Below are positions 1 through 53,926 of a DNA stretch of 53,926 bases, one piece after another. Position 1 is the stretch's first letter; every line of letters begins with the position of its first letter. Below the pieces are notes generated by a model that ran no database searches, was not told the DNA's origin, and saw nothing but the letters and a program-made list of their open reading frames with translations. Source of the stretch: Fibrobacterota bacterium. GTDB lineage: Bacteria; Fibrobacterota; Chitinivibrionia; Chitinivibrionales; FEN-1185. A program made the translations under genes and the position numbers. The stretch spans positions 63,407-117,332 of the forward strand of contig PLWQ01000035.1 of assembly GCA_003165595.1 (NCBI GenBank), read 5' to 3'.

Positions 1-1
1 T

Positions 2-1111
2 TTCGAAAGCCTCGAAAAGAATTATAACGTCGAGACAATCAATGTTTCGGACGGCAAGCCGATCGACGCCGATATTAAGACGCTCATCATCCCCGGCGGC
101 ACATCCTTTTCGAACAGGACGCTGTTCGAGATCGACCAGTATTTTATGAAAGGCGGCAACCTTGTCGTGTTCGCCGACGCAATCAAGGTCAATTTCCAGT
201 ATGGCGCCTTTGCCGCTCCGCAGGACCCGGGCATCCTGAAGCTCCTGGAACACTACGGCGCTCGCGTGGAACATTATCTCGTGTGCGACGCGGCCTGCGG
301 CCAGGTCCAGATTCCGCAGAAAGTGGGTCCGTTCCAGATGAACGTGGCCATGAGCTATCCCTACTTTGTGAGGATAATCCGGGACGACCTCAACCAGAAT
401 AATCCCGCTGTGTCAACCCTGAGCGAAATGGTTCTTCCCTGGGTGAGTCCGGTGACGCTGTTGGTGCCGGAAAAGGGCGCCAAGAACGTAAAGGACACGG
501 GAGCCGTTACCGGCACCGTGCTCATCAAGTCGTCGCCGAAGAGCTGGGTCGTGGGCGGCGGCTTCGATTTGAATCCGCAGCAGAAATGGACCACACCCTC
601 GCAGGGATTCAAGCAGAGCGACCTCGCGGTATACCTCAACGGCAACTTCAAGAGCTACTTTGCCGGAAAACCGGTACCTCCTGTCAAGGAACCCGATCTA
701 TCGGCAGCCAAGGACTCTCTGCAGAAGATCGCACTTCTCACCGACGCCACGGCAAAGAACCGCACGATTGTCAACGAGAACAAAGGCCGCCATCTGGTGG
801 TGGTCGGAGAGTCGCAATTCCTCACGGGGCAGTTTGCCATGCAGGGCAACGTGACCTTCCTGCTTAACGTTGTCGACTGGCTTTCCACCGACGACAATCT
901 CATCAGCATTCGCACGCGCACCATGGTTGACCGCACCCTTTCCAAAGATAATCTCAAGGAAGGCTCGTCCTTGTCGAACCTGATCCGGTACATCAACATT
1001 TTCCTGATGCCCGCGATCGTCATCGTCATCGGCCTGCTCATTTTCTTCAGACGCCGGGAGAAGGTTTCGGCGTCCGTACCAACAGAAAAAACGGAGGAGA
1101 AGACAAAATGA
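2..1111 (+). CDS. GldG-like ABC transporter auxiliary protein (5' partial)
   Basis: The reading frame is open from the first bases of the window, so the start lies outside it; about 369 C-terminal residues are visible. The order of parts is a Rossmann-like segment (LIIPGGTSFSN, then GGNLVVFADA), a repeat of the same kind (RHLVVVGESQFL), the stretch LLNVVDWLSTDDNLISIRTR, and a single C-terminal membrane helix (IFLMPAIVIVIGLLIFF) followed by RRREK. This order is typical of the GldG/ABC_transp_aux family, which in gliding Bacteroidota accompanies an ABC ATPase and permease and is anchored in the inner membrane with a periplasmic domain. The stop overlaps the next start by 4 bases (ATGA), so the two genes are translationally coupled. 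The ATPase and permease genes would be expected just upstream. The actual role here is not known. Confidence 0.8.
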   Translation, partial: FESLEKNYNVETINVSDGKPIDADIKTLIIPGGTSFSNRTLFEIDQYFMKGGNLVVFADAIKVNFQYGAFAAPQDPGILKLLEHYGARVEHYLVCDAACGQVQIPQKVGPFQMNVAMSYPYFVRIIRDDLNQNNPAVSTLSEMVLPWVSPVTLLVPEKGAKNVKDTGAVTGTVLIKSSPKSWVVGGGFDLNPQQKWTTPSQGFKQSDLAVYLNGNFKSYFAGKPVPPVKEPDLSAAKDSLQKIALLTDATAKNRTIVNENKGRHLVVVGESQFLTGQFAMQGNVTFLLNVVDWLSTDDNLISIRTRTMVDRTLSKDNLKEGSSLSNLIRYINIFLMPAIVIVIGLLIFFRRREKVSASVPTEKTEEKTK

Positions 1112-2235
1112 ACATGAAGCATCTTCCTTTACTCGCGGTAATACTCGCCGTGATTATCGGCATTATCATTGTCGCAAACCAGCTGGGTAACCAGCGGCCT
1201 TCCGAAAAGTCGCTCGCCTGGTTCCCCCAGTTCTCCGAGGCCGAGTGCGGCATGATTTCCGTGAAAGACATAAAGGATTCTGTATTTCTCGTGCATCGGG
1301 GCAAAGAGTGGGTGGTCATGAACCGCCGCCCCTCCGACAATACAGCGCCGTCTTTCCTTTCTTCCGATTCCTCCGGCCGCGCCCGGAAGATATCCGAATA
1401 TCCGGCCGACAGCGCTTTTGTTGAAATGGCCATCGACAAACTCAAGGCACTCAAGAAAGAAGACCTCATTTCTCAGAACCAGCAGAAGCAGGTCGAACTG
1501 GAAGTTGACACCATCCAGGGCACCAGAGTCGATATCTACAACGACAAGCTTGCTCCCGTCGGCTCATTTTACATAGGGAAAAACGGCGCCGATTGGACCT
1601 CGAACTTTGTCCGGATGAGCGGGAGCAACGACGTGTACCTTGCAGGCGGGAGCCTCAAGTACTCGTTCTTCACCGACAAGTCTCGCTGGAAAAACAAGGT
1701 CATCGCCAAATTCGACCGGTCGTTTGTAAAAGGCATTGAGATTGCCAAGCGCGACAGCGCATCCATCTTCCTCTCGCTTTCTGCTCCTTCGCCCAAAGAC
1801 AGCGCTGCGCGGCCCGTGTGGCAGATCGTCTCGCCGGTCAAGGACAGCGCCCGGAATGCCGAAGTTGATAAGATCCTCAATACATTGTCGAACTTCTCCG
1901 CGGCCGACATCGAAGAAGACACGGCCATTTCGGCTGACAGTCTCGGATTCACCAAGCCGTACGCGCGGGTGGCTTTGTCGTTCGAAAACGGCGACAAGAA
2001 GACGGTTCTTGTCGGCAATCAAAAGGGATCTGAAGGCAAACGATGGGTTCGAACGTCCGAAAAACCGGCGACATTTCTTGTCAACGGCTATACTATCGAC
2101 AACATCGTCCGGAGCGTAAATGCGCTACGCGGCATTCCGGAAAAGAAACCCGAGCCTGTTCCGGCCAAGACGCCGGCCGGCGCGAAGAAAGACAAGAAGA
2201 AACCTGCTCCGAAGGCGCCAAAGGCTGCAAAGTAA
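1108..2235 (+). CDS. DUF4340 domain protein, GldG partner
   Basis: This is a 375-residue protein with one N-terminal membrane helix (about residues 5-22) and a large periplasmic region made of repeated beta-rich DUF4340-like segments, for example AFVEMAIDKLKALKKEDLIS and VDKILNTLSNFSAADIEED. DUF4340 genes commonly follow GldG-like genes in an ABC-type locus, and the 4-base overlap with the upstream gene supports a common complex. The last 35 residues are a low-complexity Lys/Pro/Ala tail, which may be a flexible linker or a nucleic-acid- or wall-binding tail. Family function is uncharacterised. The family call is by pattern and context. Confidence 0.8.
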   Translation: MNMKHLPLLAVILAVIIGIIIVANQLGNQRPSEKSLAWFPQFSEAECGMISVKDIKDSVFLVHRGKEWVVMNRRPSDNTAPSFLSSDSSGRARKISEYPADSAFVEMAIDKLKALKKEDLISQNQQKQVELEVDTIQGTRVDIYNDKLAPVGSFYIGKNGADWTSNFVRMSGSNDVYLAGGSLKYSFFTDKSRWKNKVIAKFDRSFVKGIEIAKRDSASIFLSLSAPSPKDSAARPVWQIVSPVKDSARNAEVDKILNTLSNFSAADIEEDTAISADSLGFTKPYARVALSFENGDKKTVLVGNQKGSEGKRWVRTSEKPATFLVNGYTIDNIVRSVNALRGIPEKKPEPVPAKTPAGAKKDKKKPAPKAPKAAK

Positions 2236-2246
2236 AGCCTGCCGCC

Positions 2247-2455
2247 AGTGAAGGTGCCCCGCTGCAAAGCTGCGGGGCACCTTCCATCCCTAATGAAGAA
2301 GAAGTTTATAGTCGTTTGCTAACCCCGAAGCACCACGACTACGACTGCATACAACACTACAGGAGTAGCCGCGACAGCGAACCTTCGGGGACCGGCGATT
2401 ACAACCGGACGTACACCCCAGTGAGCAGTCTGTGATGCGCAAACTTGGGGATTCA
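2247..2455 (+). repeat. Structured dispersed repeat R1, copy 1 (candidate leader RNA)
   Basis: The segment begins with a 13-bp perfect hairpin (2250-2262 with 2272-2284). A conserved stretch GAAGAAGAAGTTTATAGTC follows, then GTTTGC (2314-2319), CCCCGAAG (2323-2330) pairing perfectly with CTTCGGGG (2383-2390), and GCAAAC (2439-2444) pairing with GTTTGC. GGGG follows at 2447-2450 and could alternatively pair with the CCCC at 2323 as a pseudoknot. A second copy at 38590-38708 shares the ends but has a much shorter middle. The hairpin differs between copies by a compensatory base pair (G-C here, A-T there). No known riboswitch consensus was recognised. It fills most of the gap between the DUF4340 gene and the gene at 2520. 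Confidence 0.6.
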
Positions 2456-2462
2456 ATGAACC

Positions 2463-2506
2463 AACAATAACTCCCGTTTTCCCCATAGAACGGGAGTTAT
2501 TGTTTT
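2463..2506 (+). terminator. Intrinsic terminator immediately before a ribosome binding site
   Basis: A perfect 16-bp stem (2463-2478 with 2489-2504, 10-nt loop) ends in a short T run (TTGTTTT). The Shine-Dalgarno AGGAGG of the next gene starts at 2507, one base after the T run. The position is that of an attenuator rather than an end-of-operon terminator, so readthrough control of the gene at 2520 is a plausible inference. Confidence 0.75.
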
Positions 2507-2519
2507 AGGAGGAGATATC

Positions 2520-3080
2520 ATGGCTGCCATTACCTATTTCGAAAAGCCGGGTCCCGCAAACACCGACGAAACGCTCGTTCTCGCCGCTTCGCGTGCGAGC
2601 GAACTGTCACTCAAGACCGTAATTCTCGCCTCCTCGTCCGGCGCGACCGCGCACAAGGCCCTAGCCGTTTTCAAAACCGGCGCCCTCGTGTGTGTCACCC
2701 ATTCCACCGGTTTTGGGCGCAAAGACGCGCAGGAACTGCTTCCCAAACAGCGGGCCAAACTGGAAAAAGCGGGCTGCAGTGTTCTTACCTGTCAACATGC
2801 GTTTGGAGGAGTCAACAGGGCGGTGCGCCGCACGCTGCACACCTACCAGCTCGACGAGATACTCGCCTACACGCTGCGCACCATGGGCCAGGGGTTCAAG
2901 GTGTGCGTGGAAATAGCGCTCATGGCGGCGGACGCCGGATTTACTTCCACGAAAGAGGAAGCCCTGTGCATCGCCGGGACCGGTACGGGAAGTGACACCG
3001 CGGTTGTCTTGACGCCGGCGAACTCCCAGGATTTCTTCGACCTCAGGATCCACGAGATTGTGTGCAAGCCAAGGCTGTGA
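2520..3080 (+). CDS. Stand-alone pyruvate-kinase C-terminal (alpha/beta) domain protein
   Basis: This is a 186-residue soluble protein. The pattern ENTDETLxLAxxRAxEL-type opening (NTDETLVLAASRASEL), VILASSSGATAHKAL, and the closing GTGTGSDTAVVLTPANSQ match proteins annotated as pyruvate kinase alpha/beta-domain proteins, which correspond to the allosteric C-terminal domain of pyruvate kinase without the catalytic barrel. It cannot catalyse the pyruvate kinase reaction alone; a regulatory or ligand-sensing role is inference. The start is fixed by a strong AGGAGG 8 bases upstream of ATG. An intrinsic terminator directly precedes that site, which suggests controlled readthrough. The gene stands alone, with tRNA-Gly on the other strand downstream. 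Confidence 0.7.
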   Translation: MAAITYFEKPGPANTDETLVLAASRASELSLKTVILASSSGATAHKALAVFKTGALVCVTHSTGFGRKDAQELLPKQRAKLEKAGCSVLTCQHAFGGVNRAVRRTLHTYQLDEILAYTLRTMGQGFKVCVEIALMAADAGFTSTKEEALCIAGTGTGSDTAVVLTPANSQDFFDLRIHEIVCKPRL

Positions 3081-3220
3081 ACACGAAAACGAGTTAAAAG
3101 GTCGAAGAGTTGAGAAGTTGAAAGCCAAGAAAATGCGGATTCGGCACCTTATCGGATGAAGCACGCAAGACGCAATGCATCCGCGAGTTACCAGGTCAAC
3201 GGTTCAAGTTTGGGGAAAAA

Positions 3221-3292
3221 AGCGGGAGACGAGCATCGAACTCGCAACCTTCACCTTGGGAAGGTGACACTCTACCGTTGAGTTACTCCCGC
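3221..3292 (-). tRNA. tRNA-Gly (anticodon CCC)
   Basis: On the minus strand a 7-bp acceptor stem (GCGGGAG/CTCCCGC), a D stem (ACTC/GAGT), an anticodon stem TCACC/GGTGA with loop TTCCCAA (anticodon CCC) and a T stem GCGAG/CTCGT with loop TTCGATG fold into a complete cloverleaf. The discriminator is T, as expected for bacterial tRNA-Gly. CCA is not encoded; a T run follows directly and may help termination. It reads the GGG codon. Confidence 0.95.
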
Positions 3293-3571
3293 ATTCCGAT
3301 GAGGCGAACCTGCGTTTCCGGACACAGTAAGATAATTTCTATCGCCATTTGGTGTCAACACTTTCCCTTGTAGGAATGCGCGGTTATAGAGTATTTTACT
3401 TGATTATCCGGCTGGGCTTTTCGAGATTTCGTTTACGCCGGCTGATGCGACCGATTCATTGGACGCGCGTTGGTACGCAATCTCCGGAAGCTCGTTTTTT
3501 TGTCCGCGAATCTCCCTTGCGCGGCAGGACCGGCTCCCAATCGTCTACTCCTGAAAACGGGTTTTCTTCAC

Positions 3572-4777
<1,206 letters not shown>

Positions 4778-4867
4778 CGCCTTAGCGGATATTGATTGCC
4801 GGATTCGTACGAATTAGTTTTAGCGGGGTAAGCGGCCCCACGGCCGCGGGAAACGGACGAACTAATC

Positions 4868-5485
4868 ATGCTTCTTGCCATTGTGGGAATTCTGCTGCTC
4901 CTGTTCGCCATGCTGGTGGCCGTGAGGATCGGCATGAGGCGCGGGAAACCGGAAGACGACATTCCCTCTCCCATCATCCACGGCAGCGGCATCTACTCGA
5001 TCATCAGACGCAGCCCGCGGGAAAACATCGGCGATTACAAGCCCTCGCAGGAAGAAATCAGGAAATATCTCTTTGTTAAAAACGTAAACATAGATATTGG
5101 CGTTCCGGAAAAAGAGCGGCTCGTTGCCGCCTGGAACGACCAGATGGAAGCCAACATAGGAGAAGTCGAGCGCGGCGACAAGGAAGGCACCGAGTTCTAC
5201 TACTTCGATTACAAATGGAACGACCCGGTTTGTTCGAGCATTATTCACAAAGGCCGTTTTGTCACGAGGGAACAGATATTCCAGTACCCTCAAGTCATCC
5301 CTCCTTTTCATCTTGGTTGCGGATGTCAATTGTGCAAGTACCAGGGGAAAGACAAGCTGCGGGAAACCACCGAAATAGGAATGCTTCCCCTGTTTCGCAG
5401 CGGGGAAATTGTTCCTCTGCCGGATTGGAAAGAGATCACCAGAATTGAGACCCCATTTTCCACGAGTCCCCGTCAGGACGAGTAG
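4868..5485 (+). CDS. Membrane-anchored protein with Mu-F/SPP1-gp7-like Cys/His motif
   Basis: This is a 205-residue protein with an N-terminal membrane helix (residues 1-20) and a basic stop-transfer segment (RIGMRRGK). The C-terminal half contains WNDPVCSSIIHKGRFVTRE (C122) followed about 20 residues later by PPFHLGCGCQLCKY (H148, C151, C153, C156). This spacing resembles the C-terminal metal-binding signature of phage head-morphogenesis proteins of the Mu gpF/SPP1 gp7 group, which end in PPLHPNCRC-type motifs. No other phage gene is nearby, so it may be a domesticated domain or a convergent zinc site. The gene sits alone between icd and the large envelope genes. An inverted repeat ATTAGTT/AACTAAT brackets the 50 bases before the start, and there is no clear Shine-Dalgarno. 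Function is unknown. Confidence 0.6.
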   Translation: MLLAIVGILLLLFAMLVAVRIGMRRGKPEDDIPSPIIHGSGIYSIIRRSPRENIGDYKPSQEEIRKYLFVKNVNIDIGVPEKERLVAAWNDQMEANIGEVERGDKEGTEFYYFDYKWNDPVCSSIIHKGRFVTREQIFQYPQVIPPFHLGCGCQLCKYQGKDKLRETTEIGMLPLFRSGEIVPLPDWKEITRIETPFSTSPRQDE

Positions 5486-5538
5486 CAGGGCCGCAGCGGC
5501 ATTGCGGTGCGGCGATAGTTTCTCCGGGCTCTGGTTGG

Positions 5539-5577
5539 ACGCCGGGGCCTGTGCACGTGGCACATACGCCCCGGCGT
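5539..5577 (+). other. Strong hairpin in the leader of the 5658 gene
   Basis: ACGCCGGGGC (5539-5548) pairs perfectly with GCCCCGGCGT (5568-5577) around a 19-nt loop. No T run follows, so it is not a typical intrinsic terminator. It lies 80 bases before the next start codon and could be an mRNA leader structure or a transcript-end stabiliser for the gene at 4868. Confidence 0.5.
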
Positions 5578-5657
5578 GTAACCGGTTGTTTCTTTCGGCA
5601 AGCTCCGGAACCGCCCGCGATACCAACGAAAACGAAATGGAATTGAGGTAGTTCGTC

Positions 5658-8042
5658 ATGCGATTCTCCTTTGCAAAACGTCTTGCCGGTCTTGCGCTGC
5701 TGGGTGCGCTTGTTTCGAACGCCGGAGCCGTCGGGCAGTCTGCCGTCATCACGCTCGTTTTTCCTCCGGGCGCGCGGGCAACGGGTCTGGGCGAGGCGTT
5801 TACCGCCGTAGCGGACGACGCAAACGCGACCTATTTCAATCCCGCGGGGCTCGGCCAGGATCCAATGTCGAACACCTGGAAGGCCTATTCGATGAGCACG
5901 GGGGATGTCCTCACCGCAATTGCCGCCAAACGCAAAATGACGTTCGGCATGAACGAAAAGATATGGGCCGGGACCAACCACGGCGTGTTGCGTTTCAACG
6001 GCAAGGCATGGGAGTCGTACGAACGGCATCTGATAGTTCAGGGCGACAACCTGCAAACCGTTGCCAAGAAGTACCTGGCGGTCGACGATGACGCGGTCAT
6101 CCGCCGCGCCATAATGACCATCAAGAAGGCAAACAATATCGAAATGAGCAGGACCACCGAACTGGAACGCTACTTTCAGAAGGAAGTGAGCGATTCCATC
6201 CAGAAGGTCAAGCACGTGTCCGTCGACAACCTCGTCGGCGATGTAATGTCGCTTTCCAAATTCGACAGGACCGCCGCCCAGATCTACGGATTGATCGTCT
6301 CAAAAGTAGACTCTGTCAAGGCAAGCAGGATGTCGGACGACATCGTCAAGATCATCTCAAAAAAGGACACGCAGTTCGAAGATCTCGTCGAGCTGAAGAT
6401 TCCGTTCAGGATTGCGGTTGACGAGAGCGTAACCGCCATGACCCTCGATTCGCTCGACCGGGTATGGGTGGGCACGGCGCACGGTCTGTGGCGCTACGAC
6501 GGTTCGGTATGGAACTACTACACGGAGGCCGACGGCATGCCGTCCAATGCCGTGGGCGCCGTTTGCGTCGGACGGTCCGGCGCCGTGGCAGTGGGGACCG
6601 ACGCGGGCATCGCGATCTACGATGACGGAAAATGGACCAGGCCCAGCGGAGCGATCGGCCTTCTGGATTCCGCCGTAACGGCGATTGCCTTCGGCAAGGG
6701 CGACGCAATGTACGTGGGAACGCACAGCGGCCTGGCCATGCGTAAAGATTCGGTCTGGACGCGCGTCGATACCGCAAGCGGGCTTCTGGACCCGGACGTG
6801 AGAGCCCTGTTCGTCGATTCGAAAGGCAGGCTCTGGGCCGGCGGCGCAAACGGCGTTTCCATTTACGATGAGACGGCCTGGAAACGGTACAAGTTTCCCG
6901 GCAGCATTGTTTCGTCGATCATCGAACATCCGAACGGCACAATCTGGATCGGCACCAACAAGGGTGCAATCTCTTTTCGTCAAGGCGATGCGAGAATAGA
7001 CTCTCACGGCAAGGTGCACCAGCCTCCTCCCGAGTGGAAAGTCTTTCATTCGAAAAACGCGCTCAAGGGTGATGACGTCCAGGGAGTCTCGGTCCAGGGG
7101 AAAGACGTGTGGCTGGCCACAAAGGAGGCCGTTAACAAATACGATTTCGCCGACCAACAGGTCCTCATGTTCTACGAACCCCTGCTCCCCGCCTTCAAGA
7201 TTCCCGACCTGTGGCACGTGTACCTTGCTTACGTACTCCCTACCGAAGACTGGGGAACGCTGGGCGTGGCCGTCAACTTCATCAACTTCGGCCTCAATAC
7301 CTCAACCGACGAACAAGGAAGGGAACTGGCGCAATTCCGGTCGTGGGAGGGTGTGTTTGGGCTGTCGTACGGATTGCTGCTGGCTCGCGATCTTTCCGTG
7401 GGACTTAACATCAAGTATGTGTACAGCGCGCTTGCGCCGAACATCGGACCGGGCAATGAGGGCATCGGCACGACCTTCGCCATCGACGCGGGATTGCTCA
7501 AGAGGAACCTGTTCTTCAAGAACCTCGACTTCGGACTCAATCTGCAGAACATGGGTCCCTCCATTTACTACATTTCGCAGTCGGAATCCGATCCGATCCC
7601 GTTTACCATACGCCTCGGACTGGCCTACAAGCCGATACAGACGTCTTTCCTGGAGCTTCGTCTCCTTCTCGACGCCGAGCGCGAAATCGTGAAGAACTAT
7701 TCCGACAAAGGGCCGGATCCTTTCTTTGTGGCAATCTGGACCGGAATGCTCGACGACAAATCCGATTATCCGACGCTCATTTCGAATTTGGAGGAAATAA
7801 ATCTGCACGGTGGAATAGAGCTGTGGTATGCAAACATGCTGGCCCTTCGAGTCGGTCACTTGTACGATTACGTTGGAAAACGTTTCGAACTCACCCTGGG
7901 GCTGGGCATCAAGTACGCAAACATGAACTTTGACTGGTCGTTTATCCATTCGCCGGAAGGATTCATGCAGGGCATTGTCGCGGACGGAAGCAACGGTTCC
8001 CGCGACGGGCAATGGAGAGCGTCGTTTATTTTCAATTACTAA
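5658..8042 (+). CDS. PorV-like outer-membrane barrel with inserted LysM-like segment and beta-propeller
   Basis: The 794-residue product has a signal peptide (about 1-25), then PPGARATGLGEAFTAVADD and YFNPAGLG (residues 36-66), the classic N-terminal block of PorV/UPF0164 outer-membrane proteins. Instead of continuing the barrel, the chain enters propeller repeats: KIWAGTNHGVLRFNGKAWES at 101-120, then DRVWVGTAHGLWRYDGSVW and further copies at about 260-490, of the type seen in two-component-regulator propellers. Between the first and second repeats lies an approximately 130-residue helical insert opening with VQGDNLQTVAKKYL and ending IKKANNIE, which resembles a LysM motif. From about residue 500 the barrel resumes and ends in RASFIFNY with a terminal aromatic residue, as outer-membrane barrels do. 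PorV in T9SS shuttles cargo; whether this fusion does so is inference. Convincing Shine-Dalgarno: TTGAGG 10 bases before ATG. Confidence 0.75.
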   Translation: MRFSFAKRLAGLALLGALVSNAGAVGQSAVITLVFPPGARATGLGEAFTAVADDANATYFNPAGLGQDPMSNTWKAYSMSTGDVLTAIAAKRKMTFGMNEKIWAGTNHGVLRFNGKAWESYERHLIVQGDNLQTVAKKYLAVDDDAVIRRAIMTIKKANNIEMSRTTELERYFQKEVSDSIQKVKHVSVDNLVGDVMSLSKFDRTAAQIYGLIVSKVDSVKASRMSDDIVKIISKKDTQFEDLVELKIPFRIAVDESVTAMTLDSLDRVWVGTAHGLWRYDGSVWNYYTEADGMPSNAVGAVCVGRSGAVAVGTDAGIAIYDDGKWTRPSGAIGLLDSAVTAIAFGKGDAMYVGTHSGLAMRKDSVWTRVDTASGLLDPDVRALFVDSKGRLWAGGANGVSIYDETAWKRYKFPGSIVSSIIEHPNGTIWIGTNKGAISFRQGDARIDSHGKVHQPPPEWKVFHSKNALKGDDVQGVSVQGKDVWLATKEAVNKYDFADQQVLMFYEPLLPAFKIPDLWHVYLAYVLPTEDWGTLGVAVNFINFGLNTSTDEQGRELAQFRSWEGVFGLSYGLLLARDLSVGLNIKYVYSALAPNIGPGNEGIGTTFAIDAGLLKRNLFFKNLDFGLNLQNMGPSIYYISQSESDPIPFTIRLGLAYKPIQTSFLELRLLLDAEREIVKNYSDKGPDPFFVAIWTGMLDDKSDYPTLISNLEEINLHGGIELWYANMLALRVGHLYDYVGKRFELTLGLGIKYANMNFDWSFIHSPEGFMQGIVADGSNGSRDGQWRASFIFNY

Positions 8043-8171
8043 CAGGGCGTCGAGCAACCCCGCGGCGGCGTCCTCTTCCCGCCGGGAACGTGCGTCAGGC
8101 GAAATCGCGATTCGCAATTGTTCGTACCTGTCTCCAGTTTGTCGACAAAGGCAAGTAACGGAATCAGCACA

Positions 8172-11100
8172 GTGACACCACACCGAATTTATCGGGCCAT
8201 CGGGTCCCTTTGCGCCATTGCCGTGCTTGCGTCCGCACAGGCGGCGCTGGCCGCACCTCTTCCCGCGACCCTCGCAAGGCTCCTCCATCAATCGTCGAAA
8301 AAACATCTCGTGGAAACCGCGGCCAGCCATGGCGGATCCCTGCTTTTCAAGAAAGCAGCGGTCGGTCCGGACGTGATTCACGTTGTGGCGCTGCGGGTAG
8401 AGTTTAAGAGCGACACCAACCCGCTCACCACCGGCAACGGGCTTTTCGGCATGAGCGGTGATCAGCAGGAGCAGAATTATTACCATGCGGATACCGTTTA
8501 TAAATACGACAACCTGCCGCACAATCTTTCGTATGTCAACAGCCAATTCCAATTTGTTAAGAAGTACTTCGCAACCGTGTCGCGCGGCAAACTGGATGTC
8601 GAATACACGGTCTTTCCCGCGGCCGACCTCGATGCGTATCAGGTGCCCAACGCTATGAGCGTTTATTCACCCGGCTACAAACCGAAAAACGAAACCTGGG
8701 ACGATTACTACGAGCGCAAGACCGTGGGCCTTATGCGATTCGTGGCGGATGCGATCAAAAGCGCCGCCGACAGGAACGACGGAGTGTTTGCGTCGCTGAG
8801 CCAGCAGTCCGATGGAACCATTGTGGATTCCCTGGGCCGCAAGACCGTTTTCATGATCCTCCACGCCGGCGCCTCGTTTCTTACCGACGGCGGCACGCAG
8901 GGATCGGCAGGCGCCAATACGCCTTCCGACATGATCGACGCATTCATTTCCAAACAGTTTTTCGATTTCTTCAAGGATACCATAAAGCTGGACACTACGG
9001 GCGTCAAGGTGAACGGCGCGGGCGGTACGGGCATGGTTGTGGACGAGGCCATGATGTGCTCCGAGACGTCAAACCAGGACGGTCTCAACTTCGGCATTCA
9101 CGGCATCATGGTGAACCAGATTGCCCGACAAATAGGAATTCCCGATCTGTTCTCCACATCAAGCGGCATGACCGCGGTGGGCGGGTTCTGCATCATGGAC
9201 CCGTACGGATATTCCGCCGCGAGCGGGTTCATTCCACCCTGGCCTTCGGCCTGGGTGCGCGCGTTTATGGGGTGGGATTCACTCGTGACGGTCCGCGCGG
9301 GCGAGGCGGGCACTTACCGGCTCAAGGCGGTGAGCGCCGGCCAGAACGGCGAATCCACAATCCTCCAGGTGCCCATCAACAGCCACGAATATTACCTCAT
9401 AGAGAACCGGCAACGGAACCTTTCGGAGAATCGCGAAGTGTTCAAATGGGACACCGGCAAGGGCGTGCGCGACACGATCGTGATTGACCCCTCTTTTTCC
9501 GTCAACCTCGATTCACGGCTGGTTACGGATTCGCTTTCCACCGACGATTCACACGTCATTACTTCGGCAAAAAACTACGACATAGGCATTCCCGCATCGG
9601 GCATTCTGGTATGGCATGTTGACGAAGACATCATTCGCGACAAGATCAACTACGACATGCTCAACGCCGATTCCAATTATAAAGCCGTGAAGCTCGAGGA
9701 AGCCGACGGGATTGCCGACCTCGGCATTCTCGGGCGGGACATCTTCTACAACCCGGTGTTCGATTTCGGCGGCGAAGAAGACGTATTCCCCCACCTCAAA
9801 ACGGATACCACGGGCACCACCATTCTCGTGAACGGCATGGGGCCTTTTACGAGGCCGCCAACGGTGAGCAACGACGGCGGAAAGACCTATTTGTCAATAA
9901 AGTTCGGCGCGCAGGACACGGCAGGGAAACTGAGTGTGCAAGACACCGCAGGGAAAGTGAGCGAACAGTCGATCCTTTACAGCAGCCTTGTGCGCGATTT
10001 TTCGGACAGTGTCTTTACGGTGTCGGTGAAATGGGATTTTCTGGCGCAGGGCTGGCCCAAGCGGACTCTTCCCGAAAAACTGTTCGAGCCTGCCGTCTTC
10101 GGTGCCGGGGCATCCAAGAAAATTGCCGAGCTGTCGCAGAGCGGCAGACTGTACGTATGGCCATCCGGGACCGGATCCGTGCACCAGTCGAAGTCGGGGA
10201 TCGTGCCCTACAGTAACTTGCGCGGTGCGGTCCAGGGCACGGCAACCACTGCCGTTCTCCACAGTGATACCGTTCTTTCGGATATTGTGACCTACGACTC
10301 GTTGCCGGGCGCATTCACCTTTCCCACGGTTATCAATGGCACGCTGGTGGTCCCCTCGCTCACCGGCAGGCTCTTCCTCGTTACCGGAACTTCCGATTCG
10401 TCAATATCCGTCGATACCACGCCCTCGTTTTCGTGGACGCCGTCCACCTATGTGTGCAACCTGCCGGGAAAATACTGGGCTCTGGGCAGCACCACGGGGG
10501 TGGTTTACATGGGAGATCCGGCGAATCTGTCGTCCCCGGCCGACTCGATTCGACTGGGCGGCAGCGCCGCCGTCTGCGCCGTCGCCGCGCTCCCACGGTT
10601 TCCCGACAGCCTCGTGTGCATCCAGTCGAACGATAGTCTTTCTCTTCTCCGGATCGGCTCGCAGACACGCCTGCTTTCGGTTCATATCGACAGCGGTCAT
10701 GCGCCGTACTCGCTTGTCACAGGCGACATCAACAACGACAGCATGCCCGAGATCATCGTATGCGACAGCCGCAAGGGCCTGTGGGTATTCAAAACCGACC
10801 TCACTCCCGCGCTCGGGTGGAGCCGTTTTCCCAACCAGTGGGCATCCGCGCTCGATACTTCCAGCAGCCGGCTCTCGCTTCCTGTAAACCTTGCGCCGCC
10901 GTCGCTCGCCGACATCAACGGCGACGGATTCCTCGACATCATCGCGGGCGGAACGAGCGGCGTGTACGCGCTCAATTACAAAGGCGTGCCCATCTCCGGC
11001 TGGCCGGCAATTCTCGACAACCGCTTCTGGCGCGGTAACATCGCATGTTCCCCCGTCGTAACGAAATCCGCAAGCACGGGCACTCCGCTTGTTATTTACA

Positions 11101-11879
11101 GTTCGGCAACCGGCGAAAACAACACCTGGGAAATCGATTCGATCCGCGGCACGAACAAGGCCAGGGGCGAAATCTATTATGCGCGGTTCGACGGAACCCT
11201 GGACACCCTCAAGGGCGTCACCGCGGGGTTCATCGATTCTTCCTTGGTGTTTGGCGATTCCCTTGTGCTGCCCATTGTACTCCCGGGCGGGTTCGTGGAT
11301 GCGCTGGACAAAACAGGAAAACGGCCTCTCTTTTCCATCGGCGCCAACCATCTCTACTCGAAATGGCCGCTTACCATGGGCGCACCTTCGGGAACTTCCC
11401 CGCTGCTCGACGACCTCGACAACAACGGTTCCATCAATCTCGTGGCAGCGGCAACCAACGGATGGGTTTACCGGTGGAGACTCGGCAGTGATATCATCGG
11501 AGATTCGATCCTGTGGCAGGAGACCGGGTACAACGGATCCCGCTGTTTTGCTTATCTTGGTCCGGTCGCCCGGGGTACGCTTGTTGAGTCCGCGCCGATC
11601 ACTTTCTTCACCTATCCGAATCCGACAAACGGCAGCCAGTTCGTGGTGTTCAAGTACAAGTTTTCGGCCGTGGCGCAGAATGTCCGTCTCGACGTCTTTA
11701 CCATGGCCGGATTGCACGTGCTCTCCAAGACAGGGCTTTCCGGCAGCTTTCCGGATTTCAACGAGCTTTCGCCGGTCTCGCTCAGCACTTTTGGACCGGG
11801 AGTATACCGCTGCAGACTCGAAGCCGTGGTCGGCGGCACCAAGTATGTCAATTACTGGAAAATGGCGGTTGTAAAGTGA
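8172..11879 (+). CDS. Secreted M6-metalloprotease-like protein with degenerate zinc motif, FG-GAP-like repeats and T9SS-type C-terminus
   Basis: I start the gene at GTG 8172, which gives a clean signal peptide (RIYRAIGSLCAIAVLASA); a TTG 18 codons upstream is possible. The 1235-residue product has an M6-like region: FVKKYFATVSRGKLDVEY, then the block that should read HExxHxxGxPDL but here reads NQIARQIGIPDLF (N315, Q316, R319), then CIMDPYG and PSAWVRAFMGWDSL. Both histidines and the catalytic glutamate are replaced, so proteolysis is unlikely. Next come FG-GAP/VCBS-like repeats (GDINNDSMPEIIVCDSRKG, DINGDGFLDIIAGG, DLDNNGSINLVAAATNG). The C-terminal 90 residues (TYPNPTNG, VFTMAGLHVLS, GPGVYRCRLEA) match the T9SS type A sorting pattern. 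The stop overlaps the next start by 4 bases. Expected location is the cell surface or outside. Confidence 0.75.
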   Translation: MTPHRIYRAIGSLCAIAVLASAQAALAAPLPATLARLLHQSSKKHLVETAASHGGSLLFKKAAVGPDVIHVVALRVEFKSDTNPLTTGNGLFGMSGDQQEQNYYHADTVYKYDNLPHNLSYVNSQFQFVKKYFATVSRGKLDVEYTVFPAADLDAYQVPNAMSVYSPGYKPKNETWDDYYERKTVGLMRFVADAIKSAADRNDGVFASLSQQSDGTIVDSLGRKTVFMILHAGASFLTDGGTQGSAGANTPSDMIDAFISKQFFDFFKDTIKLDTTGVKVNGAGGTGMVVDEAMMCSETSNQDGLNFGIHGIMVNQIARQIGIPDLFSTSSGMTAVGGFCIMDPYGYSAASGFIPPWPSAWVRAFMGWDSLVTVRAGEAGTYRLKAVSAGQNGESTILQVPINSHEYYLIENRQRNLSENREVFKWDTGKGVRDTIVIDPSFSVNLDSRLVTDSLSTDDSHVITSAKNYDIGIPASGILVWHVDEDIIRDKINYDMLNADSNYKAVKLEEADGIADLGILGRDIFYNPVFDFGGEEDVFPHLKTDTTGTTILVNGMGPFTRPPTVSNDGGKTYLSIKFGAQDTAGKLSVQDTAGKVSEQSILYSSLVRDFSDSVFTVSVKWDFLAQGWPKRTLPEKLFEPAVFGAGASKKIAELSQSGRLYVWPSGTGSVHQSKSGIVPYSNLRGAVQGTATTAVLHSDTVLSDIVTYDSLPGAFTFPTVINGTLVVPSLTGRLFLVTGTSDSSISVDTTPSFSWTPSTYVCNLPGKYWALGSTTGVVYMGDPANLSSPADSIRLGGSAAVCAVAALPRFPDSLVCIQSNDSLSLLRIGSQTRLLSVHIDSGHAPYSLVTGDINNDSMPEIIVCDSRKGLWVFKTDLTPALGWSRFPNQWASALDTSSSRLSLPVNLAPPSLADINGDGFLDIIAGGTSGVYALNYKGVPISGWPAILDNRFWRGNIACSPVVTKSASTGTPLVIYSSATGENNTWEIDSIRGTNKARGEIYYARFDGTLDTLKGVTAGFIDSSLVFGDSLVLPIVLPGGFVDALDKTGKRPLFSIGANHLYSKWPLTMGAPSGTSPLLDDLDNNGSINLVAAATNGWVYRWRLGSDIIGDSILWQETGYNGSRCFAYLGPVARGTLVESAPITFFTYPNPTNGSQFVVFKYKFSAVAQNVRLDVFTMAGLHVLSKTGLSGSFPDFNELSPVSLSTFGPGVYRCRLEAVVGGTKYVNYWKMAVVK

Positions 11880-14800
11880 CCTCTTCCCCGGCCCGCACAC
11901 GGCGATTTTGCAGATCCAGCCCCGCATTCCTTCCTCTTGCCGCCGCATTCCTTGCGCTCTGGTGCGGGATTTCTTCCGGTCAGGAAGACAACCTGAACTG
12001 GAACGCCTTCGGTACAAAGGTTTACACAATGGAATGCCCGCATTTCTCCATCACCTACACTCAGGGGCTGGAGCAGATTGCCCGTGAAGCAAGTCTGCAA
12101 TTTGAACACCTCTACGGCATCTACGCAAAAACCTACGGACTGACGCTTCCGTCCAAGACCAAGGTGCTGGTAATCGACGGCGAAATCACCAATGGATTCG
12201 CGGACCCGTTTCATAATTTCATCACCATCTGGGTTCACGATTTCGACATCAACGAACGCGGCACCCACGACTGGCTCAAGGGCGTCATTTCGCACGAATA
12301 CGCGCATATTCTGTCTATTACGTCAAGTTTCAAATTCGACCCGTCCGTCGAGTTCATCCAGTTCGGCTATTTTTCACATCCCAACGCGCCCAACCGCACC
12401 GAGGCGCTCCACGTGTTCCCCAACGACGTGCTGCCGCCATGGTTTTCCGAAGGCATCGCGCAGTTCGAGGACTCCAGATACGGAACCGACTCGTGGGACA
12501 CGCACCGCGACATGATCCTGCGGAGCCTCACCGTGTCCGGGAATCTTCTCTCGTGGGACCGAATGTGCGAATTTGCCGGCACCGGGCAGGATTTTGAGAG
12601 GACCTACAACCATGGGTTTTCCATGATTCGCTACATAGCCGCCACGTACGGGTATGACAAGGTGGCTGCCATTCTGCACAACTGCGCGCATGTGTACCGC
12701 CTCGACTTCGACAAGTCCATAAAAGCAGTGCTCGGCATCAGCGGCCGCCAGTTGTACGCCGATTGGAAAAGCTCTCTGGACCGCACCTATAACGACCAGG
12801 TGCGCAAACTGGGAACGCAGGTCTACGGCAGGAAAATCAACAAAGACGGATACGACAACTACTGGCCCAAGTTCTCGCCGGACGAAAAGAAGATCTACTT
12901 TATCGGCAATGGTAAAGCCGACTATTCGTTTTATTCGAAAAGCCTGTATTCCTACAGCCTTGTCGACACTGTCAAGGAAGACAAGCGGATCAAGGAAGAG
13001 AAGGGCGTTTCCACCTTTTACTCCATTAATCCCGGCTCCGGCCTCATCGCGTACACCAGCATGAAATCGCCGAAATCGCTGATGCCTTCGAACCAGGGCG
13101 GCGACCGCGCCTTCGATGCCTTCATCGACACGCTGCCGCCCGAAAAGCCCAGGTTCGCGCCGTTCAAGCGCAAGACCGAGCGCCAGGTCACCAAGCGCCT
13201 GCGGGTGTTCGGCGCCGTGTTCTCTCCCTCCGGCGATAAACTTGCCTGCATCCGCCGTGAGATTGACAGATTCTACTTGTGCGTCATGGACACCAGCGGC
13301 AAGAACAGCGTCACCGTCTATCCGGATACGATGCAACGGGAACGCGCCACGTTTCTCAGATACATCTACAGCCTCGACTGGAGCTCCGACGGCAGGCACA
13401 TCGCGGTAAGCTACATCGACACCGGGTACCGCAAAATAGGGATTTACGATACGCTCTCGCACCAATTTACACTTATGAAAAACGCCGGCCACGACGACCG
13501 CGATCCCCGGTACAGCGCCAACGGGAAGTCGCTCTATTTCTCGTCGGACCGCACCGGCATTTTCAACATCTACCGGATGAGCGTCGAAACGGGCGTCGTA
13601 GAGCGCATCACCAACGTGTCGGGCGGGGCATTTTCACCCGATGTGTCGAAAGACGAGAAACGCCTGGTGTGCGCGAATTACGACAAGGACGGTTACGGCA
13701 TTTACCTCATAGACACGGTGCGCGCGCTCGACAGCCTGCGCCAGGACTCCGTGTTTGTTCCCGCCAACGTTGTGCCGGCCGCGAATATCGGCGCCGGAGC
13801 AGCCGGCGAAGCCAGGCCCTATTCGTACTTTCCGAATATGCTGATGGTGATCCCGACGTTCATAATGGAAGAAGCCGTTCCCAACGTGAATAACGTGTTT
13901 GTGGGACAAAAGGTCTTCAAGGCGGGCGCGCTTGCTTTTCTCGACGATCCGCTTTCCGCGATCGATATGGGCTCGCAATTGGGCGCATACCTGTTCCTGG
14001 AACCGGACAAGTTGTTCCAATTTATCGACTTGAACAAGGGCTTTTTCGGCAGGAAAGTCAATTACGACCTCGGCGTTTTCGGCACCACCAAGACGCTGCC
14101 TGTGGAACTTTCCTTCGATCTTGAGCAGCGGGGCATCACGCAAACCGACATCTACGACATTACAAACGACACCGTGGCCCTGTTGCAGCAGCTCAACTAT
14201 CAGATCACGCTTCGGTACCTCAACCTGATGGCGTCGCACCCTCTTGCCGAAGGTATCAATCTTCACGCTATCGCAAGCTACAACTGGTATGAAGTGTATC
14301 TGATCCTGAGCGAGGTGGAAACCGAATTCTTCAATTACGACGACCTCACCTACGACCTGGCGCAGGGATACCGGGGCGGCCTGTTCCTGTCGCTCCTTTT
14401 GCCCGAGCACGACCAGCGTACGTTTATTTCGCCCCGCGGGCTTGCGGGCCGGCTGCAGTACAACTATTGGAACCAGTACTTGCTCAACGACAAGGGATTG
14501 ACAGTTGAGAACGGCAAGATCACCGAGAACTACGACACCTACAAATACCACGAAGTCAGTCTCACGCTCAAGGGCGGCACATCGACGCCCTGGTACGACA
14601 AGAACGACCTGTACGCCGAAGTCCAGGCTGACGCCGTAGTGCCCAGTGAGGCGGTGAGCAACAAGGTGTTCGGCACGCATTACACCGAAAAAAGCCTGCC
14701 CTCCTACTACATGCCGATTCAGTGGATAAAGGGGTACACCTATTTCTTCCGCGACACGCTCAGGAACTCTGCGGGTCAGGACTCAATCATCTACGATACC

Positions 14801-15190
14801 GTGCTCGTTACCGGCAACGCGGTTCTATCGGCCGGGCTCTCCTACCGTTTTCCGCTATGGCCTTCAACGCAGATTGGCTGGAAATTCTGGTTCCTCAACA
14901 TCGACCAGCTGTACGGGGCGGTAAATGTCGCGGCTGCCGCATCGTGGCAGAAACCTTCCGACATGCTCACCTACCGCAAGCAGGACTGGCTCTCGTCCGC
15001 GGGCGCGGAGATACGCCTCAAGGCAAAGTCGTTCGGCCTTCCCGTGGCGATGGACCTGCGCTACGACTACGGCTTCAACAGGCCTGCACCCCTGGGCGGC
15101 GACCATATCACCTTCACCCTCGGCTTCGATTTTGACAATTGGGAACTGATCGACCAGCCTGATTATTATGCCTGCATAGCGCGGCGGTAG
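11876..15190 (+). CDS. MA-clan metalloprotease-like protein with TolB/PD40 repeats and C-terminal barrel
   Basis: The 1104-residue product starts at GTG within the stop of the upstream gene. After a signal peptide (about 1-34) comes a gluzincin-type peptidase domain: VISHEYAHIL (HEYAH at 140-144) and PPWFSEGIAQFED (189-199), which supplies the downstream glutamate zinc ligand of the peptidase MA-like family. Both elements are intact. Then WD40-like PD40/TolB repeats run through the middle (YWPKFSPDEKKIYFIGNG, YSLDWSSDGRHIAVSY, DPRYSANGKSLYFSSDRTG, GAFSPDVSKDEKRLVC). From about residue 650 to the end the sequence alternates in beta strands and closes with ITFTLGFDFDNWELIDQPDY, suggesting an outer-membrane barrel. 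Such peptidase-TolB-barrel proteins are known as uncharacterised surface proteins. Tight coupling to the pseudo-M6 gene suggests a shared surface function. Confidence 0.75.
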   Translation: MTSSPARTRRFCRSSPAFLPLAAAFLALWCGISSGQEDNLNWNAFGTKVYTMECPHFSITYTQGLEQIAREASLQFEHLYGIYAKTYGLTLPSKTKVLVIDGEITNGFADPFHNFITIWVHDFDINERGTHDWLKGVISHEYAHILSITSSFKFDPSVEFIQFGYFSHPNAPNRTEALHVFPNDVLPPWFSEGIAQFEDSRYGTDSWDTHRDMILRSLTVSGNLLSWDRMCEFAGTGQDFERTYNHGFSMIRYIAATYGYDKVAAILHNCAHVYRLDFDKSIKAVLGISGRQLYADWKSSLDRTYNDQVRKLGTQVYGRKINKDGYDNYWPKFSPDEKKIYFIGNGKADYSFYSKSLYSYSLVDTVKEDKRIKEEKGVSTFYSINPGSGLIAYTSMKSPKSLMPSNQGGDRAFDAFIDTLPPEKPRFAPFKRKTERQVTKRLRVFGAVFSPSGDKLACIRREIDRFYLCVMDTSGKNSVTVYPDTMQRERATFLRYIYSLDWSSDGRHIAVSYIDTGYRKIGIYDTLSHQFTLMKNAGHDDRDPRYSANGKSLYFSSDRTGIFNIYRMSVETGVVERITNVSGGAFSPDVSKDEKRLVCANYDKDGYGIYLIDTVRALDSLRQDSVFVPANVVPAANIGAGAAGEARPYSYFPNMLMVIPTFIMEEAVPNVNNVFVGQKVFKAGALAFLDDPLSAIDMGSQLGAYLFLEPDKLFQFIDLNKGFFGRKVNYDLGVFGTTKTLPVELSFDLEQRGITQTDIYDITNDTVALLQQLNYQITLRYLNLMASHPLAEGINLHAIASYNWYEVYLILSEVETEFFNYDDLTYDLAQGYRGGLFLSLLLPEHDQRTFISPRGLAGRLQYNYWNQYLLNDKGLTVENGKITENYDTYKYHEVSLTLKGGTSTPWYDKNDLYAEVQADAVVPSEAVSNKVFGTHYTEKSLPSYYMPIQWIKGYTYFFRDTLRNSAGQDSIIYDTVLVTGNAVLSAGLSYRFPLWPSTQIGWKFWFLNIDQLYGAVNVAAAASWQKPSDMLTYRKQDWLSSAGAEIRLKAKSFGLPVAMDLRYDYGFNRPAPLGGDHITFTLGFDFDNWELIDQPDYYACIARR

Positions 15191-15221
15191 GTGATTTCTC
15201 TACACTTTGGCGCTTAGTTCG

Positions 15222-15264
15222 AAAGCGTTCGGGCGCCGCCGCGGAGAGGCGGGGCGCCCGCTTT
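15222..15264. terminator. Bidirectional terminator hairpin between convergent genes
   Basis: AAAGC plus GGGCGCC (15222-15237) pair with GGCGCCC plus GCTTT (15253-15264) with inner GCC/GGC pairing. It lies between the 15190 stop and the serA stop at 15267, and the A/T ends give a short T run in either direction. Confidence 0.6.
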
Positions 15265-15266
15265 AC

Positions 15267-16439
15267 TCACTGCTTCTCCAGCACCCGGACCATAATGATC
15301 CCCCCAACCGCCTTGAGCTTGGCCAGCGCGGTCTCGCTCATCACATTGTCGATGTCGATGATGTTGTAGGCCAGGTCGCCTTTGCTCTTGTTAAGCATGT
15401 CGGCGATGTTGATCTTTTCCGCGGCCAGAAGCGTGGTGATTTGTCCCACCATGTTGGGCACGTTCCTGTTTCCCACCAGGATGCGCGTCTTGCCGGACGG
15501 GTCCATTTCGCAATCCGGGAAATTCACCGAGTTCTTGATGTTGCCGTATTCGAGGAAATTCCGTACCTGGTTTACGGCCATGATGGCGCAGTTGTCCTCG
15601 GCCTCGGGGGTGGATGCGCCGAGGTGCGGAACCGGAATCACATTGTCGATGGCGAGCAGGTCGTCGTCGGGGAAATCGGTGACGTAGGATGCCACGATGC
15701 CGTCCTTGATCGCCGCCTTGAGATCTTCGTTCTTCACCAGCCCGCCGCGCGCGAAATTGAGGATGCGCACACCCTTTTTCATGAGCGCGAATTTGTCTTT
15801 GTTAAGCATGCTCTTGGTCTTGTCGTTGAGCGGCACGTGCAGGGATATGTAGTCGGATTTGGAAAGCAGACTGTCGAGCGACAGCGCGCGCTTTACTGTG
15901 CGCGACAGTTCCCAGGCCGCCTCAACGGAAATAATCGGGTCGTACCCGGTAACCTCCATGCCGAGCGCGATGGCGTCGTTGGCCACCTTCACGCCGATCG
16001 CCCCCAGGCCGATTACGCCAAGGCGTTTACCCTTGATTTCCGGCCCTTCGAAATTCGTCTTGCCCTTTTCTATGAGCTTGGGAACCTCGTCGCCTTTTCC
16101 CGCCAGCGTTTTTGCCCACGCGATCCCCTGCACCACCTTGCGCGACGAAATGAGCAGCGCCGCGATAACCAGCTCCTTGACGCTGTTGGCGTTGGCCCCG
16201 GGCGTGTTCATCACCACAATGCCTTTTTCCGAGCATTTTTCTATGGGGATATTATTGACCCCGGCGCCTGCACGCGCTATGGCCTTGAGCGTAGGCGCGA
16301 ACTGGGTTTCATGCATATCGGCGCTTCGGACCAGCACCGCGTCGGGGTTCATGATCTCAGACGCAATTTCGTAGCTGTCCCGGGAAAAGTTCTCAAGGCC
16401 TACCGTGGAAATTTTGTTGAGCGTTTGTATTTTGAACAT
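15267..16439 (-). CDS. serA: D-3-phosphoglycerate dehydrogenase
   Basis: This 390-residue enzyme oxidises 3-phosphoglycerate to 3-phosphohydroxypyruvate, the first step of serine biosynthesis. Visible features are ARAGAGVNNIPIEKCSEKGI (substrate domain), the NAD-binding GVIGLGAIGVKVANDA, NFARGGLVKNEDL (catalytic Arg region), VIPVPHLGASTPEAE (catalytic His), and a C-terminal ACT-like regulatory domain from about residue 318 (NRNVPNMVGQITTLLAAEKI) that probably binds serine. The length fits the short ACT-containing class. It lies downstream of serC on the same strand with a 139-base gap containing an inverted repeat, so it may be in the rex-serC-serA transcription unit or have its own promoter. 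The third enzyme, SerB, is not in the window. Confidence 0.95.
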   Translation of the reverse strand: MFKIQTLNKISTVGLENFSRDSYEIASEIMNPDAVLVRSADMHETQFAPTLKAIARAGAGVNNIPIEKCSEKGIVVMNTPGANANSVKELVIAALLISSRKVVQGIAWAKTLAGKGDEVPKLIEKGKTNFEGPEIKGKRLGVIGLGAIGVKVANDAIALGMEVTGYDPIISVEAAWELSRTVKRALSLDSLLSKSDYISLHVPLNDKTKSMLNKDKFALMKKGVRILNFARGGLVKNEDLKAAIKDGIVASYVTDFPDDDLLAIDNVIPVPHLGASTPEAEDNCAIMAVNQVRNFLEYGNIKNSVNFPDCEMDPSGKTRILVGNRNVPNMVGQITTLLAAEKINIADMLNKSKGDLAYNIIDIDNVMSETALAKLKAVGGIIMVRVLEKQ

Positions 16440-16480
16440 GGGCTGTTTCCCTCCAGGTTTTAGAAATTAGAAAGGATTCA

Positions 16481-16565
16481 CCACGGAGGCACAGAGGACA
16501 CAGAGAAAAGAATGCGGAGAAGCTCATTGCTTTGGAATTCCTCTGTACTCTCCGTGTCTCCGTGG
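16481..16565. repeat. Inverted CACAGAG-type repeat between serC and serA
   Basis: A 25-base arm beginning CCACGGAGGCACAGAGG (16481-16505) is repeated in inverted orientation at 16541-16565 with a few mismatches, so the gap can fold into a long imperfect hairpin. Related single-arm sequences occur near 33371, 49783 and 51637. Confidence 0.7.
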
Positions 16566-16578
16566 TTGAGATTCTTCT

Positions 16579-17661
16579 TTACTTGTTAGAACCTTCGAAC
16601 TTCTTCAGGAAATCGACAAGCTTTTTGACGCCCTCCATGGGCATCGCGTTATAGATGCTCGCGCGCAGCCCGCCGACGCTTCTGTGGCCCTTGAGCTGCA
16701 CCAGCCCGTTCTGCTTGGCTTCCTTGAGGCATTTTTCGGTAAGCTCGTCTGTGGGAAGCGTAAACGGCACGTTCATGATGGACCGGTCTTCCTTTGCCGC
16801 AGTGCCCTTGAAAAGGTTGGACCCGTCGATAAAATCGTACAGAAATTTTGCCTTTTCCTTGTTGATTTTCTCCATTGCCGGCACGCCGCCCATTTCCAGC
16901 ATCCATTCGAAAACCAGTTTCGAAATGTAAATGCCATAGGTGGGCGGCGTGTTGTACAGCGATTTCTCCTTTGCATGCGTTTCGTAATTGAGCATGGTGG
17001 GACAGATGGGCAGCGCCTTCCCGATAAGATCATCCCTGATGATTACCACGGTAACGCCTGCAGGCCCGATGTTCTTCTGCGCGCCCGCGTAAATGAGTCC
17101 GAACTTCGTCACGTCAATCGCTTCAGAGAGAATATTGGACGACATGTCGGCAACGAGCGGCACAACGCCGGTGTCGGGAAGCACATTGTACTTTGTTCCC
17201 TCAATGGTATTGTTCGTGGTGATGTGCACATAACTTGCCGCAGCGTCGAATTTCTCCTTTGCAACCTTGGGGATGTAGGAAAAATTCTTGTCTTCCGATG
17301 TAGCAACCACGTTGGCGGTCCCGTAACGCTTAGTTTCGGAAATCGCCTTTTTGGACCATGTCCCGGTGTTGATGAAATCGGCCTTGCCGCTTTTGGAAAT
17401 CAGATTAAGCGGGACCATGGCAAACTGTGTGGAAGCGCCGCCCTGGAGAAACAGGATCTTGTAGTTTGCCGGAACATCCATGAGCTTGCGCAAATGCGCC
17501 TCGGCGCCATCGATGATGGCTTCGTAATCCTTGGATCTGTGGCTCATTTCCATCACCGACATTCCGCTTCCGTTGCAATCGAGCATTTCGGCAGCGGCTT
17601 TTTTGAGCACCGGCTCAGGCAACACTGCCGGACCGGCCGAAAAGTTATACACGCGGGCCAT
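16579..17661 (-). CDS. serC: Phosphoserine aminotransferase
   Basis: The 360-residue product is a class V PLP-dependent aminotransferase, converting 3-phosphohydroxypyruvate and glutamate to phosphoserine and 2-oxoglutarate. It opens with VYNFSAGPAVLPEPVL, the diagnostic SerC N-terminus, contains ILFLQGGASTQFAMVPLNL (cofactor phosphate binding), VPLVADMSSNILSEAIDV and the PLP-lysine block IYAGAQKNIGPAGVTVVIIR, and ends with GHRSVGGLRASIYNAMP. Length matches the family. A good AGGAGG-type site precedes the ATG (complement of gcctcct at 17666). It lies between rex and serA on the same strand, consistent with a serine-synthesis unit. Confidence 0.96.
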   Translation of the reverse strand: MARVYNFSAGPAVLPEPVLKKAAAEMLDCNGSGMSVMEMSHRSKDYEAIIDGAEAHLRKLMDVPANYKILFLQGGASTQFAMVPLNLISKSGKADFINTGTWSKKAISETKRYGTANVVATSEDKNFSYIPKVAKEKFDAAASYVHITTNNTIEGTKYNVLPDTGVVPLVADMSSNILSEAIDVTKFGLIYAGAQKNIGPAGVTVVIIRDDLIGKALPICPTMLNYETHAKEKSLYNTPPTYGIYISKLVFEWMLEMGGVPAMEKINKEKAKFLYDFIDGSNLFKGTAAKEDRSIMNVPFTLPTDELTEKCLKEAKQNGLVQLKGHRSVGGLRASIYNAMPMEGVKKLVDFLKKFEGSNK

Positions 17662-17755
17662 TCAAGCCTCCTTTTGTGAGTGTGTATTGAAATGCAGTTA
17701 TTAGAAAAGTGTTTGTCATGGTTGATAATGGGTCCCTAAAGATCCTCGCGCGTTG

Positions 17756-18415
17756 TCAAACCACCTGATCGGCCGGTTTTTCACGAAACGCAAGCAACGT
17801 CGACAAGATCATGCATTCCCCGAGCAAGTCGAGGTTGCGGATCATCACGTTGTTCTTCGCCTTGATTGCAACGGGAGAAAAATTGATAATTCCCCGGATG
17901 CCGCCGTCGATAAGCCGATCGGCAGTCTCCTGCGCGGCCCGGGCCGGCACTGCAATCAATCCGATTTCGATCCCTTTCTTTTTCACAACCTCGGTGATTT
18001 CGTGCGCAGGGAACAACTCCACCGGCGTGGTAATGGTTTCGAGCTTGTTTATGTTGGAATCAAATCCGGCAATCACGGAAAAACCATTCTCATTGAGATC
18101 GTCGTAATTGAGGATGGCGGTGCCGAGTCTGCCAAGCCCCACCACGCATGTTCTTCTCTTTCTGTCAAGGCCAAGATTGCCACAGATATGGTCCTTGAGC
18201 TTGAGCACCTCATACCCGCCGCCGAAGTTGCCCACTTCGCCGAGATAGCTCACGTCTTTTCTGATGCTGTCCGGCTTGAACCCGAGAATCTTGCCCAACT
18301 CCGACGACGAGACGGACTTCACATTCTCCCGCTCCAACTGCTCAAGAAGATGGTAAATGGCGAGCAGCCTGGTGAGCGACGGATTAGGAATTTTTGTCTT
18401 GATTTGATGTGCCAT
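17756..18415 (-). CDS. rex: Redox-sensing transcriptional repressor Rex
   Basis: The 219-residue product has an N-terminal winged-helix DNA-binding domain (ARLLAIYHLLEQL-like; here LTRLLAIYHLLEQLE, then VSSSELGKILGFKPDSIRKD, then VSYLGEVGNFGGGY) and a Rossmann domain (CVVGLGRLGTAILNY, residues about 88-105) that binds NAD(H), followed by the conserved IGLIAVPARAAQETADRLID and GIRGIINFSP. Rex dimers sense the NADH/NAD+ ratio and repress fermentative or respiratory genes when NADH is low. A candidate Rex site 22-39 bases upstream suggests autoregulation. Being first in a run rex-serC-serA is unusual and could couple serine synthesis, an NAD-consuming pathway, to redox state (inference). Confidence 0.95.
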   Translation of the reverse strand: MAHQIKTKIPNPSLTRLLAIYHLLEQLERENVKSVSSSELGKILGFKPDSIRKDVSYLGEVGNFGGGYEVLKLKDHICGNLGLDRKRRTCVVGLGRLGTAILNYDDLNENGFSVIAGFDSNINKLETITTPVELFPAHEITEVVKKKGIEIGLIAVPARAAQETADRLIDGGIRGIINFSPVAIKAKNNVMIRNLDLLGECMILSTLLAFREKPADQVV

Positions 18416-18736
18416 ATTTCTATTTGCCGATTATTGCTGTGATTGTCTTCACTTAATATACAGTTCCGACCCGGCAAAGTCAACGAATATTTTCACAAAG
18501 ATTTGCTATTTTTGATGACAAACGAGCATTTAAAAGTATGAACATTTCTTTATTTCGTGTATTTTCAACATATTACATATAGTGATATATTTCACCGTCT
18601 AAGTTCATACTCACAACAATTGTCCCCAATTGGAGCATCATTGTCGTGGAAACGATAGAAGCCGGCGATTGACAGTCGACAGGTACCCACTCGTATTCTC
18701 CATGTGGCTGCGAGCGGATAGGAAAACCTGTGCAGC
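18416..18736. other. Divergent intergenic region between rex and the 18737 gene
   Basis: These 321 bases are AT-rich (for example the stretch around 18500-18600) and hold the candidate Rex site near rex. No gene or strong hairpin was seen; it presumably carries the promoters of both flanking genes. Confidence 0.5.
18437..18454 (-). promoter_or_regulatory. Candidate Rex operator upstream of rex
   Basis: The 18 bases CTGTGATTGTCTTCACTT match the Rex consensus TTGTGAAnnnnTTCACAA at 10 of 14 defined positions, with both GTGA and TTCAC cores and the exact spacing. It lies between 22 and 39 bases before the rex start. A second, half-matching site (TTCACAA) is at 18492-18498. Prediction by eye. Confidence 0.5.
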
Positions 18737-19720
18737 ATGTCTGTGGTCGCCAATCAGGACAGCTGGCGCGTGCCAAGGCAATTCCGATTCCTGCGCAGGA
18801 TCGCCCACAACGCGGTTTTCGCCGATTTCGTGCTTGAGGGCGATTTCCTGTATAATGGCAAGAGCCAGGGCGGCGTCTTGATTCGCGGCTCCGCCGAGGC
18901 CTGGATTCCCTGGCTTCACGGATACAAAATGGACATCGACGCGGACATGCCCGGCACAGGCCACATCCATTTTCCCTACCGGCCCCAACCGAATCCCGGC
19001 GTGGTACAATTTCCGGTTGGTGTTTGGCAGCACTTCGCAATCCGCGCGACAGGCCAGGATGTGTCCGTAAAACTCAACGGCAAAGAGGTGATACGGTTCC
19101 GGGACGACCACTACCGGTACGGATGCATGTGCCTCGAAGGAGAAAAAGGCGGGTTGCGCTACCGGAACCTGCGGGTTCAGCCGCTTGACAAGGGTGCTCC
19201 GCCGGGCCGACGTTCTCCCTATACCGAATTCTTTGATTCTGCCGCGCCGCCGGTGTGGCAAACGAGCGGCAAGGTATCTTTCTCAAACGGAATGATTGAC
19301 CTGGACGGAAACGCCACGCAGGCCTCGGTCCGGTTTGCCCGCATGGCAAGCCCAGATGCGATCGAGCTCGACGTGTGGTGCAAGCGCCGCAGCGGTTCCG
19401 CCGCGCCCTACCGGATCGGCTTCCTTTCCGACAGTGCATCAACCGGCCCATGCTTTACGTGCAGGAATAACCGCGTGCTCTCATGCGGTACGGGCCAGTG
19501 CACGTCGCAGTTTCCCATGTTCATGGAGACCACATGCCCGGAATGCTGGCGGTTCGAATTGACCGGGAAGAGAATCGACGCGTACAGATTCGGCGAAAAA
19601 GTAATGTCGTGCATCGATTCGATTCCGAAAGGAGCCGGCCTCTGTGTTCTCGCCGATTCCTGTGAATTATTGGTGAGAGGAGCGAGGATCAAAAGCGTGG
19701 TGCCCTTGTCAAAAAGATGA
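18737..19720 (+). CDS. DUF1080 (LamG-like) domain protein, possibly N-terminally truncated
   Basis: The 327-residue product contains FVLEGDFLYNGKSQGGVLIR, GYKMDIDADMPGTGHIHFP, GVWQHFAIRATGQDVSVKLN and GLRYRNLRVQPL, the pattern of the DUF1080/3-keto-disaccharide hydrolase fold, a concanavalin-like jelly roll common in carbohydrate-active secreted proteins. A second beta-rich half follows with a Cys-rich stretch (CFTCRNNRVLSCGTGQCTS, CPEC). The first strand of DUF1080 appears to be missing and there is no signal peptide; an in-frame stop lies 6 codons upstream of the ATG, so the gene either starts here or has lost its 5' end. The cysteines fit an extracytoplasmic protein, which makes truncation or an assembly problem likely. 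Substrate unknown. Confidence 0.55.
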   Translation: MSVVANQDSWRVPRQFRFLRRIAHNAVFADFVLEGDFLYNGKSQGGVLIRGSAEAWIPWLHGYKMDIDADMPGTGHIHFPYRPQPNPGVVQFPVGVWQHFAIRATGQDVSVKLNGKEVIRFRDDHYRYGCMCLEGEKGGLRYRNLRVQPLDKGAPPGRRSPYTEFFDSAAPPVWQTSGKVSFSNGMIDLDGNATQASVRFARMASPDAIELDVWCKRRSGSAAPYRIGFLSDSASTGPCFTCRNNRVLSCGTGQCTSQFPMFMETTCPECWRFELTGKRIDAYRFGEKVMSCIDSIPKGAGLCVLADSCELLVRGARIKSVVPLSKR

Positions 19721-19932
19721 CGAAAGTTAATTCGTGCAAAGGGCATCCGCGTTCTTGTGGCGACCCGTCGCCCCATTTCACCACCTCCATCGGAAATGCC
19801 CGCCATCACAGGATGTCACAAATTCCCCTCCCATCTTTCCCTTGCCCGCCTCCCTAATCTCACCTATTTTATTTGCAGGCATCACTGCAAAAATCCTCGC
19901 CGTCTCAATTCACATCACGGAAAGGCCCTGCA

Positions 19933-21075
19933 ATGTCGATCCGTTTTCACGTCTTCCTCCTTGTTGCCGCCGTCACTCTGCTCTCCTCCTGCAATAAAAC
20001 AAACGCCATCCGCATCGGCGTTAATGCCGAACTCACGGGGTCCGTACCGGTCGTTGGCAAATCGTGCGTGAACGCGGCGAAAATGGCGGTTGACGAAGTA
20101 AATGCCGCGGGCGGCCTCATGGTATCGGGAAAAGCCAAGCCCGTGGAGCTGCTCGTTGAAGACAACGAAGACAAGGCCGAATCAAGCGCGGCAATCTCCC
20201 AGAAATTCGTGAGCCGCCGCGTGCTCGCCATGATAGGCCCCAACGCCAGCAGAAACGCGGTCCCTGCGGCTGTAGTGGCGGAAAGCAACAAGCTGCTCAT
20301 GATTTCGCCCTGGGCGACAAACCCGAAGCTCACCGAAAACCGCGCGCACGTGTTCCGGGCGTGCTTTACCGACGATTTCCAGGGCGTCGTCGTGGCGGCC
20401 TTTATTTACAGGAAACTTGCATTCAAAAAGGCCGCGGTATTGTTCGATGAAGCCTCGGAGTACAACAAGGGAATCGCCGAGGTATTCAAGGCTGAGTTCG
20501 CCCGGATCGGCGGACAGGTGATCGCATTCGAATCGTACTCCACGGGCGATAAGGATTTTAGCGCGCAACTGTCCAAAATCAAGTCTTCCGGCGCCAATGT
20601 TCTGTTTCTCCCCAACTACTACAACGAGGTCCCGCTGCAGATCCAGCAGGCGCGCCGGCAGGGATTCGCCGGCGCCATAGTGGGCAGCGATTCGTGGGGT
20701 TCGGAAGAGATTCTCAAACTCGGCAAAGGCTTCATGGAAGGGCTGTATTTCACCACGCATTACGCGCCCGACATGGCCACAGACAAGGCGACGAAGTTCA
20801 TAGCCGGCTACCAGGCGAAATACGGAGCAAAGCCCGACGACGTTGCCGCGCTCACCTACGACGCGTTCGGCCTGCTTTTTGAAAGCGTCAGGGCGGCCCG
20901 TTCCGACGATCCGGTGAGAGTCCTTGCACGGCTTGCAAGCCTGAGCGAGTTTGCCGGCGTTACCGGCACCATGAAGTTCACGCCCGGTTCCGGTTCTCCT
21001 TTGAAAAGCGCAGTCGTGATACAGATCAAAGACAATTCGTTCCATTATTTTGATTCGATAGAGCCGATGAAATGA
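19933..21075 (+). CDS. livK: Branched-chain amino-acid ABC transporter substrate-binding lipoprotein
   Basis: The 380-residue product starts with a lipoprotein signal (lipobox LLSSC, Cys20) and belongs to the periplasmic Leu/Ile/Val-binding family: IRIGVNAELTGSVPVVGKSC, AKMAVDEVNAAGG, VEDNEDKAESSAAISQKFVS, ALTYDAFGLLFESVRAA. The frame extends 20 codons upstream, but this ATG directly precedes the hydrophobic signal. It is the first gene of an operon livK-livH-livM-livG-livF; its stop overlaps the livH ATG (ATGA at 21072-21075). The ligand could be branched-chain amino acids or another amide/amino acid, as the family is broad. Confidence 0.92.
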   Translation: MSIRFHVFLLVAAVTLLSSCNKTNAIRIGVNAELTGSVPVVGKSCVNAAKMAVDEVNAAGGLMVSGKAKPVELLVEDNEDKAESSAAISQKFVSRRVLAMIGPNASRNAVPAAVVAESNKLLMISPWATNPKLTENRAHVFRACFTDDFQGVVVAAFIYRKLAFKKAAVLFDEASEYNKGIAEVFKAEFARIGGQVIAFESYSTGDKDFSAQLSKIKSSGANVLFLPNYYNEVPLQIQQARRQGFAGAIVGSDSWGSEEILKLGKGFMEGLYFTTHYAPDMATDKATKFIAGYQAKYGAKPDDVAALTYDAFGLLFESVRAARSDDPVRVLARLASLSEFAGVTGTMKFTPGSGSPLKSAVVIQIKDNSFHYFDSIEPMK

Positions 21076-21943
21076 TTTTCCACCAAGCCCTCAACGCCCC
21101 CAGCTCGGCAGCATCTACGCCCTTATCGCGCTCGGCTACACCATGGTATACGGCGTCTTGAGGCTTATCAATTTCGCGCATGGCGATATCTTTATGATCG
21201 GCTCGTATACGGCGCTGTTTCTCGCTTCGTATTTTCATGCCCCGTTTGCCGTGGTCGTGCCGCTTACCTTTGCCGCAATCGCGCTGCTCGGGGTTTGCAT
21301 AGAGCGGCTCGCCTACCGGCCCTTGCGAAGCGCGCCCCGCGTTTCGGCGGTTATCACCGCGCTCGCCATCGGTCTGTTTCTCGAAACCATCACCCTTGCC
21401 GTGGCAGGACCGGAGCCCCGAAAGTTTCCGGCGCTCGTGGGCGACCACGAGATCTCATTCGGCGGCGTCGGGGCTTCGAACGTCCAGGTCCTGATCATCG
21501 GTGCATCGGTGGTACTCATGGCAGCGCTCGAACTGTTCGTAGCAAAAACGCGCACGGGCATGGCGATGCGCGCGTTGTCGTGGGACGCCATTACCGCCCC
21601 GCTGCTCGGCATCAACATCGACGCAATCGTCTCATTTACTTTTGCAATCGGCACCGGTCTGGCCGCCATTGCGGGAATCTTTGTGGGGCTTGCCTATCCG
21701 GTGATCGATCCGTACATGGGAATCGTGGTGGGCTGGAAGGCGTTTGTCTCCGCGGTCATCGGCGGCATCGGCAGCATCAAGGGTGCGGTTGCGGGCGGGT
21801 TTATTCTCGGGATCGTTGAGATTATTTCCGCAGCGTTCCTTCCTTCGTCGTACAAAGACATGATCGTCTTTGGCCTGCTCCTCGTTATCCTGCTTTTCCG
21901 CCCCGCCGGGCTTTTCGGCGTGCCGGTCAACAAGAAGGTATAG
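21072..21943 (+). CDS. livH: Branched-chain amino-acid ABC transporter permease LivH, apparent frameshift near codon 9
   Basis: The family N-terminus is split over two frames. From ATG 21072 (overlapping the livK stop) the first codons give MIFHQALNA; the conserved continuation QLGSIYALIALGYTMVYG is in another frame, beginning at 21101. One base appears to be missing around the C run at 21097-21101. Without the shift, translation could begin only at the internal ATG 21143, which would delete the first membrane helix. The rest is intact: GVLRLINFAHGDIFMIGSY, RPLRSAPRVSAVITALAIGL, GWKAFVSAVIGGIGSIKGAV and a full set of hydrophobic helices. Corrected length is about 290 residues, normal for LivH. 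A sequencing or assembly error in the homopolymer is the simplest explanation. Confidence 0.85.
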
Positions 21944-21945
21944 GC

Positions 21946-22881
21946 ATGGCGAAAAGGCACATTCCCCTGATTCTTTTCGCCGCCGGCCTAACCACATGCC
22001 TCGCCCTGGACCTTACCGGCGGGCTGGACCCCTATGTTGCGCAGATCGTCATATACATCGGCATCAACATCATTCTCACTGTAAGCCTCAATCTTGTCAA
22101 CGGCTACATGGGCGAATTTTCGGTAGGGCATGCCGGGTTCATGGCAGTGGGAGCGTATGCCGCCGCATATGCTTCGGTGAATCTGCTGCCACACAGCGCT
22201 TGGTTCTTCCCCCTTGCGCTGGCCACGGGCGGGATCTGCGCCGGGCTGCTCGGCCTTCTGGTCGCCATTCCCGCGTTTCGCGCCCGCGACGACTACCTGG
22301 CGATAATCACCCTTGCGCTGCTCATGATCGTAAAGAGTGCATTCGACAATCTGCCCTGGTTCGGCGGACCTCAGGGCTTTTACGGCATCGAGAAATACAC
22401 CAACCTTTCGTGGGTGTTTGTCTGGACCGTGCTTTCGGTTGCGGCGATCCGAAATATCGTGTACAGCAGGTTCGGCAGGGCCATCATCGCGATCCGCGAC
22501 GACGAAATCGCCGCTACCCTTGTGTCGGTTGACACCAGGCACACCAAGATCCTTGCGTTTGTCACATCGTCGTTTTTTGCCGGAATTGCGGGCGGGCTTT
22601 TCGCGCATGTCATCCAATTCATCAACCCGCGCACGTTCTCTCTTGTTAAATCAACCGACATCCTGCTCATGCTGTATCTCGGCGGCGGGGGTTCCCTTGC
22701 CGGGTCTATAGTGGGCGCAACCATCTGGACGCTTGCGATTGAATTTCTCCGGTTCCTCGGCATATGGCGGTTCGTTGTGGCGCCCGTGGCGCTTATCGTG
22801 CTCATGATTTACCGTCCCAGGGGCATCATGGGCGGTCGGGAATTGCCCTGGCTCGTGCCCAGGGACTACAGGAAGGAATAG
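21946..22881 (+). CDS. livM: Branched-chain amino-acid ABC transporter permease LivM
   Basis: This is a 311-residue polytopic inner-membrane permease. Diagnostic LivM blocks are NIILTVSLNLVNGYMGEFSV, GHAGFMAVGAYAAAY, PAFRARDDYLAIITLALLMI, FGRAIIAIRDDEIAATLVSV and GGGGSLAGSIVGA (the cytoplasmic coupling region). The C-terminus has YRPRGIMGGRELPW. It lies two bases after the livH stop and forms the transmembrane channel with LivH. Confidence 0.94.
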   Translation: MAKRHIPLILFAAGLTTCLALDLTGGLDPYVAQIVIYIGINIILTVSLNLVNGYMGEFSVGHAGFMAVGAYAAAYASVNLLPHSAWFFPLALATGGICAGLLGLLVAIPAFRARDDYLAIITLALLMIVKSAFDNLPWFGGPQGFYGIEKYTNLSWVFVWTVLSVAAIRNIVYSRFGRAIIAIRDDEIAATLVSVDTRHTKILAFVTSSFFAGIAGGLFAHVIQFINPRTFSLVKSTDILLMLYLGGGGSLAGSIVGATIWTLAIEFLRFLGIWRFVVAPVALIVLMIYRPRGIMGGRELPWLVPRDYRKE

Positions 22882-22886
22882 CAGCC

Positions 22887-23666
22887 GTGCCGCTCCTGCA
22901 GGTAAATAACCTTTCGCACTCGTTTGGCGGGCTCAGGGCCGTGTCGTCGTTCTCCCTCACAGTCGACCACGACATGGTGTGGGGAATCATCGGGCCAAAC
23001 GGCGCGGGCAAAACCACGGTGTTCAACCTCGTGACCGGTGTTTACAAGCCGGACAGCGGGAGTGTGCTGGTAAACGGCGAGAACATCGAAGGCCTTCCCT
23101 CCAACCGGATCGTTGCAAAAGGGATCAGCCGCACTTTTCAGAATATACGCCTCTTCAAGTCCATGACCGTTCTGGACAACATACGAACAGGCGCCTATTG
23201 CAGGCTTGGGTATTCACCTGCGGCCGCGATCATGCGAACGCCGTCGTTTTTGCGGGCCGAACGCGACGCAACCGAACGTGGGCGCGCCTTGCTTTCGGAA
23301 TTCGGCCTTGGCGACCGCGAAAACCACATCGCATCCTCCCTGCCATACGGCATGCAACGGAAGGTGGAGCTTGCGCGCGCGCTGGTGAGCACGCCGTGCG
23401 TGCTGCTTCTGGACGAGCCCGGCGCGGGCATGAACCCTTCGGAGCTCGACGGACTCGCCGACCTCATCCTGCGCATCAAACGGGAATACGGGGTTGCCGT
23501 TGTCCTCATCGAGCACCGGATGCGGCTCGTGATGAGGTTATGCGACCGTGTAAAGGTGCTCAATTTCGGCGAAACCATATTCGAGGGAAAGCCGCAGGAT
23601 CTGGCGGCAAACGCAACCGTGGTAAAGGCCTATTTCGGAGAAGCGGATGAACCTGCTGCACGTTGA
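22887..23666 (+). CDS. livG: Branched-chain amino-acid ABC transporter ATPase LivG
   Basis: I start at GTG 22887 (VPLLQVNNLSHSFGGLRAVS), preceded by AGGAAGGA; an open frame continues upstream into livM but has no family similarity. The 259-residue ATPase has Walker A GPNGAGKT, the LivG-typical GISRTFQNIRLFKSMTVLDN, a signature region YGMQRKVELARALVS (Q-R-K in place of LSGGQ, common in LivG) and Walker B VLLLDEPGAGMN. It powers the transporter together with LivF. Its 3' end overlaps livF by 20 bases. Confidence 0.94.
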   Translation: MPLLQVNNLSHSFGGLRAVSSFSLTVDHDMVWGIIGPNGAGKTTVFNLVTGVYKPDSGSVLVNGENIEGLPSNRIVAKGISRTFQNIRLFKSMTVLDNIRTGAYCRLGYSPAAAIMRTPSFLRAERDATERGRALLSEFGLGDRENHIASSLPYGMQRKVELARALVSTPCVLLLDEPGAGMNPSELDGLADLILRIKREYGVAVVLIEHRMRLVMRLCDRVKVLNFGETIFEGKPQDLAANATVVKAYFGEADEPAAR

Positions 23667-24348
23667 CAATATCGTTGCCGGCTACGGCCCGCTCACCATC
23701 CTTCACGGCGTGTCGCTGGCCGTGGACGAAGGGGAAATCGTCTGCGTTCTCGGAGCAAACGGCGCCGGGAAATCCACCCTGCTGCGCGCCGTATCGCGAT
23801 TGATCCCCCTGGCGGCCGGGACGATCTCTTTCCGCGGAAAAAGTTTGGCTCGCGTGCGACCGCACCAGGCTGCGGCAATGGGCATTTCACATGTGCCGGA
23901 AGGCAGGGGTATCTTCGGCAACCTCACGGTGGCCGAGAATCTCACCCTGGCTACGTTTGCGAGCCATACGTCCGGCGCGCCCCGCGTCTCAAAGGTGTAC
24001 GAAACGTTCCCCGTACTCGGCCAGAGACGCGGCCAGCTCGCCTCCACCCTGTCCGGCGGGGAACAGCAGATGCTCGCCATCGGTCGCGCCATTGTTTCGG
24101 ACGGAGACCTGTTTGTTCTCGACGAACCGTCAATGGGGCTGTCGCCCTTGTTTGTCAAGAGCGTATTTTCCATCATCAGCGAGATCAACAAGCAAGGAAA
24201 AACCGTCCTGGTTGTCGAACAGAATGCAACGATGGCGCTTTCGCATTCGCACAGGGCCTATGTGCTGGAGAACGGGAAGATCGTGGCAGAGGGGACCAGC
24301 AGAGAGATTGCCAGGGATGAAAGGATAAAGAAAGCATATCTGGGATGA
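23647..24348 (+). CDS. livF: Branched-chain amino-acid ABC transporter ATPase LivF
   Basis: The 233-residue ATPase has Walker A GANGAGKS, the LivF block ISHVPEGRGIFGNLTVAENL, the signature LSGGEQQMLAIGRAI and Walker B LFVLDEPSMGLSPLFV, with switch histidine replaced by the family-typical VVEQNATMALSHSHRAYVLE. It is the last gene of the liv operon. No clear intrinsic terminator follows within 100 bases. Confidence 0.94.
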   Translation: MNLLHVDNIVAGYGPLTILHGVSLAVDEGEIVCVLGANGAGKSTLLRAVSRLIPLAAGTISFRGKSLARVRPHQAAAMGISHVPEGRGIFGNLTVAENLTLATFASHTSGAPRVSKVYETFPVLGQRRGQLASTLSGGEQQMLAIGRAIVSDGDLFVLDEPSMGLSPLFVKSVFSIISEINKQGKTVLVVEQNATMALSHSHRAYVLENGKIVAEGTSREIARDERIKKAYLG

Positions 24349-24850
24349 CTCGCGACTGTACGGCGGGTAAATCAAGTTTTGATCAATATTGGAGGCGCTG
24401 CTCGAAAGATAAGATGGCCTCGATTATTCAATAAAGAATAAGAGTGGAAATAGAATTCTGGAAGGGCCTCGCCGGCCCTTAGACCCGGCAAGGAAAATGC
24501 TCACAATAGCAACCCCCGCGGCGAAACGCCCCCTCTCTTGAAAGTGTGAAATGCCTGGATGCGCCGTGTTCTTTTCCAAATGCCAGATACCAGGCCAGGC
24601 TGCGAGGTTACCAAATTTGGATTTCTATTCAGGACTTGTTGGTGGTAGAGGTTGAAGTCGAAATTGCACTTGTTTGAAATAATGTTTTCTTGCAGAAAAC
24701 ACTATTGGATCCGGCGACTTGTACGATTGATCTGGGAATGCTATATTTTTTGATGAACACAACAAGCTATGCTTGTGGGTGCCTCTCCCCACGCTAGTTT
24801 GCCGGATGTGTAACAATATTCCGGTTTTTCACCCGATAAGGACCAAACTC
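24349..24850. other. Intergenic region with repeat R2 copy
   Basis: About 500 bases without a gene. The middle carries the R2 repeat (24458-24545). The rest is AT-richer than the upstream operon and shows only short stop-interrupted frames. The promoter of the 24851 gene should lie in the last 150 bases, but I see no convincing consensus. Confidence 0.5.
24458..24545 (+). repeat. Triple-hairpin repeat R2, copy 1 (divergent)
   Basis: It shares the order CTGGAAGGGCCTCGCCGGCC, ACCCGGCAxGGAAAATGCT, and CAACCCCCGCGGC with copies at 48241 and 51705. GGGCC/GGCCC forms the first stem. The last part (CCCCCTTGGAAAGGGGG in the others) is degenerate here. Confidence 0.7.
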
Positions 24851-26122
24851 ATGAAAGCTGCAATTATGCTCTTGCTGTTTGTCACGGTGTCGTTTTCCCA
24901 AACTACGAGCTACAGCGTTCTCGATCAATATTTCGGAGATCTTCTTTATCCCGGGAAAGACCAGAATCTCGTTTCCGATCGTGTCAATTATCCAGGGTTG
25001 GAACGTGATTCGACAACGTCTGTTGACTTGGGATTTTTCAATCAAACCTTTTCACCCCCATCGTGGAATGATTTGTATGCGTGGGGTGAAACCAAAATTG
25101 CTTCCGTGGAAGCGGGAATGTGGTTGGGGAATCTGGATGACAGATATTCTCAATATGCTGTGATTGGATCAAGTTCCAGCTACAGATACCTTAGCGGAGG
25201 TTGCGCCTTTTGGCTTTTTCCCATAAAGGAAACTGCATTTAAAGGTATTTCACTAACAATGAACGGTTTGTCCTCCGGTTCATTGAGCAGCAGCAATCTT
25301 GTAGAAGGTTATTACAGCCATATGGAAACCTCTAGGGACTCTAGCAACGGCTTTAGCGCTGCAGCAACATCAATGTTTCGGCTGTGCCGAGATCTGAATT
25401 TCCGCCTTTCTGCTTCAGGTGCTTACGACAAGTATTCCTACCGTTACCGTGAAGTCAACGTCAATTCAGAACCTGCCTATGTGTATGGCATTGAATCCGC
25501 GACTACGGACAGCAATTCAGAAAATCTTGGCGTTACGGCCGGATTGGTAGACAGCAAGGATCGCCAAATAAATGTGGGCTGTTCGCTATCTACCCTTAAT
25601 TTAATTAGGTCAGGATACTTCGCTGCTGATGACCAGTATGATTTCTCTCAAGGTTCCGGTGACCTGTTGACGTTTGTAAACATGTCAATGGGAAAACAAT
25701 TTACCTATATGAGGCATCACCTTTACGTTGGATTATATGGAGCTGTGGTAATGGACTTACCGTTTACCACGAATTCCCAGGCGTCATTCTCAGACTTCTC
25801 GAGAAAATTGCGTTCAGGCAATCGCGCAGCGTATGGACAAGTCCGCTCTCCTGTAGTTCTGGAATGTAATCTTTTCAACTCCACCGTTTATGCTCTCGCC
25901 AGAATTGCTCCAGAAATCGATGGTACATATTACAATATTACGGGAATAAGTACCAGTAAATCCGTGAACTTTTCTGTAGGTGAGGTTTCCTTAGGTCTAC
26001 GGGGAAAAATTGGGGATCGCATCGAATTCGCCCTTATGCCAACGCTGCATTCTGACATTTTCTGCGCCGGACTGGAAATCAAATATCTGTTGGGGAGAGG
26101 TACAACATTGTCCAAGAAGTAA
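24851..26122 (+). CDS. Outer-membrane beta-barrel-like protein, unknown function
   Basis: The 423-residue product has a short signal peptide (MKAAIMLLLFVTVSFS) and thereafter alternating beta-strand-like sequence rich in Tyr, Ser and Gly, with repeated strand-turn patterns such as HHLYVGLYGAVVMDLPF, FSVGEVSLGLRGKIGDRIEF and IFCAGLEIKYLLGRG. This looks like an outer-membrane barrel of about 16-18 strands, but I do not recognise the family. The open frame continues 26 codons upstream, but this ATG sits directly before the signal peptide. The gene is clearly more AT-rich than its neighbours, with codon use unlike the surrounding operons, which may mean recent transfer. The next gene is convergent, so it is monocistronic. 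Confidence 0.65.
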   Translation: MKAAIMLLLFVTVSFSQTTSYSVLDQYFGDLLYPGKDQNLVSDRVNYPGLERDSTTSVDLGFFNQTFSPPSWNDLYAWGETKIASVEAGMWLGNLDDRYSQYAVIGSSSSYRYLSGGCAFWLFPIKETAFKGISLTMNGLSSGSLSSSNLVEGYYSHMETSRDSSNGFSAAATSMFRLCRDLNFRLSASGAYDKYSYRYREVNVNSEPAYVYGIESATTDSNSENLGVTAGLVDSKDRQINVGCSLSTLNLIRSGYFAADDQYDFSQGSGDLLTFVNMSMGKQFTYMRHHLYVGLYGAVVMDLPFTTNSQASFSDFSRKLRSGNRAAYGQVRSPVVLECNLFNSTVYALARIAPEIDGTYYNITGISTSKSVNFSVGEVSLGLRGKIGDRIEFALMPTLHSDIFCAGLEIKYLLGRGTTLSKK

Positions 26123-26217
26123 TACGAAATTCACCATGATGACAACGGCTGATTGGCACGATCATCCAAACACGTCTCGAATCCTTCGTTCTAACCCCTC
26201 TGCCCAGCTCCCAAACT

Positions 26218-27360
26218 CTATGCCCATCCGTACATCCGAACAAGGCTTGCTGCATAGTGGTCCAGATGCACGGTGGACGGCAAGCCCATGATATAATGGC
26301 AACCTTTGCAAATGGGATTAGCGTCTCGATCTCCCCGGGCGTGCAGCGCCCGCAACCGGTCTAATTCTTCCCCGTTCCAGATCTCCTCCACGTTGGCGGC
26401 CTCCGCGTTCCCGTAGCTTTTGTCCATGGCCCAGTCCACGCAGCATGCCGAGACGCTGCCGTTGAAATTAATGGCAAGCCTGCAAAATGGCTCGGGGCAT
26501 ATTTTCCTTTCGCGCAATTTTGTGCGGCCGTCCATGCCCCTGGTAACGGAATGGCCGAGTAGAAAGTCGCTTCCCTGAGTTCCTGACCATCCCATGAGGT
26601 TGTCGATGTTGAGAAAATCCGAAATGGAAGCAAAATCCTTCCGGAACCTGCGCTGCCCACGAGAGGACATCAAGTTCCCGATTGCCTTTACATGAACGAA
26701 TAGCGAAGCCTTCCTCGCGACTTTCTCATGGTAGAGGAAGGCGCAGTGCTCCTTTACGATCCAATAATTGTCGTCGAGAGGAACCGATATACGGATGTAG
26801 TCCAGGCCGGCGTCAATGAGTTGCACAACCCGATTCGCGTTCAGAAGAATCCCGTTTGTGGTAGTGGAAACCCGATCGGCAACTTCTCCGGCTTTCGCAT
26901 AACCGATCATGGATGCCAGCATGTCGTTGAGCAGCGGCTCACCGTCTTTGTACAAATTCAACGTTTGAAGCCTTCTGCCATGACGTCGTGTCATTGCCGC
27001 CAAGTCGTCGACGATCTTTTGAAACAGCTCCATACGCATTTTCCCTTTGGGCCGGTCTTGTATCTTTGGCAAACGACTGTTGCCCGTAGGGCAAAAGGAG
27101 CAGCGCGAATTGCACGTGTTGCAGGGGTCTATGTTGACCGTCCATGGCACAGAGAGGGGCAGATCGTGGAAAAGCGATTGCACAGGCCGTGGCACACAAG
27201 AGCGGATCTTCGACCGCAGACGCGGGCTTGCCCTGGAATACAAAGGCCGGACCAGCCTGTAGAACCGGTAGTAGAGGTTCTGCGCGAAATTAAAGAGAGT
27301 TGGAATCGGATTTTGGATAGTCACAGATTTTGCTTTGCCAACCCAAAGGAAGAACGGCAC
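26218..27360 (-). CDS. Radical SAM/SPASM domain protein
   Basis: The 380-residue product has the radical SAM cluster motif CNSRCSFC (C83, C87, C90), followed by LNLYKDGEPLLNDMLASMI (the GGE-like motif) and STTTNGILL. The C-terminal quarter has a SPASM-type second cluster set: CPEPFCRLAINFNGSVSACC and CKGCHY, with the usual EEIWNGEELDRLR. Such proteins bind one or two extra [4Fe-4S] clusters and modify peptides or small molecules; in many envelopes they are linked to surface polysaccharide or lipid modification. The start is GTG; alternatives further in cannot be excluded. No precursor peptide gene was seen nearby. It is divergent from the beta-helix gene at 27640, with 279 bases between. Confidence 0.85.
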   Translation of the reverse strand: MPFFLWVGKAKSVTIQNPIPTLFNFAQNLYYRFYRLVRPLYSRASPRLRSKIRSCVPRPVQSLFHDLPLSVPWTVNIDPCNTCNSRCSFCPTGNSRLPKIQDRPKGKMRMELFQKIVDDLAAMTRRHGRRLQTLNLYKDGEPLLNDMLASMIGYAKAGEVADRVSTTTNGILLNANRVVQLIDAGLDYIRISVPLDDNYWIVKEHCAFLYHEKVARKASLFVHVKAIGNLMSSRGQRRFRKDFASISDFLNIDNLMGWSGTQGSDFLLGHSVTRGMDGRTKLRERKICPEPFCRLAINFNGSVSACCVDWAMDKSYGNAEAANVEEIWNGEELDRLRALHARGDRDANPICKGCHYIMGLPSTVHLDHYAASLVRMYGWA

Positions 27361-27639
27361 CTCTTATTGAGGGGCACAGCCGGAGAAGACAAACTGCGTT
27401 TGTCAATTGTGCTGCGTTGTGAGTGCCTTACAGCGAACGACCGCCCGCCGAACACAGCCAGGCCTTCTTCGAGGAAGAATATAGCTATTCCCGCCTCCAG
27501 TTGTCAAATCAGAGAATGCAGATCTGGTGAACTTGCAATTACCGGCAAACAACCCACCATTTCAGGCTGTACACCGCTGCGTCAGCATGATATCATAGAG
27601 AGGGAGCAACCCCACAATCCGAACAAAGGGCAGTGCACC

Positions 27640-29982
27640 ATGACGAATAGGGCACGCATCCCTTTACCCCGCAATCGCCGCACACGGCTGCTGCTGATGC
27701 CCATTATTGCCGTGCTGCTTCCGGCTTCCCCGTTCGCCGCCATGTACTATGTCGCAAGCAGCGGCAGCGATCAGGGTGACGGCAAAAGCCCGGCAAGTGC
27801 GCTTGCCACGCTCCATGGGGCAGCCGCCAAGCTTAAATCCGGCGATACGCTGCTGCTCAACCGTGGCGATGTGTTCAGAGATTCTCTCAACCTTTCGTCG
27901 CTTTCCAATCCCGTGATCCAGGCATACGGCGGCGCGGGCCTGGCCCGGCCCGTGATAAGCGGCGGCATCGCGATTTCGCAATGGACGGCATACAAGGGCG
28001 GCATCTGGGCCGCGTCCTGCCCCGTGAAGATCGAAAACCTGTATGCCGACGATTCCCTCATGACAATAGCGCGCTATCCGGACACGGGCTGGCTGCGCAT
28101 CGACACCATGACGGAAAACGCCGATGGTTCCGGCACGGTAATCACCTGCGCCGCGCTGGCAAAAAGCCCGCGCAGCGCGGCGAATTACTGGACACACGCG
28201 CAGATCCGGTGGCGGCGGTGGAGCTGGTGGTACGAAACGCGCCAAATTTCCTCATCGGACGCGACTGGAAGAATCACCCTTTTGGGCTCCAGCATCATTC
28301 ACATCATGGGAACCAAAGGCTGGGGATTCTTTGTCGACAACAAATTCGAGGAGCTGGATGCGCCTGGCGAATGGTACTTCGACAGCGCCGCCGGGAAAGT
28401 CTATTTCTACCCGCCGGCCGGAAAAGATCCCAACACAATGTTTGTAGAAGGCTCGTGCGTCGCCTCGGGGCTGGTATTGACAGGTGGCACCGTAGACAAC
28501 ATATGCTTCCGTCATCAGGCGCTTCGCGGCATTGAGATCTCCCGCACGAGCACCGTCACGAACTGCCTTTTCCGCGGCATAGGCGGCGACGGCGGCGGCT
28601 CCGCCCTGCAGGCGTCGTGGGACATTGCGAATTCCCGCATCTTTGGAAACAGGTTCGAAAACAATCTCAACACCGGGATTTCCTGGTACGAAAACTCGGG
28701 CCGTCTGGGCACCACCCACATCGAGCAGGACACGCTTCTCTCCACGGGTTGTGTGCCGGGATACGGCGGCAGCGGCACCTGGCACGCGGTTGGGATTCTC
28801 GTGCACTTGAGCAAGAACGTGCAGGTGCAGAACAACTACGTCGACAAAACAGGATACGCCGGAATATTGCTCGGCAGCGACAGCAATTATGTGCAGTATA
28901 ATATCATCAAGAATGCAATGTTTACTCTTAACGACGGTGGCGCGATTTACACCGACTGCGGCCACAGCTTTATCCGCAACAATATAATCTACGACACCAA
29001 AGGCAATCTCGCGTCGTCGGGTCCGTGGTATCCGTTGGGTCAGGGCATCTGGCTGGAGTTCCTGGGCGATTTTCGCGGGAGCGTTGTCGAGAATAACACC
29101 GTGGTGCGAAGCGGGTGCAACGGCATTTACCTGCCCAACAACTTCGCCGATACCGTGCGCAACAACGTACTGTTTGACAATTCGGTATGCCAACTTGACC
29201 TCGACGGTCAATTGACCAACAGCAGTACCGGGCGCACCCAGAACCTGCCGCAGGCCAATGTGATCGGCGGCAACGTGTGCTATTCGACCTCGCGGCAGCA
29301 GGAAGCCCTGACATTCCGGCCCGAATACGACTACGGCACCATGGCAGGCAATTACTTTTGCAACTCCTACACCGACTCCGTGGTCTCGGGATATGGCACC
29401 GGCAACAACTACTACACCATATACGATTATGCACTTTCGCGCTGGCAGCAGCTGTATGCCTGGGCGGACAAAACGGCAAAGACCGACCCTTTCAAACGTC
29501 CTCGCGGCCTGGCCGATGCAAACCCGTTTGGAAAAGGCGAAATCTTCATCAACGAGTCACCGGCGCAAGAGATCGTCTCGCTGGGCAACGCTTTGTATAA
29601 AGACCTTGACGGCGCCGGCGTGACGGGATCGATAAACCTTCCTGCGTTTTCGTCACGCGTTCTTGTCCGATGCGATAGCACGAGCAACGTGAAAAATACC
29701 GCGGCAGGGCCGCAGGAAGGCGGGCTCACAATCCTGTCCGCAACGCCGACCCGGCTCCAGTACCGTCTCGGCAGCCGGGCGCGATTTTCGCTCAGTGTCT
29801 TTGATCCGTCGGGCCGGCAGGTGGCGGCTGCACAACGTCCGGTGCAGCCGGCAGGGATATATTCGATCACTCTTGGACGGGCAGGAACCGCGCTGCCGCG
29901 CGGTGTATATTACTACGTAGTCACGGAAAACGCCCGGGAAACCGGTTCGAGGCACTCGGGCACGTTCGTGGTGATGCGATAG
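27640..29982 (+). CDS. Secreted right-handed beta-helix protein with T9SS-type C-terminus
   Basis: The ATG at 27640 directly precedes a signal peptide (RLLLMPIIAVLLPASPFAA); the frame is open far upstream, but that part is antisense to the radical SAM gene and is not coding. The 780-residue product opens with YYVASSGSDQGDGKSPASAL and LATLHGAAAKLKSGDTLLLN, the usual start of pectate-lyase-like parallel beta-helix proteins, and has many helix rungs (RIFGNRFENNLNTGISWYEN, VQNNYVDKTGYAGILLGSDS, IRNNIIYDTKG, VVENNTVVRSGCNGIYLPNN). The last 80 residues (FSLSVFDPSGRQVAA, GVYYYVV) fit a T9SS sorting domain. A polysaccharide lyase/hydrolase or adhesin role on the surface is likely; substrate unknown. 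Confidence 0.8.
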   Translation: MTNRARIPLPRNRRTRLLLMPIIAVLLPASPFAAMYYVASSGSDQGDGKSPASALATLHGAAAKLKSGDTLLLNRGDVFRDSLNLSSLSNPVIQAYGGAGLARPVISGGIAISQWTAYKGGIWAASCPVKIENLYADDSLMTIARYPDTGWLRIDTMTENADGSGTVITCAALAKSPRSAANYWTHAQIRWRRWSWWYETRQISSSDATGRITLLGSSIIHIMGTKGWGFFVDNKFEELDAPGEWYFDSAAGKVYFYPPAGKDPNTMFVEGSCVASGLVLTGGTVDNICFRHQALRGIEISRTSTVTNCLFRGIGGDGGGSALQASWDIANSRIFGNRFENNLNTGISWYENSGRLGTTHIEQDTLLSTGCVPGYGGSGTWHAVGILVHLSKNVQVQNNYVDKTGYAGILLGSDSNYVQYNIIKNAMFTLNDGGAIYTDCGHSFIRNNIIYDTKGNLASSGPWYPLGQGIWLEFLGDFRGSVVENNTVVRSGCNGIYLPNNFADTVRNNVLFDNSVCQLDLDGQLTNSSTGRTQNLPQANVIGGNVCYSTSRQQEALTFRPEYDYGTMAGNYFCNSYTDSVVSGYGTGNNYYTIYDYALSRWQQLYAWADKTAKTDPFKRPRGLADANPFGKGEIFINESPAQEIVSLGNALYKDLDGAGVTGSINLPAFSSRVLVRCDSTSNVKNTAAGPQEGGLTILSATPTRLQYRLGSRARFSLSVFDPSGRQVAAAQRPVQPAGIYSITLGRAGTALPRGVYYYVVTENARETGSRHSGTFVVMR

Positions 29983-30046
29983 CGCGGCGATACCTTCGCG
30001 TGCGCAGCCGATTTCATCTTTACACATAACACAGGACCTATCCATC

Positions 30047-30370
30047 ATGGAATACAGAAAAATCACCTCCGCAAACGATTGGCGCGAGCTCTGGCTCGGA
30101 AAATTCCTTGCCGAACTCAAGAACCGGAACCTCTCCCCCGAAGAAACCGCCGCCTATCGCACGGTGCTTTCGGACTATCTTACGGCGTACGAAGGAAATC
30201 CCCGTGAAATCGACGTCAAGAAGATGCGGCAATTCGTTGTCAAACGAAAAAAGGCCGTCATCGCTCCGCTTGTCGTATTCTATGAGTCGGTGGCGCGCTC
30301 GGAAAAACACGTGGAACTTCTGGGACAGCTTGCCGCGCCGAAGCCGAAGGCTGCTTCGAAGAAATCCTGA
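30047..30370 (+). CDS. Stand-alone integrase-type SAM-like (core-binding) domain protein
   Basis: The 107-residue product resembles the N-terminal core-binding domain of tyrosine recombinases: FLAELKNRNLSPEETAAYRT, then YLTAYEGNPREIDVKKMRQF, then APLVVFYESVA, matching the helix pattern in which xPREI and FY close the domain. No catalytic domain (R-HxxR-Y) follows; the product ends in a Lys/Ala-rich tail (AAPKPKAASKKS). It lies four bases before the phosphatase gene, so the two are probably co-transcribed. It might bind DNA alone or be a domesticated remnant. Family call is by pattern only. Confidence 0.5.
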   Translation: MEYRKITSANDWRELWLGKFLAELKNRNLSPEETAAYRTVLSDYLTAYEGNPREIDVKKMRQFVVKRKKAVIAPLVVFYESVARSEKHVELLGQLAAPKPKAASKKS

Positions 30371-30374
30371 GCCC

Positions 30375-31112
30375 ATGAACTCCTTTCCCAATTTCCGCGA
30401 CCTCGGGGGCCGTGCCGCATGCGACGGAAAAAAGATCAAGTCCGGTCTTATCTACCGCTCCGGCCAGGTCGGGAAATTGACAAAAGGTGAACTGGCGACG
30501 CTTCTTTCACACGGCATACGCACCGTGCTCGACCTGCGGTCGGCGCGGGAATCGTTGGAACATTTGCCCGCAGGCGGGGCAACCATTGTGGGTCTACCCA
30601 TTGAGCTCGAGGACAAATACCAAAAACGCGTGAGACCGCTGTTGTACCGGAGGCACGGCGGGCGCGCCGTGGAAGACATGGTTGCGTCGCTGTATGCCGA
30701 ACTCGTTACCGATCAGCGCCACACCGTGCGCCGGTTGTTCGAGATCCTGGCGTCCCAAGACCGCTACCCGCTGCTCGTTCATTGCCGCGCAGGCCAGGAT
30801 CGCACGGGATTCGTGAGCGCCGTCGTGCTCCTGTCGCTTGGGGTAGACAAAAAGGATATCGTCGCAGATTACCTTCTGTCCATCGGCTACTCCGTTCCCA
30901 AGGTGCGCATCATGGCGATTGTCGTCCGGGCCCTGACCCTGGGCTTTTTGTCAACAGACACTTTCAAAGCCGCATTTACCGCGCATGAGCGTTACGTGCG
31001 GGCGATATTCGGGGAAATAGAAAGTAAATTCAGGACTATCGAAGGGTATCTTGATTCCTGCGGCGTATCGTGTGAAAGCATGCGCCGGTTCAGGGAGATC
31101 GTTCTTGCCTAG
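30375..31112 (+). CDS. Tyrosine-protein phosphatase family protein (Y_phosphatase3 type)
   Basis: The 245-residue product starts with SFPNFRDLGG, the hallmark N-terminus of the bacterial dual-specificity/tyrosine phosphatase family PF13350, has IRTVLDLRSARE, and the P-loop VHCRAGQDRTGF with nucleophile Cys137 and Arg143. It hydrolyses phosphotyrosine or phosphoinositide-like substrates in cytoplasm; no signal peptide. The frame is open upstream inside the previous gene, but the family begins here, and ATG follows the upstream stop by four bases. A partner tyrosine kinase is not in the window. Confidence 0.88.
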   Translation: MNSFPNFRDLGGRAACDGKKIKSGLIYRSGQVGKLTKGELATLLSHGIRTVLDLRSARESLEHLPAGGATIVGLPIELEDKYQKRVRPLLYRRHGGRAVEDMVASLYAELVTDQRHTVRRLFEILASQDRYPLLVHCRAGQDRTGFVSAVVLLSLGVDKKDIVADYLLSIGYSVPKVRIMAIVVRALTLGFLSTDTFKAAFTAHERYVRAIFGEIESKFRTIEGYLDSCGVSCESMRRFREIVLA

Positions 31113-31152
31113 CCATAACCGTGCCAGGGGACCCGCCGTCATTTTGTGCTGC

Positions 31153-33360
31153 ATGTATAAGCGAGAGAGAGAAGCCTGCGGCGTTTTCTTGAAAAGAGAC
31201 CACGCCCTAGGGGCGTGGTTCTTTACTGGGGCCGATGCTTTGCTGGCCCTGTTTCTTTGCGCCGCTTTTGCGGCAGGCGAGCCCGACTCACTCTCCCGAT
31301 CTTTAGCCGACACCATCTCGAAATCCGCGCCGGCCGCCCGCTGGGACAGCGCAGCTTCGCTCGACAAAATGGTCGTTACCGGCACGCGAACACAGCGGTC
31401 GATAAAGGACAATCCCGGCACGGTGTTTGTGGTGTCGCGCGAGCAGATAGCATCGTCGCCGGCGAACAACGTGAGCGACATTCTGCTGTACCAACCCGGC
31501 CTCATTGTCCAGCGATCGGTAGGCATGGGCGAAGGCGTGCCCACCAACATCAACCTGCGTGGCGTACCGCCTGCAACCGCGGCTTCACGAACGCTCATCC
31601 TGGTTGATGGGATACCGACGAACGCTGTCGGCACGCCGTTTCTCATCCTCAACGAAATTCCCATGGAGTCAATAGATCGGGTGGAAATTGTGGAGGGACC
31701 GTATTCTGGCCTTTACGGCCCCAACGCGCTGGGCGGCGTTGTCAATATCATAACCAGGAACCCGGCACCCGGCTGGCACGGCGCCGTTTCCGGCGGAGGG
31801 TTTCCAGGGTTTTATGATGTTGACGGCGAGGGAAGCATGTCGCTGGGGAGATTCTCTCTTCTCGTAAACGCGGCGGCGCGTGGCATAGACAACTGGACCG
31901 GCAGCGACACGGTCCACCACACCGCGTACAACATAGACCGTACTACCAATTCGGACAATTACGGCTACTACGACCGTAGGTTCTTTGGAAAACTCGGCTG
32001 TGCGCTTTCGAGCAGGGCAACGCTTACGCTCCAGGCGCGGTATTTCGACAGCAATCTGGGGTTCGGCTACACCGAATATGGCACCCCGCCGTCAAAGATT
32101 TCAATAGGCGGCCAGAAATTCCTTGTGGGACCTTCTCTCAAAGTAAACGTGACCCCGTCCCTTGACCTGAAGGTAGCCGGGTATTTCGGCACTGTCTCGG
32201 GCACGTTCTCCAGCCAGCGATCCGGCGCCGACACATCCACGATATCCGCCGGGAGCATATGGAAATCTTTGTCAAACGATATCGACCTGGACGCCCAGGC
32301 CACCATGAAGCTGGGAAACCACAACACGCTCACGGCAGGTTTCGACCTGCTCGACAACATCATAAATTTCGGGGCGCTGCGCGACCCTGCCACCGGGGAA
32401 ATTCTTCCGGATCCAACCGACTCAACGAAACTCGCAGACAGTACAAACAAGTCCATGATTAACGGCGGCATCTACGCGCAGGATGAAATGCGTCTCGGCC
32501 GCTTTATCGGAATCGCCGGCGCGCGCCTCGACTACAACTCGGCGTTCGGCGCAGCCGTCTGCCCCAAACTCGGCATCGTTTACAAACAGAACGACATGCT
32601 ACGGTTCAAGCTGTCCGCGGGCAGGGCATTCCGGGCGCCGTCACTCGGCGAGCTGTACATGCCGGACTTGCCTATCAACAGCAGCTCAACGCTTGTGTCG
32701 AATCCTACGCTCGTGCCTGAGTACATCTTGACCGTTGACGGAGGTCCGGAGCTTGAGGTGCTGAAATTGATGAGCATCCGGCTGTCGGGGTTCTATAACT
32801 ACATGAACGATCTTATAACACAAAGGGTGATTACCACCTACTTGGAGGATCTTCTCAGCAATGCGCAGCTGAGCCACAAGAATATCGAAAACGCATGGTC
32901 GGCCGGCGCCGAGGCATGTGTTGAGATGCACGTCACCCGCTGGGGCATGTTCTTTTTCAATTATACCTATACCAGATCGGAAAACGAACAGATCCACGGC
33001 GCCCTGGACTACATTCCTGAGCATGCATTTAATACCGGCATTTATTTCGCCAGATCTTTTGGCCCAATTACCGTGAGTGGATCGATCCTCGAAGACTTCG
33101 TTGGCGATCGCGACTACCTCGATTGGCAGAAGGGAGTCCTGGACACCACAAGGCCGCTCCCTGCCAAATTGCAAGATCTCTCCCCCGAGTACGTGACCCT
33201 TCCCTCCTACTTCCGCACCGACGCATCGGTAAAGGTCGCCTGGCGGATGGTGTGGGGCGAGGTGCAAGGCCTCAACCTCTTCAATGCTCACATTGTTGAA
33301 GAGGCGAACACGGTTGCGCCGCCGAGATTTGTTGAGGCAAAAGTCGGGGTAAAGTTCTAA
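31153..33360 (+). CDS. TonB-dependent outer-membrane receptor
   Basis: The 735-residue product has a basic N-terminus plus hydrophobic signal (ALLALFLCAAFAAG), a short TonB-box-like region (ASLDKMVVTGTRTQRSIKDN), the plug domain (ILLYQPGLIVQRSVG, NLRGVPP, TLILVDGIPTN, IDRVEIVEGPYSGLYGPNAL, GGVVNIITRNP) and a 22-strand-type barrel, ending in FVEAKVGVKF with the terminal Phe. The FRAPSLGELYMPDLPIN block is typical of receptors related to vitamin B12 or siderophore uptake, but the ligand cannot be told. Start choice is uncertain: ATG 31153 has no good ribosome site, and a perfect palindrome lies inside the first codons (31199-31219). No cobalamin riboswitch was found upstream. Downstream gene is convergent. 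Confidence 0.9.
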   Translation: MYKREREACGVFLKRDHALGAWFFTGADALLALFLCAAFAAGEPDSLSRSLADTISKSAPAARWDSAASLDKMVVTGTRTQRSIKDNPGTVFVVSREQIASSPANNVSDILLYQPGLIVQRSVGMGEGVPTNINLRGVPPATAASRTLILVDGIPTNAVGTPFLILNEIPMESIDRVEIVEGPYSGLYGPNALGGVVNIITRNPAPGWHGAVSGGGFPGFYDVDGEGSMSLGRFSLLVNAAARGIDNWTGSDTVHHTAYNIDRTTNSDNYGYYDRRFFGKLGCALSSRATLTLQARYFDSNLGFGYTEYGTPPSKISIGGQKFLVGPSLKVNVTPSLDLKVAGYFGTVSGTFSSQRSGADTSTISAGSIWKSLSNDIDLDAQATMKLGNHNTLTAGFDLLDNIINFGALRDPATGEILPDPTDSTKLADSTNKSMINGGIYAQDEMRLGRFIGIAGARLDYNSAFGAAVCPKLGIVYKQNDMLRFKLSAGRAFRAPSLGELYMPDLPINSSSTLVSNPTLVPEYILTVDGGPELEVLKLMSIRLSGFYNYMNDLITQRVITTYLEDLLSNAQLSHKNIENAWSAGAEACVEMHVTRWGMFFFNYTYTRSENEQIHGALDYIPEHAFNTGIYFARSFGPITVSGSILEDFVGDRDYLDWQKGVLDTTRPLPAKLQDLSPEYVTLPSYFRTDASVKVAWRMVWGEVQGLNLFNAHIVEEANTVAPPRFVEAKVGVKF
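31199..31219 (+). promoter_or_regulatory. Perfect 9-bp inverted repeat at the start of the TonB receptor gene
   Basis: ACCACGCCC (31199-31207) and GGGCGTGGT (31211-31219) form an inverted repeat around TAG, preceded by AAAAGAG and followed by TCTTTA. It could be an operator, or an attenuator hairpin if translation starts downstream of it. Confidence 0.4.
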
Positions 33361-33388
33361 GCAGGACTTACCACAGAGACACTGAGAA

Positions 33389-33419
33389 GAGTTGAAAGTT
33401 AAAAGTTGACAGTTGACAG
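33389..33419 (+). repeat. AGTTGAAAG-type dispersed repeat
   Basis: The tract GAGTTGAAAGTTAAAAGTTG and its continuation recur almost exactly, in inverted orientation, at 46151-46181. A weaker relative is at 3098-3128. A CACAGAGACACTGAG motif is adjacent (33372-33386). It sits between convergent genes. Confidence 0.7.
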
Positions 33420-33448
33420 TGAATTAGCTTGGAGAGCCGGCTTGTGGA

Positions 33449-34207
33449 CTATGATCCGCACAAAATCTTCATCGCATCACGCACATTCATCACCTGAAGG
33501 TGTTGCTCTTCAAGATACGTTAGAAACCCCCTGAACGCGGATTCCCGCACATAATACGTGGGAACCGCCGGCGCCGTGTCGGCCAGAATGACGTGAAACC
33601 CGATGATCACCAGCGGCGCGCCCAGGCTTCTGGCCTGCTCAACGCGCACAATGATGTCATCGCTTGTAAAGCCGCCTTTGACCGCGAAATACCCCAGCTC
33701 CTGCCTGTTCACGCCGTCAAGGTAGTAATAGTCGTGCGCGGCCCGTATGTTGACAAAGTACTTTGCCACTACGGCCTTGACGGTGTCGTTGTACATGCCC
33801 GACGCGTATGCATAACTTTCGTGACACAAGCCGCTGTCTACAAGAAAATCGTAGCAGGCTTTCACCAGGGCGGTCATGGTGTCGGGCGGTAGAGACGACA
33901 GATTGTCGTGCCCGATTCCTCCGTGTCCGCCGGTTTCCCATCCGGCCCGTTCCATCTCTTTTTCCTCGGCAAGCGTAACGCAGGTGGGCTGGTCGAGATA
34001 GCTCTTTGGAAAGAAATGCGTGGCAGTCCATGTCGTGTCCATTGCGCGCATAAGCCTGTATCCCCTGGTGTAGATCGAGGAGTCTGCGTCATCAAAGGTT
34101 ATCACGACAAGGGGGGCATTCTGCGAGGTTTCGACGGGCAGAAAGGGATTTGTAGTGCAGGTTAGGATAGTCACCGCAGTGACGGCAAGCGCGCTTCGTT
34201 TGTCCAT
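33449..34207 (-). CDS. Polysaccharide deacetylase (NodB-like) lipoprotein
   Basis: The 252-residue product begins with a lipoprotein signal (lipobox ILTC, Cys17) and carries a NodB-homology pattern: VVITFDDADSSIYTRGYRLM (catalytic and metal Asp pair), ATHFFPKSYL, then WETGGHGGIGHDNLSSLPPD (metal-binding histidines, with one extra residue compared with the usual HxxxH) and APLVIIGFHVI near the C-terminus. Likely N- or O-deacetylation of an envelope polysaccharide; substrate unknown. An open frame runs 66 codons upstream into the neighbouring gene, but the ATG before the signal is the natural start. It follows the barrel gene 34219-35277 by 11 bases and is probably co-transcribed with it. Confidence 0.8.
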   Translation of the reverse strand: MDKRSALAVTAVTILTCTTNPFLPVETSQNAPLVVITFDDADSSIYTRGYRLMRAMDTTWTATHFFPKSYLDQPTCVTLAEEKEMERAGWETGGHGGIGHDNLSSLPPDTMTALVKACYDFLVDSGLCHESYAYASGMYNDTVKAVVAKYFVNIRAAHDYYYLDGVNRQELGYFAVKGGFTSDDIIVRVEQARSLGAPLVIIGFHVILADTAPAVPTYYVRESAFRGFLTYLEEQHLQVMNVRDAMKILCGS

Positions 34208-34218
34208 TGCAGACCCTG

Positions 34219-35277
34219 TCAATATACAAACCAGACTATGGCCGCGACCCGGTTGAGTTGCGAGGACCCCACAATGGTCGATTCCCAGCCAACCCGAATG
34301 AGTGTGCGGTTGGCAACAGGCACTATCGCAACTCCCGCCTCGGGAATTTGTGACCCGGTGCTCATGCTCTGCTGATACTCGCAGCCGGCATAAACGCCCA
34401 GCCACGAAACCGCCATGTATTGCGCGTCAAGGCCGCACAGCAGCGTCTGAAGCGAGTATTCGAGCGTGTTGCCGGGAGCGTTCACAAACAAATAGCCTTT
34501 TCTGTAGCTTTCGTAATAGCCCATCCCGCTCAGAAAAAGCCTCGGGAAGGGAACATATTTTGCCTCACCGAAGATTTCAAACTGGTCTCCGGGCTTGATA
34601 GTCGGGTTGCCGTATCCCTGATAGGCGCTGTACCCGGCGCTCATATGCACCCCCAGCAACGGGAACGTCAGAGTGAAATCGTCACCGAGCGTCAGGCTGT
34701 TGTCCTGATTCCGCAGATTGGCGGTCTGAATGCCGACAAGAACTCGATCGCAAGCGACGGCATTGTGCAAGGCAGTCCACAGGACGTCGGCGGATCCGTT
34801 TTCATTCGTGTTGATTGTTGCCGCCCCGGCAAGGGCCATCCCTCCGAACCCGGCACGAACGCCGAACCCGAAACCGTAGGAATCCCAAACCGCGGAGGTT
34901 CGGGTAAATTGATTGAAAACCGAAAAGGGCTTGTACAACTCGGCGCGTCCAACGTGGGTGCTGAGGAATCCGGCCTCGGCGGTAAGGTTACTCAACCGGT
35001 ATCCGACAAATGCTTCTTCCACAAACGGCGTGGGAAACGACGGAGTGCCCCTCAGGTACAACCGGCAGAAAATTGCATTTGTGAATGAATGGTCGGCCCA
35101 GGCGTCAATCATGCCCGATACGGAACTCTTGAGACCGGACGGTGCCTGATCGGACACCTCGGCCCCAGCCCAGACCTGGGCGTGCACGGAATCAGCCGCC
35201 AGCGAGCCTTCGGCGCAGACACAAGCAGCGATGGAAAGCAAAAGCAGCAGGGGTTTCACGCAAATCTTTTCGGGCAA
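34219..35277 (-). CDS. Outer-membrane beta-barrel protein, unknown function
   Basis: The 352-residue product has a signal peptide (CVKPLLLLLSIAACVCA) and a beta-barrel-like remainder with amphipathic strands (FVGYRLSNLTAEAGFLSTHV, YGFGFGVRAGFGGMALAGAA, LFLSGMGYYESYRKGYLFVN) ending RVAAIVWFVY with a terminal aromatic residue, the outer-membrane assembly signal. I do not recognise a specific family. It lies immediately upstream of the deacetylase gene in the same direction; the pair may handle an exported or surface polysaccharide (inference). Confidence 0.7.
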   Translation of the reverse strand: MPEKICVKPLLLLLSIAACVCAEGSLAADSVHAQVWAGAEVSDQAPSGLKSSVSGMIDAWADHSFTNAIFCRLYLRGTPSFPTPFVEEAFVGYRLSNLTAEAGFLSTHVGRAELYKPFSVFNQFTRTSAVWDSYGFGFGVRAGFGGMALAGAATINTNENGSADVLWTALHNAVACDRVLVGIQTANLRNQDNSLTLGDDFTLTFPLLGVHMSAGYSAYQGYGNPTIKPGDQFEIFGEAKYVPFPRLFLSGMGYYESYRKGYLFVNAPGNTLEYSLQTLLCGLDAQYMAVSWLGVYAGCEYQQSMSTGSQIPEAGVAIVPVANRTLIRVGWESTIVGSSQLNRVAAIVWFVY

Positions 35278-35486
35278 GGGTTTGGGGCCTGGCTACGGCG
35301 TCGTGTCGTGGTCCGCGTCGGTTGTATCATGCGTAAATATACCCGATCGTGCCCATTGAGTCAACCCCACGCGTAACAAAATCCGTGGCCCGGGGCCACT
35401 GCCGAAGCGTATCTTATCTGGTCCGCACAGGCGGATGCCGGCGATGCGCGGCGGCACAGTCACACACCAACACCGGAGGACCTATT

Positions 35487-35801
35487 GTGGACTCGTTCGA
35501 AAACGTAACAGTTGTCAAGAAGGCCAATGTGTATTTCGGCGGTACGGTGACCAGCAGAACCGTTGTGTTTGCCAATGGAGAAAAGAAGACGCTGGGCATC
35601 ATGATGCCCGGAGAGTACGAATTCGGCACCGGCGACAAGGAGATCATGGAAATCATGGCCGGAAGCCTGCAGGTGCAGCTGCCTCAAAGCGCAGAGTGGA
35701 AGGCGATTCGCGCAGGACAGACATTCGAGGTGCCGGGAAAGTCTAAGTTCCGGCTCAAGGTGGCGGAGCTAACCGATTATTGTTGCTCGTATGTGAAGTA
35801 G
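35487..35801 (+). CDS. ppnP: Pyrimidine/purine nucleoside phosphorylase
   Basis: The 104-residue product matches the PpnP (DUF1255) cupin family: [76 protein letters not shown]. These enzymes split nucleosides with phosphate into base and ribose 1-phosphate. The start is GTG, with GGAGGA 6 bases upstream; the longer open frame upstream has no family similarity. It is a single gene; the neighbours on both sides are divergent or convergent. Confidence 0.9.
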
Positions 35802-35872
35802 CGAGCAATAAGGGTTTGAATCTTGGCGTTCCCCCCACCTTGCAAAGGCGCGGGGCGAAACGGTCAGCGAAA

Positions 35873-35904
35873 AACGGTAAAGCCGCTCACGCGTCTTTAC
35901 CGTT
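35873..35904. terminator. Hairpin terminator between convergent genes
   Basis: AACGGTAAAG (35873-35882) pairs perfectly with CTTTACCGTT (35895-35904). It lies between ppnP and the convergent gene at 35897 and overlaps the latter's stop codon. Confidence 0.6.
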
Positions 35905-36385
35905 CACACTTTTCCTTCAGGGCCTTCATTTCCTTGTCGTAAACCGCGAACACATCGTTCTTGATGTTTTCCGGCAGGCGCTGGACAACGATCATGGTCT
36001 CTTCGGTGGTATTGTAGTCTATCTGGTTGAGCAGGATGATGATGGTGCCGATGGACGGATTTTCCAATCGAAGCAACTTGTTCTTCTCGTATTCGACAAC
36101 CTCCCAATTGCTCCGGGTGACAACGCCCTTAAACTCGCTCACGTTTTCGAACAGAACACCTTTCCCCTGTTTGATTTTAGAGATGACGTTCACCTGTTTG
36201 TGGAATTCCGGGAAAAGCGCGGGATAGGATTCGAAATCGGACACCACGGAAAAGATCTTCTCGGGCATTGCGGCGATCGCGATGCGCTTTTCAAACACAT
36301 AGCTGTTCTGGCATCCGCACACCACCGCACAGCACATGCCAAGGGCAAACCACGCCAGCCACGCGGGTAACTTTCTCTGCCTCAT
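35897..36385 (-). CDS. SRPBCC/START-like lipoprotein
   Basis: The 162-residue product starts with a basic, hydrophobic lipoprotein signal (lipobox VCGC, Cys25) and then has a polyketide-cyclase/START-like fold signature: IAAMPEKIFSVVSDFESYPA, LFPEFHKQVNVIS, WEVVEYEKNKLLRLE. Members bind hydrophobic ligands in a deep pocket; here the lipid anchor places it in the periplasm, perhaps to carry a lipid or quinone intermediate (inference). The open frame extends 30 codons further upstream, but the ATG before the signal fits best. Confidence 0.7.
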   Translation of the reverse strand: MRQRKLPAWLAWFALGMCCAVVCGCQNSYVFEKRIAIAAMPEKIFSVVSDFESYPALFPEFHKQVNVISKIKQGKGVLFENVSEFKGVVTRSNWEVVEYEKNKLLRLENPSIGTIIILLNQIDYNTTEETMIVVQRLPENIKNDVFAVYDKEMKALKEKCER

Positions 36386-36557
36386 ACCGTACCTCGTACT
36401 AATTATAGCCTCTGTTCTTTGTAAATTGCCATATTTTTCTTGGTGCCCCGGCAAACGGGCGGCGGACACGGGCAATGCCGCCCGGGCACCCCGTTTATAA
36501 ATTAAGAAATCACGGGCCGAAATTCAAGCGACATGATTTATATTAGGTTCTTGATTT

Positions 36558-37205
36558 ATGCAATCACCAGATAACACGGCCGCCGCGGGCGGCATCATTC
36601 CCCTCGACCTCGTGAGCGGGTCCGCTTGGGTGTTGGGCTCCGTGCTCGGCAGAACCTGGCGTTTTTCCATAGAGGGAACGCGGGAAATCGATCCGTTTCG
36701 TGACAGGGACAAAGGCGTCATCTTTTGTTTCTGGCATTCGCAGATTCTTCCGCTCGCATACATCTTCCGCGGTGTGGGCGTTACCGCCGTCGTCTCGGCA
36801 AGCAAAGACGGCGACCGCGCAACCGCCGTTGCCCAGCGATGGAACCACGATACCATACGCGGCTCCTCGTCGCGGGGCCAACTTGCGGTTATCAGGCAGT
36901 GCATCCGCACGCTCGCCGGCGGCAGAAACGTGGTGATCATCCCCGATGGTCCGCGCGGGCCGCGGGAGGAGGTGAAGCCGGGGGCAGCCATGATTGCGCT
37001 CATGACAAATGCGCCGGTGGTTCCCGTTCGAGCAATCCCCAGGCGGGCCTGGCGGCTCAATTCGTGGGACGGGTTCGTCATTCCCAAACCATTCACGCAC
37101 ATAACGGTCGATTTCAAAGCCCCCCTGCATCCGTCGCAGTTCACCGAGGCCGGTACCCGCGTTGAGCAGTTTACGCGCTCGCTGCAGGAAGCGCTTCTTC
37201 CATGA
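36558..37205 (+). CDS. DUF374 lysophospholipid acyltransferase family protein
   Basis: The 215-residue product shows the DUF374 pattern: GVIFCFWHSQILPLAYIF (acyltransferase HxxxxD-like histidine region), VVSASKDGDRATAVAQRW, TIRGSSSRGQLAVIRQ, VVIIPDGPRGPREEVKPGAA and LNSWDGFVIPKPF. The family is related to the LpxL/Lyso acyltransferases and is often linked to lipid A or glycolipid acylation at the inner membrane. Stop and next start overlap by 4 bases (ATGA), making it the first gene of a DUF374-GT2-pcm operon. Confidence 0.88.
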   Translation: MQSPDNTAAAGGIIPLDLVSGSAWVLGSVLGRTWRFSIEGTREIDPFRDRDKGVIFCFWHSQILPLAYIFRGVGVTAVVSASKDGDRATAVAQRWNHDTIRGSSSRGQLAVIRQCIRTLAGGRNVVIIPDGPRGPREEVKPGAAMIALMTNAPVVPVRAIPRRAWRLNSWDGFVIPKPFTHITVDFKAPLHPSQFTEAGTRVEQFTRSLQEALLP

Positions 37206-37921
37206 CGCAACACCAACTGCAGTGGCCCGCCGATACGTTTGTCCTTGTGCCCGCGTACAAAGCGGCCGCAGCGCTCAACGTCCTGCTTCCGAAGCTGCTC
37301 AACGCCGTGCCGGCGTCGAACGTCTGTGTCGCAGACGACGGATCGCGCGACGGCACCCCGCAGGTATGCGGCGGTTTTGACGTAGCTTGCGTTTCAAATC
37401 CTGTCAATAAGGGCAAGGGCGCAGCCCTGGAACAGGGATTCTCGCACCTGATGGGTGACAAGGGTGCTTCCTGGATTATCACAATGGATGCGGACGGCCA
37501 GCATGCAGTGGCGGACCTGCCGGTATTTCTCAGGTCGATTGCAGAAATGCCGGACGCTGGAATCATCGCGGGACGGCGCACCATGCGGCCCGGCGCCATG
37601 CCGCTATCCCGTATTTGCTCCAACATGCTCACGTCGAGATTCCTGTCGCTGCTCACGGGGAAACGAATTCTCGACAGTCAATGCGGCTTCAGGGCATATT
37701 CCGGCAGGCTGCTCGCAGCTGCGCCGTGCAGGTTCGAGAGATTCGAAATGGAATCGGAAATAATCATGCGCGCCTGCCGCCTTGGATTTTCGGTAAATTT
37801 CGTGAACGTGCAAACATTATATTTCTCTACCCAAAGCCACATTTCGCACGTCGCGGACACACTGCGATGGCTGCGGGCAGTAATTACCATCTTTCTAGAA
37901 TTGCGTCGTACCACACCGTGA
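37202..37921 (+). CDS. Family 2 glycosyltransferase (dolichol-phosphate-mannose synthase-like)
   Basis: The 239-residue product has a GT-A fold: FVLVPAYKAAAALNVLLPKL, NVCVADDGSRDGTPQV, NKGKGAALEQGFSHL, the metal-binding WIITMDADGQH, ADLPVFLRSI, and DSQCGFRAYSGRLL with FEMESEIIMRA, the acceptor region typical of polyprenyl-phosphate glycosyltransferases. No transmembrane extension. It likely transfers a sugar to an isoprenoid or lipid carrier. Overlaps the upstream acyltransferase gene by 4 bases, suggesting joint work on a glycolipid. Confidence 0.88.
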   Translation: MTQHQLQWPADTFVLVPAYKAAAALNVLLPKLLNAVPASNVCVADDGSRDGTPQVCGGFDVACVSNPVNKGKGAALEQGFSHLMGDKGASWIITMDADGQHAVADLPVFLRSIAEMPDAGIIAGRRTMRPGAMPLSRICSNMLTSRFLSLLTGKRILDSQCGFRAYSGRLLAAAPCRFERFEMESEIIMRACRLGFSVNFVNVQTLYFSTQSHISHVADTLRWLRAVITIFLELRRTTP

Positions 37922-37923
37922 CC

Positions 37924-38583
37924 ATGTACACGCTCAAGCCGGAAATCGCCGGCGAACGCCTCATCAAGAAACTGCGCGAAAAAGGCATTACCGACGAAAA
38001 AGTCCTCGATGCGTTTCGCAAAGTTCCCCGGCATCTGTTCGTCGACAAAATGCTCTACGCGCAGGCCTACGACGACAATGCCTTGCCCATCGGTGGCGGC
38101 CAGACCATCTCGCAGCCGTATGTGGTGGCCCTCATGACGCAGATCCTGCAGCTCGGCAGGGACCAGAAAATCCTGGAAATCGGGACCGGCTCCGGATTCC
38201 AAACAGCCGTCCTCTCCCAGTTTTCCCGCAGGGTTTACACAATAGAACGCAACAGGGACCTGGGAACGCTCGCCCTTAAACGTCTCCGCGACCTGGGCTA
38301 CCAGAACGTCGTGTTCAAGGTGGGAGACGGCACGCGCGGCTGGGTACAGCATGCGCCCTTCGACAGGATCATCGTGACCGCAGGCGCGCCGGCCATTCCC
38401 CAGGAGCTTGTGGACCAGCTTGCCCTGGGGGGCAGAATGATCATTCCCGCCGGAGACCGGAACATCCAGGACCTCGAGGTGTACGACAAGCGCGAAACCG
38501 GCATCGAGAAAACAAAGGCCGGGAGCGTTGTTTTTGTGCCGCTCATCGGCGAAAAAGGGTGGGCCGATCCGGGCAGAAAGTAA
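37924..38583 (+). CDS. pcm: Protein-L-isoaspartate O-methyltransferase
   Basis: The 219-residue product uses SAM to methylate isoaspartyl residues in damaged proteins. Diagnostic blocks are VPRHLFVDKMLYAQAYDDNA, LPIGGGQTISQPYVVALMTQ, the SAM-binding ILEIGTGSGFQTAVLSQF, VYTIERNRDLGTLA and FDRIIVTAGAPAIPQELVDQ. Start at ATG 37924 or GTG 37918 (the GTG would overlap the upstream stop). Last gene of the three-gene operon; repeat R1 copy 2 follows 6 bases after the stop. Confidence 0.94.
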   Translation: MYTLKPEIAGERLIKKLREKGITDEKVLDAFRKVPRHLFVDKMLYAQAYDDNALPIGGGQTISQPYVVALMTQILQLGRDQKILEIGTGSGFQTAVLSQFSRRVYTIERNRDLGTLALKRLRDLGYQNVVFKVGDGTRGWVQHAPFDRIIVTAGAPAIPQELVDQLALGGRMIIPAGDRNIQDLEVYDKRETGIEKTKAGSVVFVPLIGEKGWADPGRK

Positions 38584-38589
38584 GAGAAG

Positions 38590-38708
38590 AGTGAAGATGC
38601 CCCGCAGCAAGCTGCGGGGCATCTTCCATCCCTAAGGAAGAAGAAGTTTATAGTCGTTTGCTAACCCCGAATCGGTAGCTTCGGCGAATGCGCAAACTTT
38701 GGGATTCA
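38590..38708 (+). repeat. Structured dispersed repeat R1, copy 2
   Basis: It has a 15-bp perfect hairpin (38593-38607 with 38612-38626) directly after the pcm stop, then the same conserved stretch as copy 1 (from GAAGAAGAAGTTTATAGTCG), GTTTGC (38656-38661), CCGAA/TTCGG (38667-38671 with 38680-38684), GCAAAC (38692-38697) and GGGATTCA. The inner loop is only about 30 nt against about 120 in copy 1. Confidence 0.7.
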
Positions 38709-38822
38709 CCGCAAAGGCGCCAAGAACTCATAGGAAGAAAGGATAGGATTTCACTTCAAAGACGTATACCCATCTTGCAAAGATGATTGTTTTCTTTGCG
38801 AACTTTGCGACTTTGCGGTGAG
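38706..38822. repeat. Inverted GCAAAGG-type repeat pair before dedA
   Basis: TTCACCGCAAAGGCGCCAAG at 38705 is answered by CTTTGCGACTTTGCGGTG in inverted orientation at 38803-38820, so the pcm-dedA gap can fold back. Related single sequences are near 49821 and 51575. Confidence 0.65.
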
Positions 38823-38837
38823 TCCGGCATTCTATCG

Positions 38838-39443
38838 ATGAGCGTAACCGCATTCATAGCCGACTATGCCACAAGGCTGATTGACGCGACCGGATATCCG
38901 GGCGTCTTCGCCCTCATGACCATGGAAAGCATGGTCCTCCCCGTTCCAAGCGAGGCGGTGATGCCGTTCGCAGGGTTCCTTGTAGCGACGCACCGGTTCG
39001 CCATGGCGCCCGTGGTCGCTGCGGCAACCATCGGGAGCATCGTCGGGTCGCTGTGCTCCTACTGGATCGGCCGCTACGGCGGAACGCCTTTTGTCAACAG
39101 ATGGGGGAAATACCTGCTGCTCAACCGCCACGACCTCGCGGTCACGGAGTCATTCTTCCAGAAACGTGGACCCATCACCATTTTCCTGTGCCGGTTTATT
39201 CCCGTGGTGCGCCATCTTATCTCGATTCCCGCGGGCACGGCAAAAATGAGCCTTCCTGTCTTCCTCACCTACACGATTCTGGGAGCCGCACTCTGGAACG
39301 CCTTCCTCGCCTTTTGCGGGCTGTATCTGAAACAGAACTGGGAAGTCGTGATGAAATACAGCCACCTGGTTGACATTGCGGTAGTGCTCATTCTCCTCGG
39401 CTTGATACTATTCTTTGTCGTGAGGCATGTGAAGAGGAAGTAG
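38838..39443 (+). CDS. DedA family (VTT domain) membrane protein
   Basis: The 201-residue product is a polytopic membrane protein with the DedA/VTT pattern: YPGVFALMTMESMVLPVPSE, AVMPFAGFLVA, GSIVGSLCSYWIGRYGG, FFQKRGPITIFLCRFIPVVR, SIPAGTAKMSLPVFLTYT. DedA proteins translocate undecaprenyl phosphate or phospholipids across the inner membrane. Residue motifs ExMxxPxPSE and the FxRFIPxxR arginines are present. Start at ATG 38838; an open frame reaches 17 codons upstream, into repeat DNA, and is not credible. The C-terminus has the basic tail RHVKRK. Confidence 0.92.
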   Translation: MSVTAFIADYATRLIDATGYPGVFALMTMESMVLPVPSEAVMPFAGFLVATHRFAMAPVVAAATIGSIVGSLCSYWIGRYGGTPFVNRWGKYLLLNRHDLAVTESFFQKRGPITIFLCRFIPVVRHLISIPAGTAKMSLPVFLTYTILGAALWNAFLAFCGLYLKQNWEVVMKYSHLVDIAVVLILLGLILFFVVRHVKRK

Positions 39444-39484
39444 CGGCCCAATCGACGTATCGCATAACTTTAAAAGTGGGTTGG

Positions 39485-39632
39485 GCGTTACCACCGGCTG
39501 GCCAGACGCGCAGCCGGTGGTCGGCCCTCCTTTCAGGCTCGGCCATCGGCCTCGGTGCCGCCTGCCGCCAGGGCCTGCGGCCGCGGTCAGGCGGCCCTGC
39601 GCTCCAGCGCACCCTTCAGTCCGGCCTAACGC
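39485..39632. repeat. GC-rich palindromic element with terminal inverted repeats
   Basis: It begins with GCGTTA and ends with TAACGC; an 11-bp perfect hairpin (39490-39500 with 39511-39521) follows the left end. GTTGGGC (39480) and GCCTAAC (39624) fit the 7-mer consensus of integron attC simple sites, but in the R'-R'' order, so they do not define one attC. A MITE-like element is the alternative. Confidence 0.4.
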
Positions 39633-39774
39633 ATGGCAGCGGACCACACCCACAGTACTCTCGTTCATTGTCAACAGCGACCAGTCCCTCGAAGTTACTC
39701 AAGGCGCAAATGCTTACCTCGGCAGAATTCCCCATTCTCGTCTGTCACATCTTGCCCTTCTAACTGCAGCTCGC

Positions 39775-39829
39775 GGGTGCCCCCTAGCCGAAGTTGATAT
39801 TTGCAACTACCCTCGCTAGGGGTGCACCC
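39775..39829. other. Long hairpin
   Basis: GGGTGC plus CCCCTAGC (39775-39788) pair with GCTAGGGG plus TGCACCC (39815-39829) with one bulged A; inner AGTTG/CAACT also pairs. No T run on either side was seen. Confidence 0.6.
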
Positions 39830-39914
39830 AGGAGGGGGTGACGGAGGACGCCGAAGGCGGCCGTAGGCAGGGGGAAACTTCCCCCACAAAAGCAAACTTT
39901 GAGCGATGGATTAT

Positions 39915-41285
39915 CTATTCATATACCGGCACGATATTGTATTCCCTGATCTTCCTGTACAGCGTCTTCGGGTTAATTTCCAGGATTTTCGCCGCTTTTC
40001 CCTTGTGCCCCTGCACATGTTTGAGCACACTCACAATATGCCTGCGCTCGATTTCGGACAGCGGCGCCATGGCGTCGGCGGCGGACGACGGGGCCGCATC
40101 GGGCGCCTTTTCTTCCCGGCGCGCCTTTACTTTAAGGAACGAGACGTCGGCAGCCGTAATTGCCCGGCCCGGGCACAGGATGCATGTCCGTTCAACCACG
40201 TTCTTGAGTTCGCGTATGTTGCCCGGCCAGTCGTAACTTCGGAGGAACTCCAGGGCGTCGGCAGCGAAACGGCTCTGAAATCCCTGGGAGCGGATGACGT
40301 TCTCCACAAGCAATACGATGTCGTCCTTGTGGTCGCGCAACGGAGGAACCACCACCGACAGAACGTTGAGCCTGTAATACAGATCGTCGCGAAAGAGCTT
40401 CTGGGACACAAGATCCTCGAGGTTCCTGTTTGTCGCGCACAGAATGCGCACGTTGAGGCTGATGTCCTTCGTCCCGCCCACGCGGCGAATCTCCCCAGTC
40501 TCCAGAAATCGCAGCAACTTGGCCTGGAACGCAAGGGGCAGTTCGCCTATTTCGTCGAGAAACAGGGTGCCGCCGTCGGCGATCTCGGCCAATCCCCGCT
40601 TCTGCACTTTCGCGTCGGTGAATGCCCCTTTTTCGTGGCCGAAAAGCTCGCTCTCCAGAAGGTTTTCCGGAAACGACGCGCAACTGACGGCAACGAATTG
40701 CTTATCGCCATTCTGGCTGTTCTCGTGAATGGAACGGGCAACGAGCTCCTTGCCGGTTCCGCTTTCGCCGAGAATGAGCACATTCGACTGCGTGGGCGCC
40801 ACCCGCGAGATAATGGCGCGCAAATCGTCGATTTCCTTGCTTTCCCCGATGATGGTACCGCCGTACGCGGTTTTCCGCATCTCCTCTCGGAGTATGCGGC
40901 GGTCGAGCTGCGAGCGCTGGTGTTCGAGAGCGCGGTCGATCTGTATTATCAGTTCATTAAGCTGGTACGGTTTCTTTACATATTCGAAAGCGCCCAATTT
41001 CATGCACTGGATGGCGCTTTCGAGCGTGGCATTGCCGGTGAGAACGATCACCTCGCTCACGATGTTCTCCGCGCGAATCGTACGAAGCACCGAGATGCCG
41101 TCGATTACCGGCATCACGATGTCGAGCAGCACAATGTGGTAAAAGTCCTCCCGAACGCGGCGCAGCGCTTCCTCCCCGCCGGACGCGACATCAACCGCAT
41201 AACCGGCACGGGTCAATTCGTTGCCGAGAAGCAGCCGCAGGCTCGCTTCGTCGTCCACCACGAGCAGTTTTCCTTTTCTGGCCAT
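39915..41285 (-). CDS. NtrC-family sigma-54-dependent response regulator
   Basis: The 456-residue product has an N-terminal receiver (phospho-acceptor Asp55 in VLLDIVMP), a central AAA+ domain with Walker A GESGTGKE (173-180), the sigma-54 contact loop GAFTDA (220-225, where most relatives have GAFTGA), Walker B-type GGTLFLDEIGEL, and a C-terminal Fis-type helix-turn-helix (IVSVLKHVQGHKGKAAKILE, INPKTLYRKIREY). It activates RpoN-dependent promoters when phosphorylated. It is the last gene of rdgB-kinase-regulator, 13 bases after the kinase stop, with AGAGGCG as ribosome site. The partner is certainly the kinase next to it. Confidence 0.93.
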   Translation of the reverse strand: MARKGKLLVVDDEASLRLLLGNELTRAGYAVDVASGGEEALRRVREDFYHIVLLDIVMPVIDGISVLRTIRAENIVSEVIVLTGNATLESAIQCMKLGAFEYVKKPYQLNELIIQIDRALEHQRSQLDRRILREEMRKTAYGGTIIGESKEIDDLRAIISRVAPTQSNVLILGESGTGKELVARSIHENSQNGDKQFVAVSCASFPENLLESELFGHEKGAFTDAKVQKRGLAEIADGGTLFLDEIGELPLAFQAKLLRFLETGEIRRVGGTKDISLNVRILCATNRNLEDLVSQKLFRDDLYYRLNVLSVVVPPLRDHKDDIVLLVENVIRSQGFQSRFAADALEFLRSYDWPGNIRELKNVVERTCILCPGRAITAADVSFLKVKARREEKAPDAAPSSAADAMAPLSEIERRHIVSVLKHVQGHKGKAAKILEINPKTLYRKIREYNIVPVYE

Positions 41286-42799
41286 CGAATCGCCTCTTTT
41301 ACTTTGTGGATTTGCCGTCCGGCGTTTCCCCGGCGCTGGGGATGTCGAGGGTCACGGTGGTGCCATTCCCCGGTTCGCTCGTAACATCTATGGCGCCGTT
41401 GCATTCTTCCATGATTACGTGGCTCATTGCAAGGCCGAGCCCCATGCCCTGCCCGACCTGCTTGGTTGTGAAGAACGGGTCAAACACCTTTGGCAGGACG
41501 TCGGCGGGAATTCCCGGGCCGTTGTCGGCGATTTTGAGCCGTACAAACCGGCCCTCGTTCTCACACGAAATCGACACCGAGTTGCCGCTGCCGCAGAAAT
41601 CGAGCGAATTCGTAAGGATATAGACAACTGCCTGCTGAAGCTTTTGCAGATCGGCCCGAACCCGGGTTCCCGCCGCAATCGCCTCTACAAGGGCGACTTG
41701 TTTCTTGGCCGCGGCAGCCTTTACGAGCCGCAGCGCTCCGCCCACGCATTCGGCAAGCGTAAAATTCCTGATCTGAACGTCGCCTTCCCGCGCAAACCTC
41801 GACAGGTTTTCCACGGTGTCCCGGCACCGCAGCGTCTCGGCGTTGATAATCGACATGTACTGACCGAGTTCCTCTTTGTCCAGGTCTTCCTCTTTTTTGA
41901 TGCGCTCCAGAATCGCGCCGGAAAACCCGAGTATCGCGGTAAGGGGATTGTTGAGCTCATGAGCGACACCCGAAGCAAACGTGCCGATGGACGCCAGCCG
42001 CGCCGAACGGTAGAGCTGGCTTCGCGCGAATTTCTGTTCCTGCTCCAGTTTCACGTTCTGGGTGACGTCCTGCATAGCCACCATGAAGTAACCTTCAAGG
42101 CCCCTGCTCTCCATGCCCACCGCGCTCAGGCTCACGTACATAGCTTCCGACGGGGACTTCTTATTGATAAAAGGCAAGACTGGGTTGGGCGGGTGGACTT
42201 TCTCATTGGCGAGAAAATCGAGGAACGCGGCGATCATTTTGTGGTCGAGAGGTTCGAAGAACGAGTAAAAACTCGTGCCCATGATGCCGGCCTTGTCCGT
42301 GCCCGTCCTGGAACAGAACAATGCGTTGCAATCGGTGATGGTCCGGGATTCATTGATGGTTACGTACATGTGCGGCGCGTTTTCGTACAGAAATTCATAG
42401 TTCCGTTTCGAACCGAGCAACTCGCTCTGAAGTTCACGTATCCGCAGCATCACGCGGATGCGGGCAAGCAGTTCCTCGGAATGAAACGGCTTGGTGATGA
42501 AATCGTCGGCATGGCGGAGGCCGGTCACCTTCTCCTGCTGGCCGCCGAGCGCGCTCAGAAAAATGATGGGGACAAAATCGCTCTTGCCGAACAGGGTCCG
42601 CATTTGTCGTGACGTTTCGAACCCGTCCATGCCCGGCATCATGATATCGAGAAGCACCAGATCCACGGGGTTTTTTTGCACAAAATCAAGTGCCTCCGCC
42701 CCGCTGTGGCATACGCTCACCGCGTAGTCCGATGTCTTCAGAAGGTCGGCTATGTACATTGCCGCATTCCGGTCATCATCGACAACGAGGATCCGCGTT

Positions 42800-43417
<618 letters not shown>

Positions 43418-43465
43418 AGTAGGTCGATCCGCTGATAGTCTGCCGCCGTGTGGACCTCACCCCTC

Positions 43466-43534
43466 CCCCTCTCCCACAGGGAGAGGGGCATTCCAGCACG
43501 AGTCTTCACCCCCTTCTCTTTCAAGAGAGGGGGG
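43466..43534. repeat. Pair of C/G-rich hairpins between rdgB and leuS
   Basis: CCCCTCTCCC aca GGGAGAGGGG (43466-43488) is a perfect hairpin and CCCCCTTCTCTT tc AAGAGAGGGGG (43509-43534) is near-perfect. No T run follows on the leuS strand, but they may stop transcription or protect the leuS 3' end. Confidence 0.6.
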
Positions 43535-43547
43535 CCGGGGGGATGAG

Positions 43548-46067
43548 TTATCCTATTACTATATTCACCAATTTCCCCGGCACCACAATCACCTTCCTCA
43601 CCGTCTTTCCCTCAAGGTGCGGTCTTACTTTGTCAACCGACAGCGCAGCTTCCTCCAACTGCTCCCGCGTCGAAACCGCGGGCGCGGAAAATTCGCCGCG
43701 CAGCTTCCCGTTTACCTGCACAACAATCGTTACCGTGTCTTCGACGGTAAGCGATTCGTCGTATACGGGCCATTTCTGGTTAAGCACGAACCCCTTGTTG
43801 CCCAGCATTTCCCAGGCCTCATCGCAGAAATGCGGGGTATAAGGCGCCATGAGACGTATCATCACGTCAAGGTCTTCGCGCGTTGCGCCTTTCGACGACA
43901 GCTCGTTGAGATACTCCATGAGGCGGGCTATTGCCGTATTGAACTGCATCTTGTCCAGGTCGAGGTGCACCTGTCTGATGGTACGGTGGCGCAGGCGGCG
44001 ATGCGGATCGTTTGCGGGCGCCTTGCTCGCGTCGAATTCACCCACCAGCCGGAACACCCGGCGCAGGAAGCGGTTGCAGCCTTCAATTGCGCGCGGGTCC
44101 CACGGCTTGGGCAGTTCGAAATCGCCCATGAACATTTCGTACAGCCGCAGGGTGTCCGCGCCGTACTGGGCTATCACATCGTCGGGATTGACGCCGTTGA
44201 GCTTGGACTTGGCCATCTTCTCGACTTCGCTCGAAAGCTTCTCGCCGGTTGCCTTGAGAAACGCCTCGTCCCCCCGGAATTCGATCTCCCCGAACTCATG
44301 GTATTTACCCGCCGCATCTGTAAACGTTCGCGCGAGAACGGTTCCCTGGTGTCGCAGCTTTTTGAACGGTTCCTTGGTTGACACAAAGCCGAGATCGTAA
44401 AGCACCTTGTGCCAGAACCGCGCATACAGCAAGTGCAAGACCGCGTGTTCGGCCCCGCCCACATAGAGATCCACGTTCATCCATTCCTTGTCGTGCTGTC
44501 TGCTCCACGGCTCAACGCTGTTGTGTGCGTCGAGGTACCGCAAATAGTACCAGCACGACCCCGCCCACTGAGGCATGGTGTTTGTCTCGCGCCTGGCCGG
44601 GCCGCCGCACTGCGGGCACGCGGCAGCCACCCATTGCGGGATCGCCGCAAGCGGCGACTCTCCCGTCCCCGACGGCTCGTACTTCTCGACCTCCGGCAGC
44701 AAAACCGGCAACTGGCTTTCCGGAACCGCAACAATGCCGCACTTTTCGCAATGGACAAGCGGGATCGGCTCGCCCCAATACCGCTGACGCGAAAACAGCC
44801 AGTCGCGCAGCCGGTAGGACACCGCGTCCCTGCCGAGTCCCTGAGCTTCAAGTTGCCCGGTCACCTTTTCCTTGGCCTTCGCCGTTGACAGGCCGGTCAG
44901 GTCGCCGGAATTAACGTTCACGCCCTCACCGACGTATGCGGCGGCCGGCAGCGGGGTTGCGCCGTTTTCCGGCCGCACCACTTCAATGATCGGCAATTTG
45001 TAGACTGTGGCGAACTCAAAGTCGCGCTCGTCGTGCGCGGGCACGGCCATAATCGCGCCGGTGCCATAGGTGGAAAGGACGTAGTCGGCAATCCAGACGG
45101 GAATTCTATTCCCATTAACCGGGTTAATCGCATACGCACCGGTAAAGACGCCGGTCTTCTGTTTTGAAAGCTCGGTGCGTTCAAGATCGCTTTTCCTGCG
45201 CGCGGCATCCTGGTATGCCCGCACGCGGGCCATGCGGGAAGGCTCGGTGAGCCTGTCCACCAGCGGGTGCTCGGGCGACAGCACCATGTAGGTCGCGCCG
45301 TAAAGCGTGTCGGGGCGCGTGGTGAACACGCGCACTTCCTCGCCGTTTGCCGCGCCGCCGGAAACCCGGAAGACAACTTCGGCGCCCCTGGAGCGGCCGA
45401 TCCAGTTCTTCTGCATGAGCAGCGTTGATTCGGGCCAGTCCACTCCGTCAAGATCGGCGAGCAGCCGGTCGGCGTAGCTGGTGATGCGAAGCAGCCACTG
45501 GCGAAGCGCCCTGCGCTCAACCTGTGTGCCGCAGCGGTCGCACAGCCCCGCCTTCACTTCCTCGTTGGCAAGCCCGGTCTTGCACGACGGACACCAGTTG
45601 ATTGGCATCACGCCTTCGTAGGCCAGGCCTTTCTTGTAGAGCTGGAGAAAGATCCATTGCGTCCATTTGTAATAGCCCGGATCGGTGGTGTTTACTTCGC
45701 GGTCCCAATCGTAGGCGAACCCTACCGAGTCTATCTGCCGCCGGAAATTGGCGATTGATTTTTCGGTTGTAATTGCGGGATGAATGCCGGTCTTGATGGC
45801 GAAATTTTCGGCAGGCAACCCGAACGCGTCCCACCCCATCGGGTGCAAGACATTGAATCCCTGCATGCGCTTGAACCGGGTGATGATGTCGGTGGCGGTA
45901 TACCCTTCGCAATGCCCTACGTGCAACCCGGACCCGGACGGATACGGGAACATGTCGAGCGCGTAGAATTTCGGTTTGCCTGGGTCGAACTCTGTTTTGT
46001 GAAGTTTCGCCTCGCGCCACCGCGCCTGCCATTTTGGTTCTATCTCGCTGGGTTTGTATTCGGTCAC
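43548..46067 (-). CDS. leuS: Leucine-tRNA ligase
   Basis: The 839-residue class I synthetase charges tRNA-Leu. The HIGH motif appears as HVGH in YPSGSGLHVGHCEGYT, an editing (CP1) domain is present with TTRPDTLYGATYMVL and AHDERDFEF, zinc-type CPSCKTGLANEEVK and CxRCGTQ occur near the N-terminal third, and the KMSKS loop is KMAKSKLNGV, followed by GADTLRLYEMFMGDFE. Complete and of usual length. Upstream, repeats of the AGTTGAAAG type occupy 46085-46181. Confidence 0.97.
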   Translation of the reverse strand: MTEYKPSEIEPKWQARWREAKLHKTEFDPGKPKFYALDMFPYPSGSGLHVGHCEGYTATDIITRFKRMQGFNVLHPMGWDAFGLPAENFAIKTGIHPAITTEKSIANFRRQIDSVGFAYDWDREVNTTDPGYYKWTQWIFLQLYKKGLAYEGVMPINWCPSCKTGLANEEVKAGLCDRCGTQVERRALRQWLLRITSYADRLLADLDGVDWPESTLLMQKNWIGRSRGAEVVFRVSGGAANGEEVRVFTTRPDTLYGATYMVLSPEHPLVDRLTEPSRMARVRAYQDAARRKSDLERTELSKQKTGVFTGAYAINPVNGNRIPVWIADYVLSTYGTGAIMAVPAHDERDFEFATVYKLPIIEVVRPENGATPLPAAAYVGEGVNVNSGDLTGLSTAKAKEKVTGQLEAQGLGRDAVSYRLRDWLFSRQRYWGEPIPLVHCEKCGIVAVPESQLPVLLPEVEKYEPSGTGESPLAAIPQWVAAACPQCGGPARRETNTMPQWAGSCWYYLRYLDAHNSVEPWSRQHDKEWMNVDLYVGGAEHAVLHLLYARFWHKVLYDLGFVSTKEPFKKLRHQGTVLARTFTDAAGKYHEFGEIEFRGDEAFLKATGEKLSSEVEKMAKSKLNGVNPDDVIAQYGADTLRLYEMFMGDFELPKPWDPRAIEGCNRFLRRVFRLVGEFDASKAPANDPHRRLRHRTIRQVHLDLDKMQFNTAIARLMEYLNELSSKGATREDLDVMIRLMAPYTPHFCDEAWEMLGNKGFVLNQKWPVYDESLTVEDTVTIVVQVNGKLRGEFSAPAVSTREQLEEAALSVDKVRPHLEGKTVRKVIVVPGKLVNIVIG

Positions 46068-46084
46068 GAATCGCTCCTCTTGTC

Positions 46085-46181
46085 ACATTGATTGCAAGTT
46101 CAAAGTTTATAAGTTCAAAGTGAAAAGTTTTGCGCAAGAATAAACAAGTGCTTTCAACTTTCAACTTTTAACTTTCAACTC
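46085..46181 (-). repeat. AGTTGAAAG-type repeat cluster
   Basis: Read on the minus strand, 46151-46181 is GAGTTGAAAGTTAAAAGTTG and continuation, almost the same as 33389-33419. A looser set of the same words (AAGTTCAAAG) spans 46089-46130. It fills the gap between leuS and the decarboxylase gene. Confidence 0.65.
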
Positions 46182-46182
46182 C

Positions 46183-47130
46183 CTATATTGATTCCTTGAA
46201 ATACTCGATCGTTTTCTTGAGCCCCTCGGCCAGTTTTATGGTGGGCTCCCATTTCAGATGCTTCTTTGCAAGACTGATGTCCGGGCAGCGCTGTTTGGGG
46301 TCGTCAGACGGCAGCGGTTTGTACACAATACCCGATTTGCTGCCAGTCAATGCGATCACCTGTTCGGCAAGCTCCTTGATGGTAAACTCGCCTGGGTTGC
46401 CTATGTTGACGGGCCCGATAAAATCGTCCTTGTTCATGAGCCGGTACATGCCTTCGATCAGGTCGTCAACGTAACAGAACGACCGCGTCTGCGCCCCGTC
46501 GCCGTACAGGGTGAGGTTCTCGCCGCGCAGGGCCTGCACGATAAAATTGGACACCACTCTGCCGTCGTTGGGGTGCATGCGCGGGCCATAGGTGTTGAAG
46601 ATGCGCATGACGCGAATGTCAACATTGTTCTGCCGGTGATAATCGAAAAACAGTGTCTCGGCGACGCGCTTGCCCTCGTCGTAGCAGGAGCGTATGCCGA
46701 TCGGATTGACGTGGCCCCAGTAGTCTTCGCGCTGGGGATGCACGTTCGGATCGCCGTACACTTCGGACGTTGACGCCTGCAGCACCCGTGCGCGTACGCG
46801 CTTGGCAAGCCCCAGCATGTTGATGGCGCCGAGCACGCTTGTCTTGATCGTCTTCACCGCGTTGTACTGGTAGTGAACCGGCGATGCCGGACAGGCAAGG
46901 TTGTAAATCTGGTCTACTTCCAGGAACAGCGGAATGGTGACGTCGTGCCGGATCAGCTCGAAATTGTGGCAGTCCATGAGGTGCTCCACGTTTTTCTTGC
47001 GGCCGGTGAAGTAATTGTCGAGGCACACCACGTCGTTTCCTTCTTTGACAAGCCTTTCGCACAGGTGCGATCCCAGAAACCCCGCGCCTCCGGTGATCAG
47101 AATCCGTTTTGTTGCGTTGTAGCCTTTCAT
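46183..47130 (-). CDS. UDP-glucuronic acid decarboxylase (UDP-xylose synthase type SDR)
   Basis: The 315-residue product is an extended short-chain dehydrogenase: NAD-binding [54 protein letters not shown], the Ser in [12 protein letters not shown], the catalytic YxxxK in [16 protein letters not shown] and [14 protein letters not shown]. This set is characteristic of UXS, which makes UDP-xylose from UDP-glucuronate for surface polysaccharides. Start ATG overlaps the upstream kinase stop by 4 bases; I rejected a longer start 12 codons upstream. Confidence 0.93.
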
Positions 47131-48056
47131 ATCGCTTTCACCTTCACTTCCTCCATCAGTTGCCATACCTCATCGCGCGTTATGGTTCCGGGCCCGCGAT
47201 GCATCGCCTTTGATGCGCCGCAGGCAACCGCCATGCGGCACATTTCCGAAAATGAAAATTTCCTCGAATATCCCACAAGCAGCCCGCCGAGCAGCGCGTC
47301 GCCGCACCCGACCGTGTCCACGGCTTTCACCGCAGGCGCGCCGCACAGCAGACAGTCGTTCTCGTGGATCGCGATCATGCCGTCGGAGCCGAGGGTCACG
47401 AACACATACTCCACGCCCATATCCACCAGCCGCTTTGCCTTGAGCGCGATATGGTGCACGCCCTGGATCTGCTCGCCGAAAAACTGTTCGAGTTCGCTGA
47501 TGTTCGGTTTGATTATGGCCGGCTTCGCCCGCGTCCCCACCTTGAGCGCCTCCCCCCTGCTGTCAAGCACCGTGGCTGCGCCCTTTTCCCTGCAAAAGCG
47601 GATGAGCTTCCGGTACGAGTCAGTTTCGAACCCGCGCGGCAGGCTGCCGCAAAAAGCCCAAAGGTCGCCTTCCGCCATGTACGAGCGGATAAAATGCAGC
47701 GCCTCGTCCTGCACGCGCACGCTTATCGGCTGGCTCTCGCCGCTGATATGCGTGGTCGCGCCGGACTCGCTTTCCAGGATTGTAGCGTTTACACGCGCGC
47801 TTCCCTTGGTGGAAAACAAACGGGACCCAATGCCAAGCCCTTTGAGATAATCGGTGAACTGCTTAATGCTGTATTCCGGCACGATCCCCGCAACCGTGAC
47901 ATCTTCGCCCAGGACCCTGGCAACCGTAGCCACGTTGATTCCCTTGCCGGCAGGATACATGCGTGACGGAACGTCGGTAACGGTGCCGCCGGATATGAGC
48001 TGAGCCATGTCGTAGACGACGTCGAAAGCCGGGCTAAGCAGGGTAGTATATATCAA
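47127..48056 (-). CDS. PfkB-family sugar (phosphate) kinase, 1-phosphofructokinase-like
   Basis: The start is taken as TTG 48056 because the FruK/LacC family begins with [15 protein letters not shown] and GGGAGA-like sequence (GGGAGA) lies 10 bases upstream; the open frame upstream has no family similarity. The 309-residue product has [20 protein letters not shown] (N-terminal PfkB signature), [20 protein letters not shown] and the catalytic [18 protein letters not shown]. It phosphorylates a sugar phosphate such as fructose 1-phosphate or tagatose 6-phosphate, or another sugar. It is coupled to the UDP-xylose synthase gene. Confidence 0.85.
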
Positions 48057-48641
48057 AAGAAGGAATCTCCCGACAAATTGCCCGATCAACTGGGCGTTTG
48101 GGTCGTCCAGGAAAATACAATACCCGGCAAATATCTGGTGGAAAAACATACGGAAATCGGGCAAAATGACATAATGAATAACGGGTGGTTTGCGGTCATC
48201 AAGCTATAGAATGAATGGACAGATAGACGATAATCAAATGCTGGTAGGGCCTCGCCGGCCCTAAAACCCGGCAGGGAAAATGCTTATTGTGACAACCCCC
48301 GCGGCCTAGCGGCCGCTTCCCCCTTGGAAAGGGGGAAGAACCATTTGCATTTTCGGTTTATGAGTGCCGGCGGAATCACAAATATTTCAAGAATCCAATG
48401 GAATATCTGCAATATCAAGAGGAGTCTGACTGCTGCGAATGCTGTAAGCCCAATAGATGGTCTATCCCTACTTCACGACTGCCGATTCAATCGTGCGCGT
48501 AGCAGGTGCTTCGGTTTCTCACCGGGTACACCCACGCCCCACCCCGCGAAGCTCCCAAAGGCATTCTAATTCTTTCACCAGTTGCTTGGCACTATCTACC
48601 GGCGCCACCAACGAAAAACCGACCTTTGCGCGTCGGCCTTC
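48057..48641. other. Intergenic region with repeat R2 copy and no gene
   Basis: About 585 bases. It holds the pfkB promoter side, R2 copy 2 (48241-48336) and a region of stop-rich sequence. A short minus-strand frame near 48530-48640 (ending at 48511) codes about 40 residues but has no start or ribosome site I would trust. Confidence 0.5.
48241..48336 (+). repeat. Triple-hairpin repeat R2, copy 2
   Basis: GGGCC/GGCCC, GCGGCC/GGCCGC (around 48301-48316) and CCCCCTT/AAGGGGG (48320-48335) give three successive hairpins. Sequence order is the same as in copy 3 at 51705. Confidence 0.75.
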
Positions 48642-49628
48642 TTATCTGACAACCAACATTCTCGACGTCTTCACGAATTCGCCGGTCGAAAGCACGACAA
48701 AATACAACCCCCGGCCGAGGGCCGGCACTTGTAAAGTCCCGGAAGATCCATTGATGACGGTCTCCAGCACCAATTTTCCATTGCAGGAGTACAAGGCAAG
48801 CCGGGCACTGGTGGAGGCGCCGCCATAGGTGTATTTCAATTCGCCGCGTTTTGTCATGGTCACTGCCATGGCGTCAACGAAACTGTAGTTGATTGTCGGT
48901 TCCCTGTTGACCGACGCTACGGGAGGAAAGCCAAAGTCGAGAATATAGTCGGGCCCTATTGTATCGGGTAATGTTGGCGACGGGCACCGCATAATGCTTG
49001 TAAAGTCGTCAACGGAATAACTATAGGAGAGTGGACATGCAGTCTTTTTCATTTTGCGGCATAGGGAATCGTCCTGGCAGGCGCACGCTTCCGTGTCTCC
49101 GGCTGCATTCAGTCTTAAATCCGCCTTTGGGCAGGCCAAATACATATCGGTGAGACAACCGGCCGTCCCGCACATTTGCTGGGGAGCCCAACCCTGGTCG
49201 AGCGGAGTGCTATCGATGTATGTGCCGGGCACAGGTTTATATATCATGGGCAGGTTGTAGCCGTCCACCAAGCTCACATCGTACCAATCGGAACCCTGAT
49301 ATCCCCGTTGTGTAATCTCGGCAAGAGTATAAGGCCCGTTGTAGAACGTGGGATCCCAATATGCCCAGGCCCTCGCAGCCCCCCAATTATTTGAGACTTG
49401 CTCTATTGTGTCTTTTCCCGCCTTTAACATGAAAGTGTCTTTTACCGGAAACCCAATGGCACCGGTAAACTTGACAATCAGGTCTTTGGCCATGTAGTTA
49501 TGCAGATAGTAATAGCGGGTACCAAAGCCGTACTTGCCGCTGTGAGGCCACGCTGTTGGCGGCACTGTTTGAGCGGAAGCGGAGATCACGACAAACAACA
49601 GAGCTGCAGCAGAGAAGAACTTCCTCAT
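48642..49628 (-). CDS. Thaumatin-like secreted protein with T9SS-type C-terminal domain
   Basis: The 328-residue product has a signal peptide (1-20), then the thaumatin (PR-5) pattern: AARAWAYWDPTFYNGPYTLA at 84-103, SDWYDVSLVDGYNLPMIYKP at 113-132, then conserved-type cysteines (CGTAGC, CP, ACAC, C) and ACPLSYSYSVDDFTSIMRC at 197-215. These are the core blocks of the plant/fungal thaumatin family (beta-sandwich with acidic cleft, often glucan-binding or glucanase-like). The last 80 residues (GKLVLETVINGSS, GLYFVVLSTGEF, RMLVVR) resemble the T9SS sorting domain, so the protein is probably displayed on the cell surface. Strong AGGAGGG before ATG. Next to another secreted protein gene. Confidence 0.8.
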   Translation of the reverse strand: MRKFFSAAALLFVVISASAQTVPPTAWPHSGKYGFGTRYYYLHNYMAKDLIVKFTGAIGFPVKDTFMLKAGKDTIEQVSNNWGAARAWAYWDPTFYNGPYTLAEITQRGYQGSDWYDVSLVDGYNLPMIYKPVPGTYIDSTPLDQGWAPQQMCGTAGCLTDMYLACPKADLRLNAAGDTEACACQDDSLCRKMKKTACPLSYSYSVDDFTSIMRCPSPTLPDTIGPDYILDFGFPPVASVNREPTINYSFVDAMAVTMTKRGELKYTYGGASTSARLALYSCNGKLVLETVINGSSGTLQVPALGRGLYFVVLSTGEFVKTSRMLVVR

Positions 49629-49918
49629 ACAACCCTCCTCTTCAAAGTGAAGAACCTCGCAGCAAGCCGCGAGGTTCTTCAATCTCGAAATGCTCACGGC
49701 AAGGATCATATTTCCTACACGTCAACCTCAGCGATGACCAAGCCTCCCCTCGCGGGGAGGCTTTCCAGCGGCTAATTTTCTTCTTCTCTGTGTTCTCTGT
49801 GTCTGCTGAGTCTTCTCTTCTTTGCGTTCTTTTGCGACCTTCGCGCCCCCGATCAGGTCGAGGGCAAGCTTTTGCGGTGAATCTTCTCTTTTCTTCTCCG
49901 TGGTGAGTCTTCTTTCTT
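49629..49918. repeat. Intergenic region with mixed dispersed repeats
   Basis: The region has CTGTGTTCTCTGTGTCTG-type sequence (49783-49806), CTTTGCGTTCTTTTGCGACC followed by CTTTTGCGGTGAATC (49821-49882), and other short repeats also seen at 51568-51675. No gene was recognised. Confidence 0.55.
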
Positions 49919-51319
49919 CTACTGATGGCTCACCAAAATGCGCTGGCAGCGTCCGTCCTGGGCAACAGAATAATAGATACCCGGCATGAGTTTCGAAGTC
50001 GATTGAGCATTTGGCACAAAACGACCTCTGATATCAATCATGTATTTGTTGCCTTGAAGCGGAACGCCATGATACTCCAGGCGATTGCCCTGCAACGGCG
50101 CAATGACGTGTACGATCGGATCAACCCAAACCGCGGGGTGACTCAGTCTTACGCCACCGGGCAAATGGAGAATCATTGTCCATGTGTTGGTAGGGTAATG
50201 AGCAAGCCATATGGTGCCCGAGTCCGGCATATGACTGCCGGCGCAAGAATCCGGGTGAAGGCTGCAATTTCCATAGGCAAGGTTATCACCGTCCCCCACG
50301 ATATAGTTGGAGTCGTTGGTGTAATTCCAATCTTTGAAATCCGACCAGAAGTCACTGGTGATATTATTCAGACCTTGACTAGAGTCTGTAGGACTAAGAT
50401 ACAAATACTTTTTAGGCGCCCAGTTTACGCTGACAGCCATCGTCATTAGAACAGTCTTCGTCCACTCCACTGCAGGCGCAGTCATCTCCTGAAAAGGGAT
50501 CATGGTAAAGCATTTGTGCCTCAGGTTGCAGGCTTGATCCGCCATACAGCCACACCATGCGTCGTATCCGGTATTGAAGCAGGCGACCGCCCCATTATGG
50601 GATATTGTGCACATGCATCCCATTTGAGGAATTGAACCTGCGGTAGGGTGCCACTCATTGGCTTCGGTGGCAGCGGCGCCGCTACTCGGAAGGGTAACCA
50701 TTACCGGCCCATAATTAACCACTGCCGAATTAATGTCTTCTCTGGTAATAAAATGATTGCGGGCGCAGCCCATTGAAAACTCACACTGGTTGGTGAATTG
50801 GCAGATTATATGGTCTGTGCCGAAGGTCGGAGCGGCAGATGCCGAAAAGGTGACTGGAAGGGCGTGAATTACTTTGTCGCCGCTTTCTCTATAGACGATT
50901 TCCAGTTTCCCGCTGGGAGCGCTCCACCAGAAAGTACAGCTACCGTCGCTGGTGGAGGCATTCGTCGCCGGTACGGTGGTCTTGAACTGGCCGTCAATGC
51001 GGATGAGTTTGATCCCGCCCGAGTTGTACACAACCCATTGGCCGTCTTCGGTTATGTTGGTACTGCTGCTGTGATCGCCCGAAGTGTTTGGAATCATTGT
51101 AGGAGCGTTCGTGCCCAAAGCAGATTTGTAAATCCCGCCATTGCTTGCTCCGGCCACAACCGTGCCCTGGACAGGCAGTGTTGCCCCGGAATCCAAGTAA
51201 TGCGTGATATTGACTTTGTGCACAAACGACGGACACGTAACTGGAGTCGTCGCTGCCAAAACCGCTCCTGTGCACGCTAAAAATGCCGCTGTGAATTTAA
51301 TGAGACCGATCCGTTTCAT
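49919..51319 (-). CDS. Secreted cysteine-rich protein with C-terminal T9SS-like domain
   Basis: The 466-residue product has a signal peptide (MKRIGLIKFTAAFLACTGA) and then a beta-propeller-like stretch with TolB/WD-style repeats (GGIYKSALGTNAPTMIPN, ITEDGQWVVYNSGGIKLIRI). A Cys-rich segment follows (GCMCTISHNGAVACFN, WCGCMADQACNLRHKC). The end (KYMIDIRGRFVPN, LMPGIYYSVAQDG, RILVSHQ) resembles a T9SS sorting domain. I do not recognise the central family. GGGAGGAAAG precedes ATG. It is upstream of the thaumatin-like gene on the same strand, 290 bases apart, so co-transcription is possible but not obvious. Confidence 0.7.
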   Translation of the reverse strand: MKRIGLIKFTAAFLACTGAVLAATTPVTCPSFVHKVNITHYLDSGATLPVQGTVVAGASNGGIYKSALGTNAPTMIPNTSGDHSSSTNITEDGQWVVYNSGGIKLIRIDGQFKTTVPATNASTSDGSCTFWWSAPSGKLEIVYRESGDKVIHALPVTFSASAAPTFGTDHIICQFTNQCEFSMGCARNHFITREDINSAVVNYGPVMVTLPSSGAAATEANEWHPTAGSIPQMGCMCTISHNGAVACFNTGYDAWCGCMADQACNLRHKCFTMIPFQEMTAPAVEWTKTVLMTMAVSVNWAPKKYLYLSPTDSSQGLNNITSDFWSDFKDWNYTNDSNYIVGDGDNLAYGNCSLHPDSCAGSHMPDSGTIWLAHYPTNTWTMILHLPGGVRLSHPAVWVDPIVHVIAPLQGNRLEYHGVPLQGNKYMIDIRGRFVPNAQSTSKLMPGIYYSVAQDGRCQRILVSHQ

Positions 51320-51567
51320 GCTTTCCTCCCCTGTTCTCCATTGATATTGATTCCGCGCACCTGTTCGTTGGATCTTGTCGTTTCCAGTTCCCCTATAAGG
51401 CCGTTTAAGCGCTCTCTTTACATGAGCGTTCTTTAGGCTATGAAATAATATACGGGACTGGAAGTTTTCCGGGGGAACTATGTGGCGAAAGAGTGTTTAT
51501 CCGTTATATGTTTGTGTAACGGCCCTTGCAAGAATCGCATGGAATTCCAAATTCCAGATTACAAATT

Positions 51568-51675
51568 CCAAGTTTCTTTGCGACCTTTGCGTCCTTCGAC
51601 CGGCTCAGCAAAAGCCTTTGCGGTGAATCCTCTTTTCTTTCTTCTCTGTGTTCTCTGTGGCTCTGTGGTGAATCT
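51568..51675. repeat. GCAAAGG- and CACAGAG-type repeat tract
   Basis: CTTTGCGACCTTTGCGTCC, CCTTCGACCGGCTCAGC, CCTTTGCGGTGAATCC and TTCTCTGTGTTCTCTGTGG occur in order. The same words in the same or inverted order occur at 49783-49882, 38706-38822 and 16481-16565. Confidence 0.65.
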
Positions 51676-51704
51676 GATTCCAAAGTCAAATGCAAGTTCA
51701 TAAG

Positions 51705-51800
51705 CTGGAAGGGCCGCCTGGCCCTTATACCCGGCATGGAAAATGCTTATTGTAACAACCCCCGCGGCCCAAAGGGCCGCTTCCCCCTTGGAAAGGGGGA
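51705..51800 (+). repeat. Triple-hairpin repeat R2, copy 3
   Basis: CTGGAAGGGCCGCCTGGCCC, ACCCGGCATGGAAAATGC, then CGCGGCCC AAA GGGCCGC and CCCCCTTGGAAAGGGGG form the same three hairpins as copy 2. Confidence 0.75.
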
Positions 51801-51826
51801 CTTTGCCGGACCTGGGTACTTTTCAG

Positions 51827-51964
51827 CCATTCCGCAAGGCAGGGCTTGCTTCTTGAGGATGGAATAGGTAAATTTGAGGAAGACCGGGAACCGGGGTGTA
51901 ATCATGATGGATCGCATTATGTCTAGCGAAAAAACATGTTGGGGCGCTTGATGACTAATGCCCG
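51827..51964 (+). repeat. Duplicated leader repeat R3, copy A
   Basis: From CCATTCCGCAAGGC to GATGACTAATGCCCG it aligns with 53054-53194 (CCATTTCGCAAGGC ... GATGACTAGTACACG) at roughly seven bases in ten, including GGCTTGCTTCTTG and GGAATAGGTA. It ends 48 bases before the lipoprotein start at 52012. Confidence 0.65.
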
Positions 51965-52011
51965 ATTGCAGTAACAAAATGCAAAATTACCAACCTACAC
52001 GAAGAGGAATC

Positions 52012-52485
52012 ATGAAGACATGGATGTTGCCTATCCTTCAACTTGCTTGCATCATTTGCTTTAGCCAATGTTCAAAGAAGGCAAATCCCGTCAGCAGTTA
52101 CGACGCAAATCTACTGATTGGAAATTGGTATTGGTGTGGCTGTTCAGATATATATGCTACATACCAAGCTGATACGATATTTTCAATTCAAAAGATTCGC
52201 TCCATAATGACAATTAGAACTGACTCGCTCATATCCTATTTCGTTGTTACAGATAGCTCATGGCAGCGAAACAGATGTTCATACAGATGGAACTCAGACA
52301 CTCTTTTGCTGGACGAACAAGCAAATCCGAACGCTTGGATACGATCCTTCAGCAATGACACCCTCATGATGGAGCTGGTGAACGACAACGGCGAGTACAG
52401 GTATGTAGCAAAATATCTTCCGTATGCTGGCCCGATTCCGCCAGGTAATTGGGGACGCTTCGATCCCTATTCACAATATCCATAA
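52012..52485 (+). CDS. Small lipoprotein, lipocalin-like pattern
   Basis: The 157-residue product begins with a lipoprotein signal (MKTWMLPILQLACIICFSQC, Cys20) and then LIGNWYWCGCSD, SIMTIRTDSLISYFVVTDS, SYRWNSDTLLL, the alternating strand pattern and G-N-W opening seen in lipocalin-like lipoproteins of FCB bacteria. Function unknown. AGAGGAA precedes ATG; a longer start 18 codons upstream is less likely. AT-rich compared with the rest of the window. Its leader (R3 copy A) resembles that of the unrelated lipoprotein at 53223. Confidence 0.65.
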   Translation: MKTWMLPILQLACIICFSQCSKKANPVSSYDANLLIGNWYWCGCSDIYATYQADTIFSIQKIRSIMTIRTDSLISYFVVTDSSWQRNRCSYRWNSDTLLLDEQANPNAWIRSFSNDTLMMELVNDNGEYRYVAKYLPYAGPIPPGNWGRFDPYSQYP

Positions 52486-52511
52486 TGTAACGATTTAATT
52501 GCTAATGGTGA

Positions 52512-52832
52512 ATGCGTCTCCAGTCAACAGATTATGACAGCCCGCGCGGTTCTTCAAGAAGAAGATGCGGTCATGGCGAACGCATTTACATTGGCAAGCT
52601 GCTTCATTACATCGATTTTCAGGCCCAGACCGACCCGAGCTACAACCAGGCCGTGTCCGATCTCAATGAAGCAATTGCAAACGTGATGGCCAAGGCGCAC
52701 GCGCGCAAAACGCGCAGCCAGGACGCCAATGTAACCCCGGCGCCCGCGCCGGCTCAAACGGTCTCGTCCGCTCCTTCGGCAAAGGTTGTCCAACTGGAGC
52801 CTAAGGCCGAGGTTCAGGCAAAAGCGGCGTAG
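52512..52832 (+). pseudogene. Hypothetical ORF, possible 3' remnant of a larger gene
   Basis: The frame gives 106 residues. The first 30 do not look like a real N-terminus and no ribosome site precedes the ATG, while the remainder (HYIDFQAQTDPSYNQAVSDL, NEAIANVMAKAHARKTRSQD and an Ala/Pro/Val tail) looks like protein sequence. It is GC-rich between two AT-rich lipoprotein genes and is followed by a strong terminator at 52853. This fits the surviving 3' end of a lost or truncated gene, but a short real gene cannot be excluded. Confidence 0.35.
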
Positions 52833-52852
52833 AGAGGTGTATATGGAAAGCG

Positions 52853-52889
52853 AAAGAGCCGCGGCTTGCGTCGCGGCTCTTTTTGTTTT
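52853..52889 (+). terminator. Strong intrinsic terminator
   Basis: AAAGAGCCGCG (52853-52863) pairs perfectly with CGCGGCTCTTT (52872-52882) with an 8-nt loop and is followed by TTGTTTTG. It ends the transcript of the 52512 frame. Confidence 0.9.
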
Positions 52890-53222
52890 GCAAAGAGCGA
52901 CTCACCGAACGGTTTAGCCGGAGATGTACCCCGTTTCCGCATGACCTGGCAGAAGCGCCTCCCCCACCCCATAAAACAGCAAATACCGCCACCGCTTGGG
53001 GCTCTACATATCCAAAGCTTTTGTGAAGCGCATAGAGCCAGTCTGGGCTTAGGCCATTTCGCAAGGCCAGGCTTGCTTCTTGGGGGTGGAATAGGTAGTT
53101 TTGGGGAGGACAGGGAACCAAAATATGACCGCGATGCATCGTATTACGTGGTCTGACGACATTATGCATTATGGCGTTTGATGACTAGTACACGTTAGGG
53201 GCAAAAAAGACTGGAGGATTTC
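52890..53222. other. Intergenic region with R3 copy B
   Basis: Contains R3 copy B (53054-53194) and the promoter side of the last gene. The rest (52890-53053) shows no recognised feature. Confidence 0.5.
53054..53194 (+). repeat. Duplicated leader repeat R3, copy B
   Basis: Second copy of the sequence described at 51827-51964; ends 29 bases before the lipoprotein start at 53223. Both contain GCAAG/CTTGC as a short hairpin. Confidence 0.65.
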
Positions 53223-53909
53223 ATGAACCTGAGATTACTCTTTGCGATTTTCTTCCTGTTCGCGGCTTTATGCAGCAATCCCTCAAAAAACGTCGATGAG
53301 AATCAAATCACTAAAATCGTCTTCAATAACTATTATAGATACATGACGACTGCGGCCTATTCCGACACGGATGTCATTGATACAATCGTCACCTACCAAA
53401 GATTGATTTCGGATGACACTGACTCGACCGGCAAAGAAATAATAACAATTCAAGATAGCGGATATAATACGGTTCAAAGCAAATACATGCAAGACCGCAA
53501 CGGTATATTCCTTCTTGAGTCTGTAGCCGGAAATGAACCTCCTTTATCAAAGAGACAAAAGCTGAATATGCTGTATGACTTTTTCCCTGTGGTCATATAC
53601 GGGTTGAGAATAGGCGCAGATAGTAGTTATTCCTTCAAGAACAATGTCAATGATTCAATCCAAGGCTCGGAAACATTTATCGGAAATCAAGTTGTGTCAT
53701 CAAACGGCAATCGTTATACCTGTTCGGTTATCAAAAATACCACATTCTCTTCGGAACTTGAGCATACAATTTATTATTCGAATATCGGACTAATCAAGAA
53801 AATTGAGCTGGATACAATAGACAAAACGACACTTGATTCAACATCACATTTGGTTTCACTTGGCAAAGTTACGACTACGTATTCCACCGAATTATTGGAA
53901 ACTCGCTAA
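53223..53909 (+). CDS. Lipoprotein of unknown function
   Basis: The 228-residue product has a lipoprotein signal (MNLRLLFAIFFLFAALC, Cys17) and a Ser/Thr/Asp-rich, beta-type mature part (TYQRLISDDTDSTGKEIITI, FIGNQVVSSNGNRYTCSVIK, HTIYYSNIGLIKKIELDTID). The pattern resembles periplasmic lipoproteins that read out as DUF-type beta-sandwiches, but I recognise no family. A GGAGGA ribosome site (TGGAGGATTTC) precedes ATG. The gene is AT-rich and has the R3 leader. Confidence 0.65.
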   Translation: MNLRLLFAIFFLFAALCSNPSKNVDENQITKIVFNNYYRYMTTAAYSDTDVIDTIVTYQRLISDDTDSTGKEIITIQDSGYNTVQSKYMQDRNGIFLLESVAGNEPPLSKRQKLNMLYDFFPVVIYGLRIGADSSYSFKNNVNDSIQGSETFIGNQVVSSNGNRYTCSVIKNTTFSSELEHTIYYSNIGLIKKIELDTIDKTTLDSTSHLVSLGKVTTTYSTELLETR

Positions 53910-53926
53910 CATATAGATAAAGGTCC

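What the first reader, a model, noticed from the sequence alone, without database searches (positions are those of the whole stretch)
48642..49628. Thaumatin-like protein with a T9SS-type sorting tail
The product carries WYDVSLVDGYNLPM and ACPLSYSYSVDDFTSIMRC, core thaumatin (PR-5) signatures best known from plants, fungi and animals. The C-terminal domain matches secretion by T9SS. A surface-displayed thaumatin fold could bind beta-glucan or fungal walls and is rarely described in bacteria.
Basis: partly seen in the sequence, partly recalled or inferred. Interest (0 to 1): 0.65.

Follow-up and report, generated by a model that had tools for sequence, protein, structure and literature searches.

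The report
Bacterial thaumatin-like protein with secretion tag
This Fibrobacterota bacterium makes a cut-down relative of the plant antifungal/sweet protein thaumatin, with a tag that should export it to the cell surface; its relatives sit beside enzymes that digest beta-1,3-glucan, so it is most likely part of a glucan-eating toolkit rather than a defence protein.

Summary
The minus-strand gene at 48642-49628 (328 aa) has a signal peptide, a thaumatin domain (PF00314, 61.4 bits, cut-off 27.4) and a C-terminal T9SS sorting domain (TIGR04183, 31.1 bits, cut-off 23). An AlphaFold model retrieves only thaumatins as its 28 best PDB matches (one bacterial, 7p22), and separately the T9SS cargo domain of NucA. 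The genome is Fibrobacterota and holds the SprA translocon, four C25 (PorU-type) peptidases and about 100 T9SS-tail hits. It has five thaumatin-like proteins (TLPs), three TLP/GH64-like proteins and about ten GH64 beta-1,3-glucanase loci. The acidic-cleft motif REDDD is intact. The window TLP belongs to a divergent, genus-level subfamily in which the cysteine-rich loops have shrunk (8 Cys instead of 16). One paralogous TLP sits next to GH64 genes, and the neighbour ORF's closest relative in a sister species is also next to a GH64. A spirochaete fuses a TLP to CBM6 modules and GH16. Best reading: a surface-exposed GH152-like beta-1,3-glucan-binding or -cleaving protein for nutrition. Catalysis is untested. 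Bacterial thaumatins are known, and a Chitinophaga TLP also carries a T9SS tail, so this is a new variant of a known kind.

The parts
48642..49628 (-). Thaumatin-like protein gene, 328 aa, signal peptide + thaumatin domain + T9SS C-terminal domain
   Evidence: PF00314 61.4 bits, TIGR04183 31.1 bits; start preceded by GAGGAGG
49572..49628 (-). Signal peptide, residues 1-19 (MRKFFSAAALLFVVISASA|Q)
   Evidence: Read from the sequence; cleavage site inferred, no predictor run
48924..49571 (-). Thaumatin-like domain, about residues 20-235; REDDD = R86, E104, D117, D122, D207/D208; Cys 153, 158, 166, 182, 184, 190, 198, 215
   Evidence: Pfam match residues 98-216, alignment A2, model and Foldseek
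48645..48824 (-). T9SS type A sorting domain, about residues 269-328
   Evidence: TIGR04183 residues 269-326; fold match to NucA cargo domain 8glk_D, TM 0.75
49649..49680 (-). Long perfect stem-loop in the 5' leader, ending about 20 nt before the ATG
   Evidence: RNA fold -32.4 kcal/mol, z -3.9; the only exact occurrence of this palindrome in the genome
49919..51319 (-). Upstream 466-aa secreted ORF of a Fibrobacterota family; its closest relative in a sister species starts 34 nt after a GH64 gene. Functional link to the TLP inferred
   Evidence: No Pfam or NCBIfam hit; family spread; GH64 neighbour in L058; model too weak to name a fold

Best explanation
A secreted thaumatin-like protein of the GH64-TLP superfamily (GH152-like) that acts on beta-1,3-glucan (or mixed-linkage glucan) outside the cell. 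Steps: (1) Sec export by the signal peptide [sequence]; (2) recognition of the C-terminal domain and passage through the SprA translocon, then probably cleavage and anchoring by a PorU-type C25 peptidase [profile hits for the parts; process inferred]; (3) the folded domain presents an acidic cleft (R86, E104, D117, D122, D207/208) that holds a glucan chain [residues conserved; cleft geometry not measured]; (4) the chain is cleaved, or held and loosened, so that GH64 glucanases and other glycoside hydrolases of the cell can digest it [inferred]. The window copy belongs to a fast-evolving, slimmed-down subfamily limited so far to this genus.
For: PF00314 and TIGR04183 above cut-off. Model pLDDT 79 with only thaumatins among the top 28 PDB fold matches, and the T9SS cargo domain 8glk_D matched separately. 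R/E/D/D/D identical in all Fibrobacterota rows. SprA, 515.6 bits; 106 T9SS-tail hits, 150 of 210 candidates scored; four C25 peptidases. The C13 TLP is 57 nt from the first of three tandem GH64 genes, and the arrangement is kept in G018. The C37 TLP is beside a TLP/GH64-like gene, GH2 genes and, further off, a GH31. The upstream neighbour's closest relative in G018 directly follows a full GH64 with T9SS tail. Spirochaete L029 fuses TLP, three CBM6 and GH16. GH152 TLPs are experimentally beta-glucanases, with REDDD named as the active cleft (PMC11800479); GH64 and TLPs form one superfamily (PMC13251364).
Against: No activity or binding datum for any Fibrobacterota TLP was found. The immediate neighbours on the downstream side are housekeeping-type genes (leuS, a GDP-Man/UDP-sugar dehydratase-type gene, PfkB kinase), not CAZymes. 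Domain II is cut down and 8 of 16 Cys are gone; in plant small TLPs the REDDD residues are conserved in sequence yet form no acidic cleft (PMC3048497). The model is only moderate (RMSD about 4-5.6 A, TM 0.58-0.67 to thaumatins). PorP/SprF was not detected (the control also rang nowhere).
Confidence: 0.62

Rival explanations
1. Non-catalytic surface glucan-binding adhesin or helper: the cleft binds beta-1,3-glucan or fungal/plant cell walls and tethers the cell, but does not hydrolyse.
For: Truncated domain II and loss of disulfides; T9SS tail suggests surface display; [quoted passage not shown]
Against: The acidic residues of the cleft, including E104 and D122, are invariant in Fibrobacterota.
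Confidence: 0.22
2. Antifungal (PR-5-like) protein that permeabilises or weakens competing fungi.
For: Family precedent in plants, animals and fungi (PMC3048497; PMC11327054).
Against: No competition or defence genes seen around it; paralogues are among nutrient-type glycoside hydrolases.
Confidence: 0.07
3. Inhibitor-type TLP, like the wheat xylanase inhibitor TLXI.
For: Reduced cysteine set recalls small TLPs; TLXI is found by profile and fold.
Against: The TLXI fold match is weak (TM 0.22/0.42, E 3.8e-4) compared with full TLPs; a polysaccharide degrader gains little from inhibiting xylanase (inference).
Confidence: 0.04

Closest known systems
GH152 / PR-5 thaumatin-like beta-glucanases (Lentinula edodes TLP, whitefly Bta13961, plant osmotin/NP24)
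   Same: Thaumatin profile and predicted fold, conserved REDDD, secreted
   Different: Only about half the cysteines, shortened domains I and II, extra T9SS sorting domain; activity unknown
Bacterial TLP of Amycolatopsis rifamycinica (PDB 7p22)
   Same: Bacterial thaumatin fold; TM-score normalised by target 0.66-0.67
   Different: From an actinomycete; 18-19% identity; its own C-terminal region was not examined here
Chitinophaga sp. YR573 TLP-crystallin-CBM6-T9SS tail protein (L025)
   Same: Thaumatin domain with a T9SS tail
   Different: 13 Cys in the thaumatin domain, with CBM6; the only hit in a 395-genome sample of its phylum
GH64 beta-1,3-glucanases of the same genus
   Same: Same superfamily; a T9SS tail in at least one; gene neighbours of a paralogous TLP
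   Different: Different Pfam family (PF16483), which the window TLP does not match at E<=1

Membership tests
Thaumatin family (PF00314) | Profile score above gathering cut-off | tested here: met
   61.4 bits against 27.4
Thaumatin family (PF00314) | Thaumatin beta-sandwich fold | tested here: met
   Model pLDDT 79; Foldseek E 8e-10, prob 1.00, TMt about 0.6-0.67; predicted, not solved
Typical TLP | 16 conserved cysteines / 8 disulfides | tested here: not met
   8 Cys in the domain, arranged to allow 4 pairs; definition from PMC3048497
Typical TLP | REDDD acidic-cleft residues | tested here: met
   R86 E104 D117 D122 D207/D208; cleft geometry not measured
GH152 | Beta-1,3-glucanase activity | not testable with these tools
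   Needs enzyme assay; family described in PMC11800479
T9SS type A cargo | C-terminal sorting domain above TIGR04183 cut-off | tested here: met
   31.1 bits against 23; fold match 8glk_D
T9SS type A cargo | T9SS translocon in the genome | tested here: met
   SprA 515.6 bits; C25 peptidases
T9SS type A cargo | PorP/SprF in the genome | tested here: inconclusive
   TIGR03519 no hit, but no control rang either
GH64 | PF16483 profile above cut-off | tested here: not met
   No PF16483 match at E<=1 for the window protein

The most novel reading that the evidence does not exclude
Fibrobacterota have evolved their own compact, disulfide-poor thaumatin lineage as a surface-displayed glucanase, working with GH64 relatives of the same superfamily in one glucan-degrading system, with a TLP-to-GH64 continuum (the three intermediate proteins) visible in one genome.
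Probability: 0.35. Interest if true: 0.5.

Novelty: new variant of a known kind. Interest (0 to 1): 0.36.

Why it matters
Thaumatins are studied almost only as plant defence, allergen and sweet proteins. Here they are multiplied (five copies plus three intermediates) in a bacterium rich in GH64 glucanases and are joined to a T9SS tag. That gives a natural test of whether the thaumatin fold is a working nutritional glucanase, and of how few disulfides it needs.

Tried and rejected
Chance match or misassembly: rejected (four paralogues, sister-species relatives, clean RBS). Recent transfer from plants: not supported, since Fibrobacterota TLPs form one clade (100/100) apart from plant and other bacterial TLPs, though eukaryotic sampling was only five plant sequences and the root is by midpoint. 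A conserved TLP-plus-466-aa-ORF pair: rejected, as no other TLP locus examined has that ORF beside it. A repeat element at the leader hairpin: rejected, as its exact palindrome occurs once. Naming the fold of the 466-aa ORF: model pLDDT 55, matches mostly propellers with poor RMSD, not relied on. Literature on bacterial TLPs with T9SS: none held. No GH152 profile as such was used; PF00314 stands in for it.

Full report
What is there. The minus-strand ORF 48642-49628 starts at an ATG preceded by GAGGAGG and encodes 328 residues: a signal peptide (about 1-19, read by eye), a thaumatin domain (about 20-235) and a C-terminal sorting domain (about 269-328). PF00314 scores 61.4 bits (cut-off 27.4) over residues 98-216. 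TIGR04183 scores 31.1 bits (cut-off 23) over 269-326, while Pfam's own tail model is below cut-off (19.9 against 27). Plant and fungal thaumatins of known structure are matched by sequence (E 3.6e-9 at best).

Structure. With 28 sequences in the alignment AlphaFold2 gave mean pLDDT 78.9 and pTM 0.71. The 28 best fold matches in the PDB are all thaumatins (E 8e-10 to 6e-8, probability 1.00, TM normalised by target 0.58-0.67, RMSD 3.9-5.6 A), among them the bacterial TLP of Amycolatopsis rifamycinica, 7p22. The tail matches the NucA cargo domain bound to the T9SS complex, 8glk_D (TM 0.75, RMSD 2.8 A). The RMSD is high enough that cleft geometry should not be read from the model.

Key residues. 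Against all relatives the REDDD set is present: R86, E104, D117, D122 and D207/D208; it is identical in every Fibrobacterota row. Cysteines are few: 153, 158, 166, 182, 184, 190, 198 and 215 in the domain, plus 282 in the tail. By homology with the usual thaumatin pattern (own knowledge of pairing) I infer 153-215, 158-198 and 184-190. Residues 166 and 182 are both Cys in the window protein and both non-Cys in the four closest relatives, which suggests a fourth pair. The cysteine insert of domain I and the SAC...YCC loop of domain II are missing. Plant small TLPs are a warning: they keep REDDD in sequence but lose the cleft (PMC3048497).

Genome. The window lies in a 5.39-Mb, 98% complete genome. 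A genome of the same phylum carries a TLP sequence identical to that of the record 'Fibrobacteres bacterium isolate RYN_348' (L043 and L021), so the phylum is Fibrobacterota. The T9SS translocon SprA is present (515.6 bits), as are four C25 peptidases of the PorU type and 106 T9SS-tail hits (only 150 of 210 candidates were scored). PorP was not found, but the control also failed. T9SS has been suggested for Fibrobacterota (PMC11285876).

Family in this genome. Five TLPs are over the PF00314 cut-off, and three more proteins match weakly. These three match thaumatin below cut-off, and one of them GH64 below cut-off, so I call them TLP/GH64-like. GH64 (PF16483) has 16 matches in about ten genes, two of them near full length. 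In the phylum sample TLPs occur in 5 of 151 genomes and 2 of 41 genera (the genus count is over genomes of good quality). In the tree all Fibrobacterota TLPs group together (100/100), and the window protein groups with the C7 pair and their G018 counterparts (100/99) on a long branch.

Context. Around the window gene itself: leuS, a sugar-nucleotide dehydratase-type gene and a PfkB kinase on one side, and a 466-aa secreted ORF without Pfam match on the other. That ORF belongs to a Fibrobacterota family found in 9 of 151 genomes, mostly without TLPs. In G018 its closest relative (72-74%) starts 34 nt after a full-length GH64 with T9SS tail, and another relative is 28 nt from a protein homologous to the GH2 enzymes. 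The C13 TLP is followed after 57 nt by three tandem GH64-matching genes, and G018 C4 keeps TLP plus at least two. The C37 TLP neighbours a TLP/GH64-like gene, GH2 genes and a GH31. Elsewhere a spirochaete carries TLP-CBM6x3-GH16 in one protein, and Chitinophaga TLP-CBM6-T9SS tail.

Mechanism. TLPs of GH152 are glucanases with REDDD named as the cleft, shown for a fungal and a whitefly protein (PMC11800479), and GH64 and TLPs share a superfamily (PMC13251364). Taken together the likeliest role is extracellular beta-1,3-glucan breakdown or loosening for nutrition. Shown: domain content, residues, secretion parts, paralogue context. Inferred: export route, cleft, substrate, catalysis.

Verdict. 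A real and correctly recognised TLP with a T9SS tail. The kind is known (bacterial thaumatins, T9SS cargo, one Chitinophaga precedent for the combination); the compact genus-level form and the multiplication beside GH64 are the new parts.

Noticed in passing
window 49649-49680: A perfect 15-bp stem-loop sits in the leader of the TLP gene about 20 nt before its ATG; folding z-score -3.9 and the exact palindrome occurs once in the genome. No U tract follows, so not a plain terminator.
   Followed up: partly
window 49919-51319: 466-aa secreted, Cys-rich ORF without Pfam or NCBIfam match; its family was found in this order of Fibrobacterota, with relatives beside GH64 and GH2 genes. Possibly a beta-propeller but the model is weak.
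   Followed up: partly
L014/L015/L004 (G000 C1 and C37) and L058:3013-4293: Proteins of about 390-445 aa that match thaumatin and, in two cases, GH64 weakly; possible intermediates of the GH64-TLP superfamily.
   Followed up: partly
L029 (Spirochaetales MAG JAFGKU010000056.1): Single ORF with thaumatin domain, three CBM6 modules and a GH16 domain.
   Followed up: no
L063:10037-14898 and L060:944-4117: Tandem GH64-matching genes, several with a carboxypeptidase-regulatory-like N-terminal part, next to TLP genes in two species of the genus.
   Followed up: partly
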